A DNA stretch of 37,252 nt from a virus. The translations under genes and the position numbers were made by a program. The stretch covers positions 1 to 37,252 of the IMG/VR virus record IMGVR_UViG_3300033997_000239. One strand, given 5' to 3'. A model generated the notes under the pieces. That model made no database searches. It was not told where the DNA came from and saw only the letters and a program-made list of their open reading frames with translations. Shown here one piece after another: positions 1 through 37,252 of the stretch (the stretch's first letter is position 1; each line of letters opens with the position of its first letter).

Positions 1-166
1 TGTTGACGATCACCAGGTCAGCGCCCTCGAAGGTCTTGGAGGTCTGGTAGCCCTCGGCGCTGAGCTGGGTAAGGATGAGTTCGGAGTCCGTGAGTGCCTT
101 GGGGCACCCAAGCGATACCATACCTATACGCGGCAGGCGGTCCACTTTCACAGCGGGTTCATTCAT
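1..166 (-). CDS. rimO: RimO (ribosomal protein S12 methylthiotransferase), 5' part, chimeric with phage start
   Basis: RimO is the radical-SAM enzyme that methylthiolates an aspartate of ribosomal protein S12. The minus-strand frame from ATG 166-164 gives 55 residues and runs off the left edge. It contains [17 protein letters not shown] followed by [11 protein letters not shown] and ADLVIVN, the hallmark N-terminal (UPF0004) region; Cys21 in SLGCPK is the first of the conserved cluster-binding cysteines. The codons upstream of the attachment core (110-166, about 19 residues beginning MNEPAVKV) are phage DNA, while everything left of position 102 is host DNA, so this is a phage-host chimera with an intact frame. 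A purine-rich GAGAAG lies 8 nt upstream of the ATG (175-180). The native start is displaced to 37113-37202. The start codon shares CATG (164-167) with the divergent integrase start. Confidence 0.93.
102..109. other. attL: attL core (GGGCACCC) inside rimO
   Basis: The 8-bp GGGCACCC occurs here and at 37117-37124. Left of it the minus strand encodes host RimO (PKALTDSE and onward); right of it is phage DNA. Joining the outer flanks of the two copies rebuilds an uninterrupted rimO frame across [12 protein letters not shown], which identifies attB. Joining the inner flanks gives an attP with imperfect inverted arms: GGTATA on the left arm (37097-37102) and TATACG on the right arm (116-121), each about 15 bp or less from the core. 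A very short identical core and a roughly 50-bp imperfectly symmetric attP fit a large serine integrase. The exact crossover dinucleotide cannot be read from the sequence. Confidence 0.9.
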
Positions 167-1817
167 GGGAAAAACTTCTCTTAAAGGTCTTGTCTATAGC
201 TACCTGCGGTTCTCCGACCCGAAGCAATCGACGGGCAGCAGTACAGACAGACAACTGGCATACGCGGAAAAATGGGCCTCTGAGCACGGCCTGCAGCTCG
301 ACAGCAGCCTGACCCTGCGCGACGAGGGCCTGAGTGCCTACCACCAGCAGCACATCAAAAGTGGTGCGCTCGGGGTGTTCCTGCGGGCCGTGGAGGACGG
401 GCGTGTACCGCATGGATCTGTGCTGATCGTGGAGGGGCTGGACCGCCTCTCTCGCGCCGAACCAATCCAGGCCCAGGCGCAACTGGCCCAGATTGTAAAT
501 GCGGGCATCACCGTGGTCACGGCGAGCGACGGAAAGGCCTACAGCCGCGCCCGGCTCAAAGAAAACCCCATGGATCTTGTCTACAGCCTGCTGGTGATGA
601 TCCGCGCGCACGAAGAAAGCGACACCAAGAGCAAGCGGGTCAAGGCCAGCATCAGGCGCCTGTGCGAGGGATGGCAGAACGGCACGTACCGGGGACGTGT
701 GCGCCAGGGACATGACCCCGAATGGATCAAGGAGACGGAAGCGGGATGGGAGATCGACCCCGAGCGTGCAGCGGCCGTGCGCAGGGCCGTCGAGCTATAC
801 GTGCAAGGGCACGGGGGCAAAGGCATCGTGCAGCGGCTCGATGCAGAGGGATTGCGGCTGTATTCGACAACACGGGTCAACGTCACAACCCAGGTCTACC
901 GCGTCATCAAGATGCCCCAGCTCGTGGGCATCAAGCCCGTGAGTCTTGATGGCGAGGAATACCAGCTCAAGGACTACTATCCCGCCGTCCTGAGTGCAGA
1001 TGAGTGGACTGAGCTGCAGCGGGTAGCCGCGCAAAGTGGCCGCCGGCGGGTCAAGGGCGATCTGCCCCACATCATTACCGGCCTCGGCATTACCGTGTGC
1101 GGCTACTGCGGCCGGCCCATGTCGGGGCAGCACCTTGCCACAAAGAAGCGCCTCCCCGATGGGCGCATACGGGATGGATACCGGCGCCTGCTCTGCGCCT
1201 CGGCAGCGGCCTATGGCGGTGGGTGCGCTGTGTTCGGGAGCACAAGCGTGGCACCAGTTGAGCGCGCCATCATGTCTTACTGCAGCGACATCGTGAACCT
1301 GCAGGCGCTGTATGGAGCGGACCGCAGCCAGATACCGCGCGCCCAGGTGGTGGCAGCCCGCCAGGAGGTGGACCAGATCAGCGCCCAGCTCGACAAGCTC
1401 ACGGACGCGATGCTGGCCAGCGCAGACGAAGGCACGCCGGCAGTGTTCGCACGGCGCGCTCGCCAGCTGGAGGTCGATCTAGTCGCTGCTCAAGCCAGAC
1501 TGCAGGCGGCCGAACTGGACCTGGCCGGAGCGGCACGCACAGACATCGCTGGCGCCGATGCCGCTTGGCGCGCACTGGCCGACGGCGTGGAGGCACAAGA
1601 GATCGAGCCCAGGCTGCAGGCCCGCCAGCTCGTTGCGGACACTTTTGAGCGTATCGTGGTGTACGCCCGAGGCGTCAATCCAGATCCCGATGCCTCGGAG
1701 CGCGACTACAAGATTGACCTGGTGCTGATCGCACGCGGAGGCGTGGCCCGTTTACTGACGGTGGACAGGCAGGGCAACTGGATTGCCGGCGAACAAAGCT
1801 CCGACCTAGAAACTTAG
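165..1817 (+). CDS. int: Large serine recombinase (prophage integrase)
   Basis: This enzyme should insert and excise the prophage at rimO. It is 550 residues long, typical of large serine integrases. The N-terminal resolvase domain has Y-L-R-F-S with nucleophile candidate Ser17 next to Arg15, and the EGLDRLSR motif near residue 115. A recombinase DNA-binding region follows. Then comes a zinc ribbon (C-G-Y-C-G around residue 310, later cysteines in RLLCAS and GGGCAVF), and a C-terminal coiled coil rich in Ala, Gln and Leu around residues 410-480. ATG 165 is the first start that lies inside phage DNA; upstream in-frame starts fall in host sequence left of the attL core. No strong ribosome site is visible. 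In the lysogen only about 55 bp of phage DNA precedes it, so its phage promoter probably lies across attP at the right end. Confidence 0.95.
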
Positions 1818-1846
1818 TAGGCACCAACTTTTGCCGGGCATCAAAA

Positions 1847-1866
1847 TACTGTATAAATTATCAGTA
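1847..1866 (+). promoter_or_regulatory. LexA-like SOS box overlapping a promoter
   Basis: TACTGTATAAATTATCAGTA matches the enterobacterial SOS consensus TACTGTATATATATACAGTA at 16 of 20 positions and has the CTGT-N8-(A/T)CAG core, which betaproteobacterial LexA also recognises. It overlaps a possible -10 (TAAATT, 1854-1859) with TTGCCG (1831-1836) 17 nt upstream as a weak -35. The predicted transcription start would be at or next to the ATG at 1866, suggesting a leaderless message. Confidence 0.7.
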
Positions 1867-2189
1867 TGTGGTGCACTGTCTATCGCCTGTACTTAGAGGG
1901 CCGACGCCTCACCCCCGAGCAAGCTCGCGCTACGGGGGTGCATGGCTGGCTGTGCAAGCAGTCAAAACGTCCAGAGACTGGCCAACCCTTTGACTGCGCC
2001 TACCTACTCCCCGCGCCGGATGCCCACAGGCTTAACGAGCTGATTCCTCCCCTTGATCACTGCAACCTGCAGTTCATCCGGGGCGGCCTGAGACTCAATG
2101 GGCAGGATTGGCGCGTAGACCATCAGTTTGTTCGTCAATCCTGGTGGGTCGTCCCCGATGGCCAACCAGCTGGAGAGATCCATGTCTGA
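1866..2189 (+). CDS. Unknown 107-aa protein, first gene of a LexA-box operon next to int
   Basis: I do not recognise a family. The 107-residue product is rich in Trp, His and Pro (motifs GWLCKQSKRPETG and SWWVVPDG), has no membrane segment and looks like a small globular protein. The ATG overlaps the last base of the LexA-like box, and no ribosome site or other in-frame ATG is available, so translation may be leaderless. The next gene starts inside its last codons (2182), and a third follows, making a three-gene SOS-type operon directly downstream of the integrase. By position and predicted timing it is a candidate recombination directionality factor or other induction factor, but nothing in the sequence proves this. 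Confidence 0.7.
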   Translation: MWCTVYRLYLEGRRLTPEQARATGVHGWLCKQSKRPETGQPFDCAYLLPAPDAHRLNELIPPLDHCNLQFIRGGLRLNGQDWRVDHQFVRQSWWVVPDGQPAGEIHV

Positions 2190-2376
2190 GCAATTGACAC
2201 TGCTGTGCATGCATCCGTGGTTCGGGCAGCCAGAGGAGGAACTGCTGCCAGGCCGGCCGGAGGACTACCGCATCGAGCAACAGGCACCTGACTGGTTCGT
2301 GGTGCACGGCCCAGGCGGCCAGGTAGTGCACAGCGGTCTCGGCCCCGTCCAGATCCTGCCAGCGCGCCATGGCTGA
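2182..2376 (+). CDS. Unknown 64-aa protein in the LexA-box operon
   Basis: Small acidic protein of unknown function (begins MSEQLTLLCMHP, contains PDWFVVHGPGG). GGAGAG sits about 6 nt before ATG 2182, and the start overlaps the end of the preceding gene by 8 nt, indicating coupled translation. The following gene again overlaps its end. The middle section resembles short phage proteins that pair a WF-V-H strand with a Gly turn, but I cannot assign a family. Confidence 0.65.
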   Translation: MSEQLTLLCMHPWFGQPEEELLPGRPEDYRIEQQAPDWFVVHGPGGQVVHSGLGPVQILPARHG

Positions 2377-2578
2377 TGGAATGACCTGGTGCGGCACGCC
2401 CACGTCGCCAGGCTGGTACGCCTGTGTCGTGGAATACGGCCGTCTGCCCTTCCCTGCTGCGAGACACTGGGACGGGGGCGCCTGGGACGATGCGCGCGGC
2501 ATCAAGGCGTTTGATGGACCCCACGCCGATGCCGAAGCGGCATTGGACTGGGCGATGGAACGGTGCCCAGAAGACTGA
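2369..2578 (+). CDS. Unknown 69-aa protein, last gene of the LexA-box operon
   Basis: A 69-residue product beginning MADGMTWCGTPTSPGWY, with several Trp and Asp residues and an acidic C-terminus (ALDWAMERCPED). The GWYACVVEYGRLPFP segment, then a W-D-G turn, resembles small phage-encoded proteins with a compact beta fold; function unknown. It overlaps the previous gene by 8 nt and ends 9 nt before the convergent stop of the AcrVA2 gene. No terminator hairpin separates the two converging operons. Confidence 0.65.
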   Translation: MADGMTWCGTPTSPGWYACVVEYGRLPFPAARHWDGGAWDDARGIKAFDGPHADAEAALDWAMERCPED

Positions 2579-2587
2579 GCCACCTGT

Positions 2588-3631
2588 CTACTTCACGGGC
2601 CGGATCACCGAGGGCATGCCTTCCACAGTGCCCAAATTGACAGCGACCGGAGGCTGCCAGCGCAGATCAAACTTGCGCTTGTCGCTGGGCACGGGATCGC
2701 CCTGGCCATCCTTGAGCGGACCGCTCCAGTAGCCGTGCCAATGGGCGCGCCGGATGTGGCCGCGAGGACTGGCCCCCTCGCCGCCGGCGGGCGCCGTCTC
2801 TGCAGCCTGGTAAGCCGCGCGCAGGGCCGATCCCATCCGCACGCCCACGTCCCACTCCGCAGGCCCCTGCGCTGCAAACAACTTCCAGCCGTCGCGCCTG
2901 GTGCGCGTGGGCTGCGGGTTTGCGGGCTGGCCGGGCTGGCCGCGACGGCTGAAATCCGCTGCGCTGCACAGGTACAGCAGCAGCGAAACAAGGGGCTCGG
3001 CCCAGCTGATGTGCTCGCGCCTGGAGTCGCCGGCTGCAAACGGCACGCCAAGCGCCACCGCATGGACGCCAGCCACATCGGACGCCTTCGCCACGCTTTC
3101 GGCCAGCGGCCAGTCGCCCAAGTGCAGCGGAACGGGCACCAGGCGGTCTGTCAGATCCAACAGCAGGCGCAGCTCAGAGCGGCCATTGTTTGCATCGTGC
3201 TCAAGATGGGCAAAAAAGCCGTGCAGCTGGCCAATGGACAGCTCAAATCCGGGCGTCTCGACATAGACGCACCACTCTGGCAACTGCATGAGCACGCGGG
3301 CCGGCAGGTCGCCGGAAACTGGCGTATCAATCACCGCCGCATAGACCGCAGGATCAAAGCGATAGATGCCCTGGGTCATGCGCCAGGCGATGAGGGCCGA
3401 CATGCGCGCCACGTCGCCAATGCGATCCAGGCCCAGGCGGTTGGCGCCGCCGCCCGAGACGATGGCATAGGCCCCGCCCATCGGGAGGAAGCACCAGTCC
3501 GGCCAATCGAAACCGGGCTGGCCACGGTCAGCCCGAAAGGCATCGGCCTGCGACCAGGCCAGAGGATAGTCCTGCCCGGCCTGCAGGAGCAGCACGCGGG
3601 CGCGATGGGTTTTCTTGCCGAATTGAGTCAT
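2588..3631 (-). CDS. acrVA2: AcrVA2-family anti-CRISPR protein (type V-A, Cas12a)
   Basis: The 347-residue product matches the AcrVA2 family of Moraxella bovoculi (about 322 aa) in several conserved blocks recalled from that family: an N-terminal W-x-FLPM segment, a long helix leading to TQGIYRFD, LPEWCVYVETPG in the middle, and a C-terminal signature GHIRRAHWHGYWSG followed by FDLRWQPPVAVN. AcrVA2 is reported to recognise nascent Cas12a and trigger loss of its mRNA rather than block the finished nuclease. The ATG at 3631 lies 7 nt after the stop of the upstream 77-aa gene, so the two form one operon; no strong ribosome site is seen and coupling is likely. An upstream ATG at 3685 would add 18 residues and overlap the neighbour. 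The operon promoter at 3948-3976 carries a palindromic operator. Confidence 0.88.
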   Translation of the reverse strand: MTQFGKKTHRARVLLLQAGQDYPLAWSQADAFRADRGQPGFDWPDWCFLPMGGAYAIVSGGGANRLGLDRIGDVARMSALIAWRMTQGIYRFDPAVYAAVIDTPVSGDLPARVLMQLPEWCVYVETPGFELSIGQLHGFFAHLEHDANNGRSELRLLLDLTDRLVPVPLHLGDWPLAESVAKASDVAGVHAVALGVPFAAGDSRREHISWAEPLVSLLLYLCSAADFSRRGQPGQPANPQPTRTRRDGWKLFAAQGPAEWDVGVRMGSALRAAYQAAETAPAGGEGASPRGHIRRAHWHGYWSGPLKDGQGDPVPSDKRKFDLRWQPPVAVNLGTVEGMPSVIRPVK

Positions 3632-3638
3632 CGGCTGA

Positions 3639-3872
3639 TTAAGCCAGATCGTCGAACAGATTTCCGACCGGGGGCATGGTCGCATTGATGCTGCTCACGA
3701 CTGCCTGCATCTGCTCGATAGAGCCAACAGCCACGACGATGTGGCCGCTCCGTTCCTCGCCAGGAACTTCGGTCTTCCAGATGTTTGCAGGATTGAAGAA
3801 AGCCACACCGGTTTCTTTGCTGATCCAAGCGACATGCTTGTGGGCCTGCATTGGGGCTTGTTGCTTTTCCAT
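3639..3872 (-). CDS. Unknown 77-aa protein cotranscribed with acrVA2 (candidate Acr)
   Basis: No family recognised. The product (MEKQQAPMQAHKH..., then HIVVAVGSIEQMQAVV and a C-terminal acidic NLFDDLA) looks globular with one predicted helix near the end and no membrane segment. AGGAGC lies 8 nt before the ATG, a good ribosome site. It is the first gene behind the operator-bearing promoter at 3948-3976 and sits 7 nt upstream of acrVA2. By guilt by association it is a candidate new anti-CRISPR or AcrVA2 partner; that is inference only. Confidence 0.75.
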   Translation of the reverse strand: MEKQQAPMQAHKHVAWISKETGVAFFNPANIWKTEVPGEERSGHIVVAVGSIEQMQAVVSSINATMPPVGNLFDDLA

Positions 3873-3947
3873 GAGCTGCTCCTAGAGAGTGTTTCCCGGC
3901 TACTCACCGCCGGAGGGTGTTGTCAGCGTTGTGCTGCCATGGGTATA

Positions 3948-3976
3948 AATGTAGTACGGATTCCGTACTCAGTCAA
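3948..3976 (-). promoter_or_regulatory. Promoter of the acrVA2 operon
   Basis: On the minus strand TTGACT (3971-3976) and TACATT (3948-3953) are separated by exactly 17 nt, a good sigma-70 layout. The spacer is almost filled by the palindromic operator, so a bound repressor would block RNA polymerase. The promoter lies just beyond the stop codon of the HTH gene and drives the 77-aa gene and acrVA2. Confidence 0.75.
3953..3969. promoter_or_regulatory. Operator copy 1, AGTACGGATTCCGTACT
   Basis: Two perfect 8-bp arms, AGTACGGA and TCCGTACT, flank one central base. The identical 17-mer recurs at 4878-4894, in the same place between the -35 and -10 of the neighbouring operon. The small HTH protein encoded at 3980-4168 is the obvious candidate ligand. 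Confidence 0.85.
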
Positions 3977-3979
3977 CAA

Positions 3980-4168
3980 TTATTTCTCACCGAGCGGCTG
4001 CAGCCCGGCGTCAATGGCAGCACAGGCCAACGCGAGCCAGCGCGGCAGCGCCCCCTCTCGCCTGAGGTACTCGGCGAAAGTGGTGCGGCCCATCCCGAGC
4101 GCCTCGGCCGCAGTGTTGTAGGTGTAGCCGTGGCGGACCTGCCAGGCTCGAAGGTCAGTAGCGTTCAT
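3980..4168 (-). CDS. Small HTH regulator, Aca-like (anti-CRISPR associated)
   Basis: The 62-residue protein has a helix-turn-helix over residues 16-37 (YNTAAEALGMGRTTFAEYLRR), followed by a short helix typical of small Cro-like or Aca dimers. It is the last gene of a three-gene operon (start overlaps the upstream stop as ATGA) and lies directly upstream of the acrVA2 promoter. Identical palindromic operators sit in its own operon promoter and in the acrVA2 promoter, so it probably represses both, as Aca proteins do for acr genes. I cannot place it in a numbered Aca family. It could instead be a general phage regulator. Confidence 0.82.
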   Translation of the reverse strand: MNATDLRAWQVRHGYTYNTAAEALGMGRTTFAEYLRREGALPRWLALACAAIDAGLQPLGEK

Positions 4169-4521
4169 CGTGGTTTTGCTCTTGGGGCTGACATGAATAC
4201 GCCGCGACGCTTCCAGTCGCCCGCATTGTGTGTTGTTGGGAGCCCTTGCTGCACGACCCAGTCATGGAAAGATTCGGCTATTTCAGCAACACGATTGCGT
4301 TCGGAAGCCCTGATGTAATCGCCAGACTTGAGCTTCTCTGCAACGACCAGACAGAAGTCTTGTTCATGTGCCGGAGGGACTCTCACAGTGACAACCTGCT
4401 GAATGGGGTGTTCCAGCCGCGTTTGCGGTTGAGAAAGGCGCATCTCAAGTTCTGCCGCGACATCGCGCATGAGCTTGAGTAAGCCGGGCGTGGAGATTTC
4501 GGGGAGTTTGATGATCTGCAT
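4165..4521 (-). CDS. Unknown 118-aa protein upstream of the Aca-like gene
   Basis: No family recognised. The N-terminal part (MQIIKLPEISTPGLLKLMRDVAAELEMRLS) predicts a helix that may mediate oligomerisation; the C-terminal half contains KSGDYIRASERNRVAEIAESFHDWVVQQG and a basic end. ATG 4521 lies one base after the stop of the upstream gene, which suggests translational coupling. Alternative upstream starts at 4545 and 4554, the latter behind AAGGAAG, would overlap the neighbour. Its stop overlaps the start of the HTH gene. Lying in an Aca-type operon, it is a candidate anti-defence gene. Confidence 0.72.
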   Translation of the reverse strand: MQIIKLPEISTPGLLKLMRDVAAELEMRLSQPQTRLEHPIQQVVTVRVPPAHEQDFCLVVAEKLKSGDYIRASERNRVAEIAESFHDWVVQQGLPTTHNAGDWKRRGVFMSAPRAKPR

Positions 4522-4522
4522 G

Positions 4523-4825
4523 TCAGTCGTACTTGTAGACGTCATCTTCATCATCTTCCTTGCGCGCAGCGATTGCGGCAGCCGTGCGTTGCTGGTAAAT
4601 CTCGCGGTCGATGTCGATCTGCCCATCAGCGTTCAGGATGACGATGTCGTGATTCTCGTCCAGGACATTGGCCCACCCGTCATCGCCGGCGCAGAACTCT
4701 TTCAGCTCGGCCACAGGGTAGTAGCCCCGAGCCGGTTCGCGGCTGTAGTCATCGAAGTCTACGGAGTAGACGGCACGGCCCGAACCAGTGACTTTGGAGG
4801 TCTTGAAAGCCGCAACGTAAATCAT
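4523..4825 (-). CDS. Unknown 100-aa acidic protein, first gene of the Aca-like operon
   Basis: No family recognised. The protein begins MIYVAAFKTSKV, has a beta-rich middle (AVYSVDFDDYS, GYYPVAELKEFC, HDIVILNADGQIDID) and a very acidic tail (KEDDEDDVYKYD), giving a strongly negative charge like many DNA-mimic or anti-defence proteins. AAGGGGTG upstream of the ATG is a good ribosome site. It is the first gene behind the second operator-bearing promoter (4873-4901). A role against host defence is possible but unproven. Confidence 0.78.
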   Translation of the reverse strand: MIYVAAFKTSKVTGSGRAVYSVDFDDYSREPARGYYPVAELKEFCAGDDGWANVLDENHDIVILNADGQIDIDREIYQQRTAAAIAARKEDDEDDVYKYD

Positions 4826-4872
4826 GCTGCACCCCTTTTGGTTGTGGCGCTCGACGTGTCGCCCTGGGGCAT

Positions 4873-4901
4873 AGTGTAGTACGGATTCCGTACTACAACA
4901 A
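4873..4901 (-). promoter_or_regulatory. Promoter of the Aca-like operon
   Basis: On the minus strand TTGTTG (4896-4901) and TACACT (4873-4878) are 17 nt apart, with the operator filling the spacer exactly as in the acrVA2 promoter. It drives the 100-aa, 118-aa and HTH genes. It lies only 8 nt beyond the stop of the Rz gene, so late transcription could also read through. Confidence 0.7.
4877..4895. promoter_or_regulatory. Operator copy 2, TAGTACGGATTCCGTACTA
   Basis: Same palindrome as at 3953-3969, here extended to 9-bp arms around one central base. Two identical 17-bp cores about 925 bp apart, each centred in a promoter spacer, argue for one repressor controlling both operons. Confidence 0.85.
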
Positions 4902-4909
4902 GCACTCCT

Positions 4910-5440
4910 TTACGGCGCCGCATGGATCATCGCGGCGCTGGCGTCGTAGGCCCGTTCGCAGGCATTGCCCCGCCCCCGGGCATCGTCAGCAATGCGCGCC
5001 AACTCTCCCGCTCGTTCGTCAGCGCGGCGCTGCAGCTCGGCGAGCAGATCGAGGGCATCGGTGTCTGGCGCGCACTGTCCGGCAGTGGCGCGAGCCTGGG
5101 CGGCCGCACGGTGGGCGTTGATGTAGTCGGCGAGGTCGCCGCGCAGCCGGCCAGCAGCAGCGCGGGCAGCGTCAGCGTCAGCAGCAGCGCGGGCTTGTGC
5201 CTGGCCAGATTCGCGGGCAATGTTGTCGAGGTCTTCACGGTAGGTGCCTTCCAGTTTTCGATATCGCTCGGATGTTTCGGCGGCCGCTGCAGCTGCGGCC
5301 GCGCGCTCGGTCGCCAGGTCGGCGCGGGCCTTGTCGGCCGCGCGCAAAGCGAGCAGATGGCCTACGCTCTGCCACAGCAGCAGCGCGGCCAGCACAAGGG
5401 TCAGGAGCTGCCAGGCGCGGGATTTGAGGAGGGCCAGCAT
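4910..5440 (-). CDS. Rz-like inner-membrane spanin
   Basis: The 176-residue protein has a single N-terminal membrane anchor (LLTLVLAALLLWQSV, residues 12-26) and a long Ala/Arg/Glu-rich periplasmic coiled coil (residues 33-120), the hallmark of i-spanins that fuse inner and outer membranes at the last step of lysis. Its ATG directly follows the TAG stop of the endolysin. A lipoprotein gene is nested in the +1 frame, the classic Rz/Rz1 layout. It closes the lysis cassette. Confidence 0.85.
   Translation of the reverse strand: MLALLKSRAWQLLTLVLAALLLWQSVGHLLALRAADKARADLATERAAAAAAAAETSERYRKLEGTYREDLDNIARESGQAQARAAADADAARAAAGRLRGDLADYINAHRAAAQARATAGQCAPDTDALDLLAELQRRADERAGELARIADDARGRGNACERAYDASAAMIHAAP
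4927..5238 (-). CDS. Rz1-like outer-membrane spanin lipoprotein (nested in Rz)
   Basis: A 103-residue frame nested wholly inside the Rz gene in the +1 frame. It starts with GTG 5238, preceded by AAGG at 8 nt. The N-terminus is a lipoprotein signal: basic residues, a hydrophobic stretch (ALLLTLTLPALLLAG) and a lipobox L-L-A-G-C with Cys32 as the lipidated residue. A Pro/Thr/Ser-rich segment follows, as in Rz1 proteins. It should pair with Rz to bridge the periplasm. At 103 residues it is somewhat long for an embedded Rz1; the C-terminal part may be less constrained. Confidence 0.82.
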   Translation of the reverse strand: MKTSTTLPANLARHKPALLLTLTLPALLLAGCAATSPTTSTPTVRPPRLAPLPDSARQTPMPSICSPSCSAALTNERESWRALLTMPGGGAMPANGPTTPAPR

Positions 5441-5896
5441 CTACACCTCCTGTATGCCCACCAACGTGCTTTTGCCGCTGACGGTGATCACGCGGTTGAC
5501 GGGTTTGTCCGGCGTGCGTGTGGACAGGTGCACCCAGTGCTTGCCGCCCACGCTCTCATAGATGATTTGCCCGATGCCCAACGCGTTGACGTGGGGCGCC
5601 AAGGCCTTGGCCACGGCGTATGGCGCGCCGAATTTGGGCGCCACGATGTCGGCGGCCGCGCCGATGGCGTGGTCGCTGCTGGTGACGCCGCCCACGGCAG
5701 CATTGACAGCGCGCGAGCGGTAGCCACTGGTCACGACGATGGGCACGCCCAGGTGCGCGCGCACGCGCTCCAGCATCGCGGCCGTAAGTGCCAGGCGCTG
5801 CAGGGCCTCGGGCGTTGGAGTGTTGTCCAGGCCCTGGCGCTGCGCGGTAGTGCTGGCGGTCATTTCCGCCAGCGTGAAATGGGGGGTCAGTTGCAT
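5441..5896 (-). CDS. Peptidase M15-family endolysin
   Basis: A 151-residue zinc peptidase of the M15 (D-Ala-D-Ala carboxypeptidase/YcbK-like) family, cleaving peptidoglycan peptides. Visible features: an N-terminal FTLAEM segment, the S-D-H-x-x-G-x-A-x-D zinc/catalytic motif (SDHAIGAAADI, mid protein), VTSGYRS before it, and the second metal site HWVH near residue 127. ATG 5896 follows GAGGGA at about 9 nt. There is no signal peptide, so release depends on a holin. It lies between the two membrane-protein genes and Rz/Rz1. Confidence 0.9.
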   Translation of the reverse strand: MQLTPHFTLAEMTASTTAQRQGLDNTPTPEALQRLALTAAMLERVRAHLGVPIVVTSGYRSRAVNAAVGGVTSSDHAIGAAADIVAPKFGAPYAVAKALAPHVNALGIGQIIYESVGGKHWVHLSTRTPDKPVNRVITVSGKSTLVGIQEV

Positions 5897-5901
5897 GATG
5901 T

Positions 5902-6183
5902 CTATCCCTCTTTGAATCGGGTACGAACGATGAGCACGACAAAGCCCGCGAACATGCACAGTTCGCGGGCCGTGGGTGCTGGGAAATCGAAGATGGGCGC
6001 GACGAGCGCGCCGGCGCCGGCGGCCGCGAGCAGGCACCAGGCCAGGGCCTTGAGCCATGCAAGCAGGCGCTGATTGCCGGTGAGCCCCGGCAGGCACGGC
6101 CGGGTGCGCTCCAGCTTGTTGAGGGCTTCGGCCAGGACGACCAGGCCGAAGATCCAGAGCAGGAAAAAGCCAAGGTGTCGCAT
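5902..6183 (-). CDS. Small membrane protein of the lysis cassette (holin or antiholin candidate)
   Basis: A 93-residue protein with predicted membrane helices at residues 3-20 (LGFFLLWIFGLVVLAEAL), about 42-64 (LAWLKALAWCLLAAAGAGALVAP) and 75-87 (LCMFAGFVVLIVR), with a basic tail. It lies directly upstream of the endolysin and downstream of another membrane protein. Size, helices and position fit a class I holin or its antagonist; which of the two pore candidates is the holin cannot be told from the sequence. Confidence 0.7.
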   Translation of the reverse strand: MRHLGFFLLWIFGLVVLAEALNKLERTRPCLPGLTGNQRLLAWLKALAWCLLAAAGAGALVAPIFDFPAPTARELCMFAGFVVLIVRTRFKEG

Positions 6184-6184
6184 G

Positions 6185-6577
6185 TCAGCTCTCCCCGGCC
6201 TGCGGCCAATACTTGCGCATGAGGGCGAGCAGCACGCGCTGTGCGCCGGCGCCGACCAGGAAGGCCATGGACAGCATCAGCGAGGCGGGCACGTTGGCGA
6301 TGAGCAGAGCCAGTGGCGTGAGGTAGCCGGCAGTGATCGAGGAGGCCCAGGCCACGGCCAGGCGCCGCACGGAAGTGCGCAGCAGCTCGCGCCAGGTGTC
6401 CGCAGTGCCCGGCACGGTGTTGAGCAAGATGATGCTCACCAGGGCGCCAAAGAAGCCGGCCAGCAGCAGATCGACATGCAAGCCCAAAGGCACACCGAAC
6501 GCGGTGAGTGCAGACGTCGAGACTGCGGCGCCGGCGAACGTGGCCACGCCGGCGGCGGTGGTTGTGGGTTCGGGCAT
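6185..6577 (-). CDS. Putative phage holin
   Basis: A 130-residue protein with hydrophobic segments at about 37-54 (VDLLLAGFFGALVSIILL) and 82-110 (ITAGYLTPLALLIANVPASLMLSMAFLVG) and a basic C-terminus. It is the first gene of the lysis cassette. ATG 6577 follows AAGGA at about 5 nt; the preceding TTG codon is too close to the ribosome site. A terminator just upstream (6596-6618) separates it from the tail genes. Confidence 0.72.
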   Translation of the reverse strand: MPEPTTTAAGVATFAGAAVSTSALTAFGVPLGLHVDLLLAGFFGALVSIILLNTVPGTADTWRELLRTSVRRLAVAWASSITAGYLTPLALLIANVPASLMLSMAFLVGAGAQRVLLALMRKYWPQAGES

Positions 6578-6593
6578 CAAGATCCTTCGGACA

Positions 6594-6620
6594 AGAAAAA
6601 ACCGCCCGAAGGCGGTTTGT
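6594..6620 (-). terminator. Rho-independent terminator after the tail genes
   Basis: On the minus strand an 8-bp stem, AAACCGCC with GGCGGTTT around a four-base loop (6599-6618), runs into a six-base T tract (6596-6601). It lies between the last tail gene and the lysis cassette, so full lysis expression probably relies on antitermination or read-through. Confidence 0.8.
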
Positions 6621-6636
6621 TGTGGGGTGTCATCTG

Positions 6637-7071
6637 TCAGGGCAACTCATGCAGCTGGATCGGCACATCAAGGATCGCAGCCGGATCAATTGCGTGCCCT
6701 GCAGCCTGCAGTATCGCCAGCCCTGCCGGCAAATCCGGGTTGTCCAAGTCGATGTATTTGCGCACGCTCGCGTCTTGGATCACCGCTTTGCACTGCGCAG
6801 TCTCATCGGCCAGGATCTGCCATTTACCAGGGCCGAACCTGTCAAAAAATGCTCCCACGCTGATGTGACGCACGGGGGTAGGCTGCGGCCCAGGTTCGGG
6901 CACAGCGGGCGCGGCGAATGCCTGGCCATCCCATGACCAGCCAATGCCGACCCCTTCAGGCGCCGGCTCTACGCGTTCCCACTGCGCGCGGACCGCGTCC
7001 GCAAAATCTGCGTCAGCAACGATGACTTGCTCAACACAGCCGCTTTTGATGAGTGCGTAGTTTTTGATCAT
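6637..7071 (-). CDS. Putative tail fibre assembly/accessory protein
   Basis: A 144-residue protein beginning MIKNYALIKSGCVEQVIVADA and containing GIGWSWDGQAFA, a pattern common in small proteins encoded after tail fibre genes that carry a conserved 'viNvi.....p....gW.yd...F' layout. The C-terminal half (FFDRFGPGKWQILADET) resembles the tail-fibre-assembly/DUF-type helical domain. ATG 7071 overlaps the upstream stop (ATGA). Probably a chaperone or minor tip protein; the specific role is inferred from position. Confidence 0.65.
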   Translation of the reverse strand: MIKNYALIKSGCVEQVIVADADFADAVRAQWERVEPAPEGVGIGWSWDGQAFAAPAVPEPGPQPTPVRHISVGAFFDRFGPGKWQILADETAQCKAVIQDASVRKYIDLDNPDLPAGLAILQAAGHAIDPAAILDVPIQLHELP

Positions 7072-7841
7072 TCGTACCACCAGATCCTTACAAAGCCAGA
7101 GCCACCAGCACCGCCGACAGCGTTGAAAGCGCCACCACCGCCGCCGCCACCACGATTTGCCGCACCAGCGCTACCAGGCGCGCCAGGGTTGCCTTCCACG
7201 CCGCCACTACCGCCGCCAGACATACCCAGTCCGGGACCGTTGGTGGCTGAATCCCCACCTCCTCCTCCCCCCCCGCCATAGCCGTTGATGCCCAAACCAC
7301 CAACGCCTCCACTGCCAGAGCCCCCGGCGCCCCCACCACCGCCCCAGATGCCCTCACCGCCACGTGCCGAGCTGGTTCCTCCATTGACACTATTGTTGCC
7401 GGGGCCACCGGCTCCACCACCACCGCCTCCCGTATTTGCCCCGCTGCCACCGCCGCCTGTCCCCCCGTTGCCACCCCGCTGGTATCCAGACAAACCGCCA
7501 GAGCCATACCCGCCACCGGGCACAGACGCAGATCCAACCGCCGTGGCTCCACCCGCAGTGCCGTTGCCAACCCCCGATGCAGTCCCGCCAGCACCACCCG
7601 CACCGATAGTGACCGCAACAGGCCCGGTAAACGTCATCGGCAATGTCAGAACGGCACCTCCACCGCCGCCGCCGCCCCGCGAGCAACCGCCGCCGCCACC
7701 ACCACCGACCAGCAAGACCCAGCCCTGCCCGCCACTCGCCAAAAGTGCTGCAGGAGGGGTAAACGTCCCAGACGCCAAGAACTCCTGGTAGCGCAGTTTC
7801 CCCCCGCCGCCACCGCCAAAGTAATCCGAATAAAAGCTCAT
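7068..7841 (-). CDS. Glycine-rich tail tip/adhesin-like protein
   Basis: A 257-residue protein built from Gly runs (GGGGGGG several times) between short loops, ending in a hydrophobic GSGFVRIWWYE. The N-terminus (YFGGGGGGKLRYQEFLASGTFTPP) and final strand G-F-V-R-I-W match the phage glycine-rich tail domain seen in many tailed phages. Such sequences can form packed polyglycine II helices, as in the S16 gp38 receptor-binding adhesin. It overlaps both neighbours by 4 nt. It likely decorates the fibre and may contact the host surface. Confidence 0.75.
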   Translation of the reverse strand: MSFYSDYFGGGGGGKLRYQEFLASGTFTPPAALLASGGQGWVLLVGGGGGGGCSRGGGGGGGAVLTLPMTFTGPVAVTIGAGGAGGTASGVGNGTAGGATAVGSASVPGGGYGSGGLSGYQRGGNGGTGGGGSGANTGGGGGGAGGPGNNSVNGGTSSARGGEGIWGGGGGAGGSGSGGVGGLGINGYGGGGGGGGDSATNGPGLGMSGGGSGGVEGNPGAPGSAGAANRGGGGGGGAFNAVGGAGGSGFVRIWWYE

Positions 7842-8869
7842 GCTGCCTCCATAAATCCATCAGTTGCATTGACCCAGCGACACACCGCCGAATCGTTTTG
7901 GGACAGCAGTTGCATCACGCCAGGACTGCGGCCCTTGAGCTTGTTTGACTGCCAGTCGATGTTTGCGGCCCAGATGCCGCGCGACATCCCAAAACCAAAG
8001 GCCTGGCCTGCAGCGAAATTGATTGGCACCGTCAGCGTGATTCCGGCAGCCGCCAGAACGTAGAACACCCCAGGCACAGCGACCGCAGATGCAGTGATGA
8101 CTTGCGTTGTCATCCAGGCTGAAGCACCTGGCGCAGCCACCCCTATTACCCAGTCCGCTTTTGCGGCGGTCCCGGCGAACGTGTCAACTCCAATGACCAG
8201 AGAGCCGGTGCCCGGGTTGTAGGTCTGGACGTAGCCGCTCATACGTGTACCAGGGTCGCTTGCGGACGTGGCCACCAGGTACATGCCCGCCACAAACGAG
8301 CGCGAGGCCTCGATCACAAAGCTCTTTGCGCCGGCGCCAGGGGTGACGCTCGTCGTGCTGCTGCCCTTGAGCTGCCGAGTTGCAAACACCTCCGCCTGAT
8401 CGCGGTAGGCAAGCGCATCGTTGCGCGCATCGAGCGTGTCGCTCAGCAGGCCTGCAGTTGTGTCGCGCGCCCCCTGTGCTGCTGCGCGAGCATCGTCCGC
8501 CAACCGGGCCTGCGCTGCAGCAGCGATATCGCTATCTGCGGCAGCGCCCGCCGATTCGGCTGATGCGTTTGCAGATGCTGCCGCATTGCGCGAGAAACCA
8601 TCGGCCGCGCCAGCGCTATCTGCAGCAGCATCGCGCGCAGCTTCGGCAGCATCTTGCGCGCCAATCGAAAAACCTGCCGCAGCGACCGCTTCCTGCGCGT
8701 TGTGCTGGACATTGGCAGAGAGCGCGTTGATTTCCGGCACAAATGGCCCTGGCCCGCCCATGTGCGTGCCGAATGCATAGGCCTTGCTGTTGTAGGTGCC
8801 TGCCGCTCGATCCGACAGCGCCGGGAATTCCGGCACCGGGGAGAGCGTGGCTGCTGGTTGTATTGCCAT
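7838..8869 (-). CDS. Tail fibre protein with Ala-rich coiled coil
   Basis: A 343-residue protein. Residues 1-50 hold a conserved N-terminus (PVPEFPALSDRAAGTYNSKAY) common to phage tail fibre attachment regions. Residues about 55-165 are a long Ala/Asp-rich coiled coil (repeats of AADSAGAA). Residues 170-343 form a beta-rich C-terminal head with GSSTTSVTPGAGAKSF. This fits a trimeric fibre whose N-terminus binds the tail. Start and stop overlap both neighbours, consistent with one operon. Confidence 0.8.
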   Translation of the reverse strand: MAIQPAATLSPVPEFPALSDRAAGTYNSKAYAFGTHMGGPGPFVPEINALSANVQHNAQEAVAAAGFSIGAQDAAEAARDAAADSAGAADGFSRNAAASANASAESAGAAADSDIAAAAQARLADDARAAAQGARDTTAGLLSDTLDARNDALAYRDQAEVFATRQLKGSSTTSVTPGAGAKSFVIEASRSFVAGMYLVATSASDPGTRMSGYVQTYNPGTGSLVIGVDTFAGTAAKADWVIGVAAPGASAWMTTQVITASAVAVPGVFYVLAAAGITLTVPINFAAGQAFGFGMSRGIWAANIDWQSNKLKGRSPGVMQLLSQNDSAVCRWVNATDGFMEAA

Positions 8870-9804
8870 TAGATGGCACCTTTCACAATGAGATTGAGAG
8901 ATGTCTCACCCCAGTTGTCAGCCCGGATAGATCCGGTCACAAAACCACGGGTGTTGAGATAGCCATAGCGCGGCAGACCTGATGCTTCAAACGGCACCAC
9001 GGTATCGATGATTTCGCCAAGGATGGCGTCCGCATACATGGCCTGTTCGGCGTTGATTACCACCCTGCAGGTAACGTCGCGGACGTTGCCGCGGGGGATC
9101 TGTCTAAAGGTCCCGTCGTCATTGACTTGGCGATAGGTGTAGGACTTCCTCTGTGCCTCTGCCCCGTACTCGGCTCCGCCAAAGTTGGCTTCACCGATGA
9201 GTTGCCGCCAGTCCCCTACCTTGATATCACCCACAGCGACGGCGCCATTCCCCGGCGCCCGGATCGTCACGGACACCTCGGCATTTGGCGCTATCGGAAT
9301 TTCATCCATGCTGATTTTTTCCAGCGCTGGCAGCGGCGTAAAAAGCAACTCCCAGAGCCCTGCGGCTTGGGCGTAAAGATCGCCGTGCTGCTCCCGGATA
9401 ACATCTCCCCCAGGGGCATCACGGACGACAAGTGAATAGGTCGCCCCCTCAGGTCCATAGACGCTGACGCCGTTAATAAAGCCTGGAGTCAGCACGAACG
9501 AGATGGAGCCCTTGCCCCGGGATTTCGTCGCCGAGTAATCATCGAAAGGGGCCATCCGGTCAGTTGGCCCCTTGCGGAGCCAATAGCCAGGATCAGCCTC
9601 AGGACGCGCCGTGCGGCCTGAGTGCGCCCGGGAGCATGAGTAGACAGATCCATTTGAGGTGCGCAGATCATCAATGGCATAGCTGCCACTGGCGACCCAT
9701 GCAACCTCGCCATTTGCCGTGTTGGGCTCGGGCACTGTCGTGCCTGCGGCGACCATGGCATCGGTGATTTTCACCGGCACCATGACGCGAGCGGATACGT
9801 TCAT
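8869..9804 (-). CDS. Tail tip structural protein following the tape measure
   Basis: A 311-residue protein starting MNVSARVMVPVKI, with a central beta-rich part (SFVLTPGFINGVSVYGPEGATYSLVVRD) and a C-terminal segment ending TSLNLIVKGAI. Position directly after the tape measure and before the fibre marks it as a distal tail/tip component. I cannot match it to a Dit or hub family. Its ATG overlaps the tape measure stop (ATGA). Confidence 0.7.
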   Translation of the reverse strand: MNVSARVMVPVKITDAMVAAGTTVPEPNTANGEVAWVASGSYAIDDLRTSNGSVYSCSRAHSGRTARPEADPGYWLRKGPTDRMAPFDDYSATKSRGKGSISFVLTPGFINGVSVYGPEGATYSLVVRDAPGGDVIREQHGDLYAQAAGLWELLFTPLPALEKISMDEIPIAPNAEVSVTIRAPGNGAVAVGDIKVGDWRQLIGEANFGGAEYGAEAQRKSYTYRQVNDDGTFRQIPRGNVRDVTCRVVINAEQAMYADAILGEIIDTVVPFEASGLPRYGYLNTRGFVTGSIRADNWGETSLNLIVKGAI

Positions 9805-12800
9805 GCGATCTCCTTTGCTATTGCTTGCGCCAGGGCCGACACATTCATGATTTCCGTCCGCGTGGCGTTACCACCTTCGGTTACGTCGTCGGTTAGCCCC
9901 TGCATGGCGGACACACTCACAGAGATTTCCGAGACATGCGAGGTCAAGCGATCAACGACCAAGAGCAGACGCTCAAGCAAAGCCACCGAACGGCCCGCCC
10001 CCTCTCCTCCACGCGGGCGCTGAAAGCCGCCAGCCCAGGGATTGAAGGCTTTTGGCACGATGGCTTCGCCTTCGTGGATCTGGGCCAACATGTCGCCGGG
10101 GACGTAGTTCGTACCCACGTCGAAACGCGGGATGCCGGCCCGGTCGAGCGCCGCATTCACGTCATTGACTGAAAAGCCGTAGAGGTAAGCCAGGTCCTGA
10201 GCCGTGCCCCCTGCTTTCTGGAAGTCCGTTGCAAGCCCTGCAAAATCGCCTGTGCCAGACCATTTGTTGAACGTTGGAGCGAGGCCATCCAGCCGGCGTT
10301 CGTAGTCAAGATCGGCGTAGTCATAGATGACGGCACCGCCCGACAAGATCGCAGTGGGCGTTTTGTATTTGCCAGTGTCAGCAGGCTGAAACCCTCCACC
10401 ACCGCTGCCCCAGCTCGGCTGCGGCCCCTTGCCTCCACTGCCGCCAGAGCCAGAGCCTGCGGGGCTTTCTGGGAACATCCGCGCCTCAAGGCCCTTGATC
10501 GCAGCTTCCACGGATAGCGTCGCATCGATCTGCTTTTCGTTGCCTTCAAGCAGATCACGCCAATACGCTAGCGTCTTATCCAGCCGATCAATCTGCTCTT
10601 GCGAGTTTTTGAACAGCCGCTCCTCCACCCCGAGCTGCTCATCGCCCAGGTCTGCCAGGTCAGCCAATTGGCCCGCCAGCACCAGGGCGTCACGCTCCCT
10701 TTCAAACTGCGTCGCATAGACGCCGCCAGAGATGCCCCCTCGCGCTGCCGCGATGGCTTCGCTCAACTCGTTGTAGCTGGACAGCTTCTTGCCGTTGCGC
10801 ACACCCGCAAGCGCGCTTTCCACATAGACCATGCCCTGCGCAGCCACCCATTGAGCGGACGCATCAGACATACCCTGCAGATCTCGCGCATTGGAGCGCA
10901 GCGAGGCAATCGAGCCCGAGAGTGCCTGAATGGCCTCTTGCGACGATGACGCAATGGCGCTCCAGTAATCACGCTCCCGGCTGACGGCCGCCTCAAAATT
11001 GGCGCGCGCTTTTGTCTCCGCGTTCTTGGCGTCCTCCAGCGCCCAGATGCGTTCTTGCAGTGCGCGGTTGCTCGGGTCCAGCGCCGCCAGTTCGCGCCGG
11101 CGCAGCTCGGCCGTGTCGCCGGTCAGTTCCAGCCAGCGGCGCTCAAGATCCGCCTGCTTGTCGCGGGCAGCGATTTCGGCGCGCAGTGCCTCGTTGTAGT
11201 CCCAGGCGGCGCGCTCGGCCTCGCTCATGCCCTCTGTCGCCAGCTTGCGCAAGGCCTCGCGGTACTTGTCCGTTTGGCCCGTGGCCCGCAGGTACTCGGC
11301 TTCCAGCTTGGAGCGGTCATCCTTGAGCCCATCCAGCACACGGCCTGCAGCGTCAGCGACTTCGCCAAACATCTGGGCCAGGGGCAGCAGCTTGGCGAGC
11401 AGCTCGACATCGCCGGCGGCCATCGCCGCTTCGATCAGCTTGCGGAACTGCTCTTTCGCGGCCTGGCCCTGGCGCGGGTCAATCTCCAGCTTCAAATCCT
11501 TCAGCGACTTGTCCAGCACCTTCGCGGCGTTCTCGACCCGTTCGCTTTCCGTGTAGAAGCCGGCATAGAAGGCGTCGATGCCCGCTATCGCGTTCTCGAT
11601 GCCCCCCATCTCCTTGATGAGCTTGGCAATTGCCTTGTCGCCCATCTCGCCGAAGTTGACGATGTTGTTTGTCCAGCCCTCCACCGCCGTGGCCGTGAGC
11701 TGGACCTTTTGCAGCATCGCGTTGAAGCTGTCCAGCGTGATGTCGTCGCCCAGCTCATCAAAGACATCGCGCATCCATGCCGGAAGGTCAGCCTTTTTCA
11801 GCTCACCCACCAGGGCGCCGCCCATGTCGGCGACGAACTGCGTAAAGGCCTTTTCCGGGTCGTTGCCCAGGTCGCGGTTTTTGTACGACTTGAGCACCTC
11901 GCCAGTCACCTTGTCGATGATCTGGAAATAGCCGTGGGCGTCCTCATCGCCATACTTCGGGTTGGTCGCAAAGCCTGCGGCAATGTCCACCTCGCGCACG
12001 TTGCCGCTCGCGTACTTGGACAGGGACTTGTAGACCTCGGCCAAGGCTTTCACTGTGGTGCCCAGCTGCTCGCCCAGTTCCTTGTTGCCGCGCTTGGTGA
12101 AGTCGCCCAGAGAATTACCCCAGGCATCCTTGCCCAGTGCCTGTTTGGTGGCTTCGTCCCAGTCCTCCGTCCTGGTCGAATACGCGCCGCCGCTGTGGTT
12201 TGGACCACGGGACCCAAAGATGCCGCTTTTGAGCAACGCGAACACCGCGACCGCTGCGCCGATATAGGGCAGTGCGGCCCCAAGGCCCATGCCCGCCGCC
12301 GTCGTCCCGCTGGCAGATCCCCACAGCGACGCAACGCCGCCGATGCCGAGCTGCCCACCGGCAGCGATGCCCGCGCCCAGCTCGCCGAGGAAGCTGCTGC
12401 CCATCAGCTTGCCCAGGCCAATCACGCCGGATGCCACAAACCCAGAGCTACCGCCCGAAAATGACGACCAGATATCCGCCAGGCTCTTGACGCCGGACAG
12501 GGCATTACCCTTCGCTCCGCCACCATCGGATAGGCCCAGCATGTTCGCCGCGTAGGCCGCCACAGGCTGGACGATGGGCATGATGAGCGGGCGCAGGATC
12601 AGCGTCCGCGCCAGATTCTTGAGGTAGTCGCCGAATGACCGCCCCCCTGCCATCAGTTGGTCCGTGAGGCTTTGGCCGATCTGGTCAACGCCCTTTTGCC
12701 ATTCGGTGACGCTAGCAGCGGCGGCCGTGGAGGATGCCTCCTTGCCCGCCTTCTGCGAAGTCAGCGCCAGGCGTTCACGCAGCAGCTCAATTTCCTGCTT

Positions 12801-14885
12801 CAGCAGCGCATGCTCGGCCGTCATGGTCCCGGTCAGGGAAGCAACACGCTCCATTTCCGCAAGCTGCTGCTCCTTGGACAGGACGATCGCAAGTTGCCGC
12901 TGTTCGAGGACGATCCGCTGCTGGTCAGCGCTCAGGCCGATCAGCTCAATCTCTTCGCGCAGGGACTTGTTGCCGGCCTCCAGTTCTTCAACCGTCTTGG
13001 CCTGTACGCCAAGCCAATCCTGGCGGTACTTGCGCTCTTCCTCGGCGGCCTTCTTTGCCTTCTTCGCGACCTCGTTTTCCTTCTCCAGCGCCGCCAGCGT
13101 GTCGATCTTGGCCAGCACGTTGGCGCGCTGGGCAGCAGTCAGCCCCTTGAGGCTGTCTTTCACGTCCTCATTGAACTTGATGCGGATCTTGTCGGACTCG
13201 GCCAGAGCTTCGCCACTGGACAGTTCCTGGCGCTGCTCTGCCGTCTTCTCTGCGATGGACTGCAGCAGGTTGTCATAGCTGGTCTGCAGCTGCTTGGCCG
13301 ACTGCGCGCTGGCCTTGGCCCCCGCATCCTGCTTGGCATAGGTCTCTTCGACCTGGCGCTGCATCTCGGGCGTGAATGCAGAGCCGAGCTTGCGTTTCCA
13401 CTCCTCGACCTCCAGCGCTGCTTTCTGCGCGGCTGTTCCGTACTTCTTGATCCAGTCTTCCGACTGCCCTAAAGGAACCTGTGTGCTGTTCGCAGCGGCG
13501 GCCACGCCAGCCACTTCGGTAGCCACATCCTCAACAGCAGGCTTTGCCGCGCCTGCAGCTGTCCGCAAAACATCAAGATGGCTCTTGATGCCGGCAATGC
13601 GCTCTTCGAGCTTCGCCGTCATCTGCCCCTTGGGGCCACCGGCGCGGGCCAGCAGGGCTTCGGCCTGCGCCAGGCGCTCGGTCTGAAATTCGATTTCCTT
13701 GCTGAGCCGGTCCCCTACCGGGTCGCCCATGTTTGCAGCGATGGCCGCGCCCGTGGCCGCGCCAATCCCCAGCAGCACCAGGGTGGCCGGGTTCGCCGCG
13801 AGGGCCAGGCTCAGCGCGATCACCGCGCCACGAACCTTGGTCAATGCCCCCCACACCCCGCCAGCGGCGCCGATGGCATTGGCGACCTGCAGGGCGCCGG
13901 CGGCCGTGGCAGTGCCGGCGATCATGCCCAGCACCACGCCAATCTCGCCCTTATGCTCGGCCACGGCCTGGCCCAGCTTGACGATGCCCGCCATGCTGCT
14001 GGCGGCAAAGCTGCCCACGTCGATTAGCCCGCTGATCAGCGTCTGAAAGCCGTTGCGCACGTCATCGCTGTTGAGCGTGCTGTTGAGCCCTTCGACGCTA
14101 TCGCGCAGGCCTGGCAGGCTCGCGCTGTCCGCCGTCATGAGGCTGTTGATGGTGTTGCCAACAGCTGTCAGCGATCCGCCCAGCGTGTCGCGCGCCGCCT
14201 GGGCAGCGCCGCCGTAGCTGGACTCCAGGGCCTGCAGGATGATGTCCTGCGCCTTGGCCGTCTGGCCCGTGCGCTCGAACTGCTTGACCAGTTCCTTCTG
14301 AGCATCCGTGAACCGAAAGCCCTGCTTTGATAGCGCCGTCAGCCCTTCGCTGGGCACGTCCAGCGCCTTGCCGATGGTCTCGGCCGAGGCCGTGACCTCG
14401 TAGCCCATGCGCTCGGACATGTCGATCACGGCCTGCATGGCGCGCGGAAACTGCTCGCCCACCACGCCCGCATAGCTGAGCATGCGGGTCTGCGCCTGGT
14501 TGATCTGACCCGCACTGAAAGTGCTGGTCTTCTCCATGCTGTCGGCCATCGCGTTGAGCCGCTCGATGCTCCAACCTGCGGCGCCGCCCGTGGATTTGAT
14601 CGCCGCCGCGAGCTGGGTCTGCTCCTTTTCGGCGTCGATGGTCTCCTGCTTGATCTTGGCGATGGCCGAGGTGATCCCGACCACGCTGATGGCACCACCG
14701 ATGGCGCCCAGCACAGCGCCCTTGAGGCTGTCCATGCGGGACGACACGCCGGCGGCCATGTTGTCATAGGCATCCTGCACGCGCTTGGCGTGCTGCTTGA
14801 CCTCCTGCTCCGAGGACTGAAGCCCCTCGCTGAATTGCGCGTATTCCAGCGCGAGCTTGACGACCAGCGATCCCAATGCCGACAT
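9801..14885 (-). CDS. Tail tape measure protein
   Basis: At 1694 residues it is the largest gene of the window. The N-terminus has the lambda gpH-like tape measure domain (helical, with TFSAGQINQAQTRMLSY near residue 115 and repeated Ala/Gln helices). Hydrophobic segments at about 315-390 (VVLGMIAGTATAAGAL, ALSLALAANPATLVLLGIGAA) could cross the host membrane. Long coiled coils follow at about 500-720 and 1180-1420, and Gly-rich hydrophobic stretches lie around 780-900. The C-terminus has the typical RFDVGTNYVPGDMLAQIHEGEAI-type motif (split here for length). With the usual 0.15 nm per residue it implies a tail of roughly 250 nm, so a siphovirus. It starts 3 nt after the GT stop. Confidence 0.95.
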   Translation of the reverse strand: MSALGSLVVKLALEYAQFSEGLQSSEQEVKQHAKRVQDAYDNMAAGVSSRMDSLKGAVLGAIGGAISVVGITSAIAKIKQETIDAEKEQTQLAAAIKSTGGAAGWSIERLNAMADSMEKTSTFSAGQINQAQTRMLSYAGVVGEQFPRAMQAVIDMSERMGYEVTASAETIGKALDVPSEGLTALSKQGFRFTDAQKELVKQFERTGQTAKAQDIILQALESSYGGAAQAARDTLGGSLTAVGNTINSLMTADSASLPGLRDSVEGLNSTLNSDDVRNGFQTLISGLIDVGSFAASSMAGIVKLGQAVAEHKGEIGVVLGMIAGTATAAGALQVANAIGAAGGVWGALTKVRGAVIALSLALAANPATLVLLGIGAATGAAIAANMGDPVGDRLSKEIEFQTERLAQAEALLARAGGPKGQMTAKLEERIAGIKSHLDVLRTAAGAAKPAVEDVATEVAGVAAAANSTQVPLGQSEDWIKKYGTAAQKAALEVEEWKRKLGSAFTPEMQRQVEETYAKQDAGAKASAQSAKQLQTSYDNLLQSIAEKTAEQRQELSSGEALAESDKIRIKFNEDVKDSLKGLTAAQRANVLAKIDTLAALEKENEVAKKAKKAAEEERKYRQDWLGVQAKTVEELEAGNKSLREEIELIGLSADQQRIVLEQRQLAIVLSKEQQLAEMERVASLTGTMTAEHALLKQEIELLRERLALTSQKAGKEASSTAAAASVTEWQKGVDQIGQSLTDQLMAGGRSFGDYLKNLARTLILRPLIMPIVQPVAAYAANMLGLSDGGGAKGNALSGVKSLADIWSSFSGGSSGFVASGVIGLGKLMGSSFLGELGAGIAAGGQLGIGGVASLWGSASGTTAAGMGLGAALPYIGAAVAVFALLKSGIFGSRGPNHSGGAYSTRTEDWDEATKQALGKDAWGNSLGDFTKRGNKELGEQLGTTVKALAEVYKSLSKYASGNVREVDIAAGFATNPKYGDEDAHGYFQIIDKVTGEVLKSYKNRDLGNDPEKAFTQFVADMGGALVGELKKADLPAWMRDVFDELGDDITLDSFNAMLQKVQLTATAVEGWTNNIVNFGEMGDKAIAKLIKEMGGIENAIAGIDAFYAGFYTESERVENAAKVLDKSLKDLKLEIDPRQGQAAKEQFRKLIEAAMAAGDVELLAKLLPLAQMFGEVADAAGRVLDGLKDDRSKLEAEYLRATGQTDKYREALRKLATEGMSEAERAAWDYNEALRAEIAARDKQADLERRWLELTGDTAELRRRELAALDPSNRALQERIWALEDAKNAETKARANFEAAVSRERDYWSAIASSSQEAIQALSGSIASLRSNARDLQGMSDASAQWVAAQGMVYVESALAGVRNGKKLSSYNELSEAIAAARGGISGGVYATQFERERDALVLAGQLADLADLGDEQLGVEERLFKNSQEQIDRLDKTLAYWRDLLEGNEKQIDATLSVEAAIKGLEARMFPESPAGSGSGGSGGKGPQPSWGSGGGGFQPADTGKYKTPTAILSGGAVIYDYADLDYERRLDGLAPTFNKWSGTGDFAGLATDFQKAGGTAQDLAYLYGFSVNDVNAALDRAGIPRFDVGTNYVPGDMLAQIHEGEAIVPKAFNPWAGGFQRPRGGEGAGRSVALLERLLLVVDRLTSHVSEISVSVSAMQGLTDDVTEGGNATRTEIMNVSALAQAIAKEIA

Positions 14886-14887
14886 AG

Positions 14888-15645
14888 CTAGCCCTCCTCT
14901 TGTTTTCGAATTTCAATGAGCGCTGCCATGCCGGCCCGCTCCATCAACATCAGCCCTTGCATGATGCTGCGCCGTTGCCGCGCGGGCACAAACAGTTCAA
15001 GCCAGGCGGCCACACCGGCATAGTTCAAGCCGGTGCGCACAGGCATGCCAACGCCTGCGAACGCGCTGACGGGTGGAGACAACCAGTTCCATTGGGTTTC
15101 CAGGGCGATCCAGGCCTGCACCGTGGCCCAGTTTTCGCGGTACACCCCGAACTCCTCGGGCTGCGTCGGCACGGCCGCGCGCTGCTGCTCGATGGCCTCG
15201 GCCACGCGCTCGATGTCTTTCGCCGGCGCACCCATCGCGCGCATGGCCTCCAGCATGGATTCCTGCGGCGCGAAGGGATCGACGGCCTGCGGGCGTATGC
15301 CCGCCCACCAGCGCGCGGCCTCGATCAGTTTTTTTCTTTGGCGCCAGCGTTCGTGCGCAGATAGGTGATGGCCGTTTCACGCACGGCGGCGGGGATCTGC
15401 AGGAACGCGGCCTTGTTCTCGGGCGTGAATCCCACGGGCTTGCGCTCCAGGTCCACCATGTCCCAGCCCACCAGGACTTCGTCCACCACTTCGCCGAACG
15501 GCTTGTTGTGCAGTTCCTGCCGGCGCTCCTCTGCCGTGCGCTTGAAAACGGCGGTGAAGGACTCTTCGCGCCACAGGCCGCTTTCGGTCTTGGTCTGGAT
15601 CTTGACGGTTTCCTTGAAGGTTTCCGAGGGGGTGAGGTTGAACAT
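14888..15645 (-). CDS. Tail assembly chaperone GT (via -1 frameshift), 252 aa
   Basis: Slippage at A-AAA-AAC (15334-15328) moves ribosomes from the G frame into a -1 frame that reads L-I-E-A-A-R-W-W-A-G and continues without a stop to 14888, adding 146 residues to the 106-residue G part. The added part (VYRENWATVQAWIALETQWNW) resembles the DUF1799 tail-chaperone family. Without the shift the -1 frame has an internal ATG at 15256 but no good ribosome site. G/GT chaperones coat the tape measure during tail assembly, and both sit just upstream of it here. Confidence 0.85.
15325..15645 (-). CDS. Tail assembly chaperone G, 106 aa
   Basis: The product of normal termination: 106 residues beginning MFNLTPSETFKETVKIQ, with a beta-rich start (ESFTAVFKRTAEERRQEL) and a helical C-terminus. 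AGGAG lies 8 nt before the ATG. The last codons GAA-AAA-AAC-TGA carry the slippery heptamer. It lies between the tail tube protein and the tape measure, the standard position of G. Confidence 0.88.
   Translation of the reverse strand: MFNLTPSETFKETVKIQTKTESGLWREESFTAVFKRTAEERRQELHNKPFGEVVDEVLVGWDMVDLERKPVGFTPENKAAFLQIPAAVRETAITYLRTNAGAKEKN
15328..15334 (-). other. Programmed -1 frameshift slippery site A-AAA-AAC
   Basis: The heptamer fits X-XXY-YYZ in the zero frame of gene G, immediately before its TGA stop (15327-15325). The seven-A run at 15335-15329 also allows other slippage. It is the only link between G and the open -1 frame downstream, as in lambda G/GT. Confidence 0.85.
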
Positions 15646-15672
15646 GGATTGACTCCTGATGAGATGGGACAG

Positions 15673-15700
15673 AAAAAGAAAAAGGCCGCATAGAGCGGCC
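15673..15700 (-). terminator. Terminator between tail tube and chaperone genes
   Basis: On the minus strand GGCCGC and GCGGCC (15684-15700) pair around a five-base loop, followed by a T-rich run (TTTTTCTTTTT). It follows the highly expressed tail tube gene and probably trims expression of downstream tail genes. Confidence 0.8.
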
Positions 15701-15725
15701 TCGGGTGAGGGGAAAAAGGGACTGG

Positions 15726-16658
15726 TCAGCGCACGATCAGCACCAATTCGTCATCGCCGACGATGGGCACCAGGTCGAAGGGCAAGGCCATCATTGCCAC
15801 GCCCTGGTCATCGCTTAGCGTGAACGGGCCGGGCTGGATGTTGGGCATCTGCAGCTCCACGATGTTGCCGGGGTCCACGCCATGGACGATCACGGCCGGG
15901 CCGCGCTCGCTGTTGCGCACGATCTCGGTCCAGTCCTTGGTCGTGACTTTCGGAAACTCCATGGTGATGGAGCCCGTGGGCTGGCGGTCGGGGCTGGCGG
16001 CGCCTGCGCAGTTGATCAGCTCGCGCCAGTTCAACTGATTGGCCAGGTTGACCGAAAACGCGCTGGTGCAGGCGCTGTGTCCGAAGATGGTGAGCGTGGG
16101 CGTATTGGTCTTGCCAACGACCTTGGGCTGCATGAACTTCGAGTAGTCCACGCCCGTGGGCATGGCGCCCTCCTCCGGCTTGGAGTAGGCGCCCAGGAAC
16201 TCGAATTTCATGACGGGGATGCCCTTGGGGTTCAGCTCGAAGCTGACCGTACCCTTGGCGTCCACGATCTTGAACAGCGTGCCATCCAGATAGCCATACA
16301 GCGTCAGCAGCGGCTCACCGCCGCTCACCAGCGTGTATTGCACGTCAGTGCCGGCCGTGATGGTCTCCGCGAAGCCGCAGGCCTGCAGCAGATCGCCATA
16401 GGCCGGCGCCACACCCGGGGTGCCGCTGCCCGCGATTTCCACTTCGCACGTCAGCTTGCGATGCTCGCCGGACGTGAGCTTGCCGCTGTTGCCCTTGTAC
16501 GGGCGGATCAGATCGCGCGCCACCTGCTCGGCCGTAATGGGCTCGGGCATCAGCGCCCGGCACAGGATGGCATTGGCCGCCGCCGTGGGCGTGGCCGCAG
16601 TGCCCGCCGCCGTCTGGACCATGGCCAGCAGCAGCATCTGTTTCATGGACTTTGCCAT
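15726..16658 (-). CDS. Phage tail tube (major tail) protein
   Basis: A 310-residue protein with alternating beta segments (HRKLTCEVEIAGSGTPG, VQYTLVSGGEPLLTLYGYLDG, GIPVMKFEFLGAYS, TPTLTIFGHSACTSAFSVN), the pattern of siphoviral tail tube proteins. AAGGAA sits about 6 nt before ATG 16658. It lies between tail completion genes and the chaperones, with terminators on its downstream side as expected for a high-copy structural gene. Confidence 0.9.
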   Translation of the reverse strand: MAKSMKQMLLLAMVQTAAGTAATPTAAANAILCRALMPEPITAEQVARDLIRPYKGNSGKLTSGEHRKLTCEVEIAGSGTPGVAPAYGDLLQACGFAETITAGTDVQYTLVSGGEPLLTLYGYLDGTLFKIVDAKGTVSFELNPKGIPVMKFEFLGAYSKPEEGAMPTGVDYSKFMQPKVVGKTNTPTLTIFGHSACTSAFSVNLANQLNWRELINCAGAASPDRQPTGSITMEFPKVTTKDWTEIVRNSERGPAVIVHGVDPGNIVELQMPNIQPGPFTLSDDQGVAMMALPFDLVPIVGDDELVLIVR

Positions 16659-16696
16659 GGGGGTTCCTTTCAGAGGTTGAGAGATAGGGCCTGCGT

Positions 16697-16879
16697 TCAG
16701 TCCTGCAGCACGCGCAGGCCGGTGGCGGGGTCGCGCACGTAGCGGCCCGCCTTGCCGTGGAACGCATCCGGGGGCGGTAGCGTGGTGGCCTGGTGGTGCA
16801 CGGGCTTGGCCGGCTTGGCGCTCTGCGGGGCCGGTGCAGACGTGTGCACTGCCTCGTCCTTGTCTTTCTTTGCTGTCAT
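16697..16879 (-). CDS. Small Pro/Lys-rich tail-region protein, 60 aa
   Basis: A 60-residue protein with a low-complexity Lys/Pro/Ala N-terminal half and a conserved-looking end (GRYVRDPATGLRVLQD). Its ATG overlaps the stop of the tail completion gene (ATGA). Similar short proteins occur next to tail tube genes in HK97-like prophages; function unknown. Confidence 0.7.
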   Translation of the reverse strand: MTAKKDKDEAVHTSAPAPQSAKPAKPVHHQATTLPPPDAFHGKAGRYVRDPATGLRVLQD

Positions 16880-17271
16880 GGCGTGTCCTTTGCTGTGATG
16901 AATCTGGGCGTGCGCAAGCGCACGATCAGGGCGCGGGCGTAGACCTGAGGGTCATCCTCATAGTCCGCGTCCTCGCAGCCCACTTCCCATTGGTAGTGCT
17001 CCATGGCCTCGACAGCCGCGCGAACGCTGCCGCCGCCGCTGGTCGGCAGCAGGGTGTCCAGCTCGACCGCGCTGCGGCTGAGCACGATCACCGTGGCGTC
17101 GTGTGCGTCGTAGCCGCCGCCGGCGCACCATCCGGGCTCCGGTGCCGTCTCGACGCTGAAAACAGCCGCTGGCCAAGTCGGGCGGGCCGGCAGCTCAAGC
17201 CACCAGGTATTGGCCAGCACCGCTTTGAGAGCAGGCAGCAGACGCTGATGGATGCTCGGGCCTGCAGTCAT
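16876..17271 (-). CDS. Tail completion/terminator protein
   Basis: A 131-residue protein with an N-terminal helix (HQRLLPALKAVLANT), a beta-rich centre (ATVIVLSRSAVELDTLL) and an acidic C-terminal half (CEDADYEDDPQVYARAL). Size and position between the gp10-like protein and the tail tube match the tail-end completion (gpU-type) protein. It overlaps its upstream neighbour by 4 nt. Confidence 0.72.
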   Translation of the reverse strand: MTAGPSIHQRLLPALKAVLANTWWLELPARPTWPAAVFSVETAPEPGWCAGGGYDAHDATVIVLSRSAVELDTLLPTSGGGSVRAAVEAMEHYQWEVGCEDADYEDDPQVYARALIVRLRTPRFITAKDTP

Positions 17272-17900
17272 GCGCCTCCCTTCTTTCTTTCGCTGGCCAG
17301 GTAGCGCTGCAGCGCCTGGTCCATGGCCGTGATGGCGTTGTCACGCTCCTGCTGCAGCGCGGGCTCAATGAACGGCTTGCGGCCGACCACGCCCTGCGAG
17401 GCAGCCCGCCGGCGCGCTCGCAGGCTTGTGGCCTCATACTTGCGCGTGCGCACTACCACGCGGCCATTGCGAAGCCGCTGCGTGTATGTCGTGACGCCAG
17501 ACTTGACCGATGCAGGCACCACCCGGCGGCCAGTCTCGACCCAGCGCCAATAGAACGGGTCGTTGTCACGCCGAACCTTGATGCGACCCCGGCTCACGAC
17601 CAGGCGCTTTTGCCCCTTGGCCTGTACGCGCTTGGTCTGGTCGCGGCCGTGACGCACACCGATGTGGTACTGCGCCGTTCCGTCCGGGGCGTTGGGCTCG
17701 CGCTTGATAGCGATGTTTTCGACCATGGCGCCGGTGATCACCGATCCGTTTGCCTTGGCAATCGCTTTGGCACGGTTGGTGATCACCTTGCCGCCAGCGA
17801 CCACCATGCGGCGCGAGACCTTTTGCGCCATGTCCTCGCGGACTTCGCGGAAGGCTGCAGTCAGGTCGGGCACACCTGTGATCTCGGGTTTGTCAGCCAT
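17268..17900 (-). CDS. HK97 gp10-like head-tail protein
   Basis: A 210-residue basic protein with the HK97 gp10-like pattern: an N-terminal helix (VPDLTAAFREVREDMAQKVSRRM), GKVITNRAKAIAKANGSVITGAM, a K/R-rich middle and the characteristic FYWRWVETGRR followed by GRKPFIEPAL. ATG 17900 (MADKPEITG) is chosen; an upstream ATG at 17918 would add six residues. It overlaps both neighbours. Confidence 0.85.
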   Translation of the reverse strand: MADKPEITGVPDLTAAFREVREDMAQKVSRRMVVAGGKVITNRAKAIAKANGSVITGAMVENIAIKREPNAPDGTAQYHIGVRHGRDQTKRVQAKGQKRLVVSRGRIKVRRDNDPFYWRWVETGRRVVPASVKSGVTTYTQRLRNGRVVVRTRKYEATSLRARRRAASQGVVGRKPFIEPALQQERDNAITAMDQALQRYLASERKKGGA

Positions 17901-18231
17901 CGTTGACCCCCGTTTCACAGGTCAGGATCAGCGATTCGCGCCGGCCTGCGAAGTTGTTGACGTGCTGGATGTTGTGACACTCGCCCTCATGCAGCACCCG
18001 CATGGTGGTGTCGATACCGGGCATCCAGCGAATCGTGAACTCGGTACGGGCCACTGCCACGATGCCACCAGCGACGCCGGTGGCGGGGCGCTCCGAACCC
18101 GAGAAATCGCGCCGGCTGGCGGGCAGATCCTTTGCCAGATCCACCCACTGCCGCACCATGCCGCCGCTGCTGTCCTGGCCCATGTCCAGGCGCTGCAGAG
18201 TGATCCGCTCATTGAGCTTGCCGGCCTGCAT
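17893..18231 (-). CDS. Head closure / head-tail adaptor protein (SPP1 gp16-like)
   Basis: A 112-residue protein beginning MQAGKLNERITLQRLD, the usual start of the phage head-tail joining family, followed by a beta-rich body (GIVAVARTEFTIRW, CHNIQHVNNFAGRRESLILTCE). ATG 18231 is preferred over an in-frame upstream ATG at 18321 that would add 30 poorly conserved residues and overlap the neighbour. Confidence 0.88.
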   Translation of the reverse strand: MQAGKLNERITLQRLDMGQDSSGGMVRQWVDLAKDLPASRRDFSGSERPATGVAGGIVAVARTEFTIRWMPGIDTTMRVLHEGECHNIQHVNNFAGRRESLILTCETGVNDG

Positions 18232-18232
18232 G

Positions 18233-18580
18233 TCAGCACCCCATGCGCCGCAGCGGCCGCAAACATGCGCGGGCCCCCGTGGGTAAGCGAGTAGCGATGG
18301 TCCCTGTGACCACCTCCTCACGGTTGGTATACAGGTCGCCCAGAATCAGCAGGATGCCCGCGCGAACCATGTCCGTGCACACCATTGGCAGCGGGCCGGC
18401 TGTGTCTGCAGCCAAGGCCTCATCAAGATCCGCCTGGTCTGCGAAAACCCCTCGGTCCAGGTAGCTGACAGCCATTCCCGTTGCCGCTGACAGCTTGAGC
18501 TGAATGTCAGCATCTTCCAGGCTGGACACCACCCTGAGATGTTCCTTTGCCTGCTCCAGGCTTACCAGCGGCTTGGGCAT
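18233..18580 (-). CDS. Head-tail connector protein (HK97 gp6-like)
   Basis: A 115-residue, mostly helical protein with SLEQAKEHLRVVSSLEDADIQLKL near the start, the signature of gp6-like connectors (QAK.HLR....DD..I). AAGGAG sits 5 nt before ATG 18580; the GTG two codons upstream is too close to it. It forms the ring under the portal. Confidence 0.9.
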   Translation of the reverse strand: MPKPLVSLEQAKEHLRVVSSLEDADIQLKLSAATGMAVSYLDRGVFADQADLDEALAADTAGPLPMVCTDMVRAGILLILGDLYTNREEVVTGTIATRLPTGARACLRPLRRMGC

Positions 18581-18582
18581 GC

Positions 18583-19011
18583 TCACTCCTTGGCGGGCTC
18601 TTGAGCTGCAGCTGCATCCACTGGTGCGGCTCCGCCCTCTTGCGTGCCCGCCGCCTCGCCAGTCGCCACGCCGTCGCCAGCGGCGGCCGGCTGATCTGCC
18701 GGCGGCGTGGGATCAGTGGGAGGAAGCGGCGCCGGCGGCGCGGCATCTGCTGCAGCCCCCTGCCCTGCCGCTTGCAGGCCTGCCGTATTCGCCGGCTTGG
18801 GCGAGCTGTTGCGGCGAGGGTTCGGGGACTGCGCCGGGCTGGCAGGGCCAGCGGGCTTTTTCTCGACCGGGCCTGGCGTCTTGGCGCGAGGTTCGCGGAC
18901 CATGCCGTGGCGCTTGTAGTGCGCGAGGGTGACGGCGTCCAGGCCCTCGGGCAACGGGTCGCCCGGGCGGTAGCGCTTGCCGTCGCGCTCGAATGTCTTT
19001 GCTACTTCCAT
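18583..19011 (-). CDS. Small head-region protein with Pro/Ala-rich tail
   Basis: A 142-residue protein. Residues 1-40 form a conserved-looking head (KRYRPGDPLPEGLDAVTLAHYKRHGMV). The rest is low complexity: Pro, Ala and Gly. GGAGAG lies about 6 nt before ATG 19011. It sits between capsid and connector, where some phages encode head decoration or glue proteins; function unknown. Confidence 0.78.
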   Translation of the reverse strand: MEVAKTFERDGKRYRPGDPLPEGLDAVTLAHYKRHGMVREPRAKTPGPVEKKPAGPASPAQSPNPRRNSSPKPANTAGLQAAGQGAAADAAPPAPLPPTDPTPPADQPAAAGDGVATGEAAGTQEGGAAPVDAAAAQEPAKE

Positions 19012-19033
19012 GTCTTCTCTCCAGTCCAGAAAT

Positions 19034-19065
19034 GCCAAACGCCAGCGCGAAGGCTGGCGTTTGGC
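19034..19065. terminator. Strong hairpin downstream of the capsid gene
   Basis: A perfect 13-bp stem, GCCAAACGCCAGC with GCTGGCGTTTGGC, around a six-base loop. The minus-strand flank is only weakly T-rich (ATTTCT), so it could be a leaky terminator or a 3' stabiliser of the capsid message. Confidence 0.7.
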
Positions 19066-19083
19066 CGAGGGTTGAGGGGACGT

Positions 19084-20490
19084 TTACGGCGCGGGGAACT
19101 GGCCCGCAACGATGGCAGAGGGGCGCTCCACCGTGAAGCCGAGGCGCTCTTCCACGATCAGGGCCACCATGCCCTTGATCGCAAAGTCCGCATGCTGCTC
19201 GGCCACGCGCACGCTGACCTCCTCACGGTCATAGATCGTTGCCGCGAAGCCGCTGCCGGCCAGGAAGTCGTCGGCCGCCATGGCATGGCTCTCCACCACG
19301 GTCTTGCCCCACACGCGCGGCGCGGCGCCATCCGTGGGCGTGCCGAAGATGTAGGCGCCGTCGTTGGTCTTCATCATCTGGATCAGTGCCCAGTCTTCCA
19401 GGCTCAGCACCGCGAAGGTGGCCGGATACTGCGCCTTGGCAACCTGCAGGAAGGCCCAGCGCAGATAGTCCAGCTTGGTATGAGCCGGACCACCCGAGGG
19501 CACGGCAGGCATGCCGGTAGCGCTGAATGCCACCGCTTGGGGCGTCAGGCCCAGCAGGTTGCCATTGGTGCCGTCACCGAACAGCAGCTGCGCGTCTTCC
19601 TTGATCTTCAGGCCCTGGCGCATGCGGCCATCGACCAGGCCCTGCAGCTGCGGCGCGTCGGCCAGCACCTGGCGGCTGGCGGGAATCCAGTGGCCGATGT
19701 TTTCGACAGGCGAGCTTTTCTTCTCGAACGTCAGGCCGGATTCGGGCAGCGCGTTGCCTTCGCCATTGCGAGAGCCGGCATTGTTCGTGAAGAGCTTTTC
19801 CTGCACCCACTCGACGGAGTTTGTAGCGATGCTCACGGCCATGAACAGATCGCGCACCGTCAGTGCCATATCAGGCCCCATGACGATTCCAGCCTGGTGC
19901 GGCAGGATCAGCGCACCGGCGCTTGCCGGGCCGCTGGTGATCGCGGCCTTGCCGAACAGGGGCGCATTCATCGTTGCCAGCTCGGCCACGCCACCGCGAT
20001 AGCTCTTGCAAACTTCGGACTCGCCCACGATCTGGCCCAGGCTCTTTTTCTGGTCGCCGCCACCGCCCAGCAGGTTGGCGGCCTTCTTGGCGATCTCGGC
20101 CACTTCGTCGTTGACCTTTTCCAAAGCCTTCTCGACCTTGTCCACCTTCTGGACAGCATCCTGAAACGCGGCCTTGGTGGTGGCATCGACCATGCCGGAT
20201 TTCATCTCGTCGTGCAGCTTGGACACCTTGCCGTCCAGTTCGGTATGTGCCTTGCGGACTTGCTCAACGGTTTCTTTGGCCGCCTTCGCGGTATCCGTCA
20301 GTTGGTCGATAGCCTTACGGATATCGCCGCCCACCTCGCCCGTGAGGGCTACAGGCAGGGCGCCAGCGGCAGCGAGGCCGGCCCAGGCATCGGGCGCAAC
20401 GATGGGAGCGCCCATCGCGCTGGCAAGGGCCAGGATCGCCAGGATGGCGAGGAATGCGTAAGTGACGCGCTTTCGGGTAATGCAGTGCAT
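19084..20490 (-). CDS. HK97-family major capsid protein
   Basis: A 468-residue capsid precursor. Residues about 45-135 are a charged coiled coil (delta/scaffold domain). Cleavage by the neighbouring protease would fall near the following Gly-rich loop (LLGGGGDQKK). The rest is an HK97 fold: AITSGPASAGALILPHQAG, WIPASRQVLADAPQLQGLVD, DAQLLFGDGTNGNLLGLTP and AIKGMVALIVEERLGFTV. Unusually, residues 10-30 form a long hydrophobic segment like a signal anchor (YAFLAILAILALASAMGAPIV). ATG 20490 lies 4 nt after the protease stop with GGAA at 9 nt. Confidence 0.95.
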   Translation of the reverse strand: MHCITRKRVTYAFLAILAILALASAMGAPIVAPDAWAGLAAAGALPVALTGEVGGDIRKAIDQLTDTAKAAKETVEQVRKAHTELDGKVSKLHDEMKSGMVDATTKAAFQDAVQKVDKVEKALEKVNDEVAEIAKKAANLLGGGGDQKKSLGQIVGESEVCKSYRGGVAELATMNAPLFGKAAITSGPASAGALILPHQAGIVMGPDMALTVRDLFMAVSIATNSVEWVQEKLFTNNAGSRNGEGNALPESGLTFEKKSSPVENIGHWIPASRQVLADAPQLQGLVDGRMRQGLKIKEDAQLLFGDGTNGNLLGLTPQAVAFSATGMPAVPSGGPAHTKLDYLRWAFLQVAKAQYPATFAVLSLEDWALIQMMKTNDGAYIFGTPTDGAAPRVWGKTVVESHAMAADDFLAGSGFAATIYDREEVSVRVAEQHADFAIKGMVALIVEERLGFTVERPSAIVAGQFPAP

Positions 20491-20494
20491 GTTT

Positions 20495-21133
20495 TCAGTT
20501 CCAGGTAAAGGCGTGCGTGAGTTGCTTGAGGTTGTCTGCCAGCGTCTCGCTGTCCGGGTCGCCGTCCCGGCGGCCCAGCGACTGAAAGCCGCCAGCAGCC
20601 AAGGCCTTGGCCTCGCGCTGGCTGTATCCGAGGCCACGCAGCTGCGCCTCGAAATCTCGAATCGTGGTGGCGGCCTTGACGGTCTCCACCAGCGCTTCCG
20701 GGTTCATGCCGAACGGCACCAGGGAAAATTCCCAGAGCACCGCGTCCTTGATGATTCGCACGTAGTCGCCATCGCGCTCTTCCCAGGTAGCACCACCTGG
20801 CACGATGTCGAAGCCCACGGACAGGCCATCGAGCACGCCGGCCTTCATCAACTCGTAGGCGTCCTGCACATAGCTGACACCCAAAGTGAGCTGGCCATCG
20901 ACCCTCAGGCCGTGTTCGTCCTGCGTGCACTTGGCTTTGCCGGCCAAGCGCTTAAGGTCGTGGTTCATGGCAATGCGTACCTTGCCGTCGCGCGTTTCCT
21001 TCATCGCGCGGAATGCGCCGGGCATGATCACGTCCCGGCCAAGATCCACGTTGTTGAAAACGGCGGCATAGCCGGTGAACGTGCCGTCTGCCTTGGCTTC
21101 CTTGATTTCAATCGGTGCGGTCAGGCGGTCCAT
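20495..21133 (-). CDS. HK97-family prohead protease
   Basis: A 212-residue U35-type protease that matures the capsid. Visible are GTFTGYAAVFNNVDLGRDVIMPGAF near the start, the catalytic His in IAMNHD (about residue 58) and the catalytic Ser in LDGLSVGFD (about residue 104). Its ATG overlaps the portal stop by one base. It comes directly before the capsid gene. Confidence 0.95.
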   Translation of the reverse strand: MDRLTAPIEIKEAKADGTFTGYAAVFNNVDLGRDVIMPGAFRAMKETRDGKVRIAMNHDLKRLAGKAKCTQDEHGLRVDGQLTLGVSYVQDAYELMKAGVLDGLSVGFDIVPGGATWEERDGDYVRIIKDAVLWEFSLVPFGMNPEALVETVKAATTIRDFEAQLRGLGYSQREAKALAAGGFQSLGRRDGDPDSETLADNLKQLTHAFTWN

Positions 21134-22383
21134 CAGGCGCCTCCTTTGTTTCGGGTCAGGATCTCCCCCAGAAGATCCGAGGGGGCCATGTTGAGAGGCA
21201 CATGCAAGTCGTCTGCGCCGTCGATGAGCGGCATGTCCTCCAGCTCGCGGATCTCGTTTTGCGTGATGGCACCGGCCGTGCGCAGCTTCACGTAGTACTC
21301 GCCGCGCTGAGTGCTGTCGCCGCGCAGCAGGCCACGGACATCGAACTGGAAATACATGCCGGCGCGGCGCTCGGCGGGCGTCAGCAGACTGCTGTTGAGC
21401 CCGGCCTCAATCCGCACCAGGTACGCCATCAGCGTGTAGTCCAGGAAATGCTTGTTGGCCTGCTCCGTGTTGGCATAGCTGGCCTTGTCCATTTCCATCA
21501 GCATGTGCAGGGGCACGCGGTAGATGCGCGCCGCCTCGGCAATCTGCAGCTTGCGCGACTCGATGAACTGCGCATCGTTGTTCGGGGTGCTGATGGCCAG
21601 ATAGTCGGTCTCACCGTCCAGCACCGGCAGCTCGCCCTTGTCCCGCGACTCCTTGAGGTACTGCGCGAAGCCCGCGCGGATCTGATCGCGCTGCTGTTCG
21701 CCAAAGTCCGCCGTGGTCTTCAAGATGCCTTGGGGCCGGCCACCGCTGCCGAAGAACTCGGCCGCATACTTTTCCAGCGCCACGGCCAGGGCCAGGCTGT
21801 TGCTGTGCAGTTGGTGCGGGGCATAGCCCTCCAGATCGCCCACACCGCCGAAGCCCCGGATGGGCATCACGTCCTCGCGCCTGCGCTTGATGCGCCGGCC
21901 CTGGCGGTCGGTGAGCCAGTAGACGATTGACCCGTCCTGCTGCACCTCGGGCTGTACTCGGGACTTGTGCACCGGCTGGATCTGCAGGATGCGCCCCGTG
22001 GACTCCATGCGGTCCACCGGGTTGTAGGACTGGCCCATGGTGGCGAGGCTCACCACCATGGCTTCCTTCCACTCGGGGGCCGTCATGTAGTCACAGGGCT
22101 GGTCGTGCACCAGCGTGTAGCGCGCGTCATCCTTGGCACGCTCCCGCCCCTTCTGTGTGGTGCGGTACAGGTGCAGCGGGATGGTGCCCACGGTCTCGGC
22201 AATCAGCCGGATCGCAGACCATGACGCAGTGATCTTCAACTGCGTCAACTCGCCCACGGGCACCTTTGCCCAGGTCGGACCTACGCCCAAGACATTCCAG
22301 CCCTGCGGGTTGGTCAGGGTCAGGTCGGTGCCCTTGAGCGCCCAGGCCATCGCCCCGAGCACCGCTTTTCGGATTGGGCTCAT
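21133..22383 (-). CDS. HK97-family phage portal protein
   Basis: A 416-residue portal: ASWSAIRLIAETVGTIPLHLYR near the N-terminus, YNPVDRMESTGRILQIQPV and IYRVPLHMLMEMDKASYANTEQ, all typical of HK97-type portals. It forms the packaging ring at one capsid vertex. Its ATG overlaps the TerL stop (ATGA). Confidence 0.95.
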   Translation of the reverse strand: MSPIRKAVLGAMAWALKGTDLTLTNPQGWNVLGVGPTWAKVPVGELTQLKITASWSAIRLIAETVGTIPLHLYRTTQKGRERAKDDARYTLVHDQPCDYMTAPEWKEAMVVSLATMGQSYNPVDRMESTGRILQIQPVHKSRVQPEVQQDGSIVYWLTDRQGRRIKRRREDVMPIRGFGGVGDLEGYAPHQLHSNSLALAVALEKYAAEFFGSGGRPQGILKTTADFGEQQRDQIRAGFAQYLKESRDKGELPVLDGETDYLAISTPNNDAQFIESRKLQIAEAARIYRVPLHMLMEMDKASYANTEQANKHFLDYTLMAYLVRIEAGLNSSLLTPAERRAGMYFQFDVRGLLRGDSTQRGEYYVKLRTAGAITQNEIRELEDMPLIDGADDLHVPLNMAPSDLLGEILTRNKGGA

Positions 22384-24122
22384 GTGCTGTTCGCTTCTGC
22401 AAATGACGCCCAGAAAGCCTTGGCTTTCTGGCGCTTGTCGGTTTGAGGTTCCGCAAGAGCCAAGGCACGGCCGAACGCCATCAGCATGGCAATGGCGCCG
22501 TCGATCTTGTCTTCCTTGCGGTTCTTGGTCGGGCTTTTCAGCTCGTTGTATTTGCTGGTCAGCACTACCAGGTTGCTGACCATCCAGCTCATGCAGGGAT
22601 TGCCGTCATGGCGCACCTTGCCGGCCAGCACCAGGGCTTCCAGCTCCTGCAGGGGCTGCGTAAAAAACAGGCTGCGCTGCGTGATCTCGACCATGGGCAG
22701 GCCCTCATCGATCAGCTTGCGCGCCCAGTAGCTGGAAAGCGCCGGGTCGTATGCGGCTTCTTTCAGGTCGTGCATGTCGCGGTCGGCCTTGAGGTCTTCC
22801 GCGATCATGTCGAAATCGGTCAGGTTGCCAGGGCTGACCTTGATCCATCCTTCCTCCACCCAGCCCGACAACTGCGCGGTCTTGCTCTCCTGAACCGCAA
22901 CCTGGTTGTAGTACAGACGTGTGCACACGAACCACATTTCGCCGCGCCGGAAGATCTTGACCTTGGCCGCGAAGTCGTTTTTTTCTGCCAGGTCGGAAGC
23001 CGCGTAGCACTCCTCGTCGGTGAAATCCTCCTCGCGCAGCTTGAGGTCCGCGCAGGCATTCCACGCCTCCATGTCCATCCAGTTGGTGCCGGCATTGGTC
23101 CACACGTTCAGGTGCTTGGTCAGAAAGTTGCCCCGGCTGCTGGGTGTCGCCAGCGCCTTGGTTTTCGTGGCCTCCAGCTTGTCCACCTTGGCGCTGATGC
23201 CCAGGTTCGGATTCGCCTTGCGCCAGACCTTTGGATCTTTCCAATCGTCGCCATCGTCGATGGTGTAGATCACCCCGAACCACGTCTCATCGACGTGCGT
23301 TCCCTCCAGCACCTTGATGGTGTAGCTGCGCAGCTCGAAGCAGATGCCGCCAGTGTCCTTGCCGGCCGTGGTGATGGCCGAGATGAGCGGCTGACTGCGG
23401 GCACCGTCTGCCGACTCGATCACATCCCACAGGTCGCGCTTCTTGTGCGCATGCACCTCATCCACGGCGGCGCCGTGCACGTTCAAGCCGTCCTGCGTGC
23501 TGGCTTCGGCATTCAGGATCTTGAAGCTGCTGGCCGTGCTCGGGCAGCTGATGTCGTGGCGGCCCACCGTGACGCCGAAGCGCTCGCGGAACTCGCTGTC
23601 ACGCAGCACCATTTCGCGCGCCGTGTCGAACACTTCGCGGGCCTGCTCGCCCGTCGTCGCTGCGCTGTAGACCTGCGCGCCGGGCTCATCGTCCGCAAAG
23701 GCGAGGTACAGGCAACGGCCAGCAGCGCGCGTGCTCTTCGCATTCTTGCGCGCCACCTCTTCGTAGCTGCGGCGAAACCGGCGCAGCCTGGTGCTCGCGT
23801 GCACCCAGCCGAACAGGTTGAACTCACAGAAAATCTGCCAGTCCTCCAGGCGGATCTTCGCGTAGCGCACCATCCCGTCTTCATAGACTGGCTTGGCCCA
23901 CTCGCCCTTGATGTGGCAGAGCAGCTCTTGGAACTGGCAGGCCCGGCCACCCAGGCGCACGTCCACCACATACGGGAAACCTTCCGTGCCCTGGCGATCC
24001 AGATCCCGCAGGAACCGCTTGCAGGCCAGCCGCTCATACTTGCCCGCGACCTCCTGCCCTTCGGTCACGCGCCTGGCGTAGGCCTTGGCGCGCTCGAAAT
24101 ACTCGGCTTGAGGTCGGGTCAT
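22380..24122 (-). CDS. Terminase large subunit
   Basis: A 580-residue packaging motor and nuclease of the HK97/P27-partner type. ATPase features: a Walker A variant in ARKNAKSTRAAG (about residue 124-135) and a Walker B in AAVDEVHAHKK (about 218-228), followed by a coupling TTAGKD. The nuclease domain includes ASDLAEKNDFAA, AAYDPALSSYW and KIDGAIAMLMAFGRA. It begins 5 nt after the TerS stop. Confidence 0.95.
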   Translation of the reverse strand: MTRPQAEYFERAKAYARRVTEGQEVAGKYERLACKRFLRDLDRQGTEGFPYVVDVRLGGRACQFQELLCHIKGEWAKPVYEDGMVRYAKIRLEDWQIFCEFNLFGWVHASTRLRRFRRSYEEVARKNAKSTRAAGRCLYLAFADDEPGAQVYSAATTGEQAREVFDTAREMVLRDSEFRERFGVTVGRHDISCPSTASSFKILNAEASTQDGLNVHGAAVDEVHAHKKRDLWDVIESADGARSQPLISAITTAGKDTGGICFELRSYTIKVLEGTHVDETWFGVIYTIDDGDDWKDPKVWRKANPNLGISAKVDKLEATKTKALATPSSRGNFLTKHLNVWTNAGTNWMDMEAWNACADLKLREEDFTDEECYAASDLAEKNDFAAKVKIFRRGEMWFVCTRLYYNQVAVQESKTAQLSGWVEEGWIKVSPGNLTDFDMIAEDLKADRDMHDLKEAAYDPALSSYWARKLIDEGLPMVEITQRSLFFTQPLQELEALVLAGKVRHDGNPCMSWMVSNLVVLTSKYNELKSPTKNRKEDKIDGAIAMLMAFGRALALAEPQTDKRQKAKAFWASFAEANST

Positions 24123-24127
24123 GGCAG

Positions 24128-24703
24128 CTAATCGAAGTCGGTGAACCCTCGCGGAGAGGCCGGGGCGGCAGCGGGCGCAGCCGGGGATTGCTCATCCTTC
24201 GGTGCATCGCCCTCGAAGAGCTGCAGCTGCGCACGGATGGCGGTTGTCACATTGGCCTGCTCGGCCGGGCTCAGGCCGAACTTGGCCAGCAGCGACAGCA
24301 TCATTTGCCGTTCACTTTTGAGGATCTGGTAACGAGGGTGCTGCATAGGCATCCCGTTTGGGCTGGTCACCTCGAATGCACCCATCGGGTCTTTGCCTTC
24401 GGCCCGCAGCAGGTTCTGGCGGGCGCGCAGCGAATGGCGCAGTTCCTTCACATCGGAAACGGTCTCGCACAGCTCCTCGAAGATGTCCGAATACACAACC
24501 GATATCAGGTTGTAGCGGAGCAGCTCCGCGCCGAGGCGCTTCCACACCTTGCGCGCTCCAGGGCTCAGGCCCTTCGGCACTGGCGGCATTCCCGCCTCTG
24601 GCCGGAAGGTGCTGTCCAGGTTCACCGACATCGGGCGCTTGCCCCGGTTGCCTTCAAGCACTTTCAGCTCTACCGGCTTCGCGGCCGGGCCTCGTCGTCC
24701 CAT
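24128..24703 (-). CDS. Terminase small subunit, P27 family
   Basis: A 191-residue DNA-recognition subunit with the P27 pattern: MGRRGPAAKPVELKVLEGNRGKRP at the start, then PPVPKGLSPGARKVWKRLGAELL. GGAGG lies about 7 nt before ATG 24703. It should bind the packaging site, expected in or near the HNH-terS region. Confidence 0.93.
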   Translation of the reverse strand: MGRRGPAAKPVELKVLEGNRGKRPMSVNLDSTFRPEAGMPPVPKGLSPGARKVWKRLGAELLRYNLISVVYSDIFEELCETVSDVKELRHSLRARQNLLRAEGKDPMGAFEVTSPNGMPMQHPRYQILKSERQMMLSLLAKFGLSPAEQANVTTAIRAQLQLFEGDAPKDEQSPAAPAAAPASPRGFTDFD

Positions 24704-24881
24704 GGTCTACCTCCTACCCCCCCACCCCCTGAAACCTGCGCGTGCAAAAATTCCACGGAGCGGTCGGTTTCCACACAAAAGGGCCGAAACTTCGGACACC
24801 CCCTACCCCCCTCGGCCCTGCCTCAGCCCCCCATCGGCCGACCGGGCGCCCCTGGCCCGGCCGGCCCACCCTCGGGCGGGC
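24704..24881. other. Non-coding C-rich region between terS and HNH genes (possible packaging region)
   Basis: About 180 bp without a credible gene. It holds C-rich tracts (24711-24728, 24798-24811) and inverted repeat arms GGGCCGA (24781-24787) and TCGGCCC (24812-24818). In HK97-like phages the cos site lies close to the HNH and small terminase genes, so this or 25257-25508 may contain it. No cos sequence can be identified directly. Confidence 0.4.
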
Positions 24882-25256
24882 TCACCCCTCCCGATATCCA
24901 GCCCACGCACGCCGCACCCCACGCGCCCGCTCAGCCTTTGACTTTTCGTCATGACAGTCGGCGCAAATGGGTTGCTCGTTGTCTTTGGTATCCGTGCCGC
25001 CTTCCTCCAACGGGATCTCATGGTCCCGCTGGGTCGCAAGGGTCACGATGCCCTTGCGGTAACAGGGACGGCACAGCGGCTCACGTTCAAACAGTTCCTT
25101 GCGCAACTGCTGGAGCTTGCGGCCCGTCACGCGCTTGGCGGCTGTGGGCTTCTTTGCCCAGGACTGTTTGGGATGCTTTGGACACCGGCCCGTGCCATCA
25201 CGGACCAGCACGCCACAGCCCGGATGCGAGCACGGACGCGGGGCAGCTGATGGCAC
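24882..25256 (-). CDS. HNH endonuclease of the packaging module
   Basis: A 124-residue protein with an N-terminal Cys/His zinc-binding region (CSHPGCGVLVRDGTGRCPKH) and an HNH core: LCRPCYRKG, QRDHEIPLEEGGTD with the catalytic His, then DNEQPICADCHDEKSKAE. Such HNH proteins work with terminases in cos-type packaging. It starts with GTG 25256, preceded by AGGAG at about 9 nt. Confidence 0.9.
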   Translation of the reverse strand: MPSAAPRPCSHPGCGVLVRDGTGRCPKHPKQSWAKKPTAAKRVTGRKLQQLRKELFEREPLCRPCYRKGIVTLATQRDHEIPLEEGGTDTKDNEQPICADCHDEKSKAERARGVRRAWAGYREG

Positions 25257-25508
25257 GGCGATGTCTCCTGAAGATTGGCCGGTTACGGGTCCGGCGCTGA
25301 TGGGTCAGCCGTCGAGGTTCGCGCGCACGATTCCCAAGATAGCACGCCGTGTCGTTCACCCAGACACGCGGCCCCTAGCGCTCCAGGCATCGCGGTAATG
25401 GGGAGGCCCGGCGTTGCTCCACCTCTGTGCCGCCGGTTGGTCTTTATCACTCGTACCTCAGCGAGTCATGGGACACCGGGGCTTGCTGCCCGATGGAGCC
25501 CAAAGAAA
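25257..25508. other. Non-coding leader upstream of the late genes
   Basis: About 250 bp between the late terminator and the HNH gene. I see no gene with a ribosome site on either strand. It would be the untranslated leader of the late transcript and is a possible place for the packaging site. Confidence 0.5.
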
Positions 25509-25538
25509 AGCCCCGCCGGGTCTGCACCGGGCGGGGCT
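25505..25538 (-). terminator. Terminator after the late promoter (tR'-like)
   Basis: On the minus strand a GC-rich stem (AGCCCCGCC with GGCGGGGCT, 25509-25538) is followed by TTTTCTTT. It lies about 40-70 nt downstream of the predicted late promoter start, the expected position for a terminator overcome by the Q-like antiterminator. Confidence 0.78.
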
Positions 25539-25583
25539 GGCATGTGTCCAGTGGTTGGGGTCACTGAGCACTAGCTTGCCGCA

Positions 25584-25611
25584 AATGTAGCCCAACTCTC
25601 TATGTTGTAAA
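25584..25611 (-). promoter_or_regulatory. Candidate late promoter (pR'-like)
   Basis: On the minus strand TTTACA (25606-25611) and TACATT (25584-25589) are 16 nt apart at the very end of the Q-like gene. With the terminator just downstream this reproduces the lambdoid Q - late promoter - terminator order. Confidence 0.55.
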
Positions 25612-26034
25612 ACTCCCCGCGCGCCGCATGTACTCACGGCCACGGGCCAGCGCCTCGCGCTCTTCCCTGATGCGCTGCTGCTCCTGCAGCCAGCGGTCGA
25701 TGAACTGGTCGGCCTGGCCAAGTTGGGCATGGATAGTGCTCGGCCCCTTGCCAATGTTGCGGGCAATCTCCGAAACACCCAGATCTCGCAAGTAGTAGTC
25801 GCAAACCGTTGCACGGAGGTGGCTCTTTGCCTGCCCCATTTCCTGCACAGCCCGGTCTGTCTCCTCTGCTTCCTGCTCGACGTGCGGAATCTGGCTGCCG
25901 TTGTAGCTGTTGCGTCCCCAGACATCCACCGCCAGCACGTTGACCGTGTGATACCCAAGGCTGTTGCTATCGAGTCTGGATCTCCACAGGGCCCAATTCT
26001 CCAGCCGCTGCCTGATTCGCTCAATGCGCGCCAT
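25600..26034 (-). CDS. Antiterminator Q-like protein
   Basis: A 144-residue protein beginning MARIERIRQRLENWALWRSRLDS, the R-L-x-x-W-x-x-W start of the phage antiterminator Q family found in Burkholderiales prophages. The middle (EETDRAVQEMG...HLRATVCDYYLRDLGVSEIARNIGKGPSTIHAQLGQA) is a sigma-region-4-like HTH. AAGGGA lies 6 nt before ATG 26034. The ATG at 26040 is too close to it. It is the last early gene and directly precedes the late promoter and terminator. Confidence 0.82.
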   Translation of the reverse strand: MARIERIRQRLENWALWRSRLDSNSLGYHTVNVLAVDVWGRNSYNGSQIPHVEQEAEETDRAVQEMGQAKSHLRATVCDYYLRDLGVSEIARNIGKGPSTIHAQLGQADQFIDRWLQEQQRIREEREALARGREYMRRAGSFTT

Positions 26035-26332
26035 GGGCATTCCCTTTCGGCTCACGCATGAACCCAGCGAAGCCAACGCCCAGAAGCACCGCAGCAGCCT
26101 GCAGCTGTGCCACTGTGCGGGTGCCGCTGCCGACCAATGGCGCCAGGGCATCCATGGGCCAGGGCGTGCCGAGCACCTTGCCGTTCTCCATCGCGTAGAA
26201 CCACCCCGGCTCGCCGCGCAAGGATCGGCGGATGCACTGGTCCACGTAGTCCCTGCCCCACTCGATACGCTTCTGATCCACCCAATCCGCCGTCTCCGGC
26301 ATCCGGTCCCTCAAGCTGGCTGGTTTGTTCAT
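26021..26332 (-). CDS. Unknown 103-aa phage protein upstream of Q
   Basis: A 103-residue protein with RMPETADWVDQKRIEWGRDYVDQCIRRSLRGEPGWFYAMENG cut into a helical start and a short W-F-Y strand, then VAQLQAAAVLLGVGFAGF, a hydrophobic stretch that could touch a membrane. GGGGAG precedes ATG 26332 at about 7 nt. Function unknown. It overlaps the Q-like gene by 14 nt, so the two are cotranscribed. Confidence 0.75.
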   Translation of the reverse strand: MNKPASLRDRMPETADWVDQKRIEWGRDYVDQCIRRSLRGEPGWFYAMENGKVLGTPWPMDALAPLVGSGTRTVAQLQAAAVLLGVGFAGFMREPKGNAHGAH

Positions 26333-26719
26333 TCCCAACTCCCCAACAGATCAACGGCATGGACGACGGGTGGACGAGGGGAGGACGGCGCAAACCCGCG
26401 CCAATCCTCAATCCGTCCATCTGTCCATCCCGACCACAGAAAAAAATAAAAGACGGCCCGCACGCGAGCGCGCAGACACGCGCCCGCCTGTCCGCACACG
26501 CGCCCATGTGCACACGTCTGCACGCGGCAGTGGACGGGTGGACGGATCGCCGATTCACCAAGTAAAATCAAGCACTTACGCCGTCCACCCCGGGGTGGAC
26601 GACCGGTGGACGGCAGGACGGCGGTGGCGACAGGACCGGCAACGCGGATGCAGACGCATCCACCCAGCCGGGGCGTGACCAGCCCGCAAGGCATCCCGCT
26701 GTGCTCCACAGCGTTGAAA
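26333..26719. other. Iteron-rich non-coding region, candidate replication origin
   Basis: About 390 bp without a gene, next to the replication gene. The 8-mer GGTGGACG occurs at 26369-26376, 26537-26544, 26594-26601 and 26605-26612, and inverted at 26582-26589, with near copies at 26414-26421 and 26529-26536. A perfect 20-bp palindrome CGTCCACCCCGGGGTGGACG lies at 26582-26601, and an A-rich tract (26440-26452) could serve as an unwinding element. Iterons, an AT-rich tract and an adjacent primase-helicase gene suggest an origin; a regulatory role is the alternative. Confidence 0.6.
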
Positions 26720-29176
26720 TCAGATCGGGAGGTCATCACTCTCCCCCGGAGCGTCATACGGCCACTGAGGGGCTTCCTGAGCAGCAGGAGCGGCCGCCAG
26801 CACAGGAGTGACCACATCCTTGGGCTGCCGGAGAAAACCGCGCTTGCGCAGGCCGGTGCTTTCCCTGTGCACCTTGAAGCCCAGCGACTTCATTGCATTG
26901 CTGATCCGCGTGTCCATCTGGCCCGCGTTGTCCACCCTGTCGGGCTTGATCTGCAGCACCTGGTACAGCTCGGTGCGCGGGAAGAACTGGCGCCGCAACG
27001 GCGCGGGATCGTTGACGTGCAGGCCATCGTTGCCGTTGACATAGGCATCCAACAGGTCTTCCCATGGATCGGACCGCTTGAAAGGCTCCTGCTCAGGAAA
27101 GATCAAGGTCTTTTCCTCATCCCTGTCCGGCCAATAGCGCTCGCCGGTATTAAGCCGATGCAGCGCCTCAGCCAGCAATTGGCCGCGCATCTCGATCAAT
27201 GCGTCCGCGTTGACCTGGTGCACCTCCAGCGGCCAAAAGCGGCGATCACCCGTGGCATCACGCAGGAACGTGTCGGCATTCGTGGTGCCCACATTGACGA
27301 AATGGCGCTTGGACTTGACCATCTGCGCGCCATACGGCGGGCGGAACCAGTCCTCTTGTGCTGAGAGGTATTGCTTGATCGCCGTTGACTCGGCCTTGTT
27401 GAGAGATTCCAGCTCGGCCGACTCCACGATCCAGGCCATCTGCTGGGCCAGCTGGCTGTCCTTGTCGCCCACTCGGATCGCGTTGTCCGTGAAATACGGG
27501 TAGGCCAGTGCACGCCAGGCCGATGACTTCTTGAGGCCCTGATCCCCCTTGAGGATCAGCATGTAGTCGAACTTGCAGCCCGGGTTGATGGCGCGGTTGA
27601 CCAGGCCCATCATGAAACACTTGCCGATGAGGCGCGTATAGGGCCGCTCCTCGATGCCGTACACCTTGGTAAGCCAGTGCTCAAGCCGCTGCTCACCGTC
27701 CCATGTCTCGGAACGGATCAGATCCTCAATCGGGTTGTACTTGTCCTGCAGGGCAGCCATGACAGCACCATCCCGCAGCGTGCCCTTGGAGTTGATGTTG
27801 AGCGAGTGCGACTGCAGCAGATACTCGCCCAGCATCATGTCGTCCTCTTCATCCCAGGCGCCCGCCTCCCGTCCCCATGGCGCCTCGCGGCTGCGGTCTA
27901 CGGCCATCGTGAAGGTGTTGTATCGGGCCAGGCCTGCCAGGGCTGGGTCCAGCTGAAGGCAATACATCACGTTGGGACGGCAGTCCATGTATGAGTTTTT
28001 GCCCCACACCAGCTTGTCATAGAGCGCCGTCAACTCGCCGTCATGACTCGGCTTGCGCTTGCCCTTCTTGGGCTTGTCGGCATCGCCGCCGTCCCCAGCA
28101 GCAGTCTCAGCAGCACTTGGCGCAACAGCATCCCCCCCAGCGGGAGCACGCTCGTTCGCGCGATTTGGTTTTGGCGGCTGGAGCACGATGCCCAGCACGC
28201 CAGCGAGCCACTTCAAGGCCTCGGCAGGCTTGGACGTACCCGGACCCCACTCCATCACAAGATCAATGGGCGAGCGGCGGCCTCCGCGCGCATCGCCCAT
28301 ATCCGCCACACCCCAATCCATGATTCCATCGTCCAGGCCATCGGCATGGATGGAGATGTCCTCCTGAAGGTCTCGGCCCAGCGCTTTGGATGTGATGCGA
28401 TAGCCCTTCGGGCTCCTTTGCTCACGCCCGCCAAACAGGGCAGGCACCCAGACGTGCAAGGCACGCATCGCCTGCTCGTTGACATGAGCAAAATCATTGC
28501 GGCCCTCACCGACCCCTGCGGCCTGCTGCGCTGGCCGGGAAGGCGGGGGAGATGCAGGCGCCTGTCGCTTTTCCTTCGCCTCCTGAATCGTGGCGTGCAT
28601 GCGGCGGATCGCCGATTCATCGGCCTGCGACACCTCCAAGGGCGTGCCCGCCACATGCCTGCCCGTGACCGTGAAATACTGCCGCTCGCAAAACATCTCC
28701 ACGCCGATGTCATTGCTCTTGGCCGTCTGGGTGTGCCCCTGCAGGTACAGATGCACGCCTGTGCCGCTGGGTGAAATTTCTGTGAACGTGTGGAAGGCCG
28801 CAATGATCTTTTTGCAGCGCTCAGACATCTCCCCGGTGGCTGGGTCTACATGCTTGTCCAGGTCGATGCCAATCAGGCCATCGCCCGGCAGGAAGCCGAA
28901 GCCGATCCCGCTCCACGCATCCGCAAGTGCCTGCTTGCGCTCGAAGGCTGCACGAACTACAGGCAGTGTTGCAAGCCGCTGGCGGTCCCTGTCGCTGCCC
29001 TGATCGCCGGAGCGACGGCCTCCGCCCACGTAGTACGGCACCTTGAGCCATGCCGAGCGACGGGCATCCCATTCAAACTTCCACAGCACCCATTGCTGAC
29101 GCTGCGCAAGCTCAGCGGGAATGCTGTCCCACACCGGGACCGGTGCGGCGGGCAATGCTGGCTTTTCGTCAGACAT
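26720..29176 (-). CDS. Primase-polymerase / VapE-type helicase replication protein
   Basis: An 818-residue protein. The N-terminal primase-polymerase domain has GIDLDK (residues 103-108) with metal-binding acidic residues, and SPSGTGVH (135-142). After a linker of about 60 Pro/Ala/Lys-rich residues comes a VapE (virulence-associated E) P-loop ATPase: KGDQGLKKSSAW as a Walker A, then WIVESAELESLNKAE and VNVGTTNADTFLRDATGDRR with the arginine finger. It should initiate phage DNA replication at the nearby iteron region. ATG 29176 follows GGAGG at about 6 nt; an upstream ATG at 29188 lies before it. Confidence 0.92.
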   Translation of the reverse strand: MSDEKPALPAAPVPVWDSIPAELAQRQQWVLWKFEWDARRSAWLKVPYYVGGGRRSGDQGSDRDRQRLATLPVVRAAFERKQALADAWSGIGFGFLPGDGLIGIDLDKHVDPATGEMSERCKKIIAAFHTFTEISPSGTGVHLYLQGHTQTAKSNDIGVEMFCERQYFTVTGRHVAGTPLEVSQADESAIRRMHATIQEAKEKRQAPASPPPSRPAQQAAGVGEGRNDFAHVNEQAMRALHVWVPALFGGREQRSPKGYRITSKALGRDLQEDISIHADGLDDGIMDWGVADMGDARGGRRSPIDLVMEWGPGTSKPAEALKWLAGVLGIVLQPPKPNRANERAPAGGDAVAPSAAETAAGDGGDADKPKKGKRKPSHDGELTALYDKLVWGKNSYMDCRPNVMYCLQLDPALAGLARYNTFTMAVDRSREAPWGREAGAWDEEDDMMLGEYLLQSHSLNINSKGTLRDGAVMAALQDKYNPIEDLIRSETWDGEQRLEHWLTKVYGIEERPYTRLIGKCFMMGLVNRAINPGCKFDYMLILKGDQGLKKSSAWRALAYPYFTDNAIRVGDKDSQLAQQMAWIVESAELESLNKAESTAIKQYLSAQEDWFRPPYGAQMVKSKRHFVNVGTTNADTFLRDATGDRRFWPLEVHQVNADALIEMRGQLLAEALHRLNTGERYWPDRDEEKTLIFPEQEPFKRSDPWEDLLDAYVNGNDGLHVNDPAPLRRQFFPRTELYQVLQIKPDRVDNAGQMDTRISNAMKSLGFKVHRESTGLRKRGFLRQPKDVVTPVLAAAPAAQEAPQWPYDAPGESDDLPI

Positions 29177-29253
29177 AGCGGCCTCCACGCACCCACGAAA
29201 ACATCACATCGGCGTCCCCAACACCGACGACATGCAACGAACCCATCAGAGAA

Positions 29254-29559
29254 CTACCCCCAAAGTTGAATGGCCTGTGCCAGGCCGAAAGCCGCATCGT
29301 TCGCGGCGGTTTTTGAAATTGGTTGGGGCAGGCCATACTCGGCTGCTGGCCTGTTGCGGCCTGGCACCTTGCGCTCCCCGCAAATGACCAGGCGGCCATA
29401 GCGCTTCATGTTGGCCACCGTGGTGCGGGCCGCAGATACCGCGACACCAGCGACAGCAGCCGCAGCTGAAATCTCGCTAAGCGTTGGACCGCGCTCCGGT
29501 GTCCAAAGGCTCTCCACCACATGCAGCAGCGTGGTGCTTACTTCACCGGCCGGCCTCAT
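29254..29559 (-). CDS. Winged-helix/HTH-like phage protein
   Basis: A 101-residue protein with TLSEISAAAAVAGVAVSAARTTVANMKRYGRLVI, which reads as a helix-turn-helix with a wing strand, then GRNRPAAEYGLP. Proteins like this between the CII-like gene and the replication gene often control or assist replication (DnaT or O-like role). Its ATG overlaps the upstream stop (ATGA). The specific role is unknown. Confidence 0.72.
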   Translation of the reverse strand: MRPAGEVSTTLLHVVESLWTPERGPTLSEISAAAAVAGVAVSAARTTVANMKRYGRLVICGERKVPGRNRPAAEYGLPQPISKTAANDAAFGLAQAIQLWG

Positions 29560-30080
29560 GTGAAGTCCTCCGACCGGCCAGCAGCGCGGCGGGCATTGCG
29601 GCGCAGGCGAAACACCAACTCGATGATCTGCATGCACTGGGCCTCCAGCTCATCGCACTCTTGATCGTCCAGGCGCTTGTCCTCAGTGACACGCATGCCG
29701 ATGTTTGCCAAGAGGCCGTTTTCGGCCGTGATCTGCATGATCTTTTTTTGGATCGCGGTAGCCTCACAGGCCCAACCGCCTTCGGGCGGTGGCGGCAGAT
29801 GTGCGGCAGCCATGCCGAAGCGAGCGTTGAAGACCTGCAGCCATCGCAGCGCCCCGGGCTCCCGTCGATCCAGCAGCCATTCGGACAGCAGCTCAAGCAT
29901 CTCCGTGCTCAGAGATTCGCCATCTGCACCACGCAGGCGGCGGCGCAAGTCCTCGGCATGGATAAACCGCTCTCGGCGCTCGGTCAGGAACTTTGCAGCT
30001 GCGACCACGCCACCGTCAGCGCTTCGGATCGCGTTGTAGAAAACGTCGCGCCAGTCGGCGCCGGAATAGCGGCACGTCAT
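29556..30080 (-). CDS. Putative CII-type phage regulatory protein
   Basis: A 174-residue protein. Its first half (DVFYNAIRSADGGVVAAAKFL..., then LRGADGESLSTEMLELLSEWLLDR) follows the pattern of the phage regulatory CII/CP76 family, an HTH unit followed by a helical tail. The second half (ENGLLANIGMRVTEDKRLDDQECDELEAQCMQIIELVFRL) is a long amphipathic helix suited to oligomerisation. It comes second after the Cro-like gene, the cII position. GGGGAA precedes the ATG. Confidence 0.68.
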   Translation of the reverse strand: MTCRYSGADWRDVFYNAIRSADGGVVAAAKFLTERRERFIHAEDLRRRLRGADGESLSTEMLELLSEWLLDRREPGALRWLQVFNARFGMAAAHLPPPPEGGWACEATAIQKKIMQITAENGLLANIGMRVTEDKRLDDQECDELEAQCMQIIELVFRLRRNARRAAGRSEDFT

Positions 30081-30278
30081 GGCCGTTCCCCTTGAGTGCT
30101 GGAAATATCAGGATGGCGCCCGCGAACCGTGTCCAAGACACTGCGGGCATGACGAAAAGAAAGACCCACTCCAGCAAGCAACGCAAGCCGCACACGCCTT
30201 CCCGCGTGTGCAACACCAAGTTGGGGAAGGAGACAAATCCCGGGCGGCGTCGCCGAGTTGCTGGAGAGGGAAGAAAAG
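30081..30278. other. Non-coding gap between cro-like and cII-like genes
   Basis: About 200 bp. Short open frames here lack a ribosome site or sensible composition. In lambdoid phages this position carries antitermination and termination signals; no clear hairpin with a T tract is visible. Confidence 0.4.
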
Positions 30279-30545
30279 CTATGCACCCGTATCTCCCGCC
30301 GCTTGAGCACCACGGCGCAGCAGGACATCCCAGCGCACTCGCGGCCTCAACTGCTCACAGAGAACACCTGTGCTCTCTTCGATCAGAGGGCAGTACTCAG
30401 CGGGGACGCCGTTGCCAGAGTCCAGCCAATAGGACACATGCCCTTGCTTCTTGCCAATCAATCGAGCTAGGGCTGCTTGGCCGCCCGCCTTTTTGATAGC
30501 AGCGAGCAGCGCATCGTGTGGGTTCAAAGCAATTTGTTGGGTCAT
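30279..30545 (-). CDS. Cro-like repressor
   Basis: An 88-residue DNA-binding protein (MTQQIALNPHDALLAAIKKAGGQAALARLIGKKQGHVSYWL, split here) of the YdaS/Cro type: an HTH at about residues 20-41 and SGNGVPAEYCPLIEESTGV after it. It is divergent from the CI-like gene across 72 bp with three operator copies and is the first gene of the leftward early operon. Confidence 0.85.
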   Translation of the reverse strand: MTQQIALNPHDALLAAIKKAGGQAALARLIGKKQGHVSYWLDSGNGVPAEYCPLIEESTGVLCEQLRPRVRWDVLLRRGAQAAGDTGA

Positions 30546-30546
30546 A

Positions 30547-30606
30547 ACAAGCTGCTTTGTATCTTACTACAAAGAATTTTGCAACCAACAAAACAAAGAA
30601 ATTTGT
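30547..30606. promoter_or_regulatory. Operator block between cI and cro (three ACAA-N6-TTGT sites)
   Basis: Three 14-bp sites: ACAAGCTGCTTTGT (30547-30560), ACAAAGAATTTTGC (30569-30582) and ACAAAGAAATTTGT (30593-30606), with start-to-start spacings of 22 and 24 bp, about two helical turns. The block covers a possible leftward promoter (TTGGTT - 16 nt - TAAGAT) for the Cro-like gene and the start region of cI. The layout resembles lambda OR1-OR3. Confidence 0.82.
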
Positions 30607-30617
30607 AGCATCAGCCC

Positions 30618-31307
30618 ATGTCCCTGACCTACCCACAACTTGCCGAACGAATACGCCTTGCCATGGAGATCGCCAAGATGCCCAGCCAAAGCGAACTTGC
30701 GAGAGCCGTGGGTATCAAGCCGCAAGCAGTGCAGTACCTGCTCGACCCACGCAACAACGCCACTGGCAGCAAGCACTTGGTGAAAATTGCCGAGGCGCTG
30801 GGAGTGAACGCTGTGTGGCTCGCCACAGGCCTGGGAGAACCTACTGACCTACAAACGCAGTCAAACGTTGAGCCCGGCCCGGACGTAAATCGCGGCATCC
30901 TGTACCCGTTGATCACATGGGTGCAAGCCGGCGTCTGGAACGGCAACTGCGAGGCCTTCACCCCCTACCAGGCAGAGCAGTGGTACATGAGCCCACACAA
31001 TCTCGGGCCAAGGGGGTACGTTTTGCGGGTACGCGGCGAGTCCATGACAAATCCCCAGGGACGCTATTCGTTCCCTGAAGGAATGCTTCTTTTCGTTAAC
31101 CCCGACAAAGACCCCACACCTGGACAGTTTGTGATTGCCCGCCGCGATGCAGACAACGAGGCAACCTTCAAGCGGTACACCTTGGTTGATGGGAAGCCCT
31201 ACCTTGAAGCTCTGAATCCAGACTGGCCGCACAAGTACATAGAGATGCGTCCCGGCGACACGTTCGGCGGCATTGTTGTAGATGCATCGTTCGGCAAGCT
31301 GCCCTGA
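30618..31307 (+). CDS. CI/LexA-type prophage repressor with S24 peptidase domain
   Basis: A 229-residue repressor. The N-terminal HTH (SQSELARAVGIKPQAVQYLL, residues 23-42) and VNAVWLATGLGEP mark a CI-type DNA-binding domain. The C-terminal S24 domain has an A104-G105 cleavage candidate in WVQAGVW, catalytic Ser142 in RVRGESM and Lys185 in ATFKRY. It should undergo RecA-stimulated self-cleavage on SOS. No ribosome site is clear. Operator copies lie on both sides. Confidence 0.93.
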   Translation: MSLTYPQLAERIRLAMEIAKMPSQSELARAVGIKPQAVQYLLDPRNNATGSKHLVKIAEALGVNAVWLATGLGEPTDLQTQSNVEPGPDVNRGILYPLITWVQAGVWNGNCEAFTPYQAEQWYMSPHNLGPRGYVLRVRGESMTNPQGRYSFPEGMLLFVNPDKDPTPGQFVIARRDADNEATFKRYTLVDGKPYLEALNPDWPHKYIEMRPGDTFGGIVVDASFGKLP

Positions 31308-31310
31308 TCT

Positions 31311-31349
31311 ACAAATTGCCTTGTTGACACAGGCAACAAATTGATTTGT
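31311..31349. promoter_or_regulatory. Second operator block downstream of cI (two sites)
   Basis: ACAAATTGCCTTGT (31311-31324) and ACAAATTGATTTGT (31336-31349) match the ACAA-N6-TTGT sites between cI and cro. The second site overlaps the spacer and -10 of the rightward promoter, so CI should repress the rightward operon here, a counterpart of lambda OL. Confidence 0.8.
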
Positions 31350-31352
31350 AAT
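31324..31352 (+). promoter_or_regulatory. Strong rightward early promoter
   Basis: TTGACA (31324-31329), a perfect -35, and TGTAAT (31347-31352) are exactly 17 nt apart. It lies inside the second operator block and points at the lipoprotein gene and the operon to its right. A short GC hairpin (31396-31410) lies in the leader. Confidence 0.82.
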
Positions 31353-31478
31353 TCGCCTGCCTGAGAGATCACTCAGGCGGGCGCCACCGCATCGACCGGG
31401 GTAGCCCCGGATCGTTAAAAAGAGAATGGTGTGTATAGGGCTTGGCTACCATGGGAGGGTGCCAACTGCGGAGGACGC

Positions 31479-32132
31479 ATGCCCATACGACAAACCAATG
31501 CCCTGCTTGTTGCGGCAGCCTTGCTGTTCGCTGGCTGCTCCAACCCCCTGGACGCAGAAATACCAGTAGCGGAAAAAGAGCAGCACACGTACCTTGAGGA
31601 GGTCCTGCCCAAGCTCAGCCCCCAGGAACGCGAGGTTGTCACGACCTACATCGTTGGATCTGCACTTGACGGCCAGAAGATTCCTACGGGACAAACCGCC
31701 CGCAAGGTGCTGGAGATGCACAAGGCCCAGCCCCAAAAGATCGAAAGCCTCACGGAGAGCAAAACCGACAAGGTTGCAAGGATCTCCTTCCTGTCCAAGT
31801 CAACACTTCCTGCCGCCCCAGAGCAAGGCAGGATGACAGATCAGCAGCTCTTCACCCTTTCAATCGAGAACCTCGCTCAACAGCCGATTTCGGGCATAGA
31901 AGGAGTCTTGAGTTTTGTAGACCTGTTCGGAAACCGAGTAGCCACTCAACCCGTGGCGATGCTTGAGACGGTTCCCATCGGCGCCTCCATCAAGTGGACC
32001 GGCAGCAGAGACATGATCCAATTCGAGTCCGCGCATGTAGCTTTGCGAGATCTCCCCGAGGGCAAGTACAAAGCGACCTTTACCGTTCGGACCATAGTTC
32101 TCGCGGATGGAACCAAGATAGACGGCCCTTAG
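31479..32132 (+). CDS. Prophage lipoprotein (unknown role)
   Basis: A 217-residue lipoprotein: signal peptide (NALLVAAALLFAG) with lipobox F-A-G-C and Cys20 as the lipidated residue. Then comes a helical segment (YLEEVLPKLSPQEREVVTTYIVG ... GQTARKVLEMHKA) resembling phage/bacterial DUF6694-like lipoproteins, and a C-terminal beta sandwich-like domain (FTLSIENLAQQPISGIEG, KYKATFTVRTIVLADG). GGAGG precedes ATG 31479 at 5-6 nt. Expressed from the CI-controlled promoter, it may be a superinfection-exclusion or envelope-altering protein; this is inference. Confidence 0.8.
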   Translation: MPIRQTNALLVAAALLFAGCSNPLDAEIPVAEKEQHTYLEEVLPKLSPQEREVVTTYIVGSALDGQKIPTGQTARKVLEMHKAQPQKIESLTESKTDKVARISFLSKSTLPAAPEQGRMTDQQLFTLSIENLAQQPISGIEGVLSFVDLFGNRVATQPVAMLETVPIGASIKWTGSRDMIQFESAHVALRDLPEGKYKATFTVRTIVLADGTKIDGP

Positions 32133-32161
32133 CCGAGCCTCATACACACCATTCTCTGTAC

Positions 32162-32188
32162 AGCCCGCCCCACCAGGCGGGTTTTTTT
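32162..32188 (+). terminator. Terminator after the lipoprotein gene
   Basis: CCCGCC (32164-32169) and GGCGGG (32176-32181) form a stem around a six-base loop followed by seven T residues. Genes further right need read-through, antitermination or a separate promoter; no clear one is visible between 32189 and 32224. Confidence 0.85.
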
Positions 32189-32224
32189 CGCCTGCTTGAA
32201 GCAAGTAGGCATGGAGTGCTGTGT

Positions 32225-32560
32225 ATGAATCAACTGAAACCAAGCACCGCAGCCAGTGCATACGTCTGCACTCAGGCATCGTGCATTGCCCTCGGACACG
32301 ATTGCTCAAGCGCGGGTTTCTGGCGCGACGTGATTGCACTGTCCATTCAAGATTCGAGGCCAGAGGATCGCCCTGCGCTCGATTTGGACGCCATGTGCAT
32401 GGCAGCGCAGGCCCGAGTGCAGCAGGGCATCCTCAGAGCAGCAGGCGCCGCTTACATGGCTCTGGATATCCCACCACCGGACAGCCACCTCATCGACGTG
32501 CTGATGTGCATCCCTGGCTTGGCCGGCATTGAGCTGACTGACGACGCAAGGGGCGAGTGA
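32225..32560 (+). CDS. Unknown 111-aa phage protein
   Basis: A 111-residue protein rich in Ala and Cys, mostly helical (FWRDVIALSIQDSRPEDRPALDLDAMCMAAQARVQQGILRAA in two helices). GGAG lies about 8 nt before ATG 32225. First gene of a tight cluster: its stop overlaps the next start by one base (TGATG). Function unknown. Confidence 0.7.
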   Translation: MNQLKPSTAASAYVCTQASCIALGHDCSSAGFWRDVIALSIQDSRPEDRPALDLDAMCMAAQARVQQGILRAAGAAYMALDIPPPDSHLIDVLMCIPGLAGIELTDDARGE

Positions 32561-32691
32561 TGGCCCTCTACACCGTCACATGCGGCCGCACGCGCCACAC
32601 GATCCGCGCGACCGGCGCCGCTGATGCCATCGCCCGCGCAATGGCCCTCTTCGGCCACGGACACCCCATCAGCGCGAGGGTCGCGCGATGA
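32560..32691 (+). CDS. Very small unknown phage protein, 43 aa
   Basis: Frame beginning MALYTVTCGRTRHTIRATGAA (shortened in use) and ending SARVAR. It overlaps the upstream stop by one base and the downstream start by four (ATGA), which strongly supports translation although it is very short. The pattern of a strand followed by an Ala-rich helix (ADAIARAMALFG) resembles small phage proteins that pair with replication or host factors; unknown. Confidence 0.65.
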   Translation: MALYTVTCGRTRHTIRATGAADAIARAMALFGHGHPISARVAR

Positions 32692-32861
32692 GCCGCCCTC
32701 CCATCCAGATGGACGGCCCGCACCGTCCACGCCGCGCCATGCGCCGTGCAGCCACCCGCTGGGCGGTGGTCGTCGTGCTCGCACTGGTTGCAGTGCTCTG
32801 CATCGTCGCGCCACCCGCCATCGCAGCCGCCATCCACTTCGGGGGCACGCCATGGCTCTGA
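32688..32861 (+). CDS. Small single-span membrane protein, 57 aa
   Basis: Basic N-terminus (HRPRRAMRRAATR) and one long hydrophobic helix (WAVVVVLALVAVLCIVAPPAIAAAI), ending HFGGTPWL. Overlaps both neighbours (ATGA upstream, 10 nt downstream). Predicted to insert in the inner membrane with its N-terminus inside. Function unknown; small membrane proteins in early operons often block superinfection or alter host metabolism. Confidence 0.68.
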   Translation: MSRPPIQMDGPHRPRRAMRRAATRWAVVVVLALVAVLCIVAPPAIAAAIHFGGTPWL

Positions 32862-33190
32862 TCCAGATCACCGGCACCCTGGTGCAAGACGTCGAGGTGC
32901 GCACGCTGCCGCAAGGCCCGGACAGCACCCCCATGCCCGTGCTCGTCGCCATCTTCGATAGCGACGGCCCCGGCCAACTGCCCGTCAAAGCCGAGCTGGT
33001 GTATCCGCCCAACCTGCGGCCGCAAGCCCAGCAATACGCAAAGACGCTCAAGCGTGGCATGCGCGTGTCCGTCACTGCGCCCATCCATCAGATCCGCACA
33101 ACGCTGGGCCACTGCCAGGCCATCCAGCCGCTGCGCGAACCCGCCCCCGATCAAACCCAACTGCAACTCCTGGAGGCCGCTCATGGCTAA
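32852..33190 (+). CDS. Small OB-fold-like protein (possible SSB-type DNA binder)
   Basis: A 112-residue protein with MALIQITGTLVQDVEVRTL at the start, VLVAIFDS, LPVKAELVYP and a basic RGMRVSVTAPIHQIRTTLGH, a strand pattern like a short single-strand binding OB fold. No acidic SSB tail is present. It could bind DNA during replication; the fold assignment is tentative. It overlaps both neighbours. Confidence 0.65.
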   Translation: MALIQITGTLVQDVEVRTLPQGPDSTPMPVLVAIFDSDGPGQLPVKAELVYPPNLRPQAQQYAKTLKRGMRVSVTAPIHQIRTTLGHCQAIQPLREPAPDQTQLQLLEAAHG

Positions 33191-33512
33191 TCCCATCGTG
33201 ATCGCTGTTTCACTCGTCGGCCCTGGCGAAGTCCAGATCGAAACCAACCTGCAGGCACCCCGCCCGGGCGCGCCCCTCGCACCCCAGGAGGCGGCAGCGC
33301 TGGAACTTGTCCAGCAAGGCGCCAAGCAGCCGTCTTGCCGCCGCGTGCTCTTCGATACCGCCAAGGTCGATCCCGACACAGCCGCCTGTGTTGACCTGGT
33401 GCGCGAACTGTTCAACCCCGAGGGCTTCGCCCACAGCGTCAGCGCCGAGGTGCGCAACGCGGCACGCCGCGCCTGCGGCATCAAGGGACAGCAAGAGGGC
33501 CTTGCAGCATGA
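33183..33512 (+). CDS. Unknown 109-aa phage protein
   Basis: A 109-residue protein: beta-rich start (PIVIAVSLVGPGEVQIETNL) then helical segments (QEAAALELVQQGAKQPSC, TAACVDLVRELFNPEGFAHSV). CTGGAGG precedes ATG 33183 closely. Overlaps both neighbours by 4-8 nt. No family recognised. Confidence 0.68.
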   Translation: MANPIVIAVSLVGPGEVQIETNLQAPRPGAPLAPQEAAALELVQQGAKQPSCRRVLFDTAKVDPDTAACVDLVRELFNPEGFAHSVSAEVRNAARRACGIKGQQEGLAA

Positions 33513-33736
33513 CCAAGCCACGCCATGCACCGCCAGCGCGCGGCTACCTGGGATCGTTCATTTCCACAGGCCTGGTCAAGCGTCCAAAGATCGACTACGG
33601 AGCAGCAACGGAGGCCCAGCAACGCCGCCCCGGAATCGAGAAGTTGGCACAAGAGATCCAGCGCCAAAACCCTGGCTGGTCCGCACGTCGATGCGCAGTC
33701 GAAGCAAAGGCCCGTCTCACGGAGAAGAAAGCATGA
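33509..33736 (+). CDS. Unknown 75-aa basic phage protein
   Basis: A basic 75-residue protein with a flexible start (RHAPPARGYLGSFISTG) and a helical end (IEKLAQEIQRQNPGWSARRCAVEAKARL). Overlaps both neighbours by 4 nt. Probably nucleic-acid associated by charge only; unknown. Confidence 0.68.
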   Translation: MTKPRHAPPARGYLGSFISTGLVKRPKIDYGAATEAQQRRPGIEKLAQEIQRQNPGWSARRCAVEAKARLTEKKA

Positions 33737-36237
33737 CCACCGCGAACGACAACCCGACAGCCGCCCTGCCCATGCCCGGTGCCGGCGCACTGATGATGAA
33801 TGTGCCCATCCTGAGCATCGCCCGCAGCCTGCGCAACCCGCGCAAGCACTTCGACGCGGCAAAGCTGCAGGAACTGGCCGACTCCATCAAGGCCACCGGC
33901 GTGCATCAGCCCATCCTGCTGCGCCCGCTGCCGGAAGCGCGCATTGCCGATGAGCAGGCATGGGCCAAGGCCGAAAAGCGCGAGCGCGCACAGTACGAGT
34001 TGATCGCAGGCGAGCGCCGTTGGCGCGCCAGCCAGATCGCTGGCCTGGCAGAGATCCCCGCGATGATTCGCCCGATGTCGGACGCCGACGCACTGCGCGC
34101 GGCCGTGATCGAGAACCTGCAGCGCGAAGACGTGACCAAGCTGGAGGAGGCCGAGGGATACCGCGAGCTGCTGGATCTGGGCAATACCACGGCCGAAGAA
34201 ATCGCCAAGGACGTGGGCAAAAGCCGCACCTATATTTTCAACGTGATGAAGGTGCTCGACCTGTGCGAGGAAGGCCGCGACGCACTGCGCCAGGGCAAGA
34301 TCGATTTCAGCAAAGGCCAGTTGATCGCGCGCATTCCCGACGAAGGGCTGCAGCTCAAGGCGCTGAGCTACTGCGCGGAGACCAACTACAGAGGCGACAC
34401 CCCCAGCTATCGCTCCTGCGCCGAGCATGTCCAGCAAAACTACATGCTCAATCTGCACAGTGCCCCGTTCAAGATGACGGACGAGGCTCTGCTACCGGCC
34501 GCAGGAAGCTGCAAGGCCTGCCCCAAACGCACCGGCGCCAATCCGGACCTGTTTACGGATGTCAGTGCAGACGTGTGCACCGACCCCAAGTGCTACCGCG
34601 AGAAAGAAGAAGCCCACGCCATCGCCATCAAGCGCACAGCGGTAGAGCGCGGGCAGCACATCATCGAAGGCCGCGAAGCCAAGACCCTGATGCCAAGCGC
34701 CTGGTCCGGTGAAGTGGCCGGCTATCTGCGCCTCGATGACAAGCGCGACAGCCCCACCGAAAAGCCCCTGCGCAAATTGATCGGCAAAGCCATGGAAAGG
34801 CAGGGCATCCTGCCCACCCTGATCGCCAATCCCCACAAGAATGGCGAACTTGTCGCGGTGATCACAGCAGACCAGGCACAACTACTGCTCAAAGAGGCTC
34901 AGCAGGAAGAGGCTGCCGAGAAGATCCAGCAGGAAGCCCAACGCGAGCAACAGCAAGCCAAGTATGCCGCCGACCAGAAGCGAAAAAGCGATTACGAAAC
35001 GCAATGGCGCTGGGACGTGCTCACCGAAACCTGGGCCGCGCTCAGCGAACTTGGCGGCGCGCCGGTGTCCGATGAATTGCTGCGCTACTGCGCCCGCAAC
35101 ATTGCCAGAACCTACAGCCAGGACCGCGCGAAGAAGCTGTGCAAGCTGCTGGATCTGGGCAAGGTTGCGCCCGTAGAGGGCCTCTTGCAGCACATCGCCG
35201 ACAACGATGCGCCCGGCGACCTGCTGCAGCTGCTGGTGATGTATGGAGACGTTGAATACCGCCACTGGCTCAATGACGACGCCGACGCAAACAAAGGCCT
35301 GCACCTGGTTGCTGCGCATTGGAGCGTAGACATCGCAGCCGTCAAGGCCAAGACCAAGGCCAATCAGCGCGCCGCCGAAGCACAGGCCCAGGCGAAAGCA
35401 GCCGCGAAGGCCTCCGAATCTGCAGCTCCGAAGGCGGATCTACCCCTTGATCCCGCTGCGCGCGCTGGCGAGAGTCGCGCGAAGGGCAAAGCCAAAAAAT
35501 CCCCCGCTGCGCGTGCGAGCGACGTGCCGAAGACGACTGCCGCCGAAGCCTCGGCCGCTATCGCGGCCGCGCTCCAAGACCAAGAATCAGGCGCGGCCGC
35601 AGCCGCGCAAAGCGACGAGGGGGCGCCTGTCGCTGACGCGCAGGCACCCATTCATGGTGCGGCTGCAGCCGCACAGAACGACGATGCAGGCCCAGTCGCA
35701 GCTGACGCTGCGCAGGGCCTGCCGCCCTCCTCCGCAGCCGCCGAAGTTGACCAGGCCGTGAACCCTGACGTGCAGCAGTCTGCGCCCGCGCAGACTGCCC
35801 CCGCTAACGATGGCCAGGACAGTGCGGACGCCGGCACCGGGGCAGCAGATCAATCAGCCGCCAGCCAGGCACCCACGTTCGCGGCCGGTGACCTGGTGCG
35901 CGTCAAAGTCGGCCTCAAAGGCCCGACGGGGAGACCCCGCAAAGAGTGCGGCCGCGTGGGCGTGGTGCGGCCTGGCCATCTGTCGCTGGTCGTGGAATTC
36001 GGTGCCGGCGTGGGCCAGCGCGCTGGCTTTGAACCCGAGGAGCTGGAGCCCTACACAGCAGACCCCATCGTCGGCAAGCGCGTGCGTGTGCTCAACCCCG
36101 ATAGCGCACATCGCTGGCAAGAGGGAGCCGTGGCCGCGCTGACGGCCGAGGGCTGGAAAGTGGAGTTTGCGGGCAAGCCTGGCTCTATGGCCAAGGCCGC
36201 GATTTTTGAGACCAAGGAACTGGAGAGCCTGGCATGA
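33733..36237 (+). CDS. Large ParB-family protein with C-terminal SH3-like segments
   Basis: An 834-residue protein. Residues about 24-125 form a ParB N-terminal domain (SLRNPRKHFDAAKLQELADSI, then the GERRWRAS nucleotide/DNA clamp motif). An HTH follows (TTAEEIAKDVGKSRTYIFNVMKVL). Around residue 255 a cysteine cluster (CKACPKRTG ... CTDPKCY) suggests a zinc site, as in some phage and plasmid ParB-like proteins. Residues 400-420 are coiled coil. A long Ala/Pro/Asp-rich linker spans about 560-710. Two short beta-rich modules end the protein (DLVRVKVGLKGP, GKRVRVLNPDSAHRWQ). No ParA is encoded nearby, so a role in regulation, DNA binding or nuclease action is more likely than partition. Confidence 0.88.
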   Translation: MTTANDNPTAALPMPGAGALMMNVPILSIARSLRNPRKHFDAAKLQELADSIKATGVHQPILLRPLPEARIADEQAWAKAEKRERAQYELIAGERRWRASQIAGLAEIPAMIRPMSDADALRAAVIENLQREDVTKLEEAEGYRELLDLGNTTAEEIAKDVGKSRTYIFNVMKVLDLCEEGRDALRQGKIDFSKGQLIARIPDEGLQLKALSYCAETNYRGDTPSYRSCAEHVQQNYMLNLHSAPFKMTDEALLPAAGSCKACPKRTGANPDLFTDVSADVCTDPKCYREKEEAHAIAIKRTAVERGQHIIEGREAKTLMPSAWSGEVAGYLRLDDKRDSPTEKPLRKLIGKAMERQGILPTLIANPHKNGELVAVITADQAQLLLKEAQQEEAAEKIQQEAQREQQQAKYAADQKRKSDYETQWRWDVLTETWAALSELGGAPVSDELLRYCARNIARTYSQDRAKKLCKLLDLGKVAPVEGLLQHIADNDAPGDLLQLLVMYGDVEYRHWLNDDADANKGLHLVAAHWSVDIAAVKAKTKANQRAAEAQAQAKAAAKASESAAPKADLPLDPAARAGESRAKGKAKKSPAARASDVPKTTAAEASAAIAAALQDQESGAAAAAQSDEGAPVADAQAPIHGAAAAAQNDDAGPVAADAAQGLPPSSAAAEVDQAVNPDVQQSAPAQTAPANDGQDSADAGTGAADQSAASQAPTFAAGDLVRVKVGLKGPTGRPRKECGRVGVVRPGHLSLVVEFGAGVGQRAGFEPEELEPYTADPIVGKRVRVLNPDSAHRWQEGAVAALTAEGWKVEFAGKPGSMAKAAIFETKELESLA

Positions 36238-36764
36238 GCAGCCGACGCAAACCATTCCGCAGTCGCTGGGCTGGCCGCCCTGACACGTTTGCCGTGATCA
36301 ACCACCACGGCACCAAGCTGACCAGCGAAGAGGTCGCATCGATCATCGACCCTGTGCGTGAATGCTTCGCGCAGATCCGCGCCGGCACGGCCACCGAGGT
36401 GCACGCGACGGTCATGCACAGCACCATCCAGGTCGCACAGGAGATCGAGCGCGGCGGCATCGTGCGGGGGCTTGCCGAGCACTTCGACAGCGCCCTGGCC
36501 GCGTGCGATGCCTACTACGCTCGCGGCATGGCCGCTGGCGCTTGGCACCCCAGCGCCGTGCACTTCTACGAGCTGGACGCGCTCACGACAGCGATTGATC
36601 TGCACGTCTACCAGCTGCAGCAGCTCACGGCAGGCGAGATCCACGAAGTGACGCGCCGGCTTGTCGCCCGAACGCAGAGCAGCGGCGGCGAGATGCTGCA
36701 GGCTGAGACGGACCTCAGCGCAACCAGCCCCTACCACCCAAAGCGCAAGGAGGTGCACGCATGA
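36234..36764 (+). CDS. Unknown 176-aa phage protein
   Basis: A helical 176-residue protein: basic N-terminus (SSRRKPFRSRWAGRP), then VASIIDPVRECFAQIRAGTATEVHATVMHST and LAEHFDSALAACDAYYARGM, and a helix HVYQLQQLTAGEIHEVTRRL. No family recognised, though its shape resembles small phage proteins encoded with ParB-like genes. It overlaps the ParB gene by 4 nt. Confidence 0.72.
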   Translation: MSSRRKPFRSRWAGRPDTFAVINHHGTKLTSEEVASIIDPVRECFAQIRAGTATEVHATVMHSTIQVAQEIERGGIVRGLAEHFDSALAACDAYYARGMAAGAWHPSAVHFYELDALTTAIDLHVYQLQQLTAGEIHEVTRRLVARTQSSGGEMLQAETDLSATSPYHPKRKEVHA

Positions 36765-37027
36765 TCGGCACACAGCCCACAGGCGCCATCACCGGCGTGC
36801 AAATCAGCGCGGTAAGCCATGAAGGCCTGAGCGTCAGCATCAACGGCAAGCCCGGGCGCCTGGCCATCATCACCGAGGATGGCCAGGTCATCGCCGCCGG
36901 CAAGGACGTGGCGCGCGAGGCCCAGGCCGTCGCGGTGAACTGCTACCGCAATTTCCTGCAGGGTAAAGGTTTCCTGCGCATCCTGAGCAAACCCATCCAG
37001 CCAGGTGCCGCTGATGCCCCCGAGTAG
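36761..37027 (+). CDS. Unknown 88-aa phage protein, last gene of the rightward operon
   Basis: An 88-residue protein with two beta hairpins (GVQISAVSHEGLSVSING, GRLAIITEDGQVIAAG) and a helix (AREAQAVAVNCYRNFLQ). It overlaps the preceding gene by 4 nt and is followed by the terminator at 37049-37080. Function unknown. Confidence 0.72.
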   Translation: MIGTQPTGAITGVQISAVSHEGLSVSINGKPGRLAIITEDGQVIAAGKDVAREAQAVAVNCYRNFLQGKGFLRILSKPIQPGAADAPE

Positions 37028-37048
37028 ACGCTACACCACACCAACAAA

Positions 37049-37080
37049 AAGCCCGCCCGGAAACCCTGGCGGGCTTTTTT
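37049..37080 (+). terminator. Terminator closing the rightward operon
   Basis: AAGCCCGCC and GGCGGGCTT form a stem with a ten-base loop (37049-37076), followed by six T residues (37075-37080). An A run on the other side makes it work in both directions. It stops prophage transcription before attR. Confidence 0.9.
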
Positions 37081-37105
37081 CATAGCGGCAGAAGCGGTAT
37101 ATATT
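37077..37105 (+). promoter_or_regulatory. Candidate integrase promoter split from int by integration
   Basis: TTTTCA (37077-37082) and TATATT (37100-37105) are 17 nt apart and point rightward. In the circular phage genome this would read across attP into int at 165; in the lysogen it reads into host DNA instead. The -35 overlaps the terminator T tract. Weak consensus, so tentative. Confidence 0.45.
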
Positions 37106-37112
37106 CAGTTGC

Positions 37113-37202
37113 TTACGGGCACCCGAGGGAGACGAAGCCCACGCGCGGAGCGGCCGCGCCGGCAGGGGTTGTCATGGTTGTTGCGTCGCTCGTGGGGGTC
37201 AT
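37113..37202 (-). pseudogene. rimO: Displaced native 5' end of rimO, truncated
   Basis: From ATG 37202 the minus strand reads 29 codons (MTPTSDATTM... then PRVGFVSLGCP) and meets TAA (37115-37113) four bases into phage DNA. The host part ends at the attachment core. It is the original RimO N-terminus, cut off from the rest of the gene at 1-109. A second in-frame ATG at codon 10 is an alternative native start. The native rimO promoter presumably lies beyond the right edge and now drives only this short frame. Confidence 0.92.
37117..37124. other. attR: attR core (GGGCACCC)
   Basis: Second copy of the 8-bp core. Left of it is phage DNA (37081-37116), right of it host rimO 5' sequence. The distance to the attL copy gives a prophage length of 37,015 bp. 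Confidence 0.9.
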
Positions 37203-37252
37203 AGGGGCGATATTGTCCCAGTTCTGCGCGAACTTGGTAAACCGCCCCCGAA

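Follow-up and report, generated by a model that had tools for sequence, protein, structure and literature searches.

The window, a 37,252-nt stretch of viral DNA from an IMG/VR record, holds phage structural genes and, at its left end, a recombinase (read from the open reading frames); among named phages, Acidovorax phage Aval and Variovorax phage VarioGold come closest to it, and the locus described here lies in a prophage. Downstream of a first promoter, P1 (4873–4901, minus strand), minus-strand genes for a 100-aa protein (4523–4825), a 118-aa protein (4165–4521) and a 62-aa HTH protein, P0001 (3980–4168), follow one another from 4825 to 3980, with a 1-nt junction between the first two and a 4-nt overlap between the second and the HTH start. 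Downstream of a second promoter, P2 (3948–3976, minus strand), positions 3872 to 2588 encode, on the same strand, a 77-aa protein (3639–3872) and then P0005 (2588–3631), a 347-aa protein that sequence and predicted fold place in the AcrVA2/FinQ family. The 100-aa and 118-aa proteins are unassigned to any family; no relatives of the former were found in viral contigs or plasmids, nor of the latter in viral contigs.

Both promoters contain the same palindrome. Even allowing up to three mismatches, AGTACGGATTCCGTACT occurs exactly twice in the window, at 3953–3969 and 4878–4894, while dinucleotide shuffles predict 0.03 matches by chance. The palindrome has an 8-1-8 architecture, AGTACGGA(A/T)TCCGTACT, and the central base is its sole departure from perfect symmetry. 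The copy at 4878–4894 (operator O1) fills the spacer of P1, which consists of a −35 box TTGTTG, a 17-nt spacer and a −10 box TACACT; the identical copy at 3953–3969 (operator O2), which the HTH stop codon precedes by 11 bp, fills that of P2 (TTGACT, 17-nt spacer, TACATT). P1 is assigned from its sequence and from the same arrangement in relatives, P2 from its sequence and a promoter scan; the −35 box of P1 is poor (3/6), and P1 falls below the scan threshold that P2 alone passes. A preliminary sequence-only reading of this DNA had described twin identical palindromes, each filling the 17-nt spacer of a promoter, and this description is confirmed. The same reading had spoken of two separate operons. 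That view is partly supported: no terminator-like site was seen in the 11 bp between the HTH stop codon and the second operator, so the layout may be better read as two tandem operons or as a single transcription unit that contains an internal promoter.

P0001 is a small protein with an HTH domain. It scores 25.3 bits against Pfam HTH_31, under the cut-off of 27, and its AlphaFold model (pLDDT 86.9) predicts a small Cro-like fold nearest to NE0471, with Aca1 and Aca2 also among the matches; the recognition helix spans residues 28–36 (RTTFAEYLR). Aca1–Aca10 are repressors that recognise inverted repeats located inside core promoters, and acr–aca operons resemble the present locus in that a small HTH gene closes an operon of small genes, the inverted repeat lies inside the core promoter, and cargo is swapped between loci (PMC9410906). 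Both operators predicted here are inverted repeats inside the core promoter of an operon, and the AcrVA2-family gene sits in the operon adjacent to that of the HTH gene, under the same operator sequence. In contrast to acr–aca operons (PMC9410906), our locus has a common operator in two promoters, the second of which lies beyond the HTH gene; repression at our locus is a prediction, and P0001 is not closely similar in sequence to Aca1 or Aca2: a two-sequence comparison with Aca1 gave only remote similarity (33% over 55 aa, E=0.002) and a direct comparison with Aca2 gave no meaningful match.

Two other Aca proteins invite comparison. Aca10 of Pseudomonas citronellolis, at 65 aa, binds a 19–21 bp palindrome located, as here, between −35 and −10 and with a 1-bp centre between its half-sites, although its operator, ATACGCTCATTGAGCGTAT, is longer than and different from ours (PMC9410881); an indirect comparison, through the PDB profile matches of P0001 up to E=10, brought up no Aca10 chain. 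Aca8 of the archaeal virus SIRV2 has been proposed to act on many promoters and would be a case of one Aca for several separate promoters that share a regulatory sequence, but it is a 55-aa wHTH protein acting at archaeal promoters, on many single genes rather than two operons (PMC11065993). P0001, compared with Aca1 and Aca2 directly and with Aca10 only indirectly, may represent a new Aca family. Since AcaFinder counts 12 published Aca families and predicts 36 more (PMC9765179), it may already belong to a cluster that has no name yet.

Relatives of the locus retain the operator and exchange the genes around it. The HTH proteins of loci L003 and L004 are 92% and 87% identical to P0001, and both loci have the same operator in the same spacer position, apart from one central change in the first copy of L004; here 53-aa and 76-aa genes replace the 100-aa and 118-aa ones. 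In L004 a second operator follows the HTH gene and precedes a 96% identical copy of our 77-aa gene. Delftia sp. PS-11 (L042) has the operator twice without any mismatch, and the second copy, placed immediately behind the HTH gene, leads to 84-aa and 75-aa genes, not acrVA2. L011 has the same operator and yet another cargo gene on a contig that ends before any HTH. Two operators with one HTH gene are thus found in three further loci, L004 and L042 with the present operator and L117 with another; the twin layout is recurrent and the cargo not fixed. None of the cargo genes of the scanned relatives matched a known Pfam family. In L007, L008 and L009 the operator matches fall within unrelated genes and were dismissed as chance occurrences.

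We also considered, and rejected, a fixed partnership between acrVA2 and this HTH gene, given that Delftia-family AcrVA2 loci lack this HTH nearby and that the second operon of Delftia sp. PS-11 carries other genes. The sequence-only reading had suggested searching for AcrVA2 homologues flanked by this HTH family and operator. Of 401 Delftia-family genomes, ten carry AcrVA2, and in loci of ~3–4 kb none of these ten has this HTH, so the link with acrVA2 is an occasional one. Distant HTH relatives stand directly behind acrVA2 in L013, L017, L024 and L078. AcrVA2 is only one swappable cargo of the HTH/operator module.

Across more distant relatives the operator changes together with the recognition helix. 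The operators are AGTTCGGATTCCGAACT in L043 (HTH 62% identical), AGTCTCAGATTGAGACT in L005 (73%), AGTGTAGAAACTACACT in L048 (59%), AGTTTCAAAATGAGACT in both L052 and L053, and ACTCTCAATATGAGAGT in L081, and all of these lie in or overlap promoter spacers. The helix GRTTF goes with AGTACGGA, GRTTY with AGTTCGGA, SRATY with AGTCTCA (AGTTTCA/AGTCTCA in L052) and SRSGF with AGTGTAG; in L081 residue R28 is replaced by S and operator base G2 by C. In a Mantel test on 13 HTH/operator pairs, operator distance correlated with recognition-helix distance (r=0.79, p=1e-4) and not with the distance of the rest of the HTH protein (r=0.09), and the partial correlation for the helix given the rest of the protein was r=0.80. 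The 13 pairs are related sequences and two were found through their operator; leaving out those two gave r=0.79, and a dereplicated set of eight gave r=0.70 (p=5e-4), where the p-values are indicative because the sequences are related and few.

The pairing was also used predictively on L085, a locus from a newly fetched genome. Its helix, SRATYARYL, predicted AGTCTCAnnnTGAGACT, and AGTCTCAATATGAGACT was found in one place, between TTGCAT and TACATT. A reverse scan of viral contigs with the L085-type operator pattern returned 72 stretches, mostly unrelated, of which two contain a close HTH of this family, L117 and L134; both have the helix SRATYAR, and L117 has two L085-type operators with one HTH gene.

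These data bear on whether the palindromes might instead be operators of some other regulator, such as a phage CI repressor or a host factor, with the HTH gene as a passenger. Phages commonly encode HTH proteins, and binding by P0001 is a prediction, which leaves some room for such a regulator; against it, operator changes track the HTH recognition helix, and no third copy of the palindrome exists in the window. CI/Cro was examined as a candidate binder and discarded: the region near 30.5 kb, with a CI-like protein gene at 30618–31307, lacks the palindrome and has different repeats of its own, of the ACAAAGAATTTTG type, making CI/Cro unlikely to bind. We regard a foreign regulator as most improbable. 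The proposal of the sequence-only reading that one HTH protein serves both palindromes, with an Acr/Aca-like logic, is instead supported by the helix/operator covariation and by the relatives. It is very probable that P0001 recognises O1 and O2 and is a repressor of P1 and P2.

Starting from the observed identity and position of the operators, the gene order, the AcrVA2-family fold and the helix/operator covariation, we consider it highly likely that P0001 acts as an Aca-like repressor, a dimer of which would bind each 17-bp palindrome through the recognition helix and switch off both promoters at once. The bound dimer would cover the spacer of either promoter and shut out RNA polymerase. On phage entry both operons (the two small genes with the HTH gene, and the 77-aa gene with the AcrVA2-like gene) would undergo a burst of transcription, and rising levels of the HTH protein would then switch them off jointly.

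Some small phage HTH proteins activate or tune transcription, or act on leader RNA. P0001 could likewise be an activator or a tuner, or act mainly on the leaders, which have GC-rich elements in common immediately ahead of the ribosome-binding site; at our locus one such element, CACCCTCCGGCGGTGAGTAGCCGGG (3895–3919, minus strand), lies between P2 and the 77-aa gene, and similar elements are found in the leaders of related operons. However, an operator placed between −35 and −10 favours repression, and the leaders fold no better than shuffles, so that we find a role of this kind very unlikely and retain repression of both promoters.

What the second operon delivers is less settled than how it is controlled. 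That P0005 belongs with AcrVA2, as its initial label had it, holds by homology: it matches the solved AcrVA2 structure 7ci1 in sequence (E=7e-19) and phrog_6160 (E=3e-47), and its predicted structure (pLDDT 86.7) retrieves 7ci2 (E=5.5e-19) and 7ci1 in Foldseek ahead of all other matches by a wide margin. Moraxella AcrVA2 (PDB 7ci1/7ci2) is thus of the same family by sequence and fold; the identity is about 25%, and both an anti-CRISPR role of P0005 here and Cas12a as its target are suggested by homology only. The family also includes FinQ, a fertility inhibitor of plasmids that has been known since the 1980s. A plasmid search with P0005 returned 538 records, mostly from Enterobacteriaceae, and among the matches listed most of those on E. 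coli and Shigella plasmids are annotated as FinQ. FinQ of an E. coli IncI1 plasmid (L165:1552–2331) is 29% identical to P0005 over 255 aa (E=2e-32) and is homologous to AcrVA2 as well (E=5.6e-12). It differs from P0005 in being shorter (259 aa as annotated) and plasmid-borne and in being described as acting on F tra transcription. FinQ, which lowers expression of a rival's genes, has been reported to terminate F tra transcription (PMC8744291), and AcrVA2 to lower cas12a mRNA via the nascent chain (PMC13131331). In the literature searched, we found no instance of FinQ being named together with anti-CRISPR; the homology connects an anti-CRISPR with an inhibitor of plasmid fertility and suggests that the two lower the mRNA of a rival in a common way.

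The HTH protein and its operators may therefore work as we describe while the cargo is not anti-CRISPR in this host, the AcrVA2-like protein silencing some other target, as FinQ does with F transfer genes, and the locus being a module for accessory functions or competition in general. Searching 301 Delftia-family genomes turned up no Cas12a, and the same search found it in one of 398 genomes of the phylum and so is able to detect it; together with the presence of FinQ in the AcrVA2 family, this suggests that the target may not be Cas12a. The cargo genes of the scanned relatives, belonging to no known Pfam family, also fit a general module. On the other hand, Cas12a may occur in unsampled hosts, and the order of the genes and the place of the operator match acr–aca loci. 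We regard such a module as a serious contender, only a little short of probable.

Returning to the Aca-like repressor, we offer more tentatively a synthesis in which P0001 belongs to a new Aca-like family whose short recognition helix predicts its operator and which governs promoter modules that come in pairs and whose anti-defence cargo can be exchanged, one such cargo belonging to a joint AcrVA2/FinQ family of mRNA silencers with a non-Cas12a target here. If the pairing is real, the HTH helix would reveal the operator sequence, which could then serve as bait for unknown anti-defence genes in the phages and prophages of Comamonadaceae and their relatives, and the twin-promoter layout would allow an anti-defence gene to be expressed with and without its repressor.

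Finally, several minor observations were made. The GC-rich leader elements fall into three sequence classes; they immediately precede the ribosome-binding site of the first gene or of an internal one, and also occur in L004, L012, L042, L005, L053, L058, L085, L134, L052, L081 and L117. A leader RNA pseudoknot was considered and rejected, its folding energy being equal to that of shuffles and only one compensatory pair (in L085) supporting it, and an Rfam search of the leaders gave no match. In L112, L121 and L131 a different small HTH protein, whose helix contains SRAN, is encoded about 210 bp away from an AGTCTCA operator embedded in a promoter. In L044 (Achromobacter) a Cas1e gene (5658–6458) overlaps an AcrVA2-like gene (6455–7405), and upstream of them lies an HTH relative with an operator that is not intact. 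Genes resembling vWA domains lie near acrVA2 or this HTH family in L017 (upstream of 4001), L078 (932–1537) and L117 (2872–3567).
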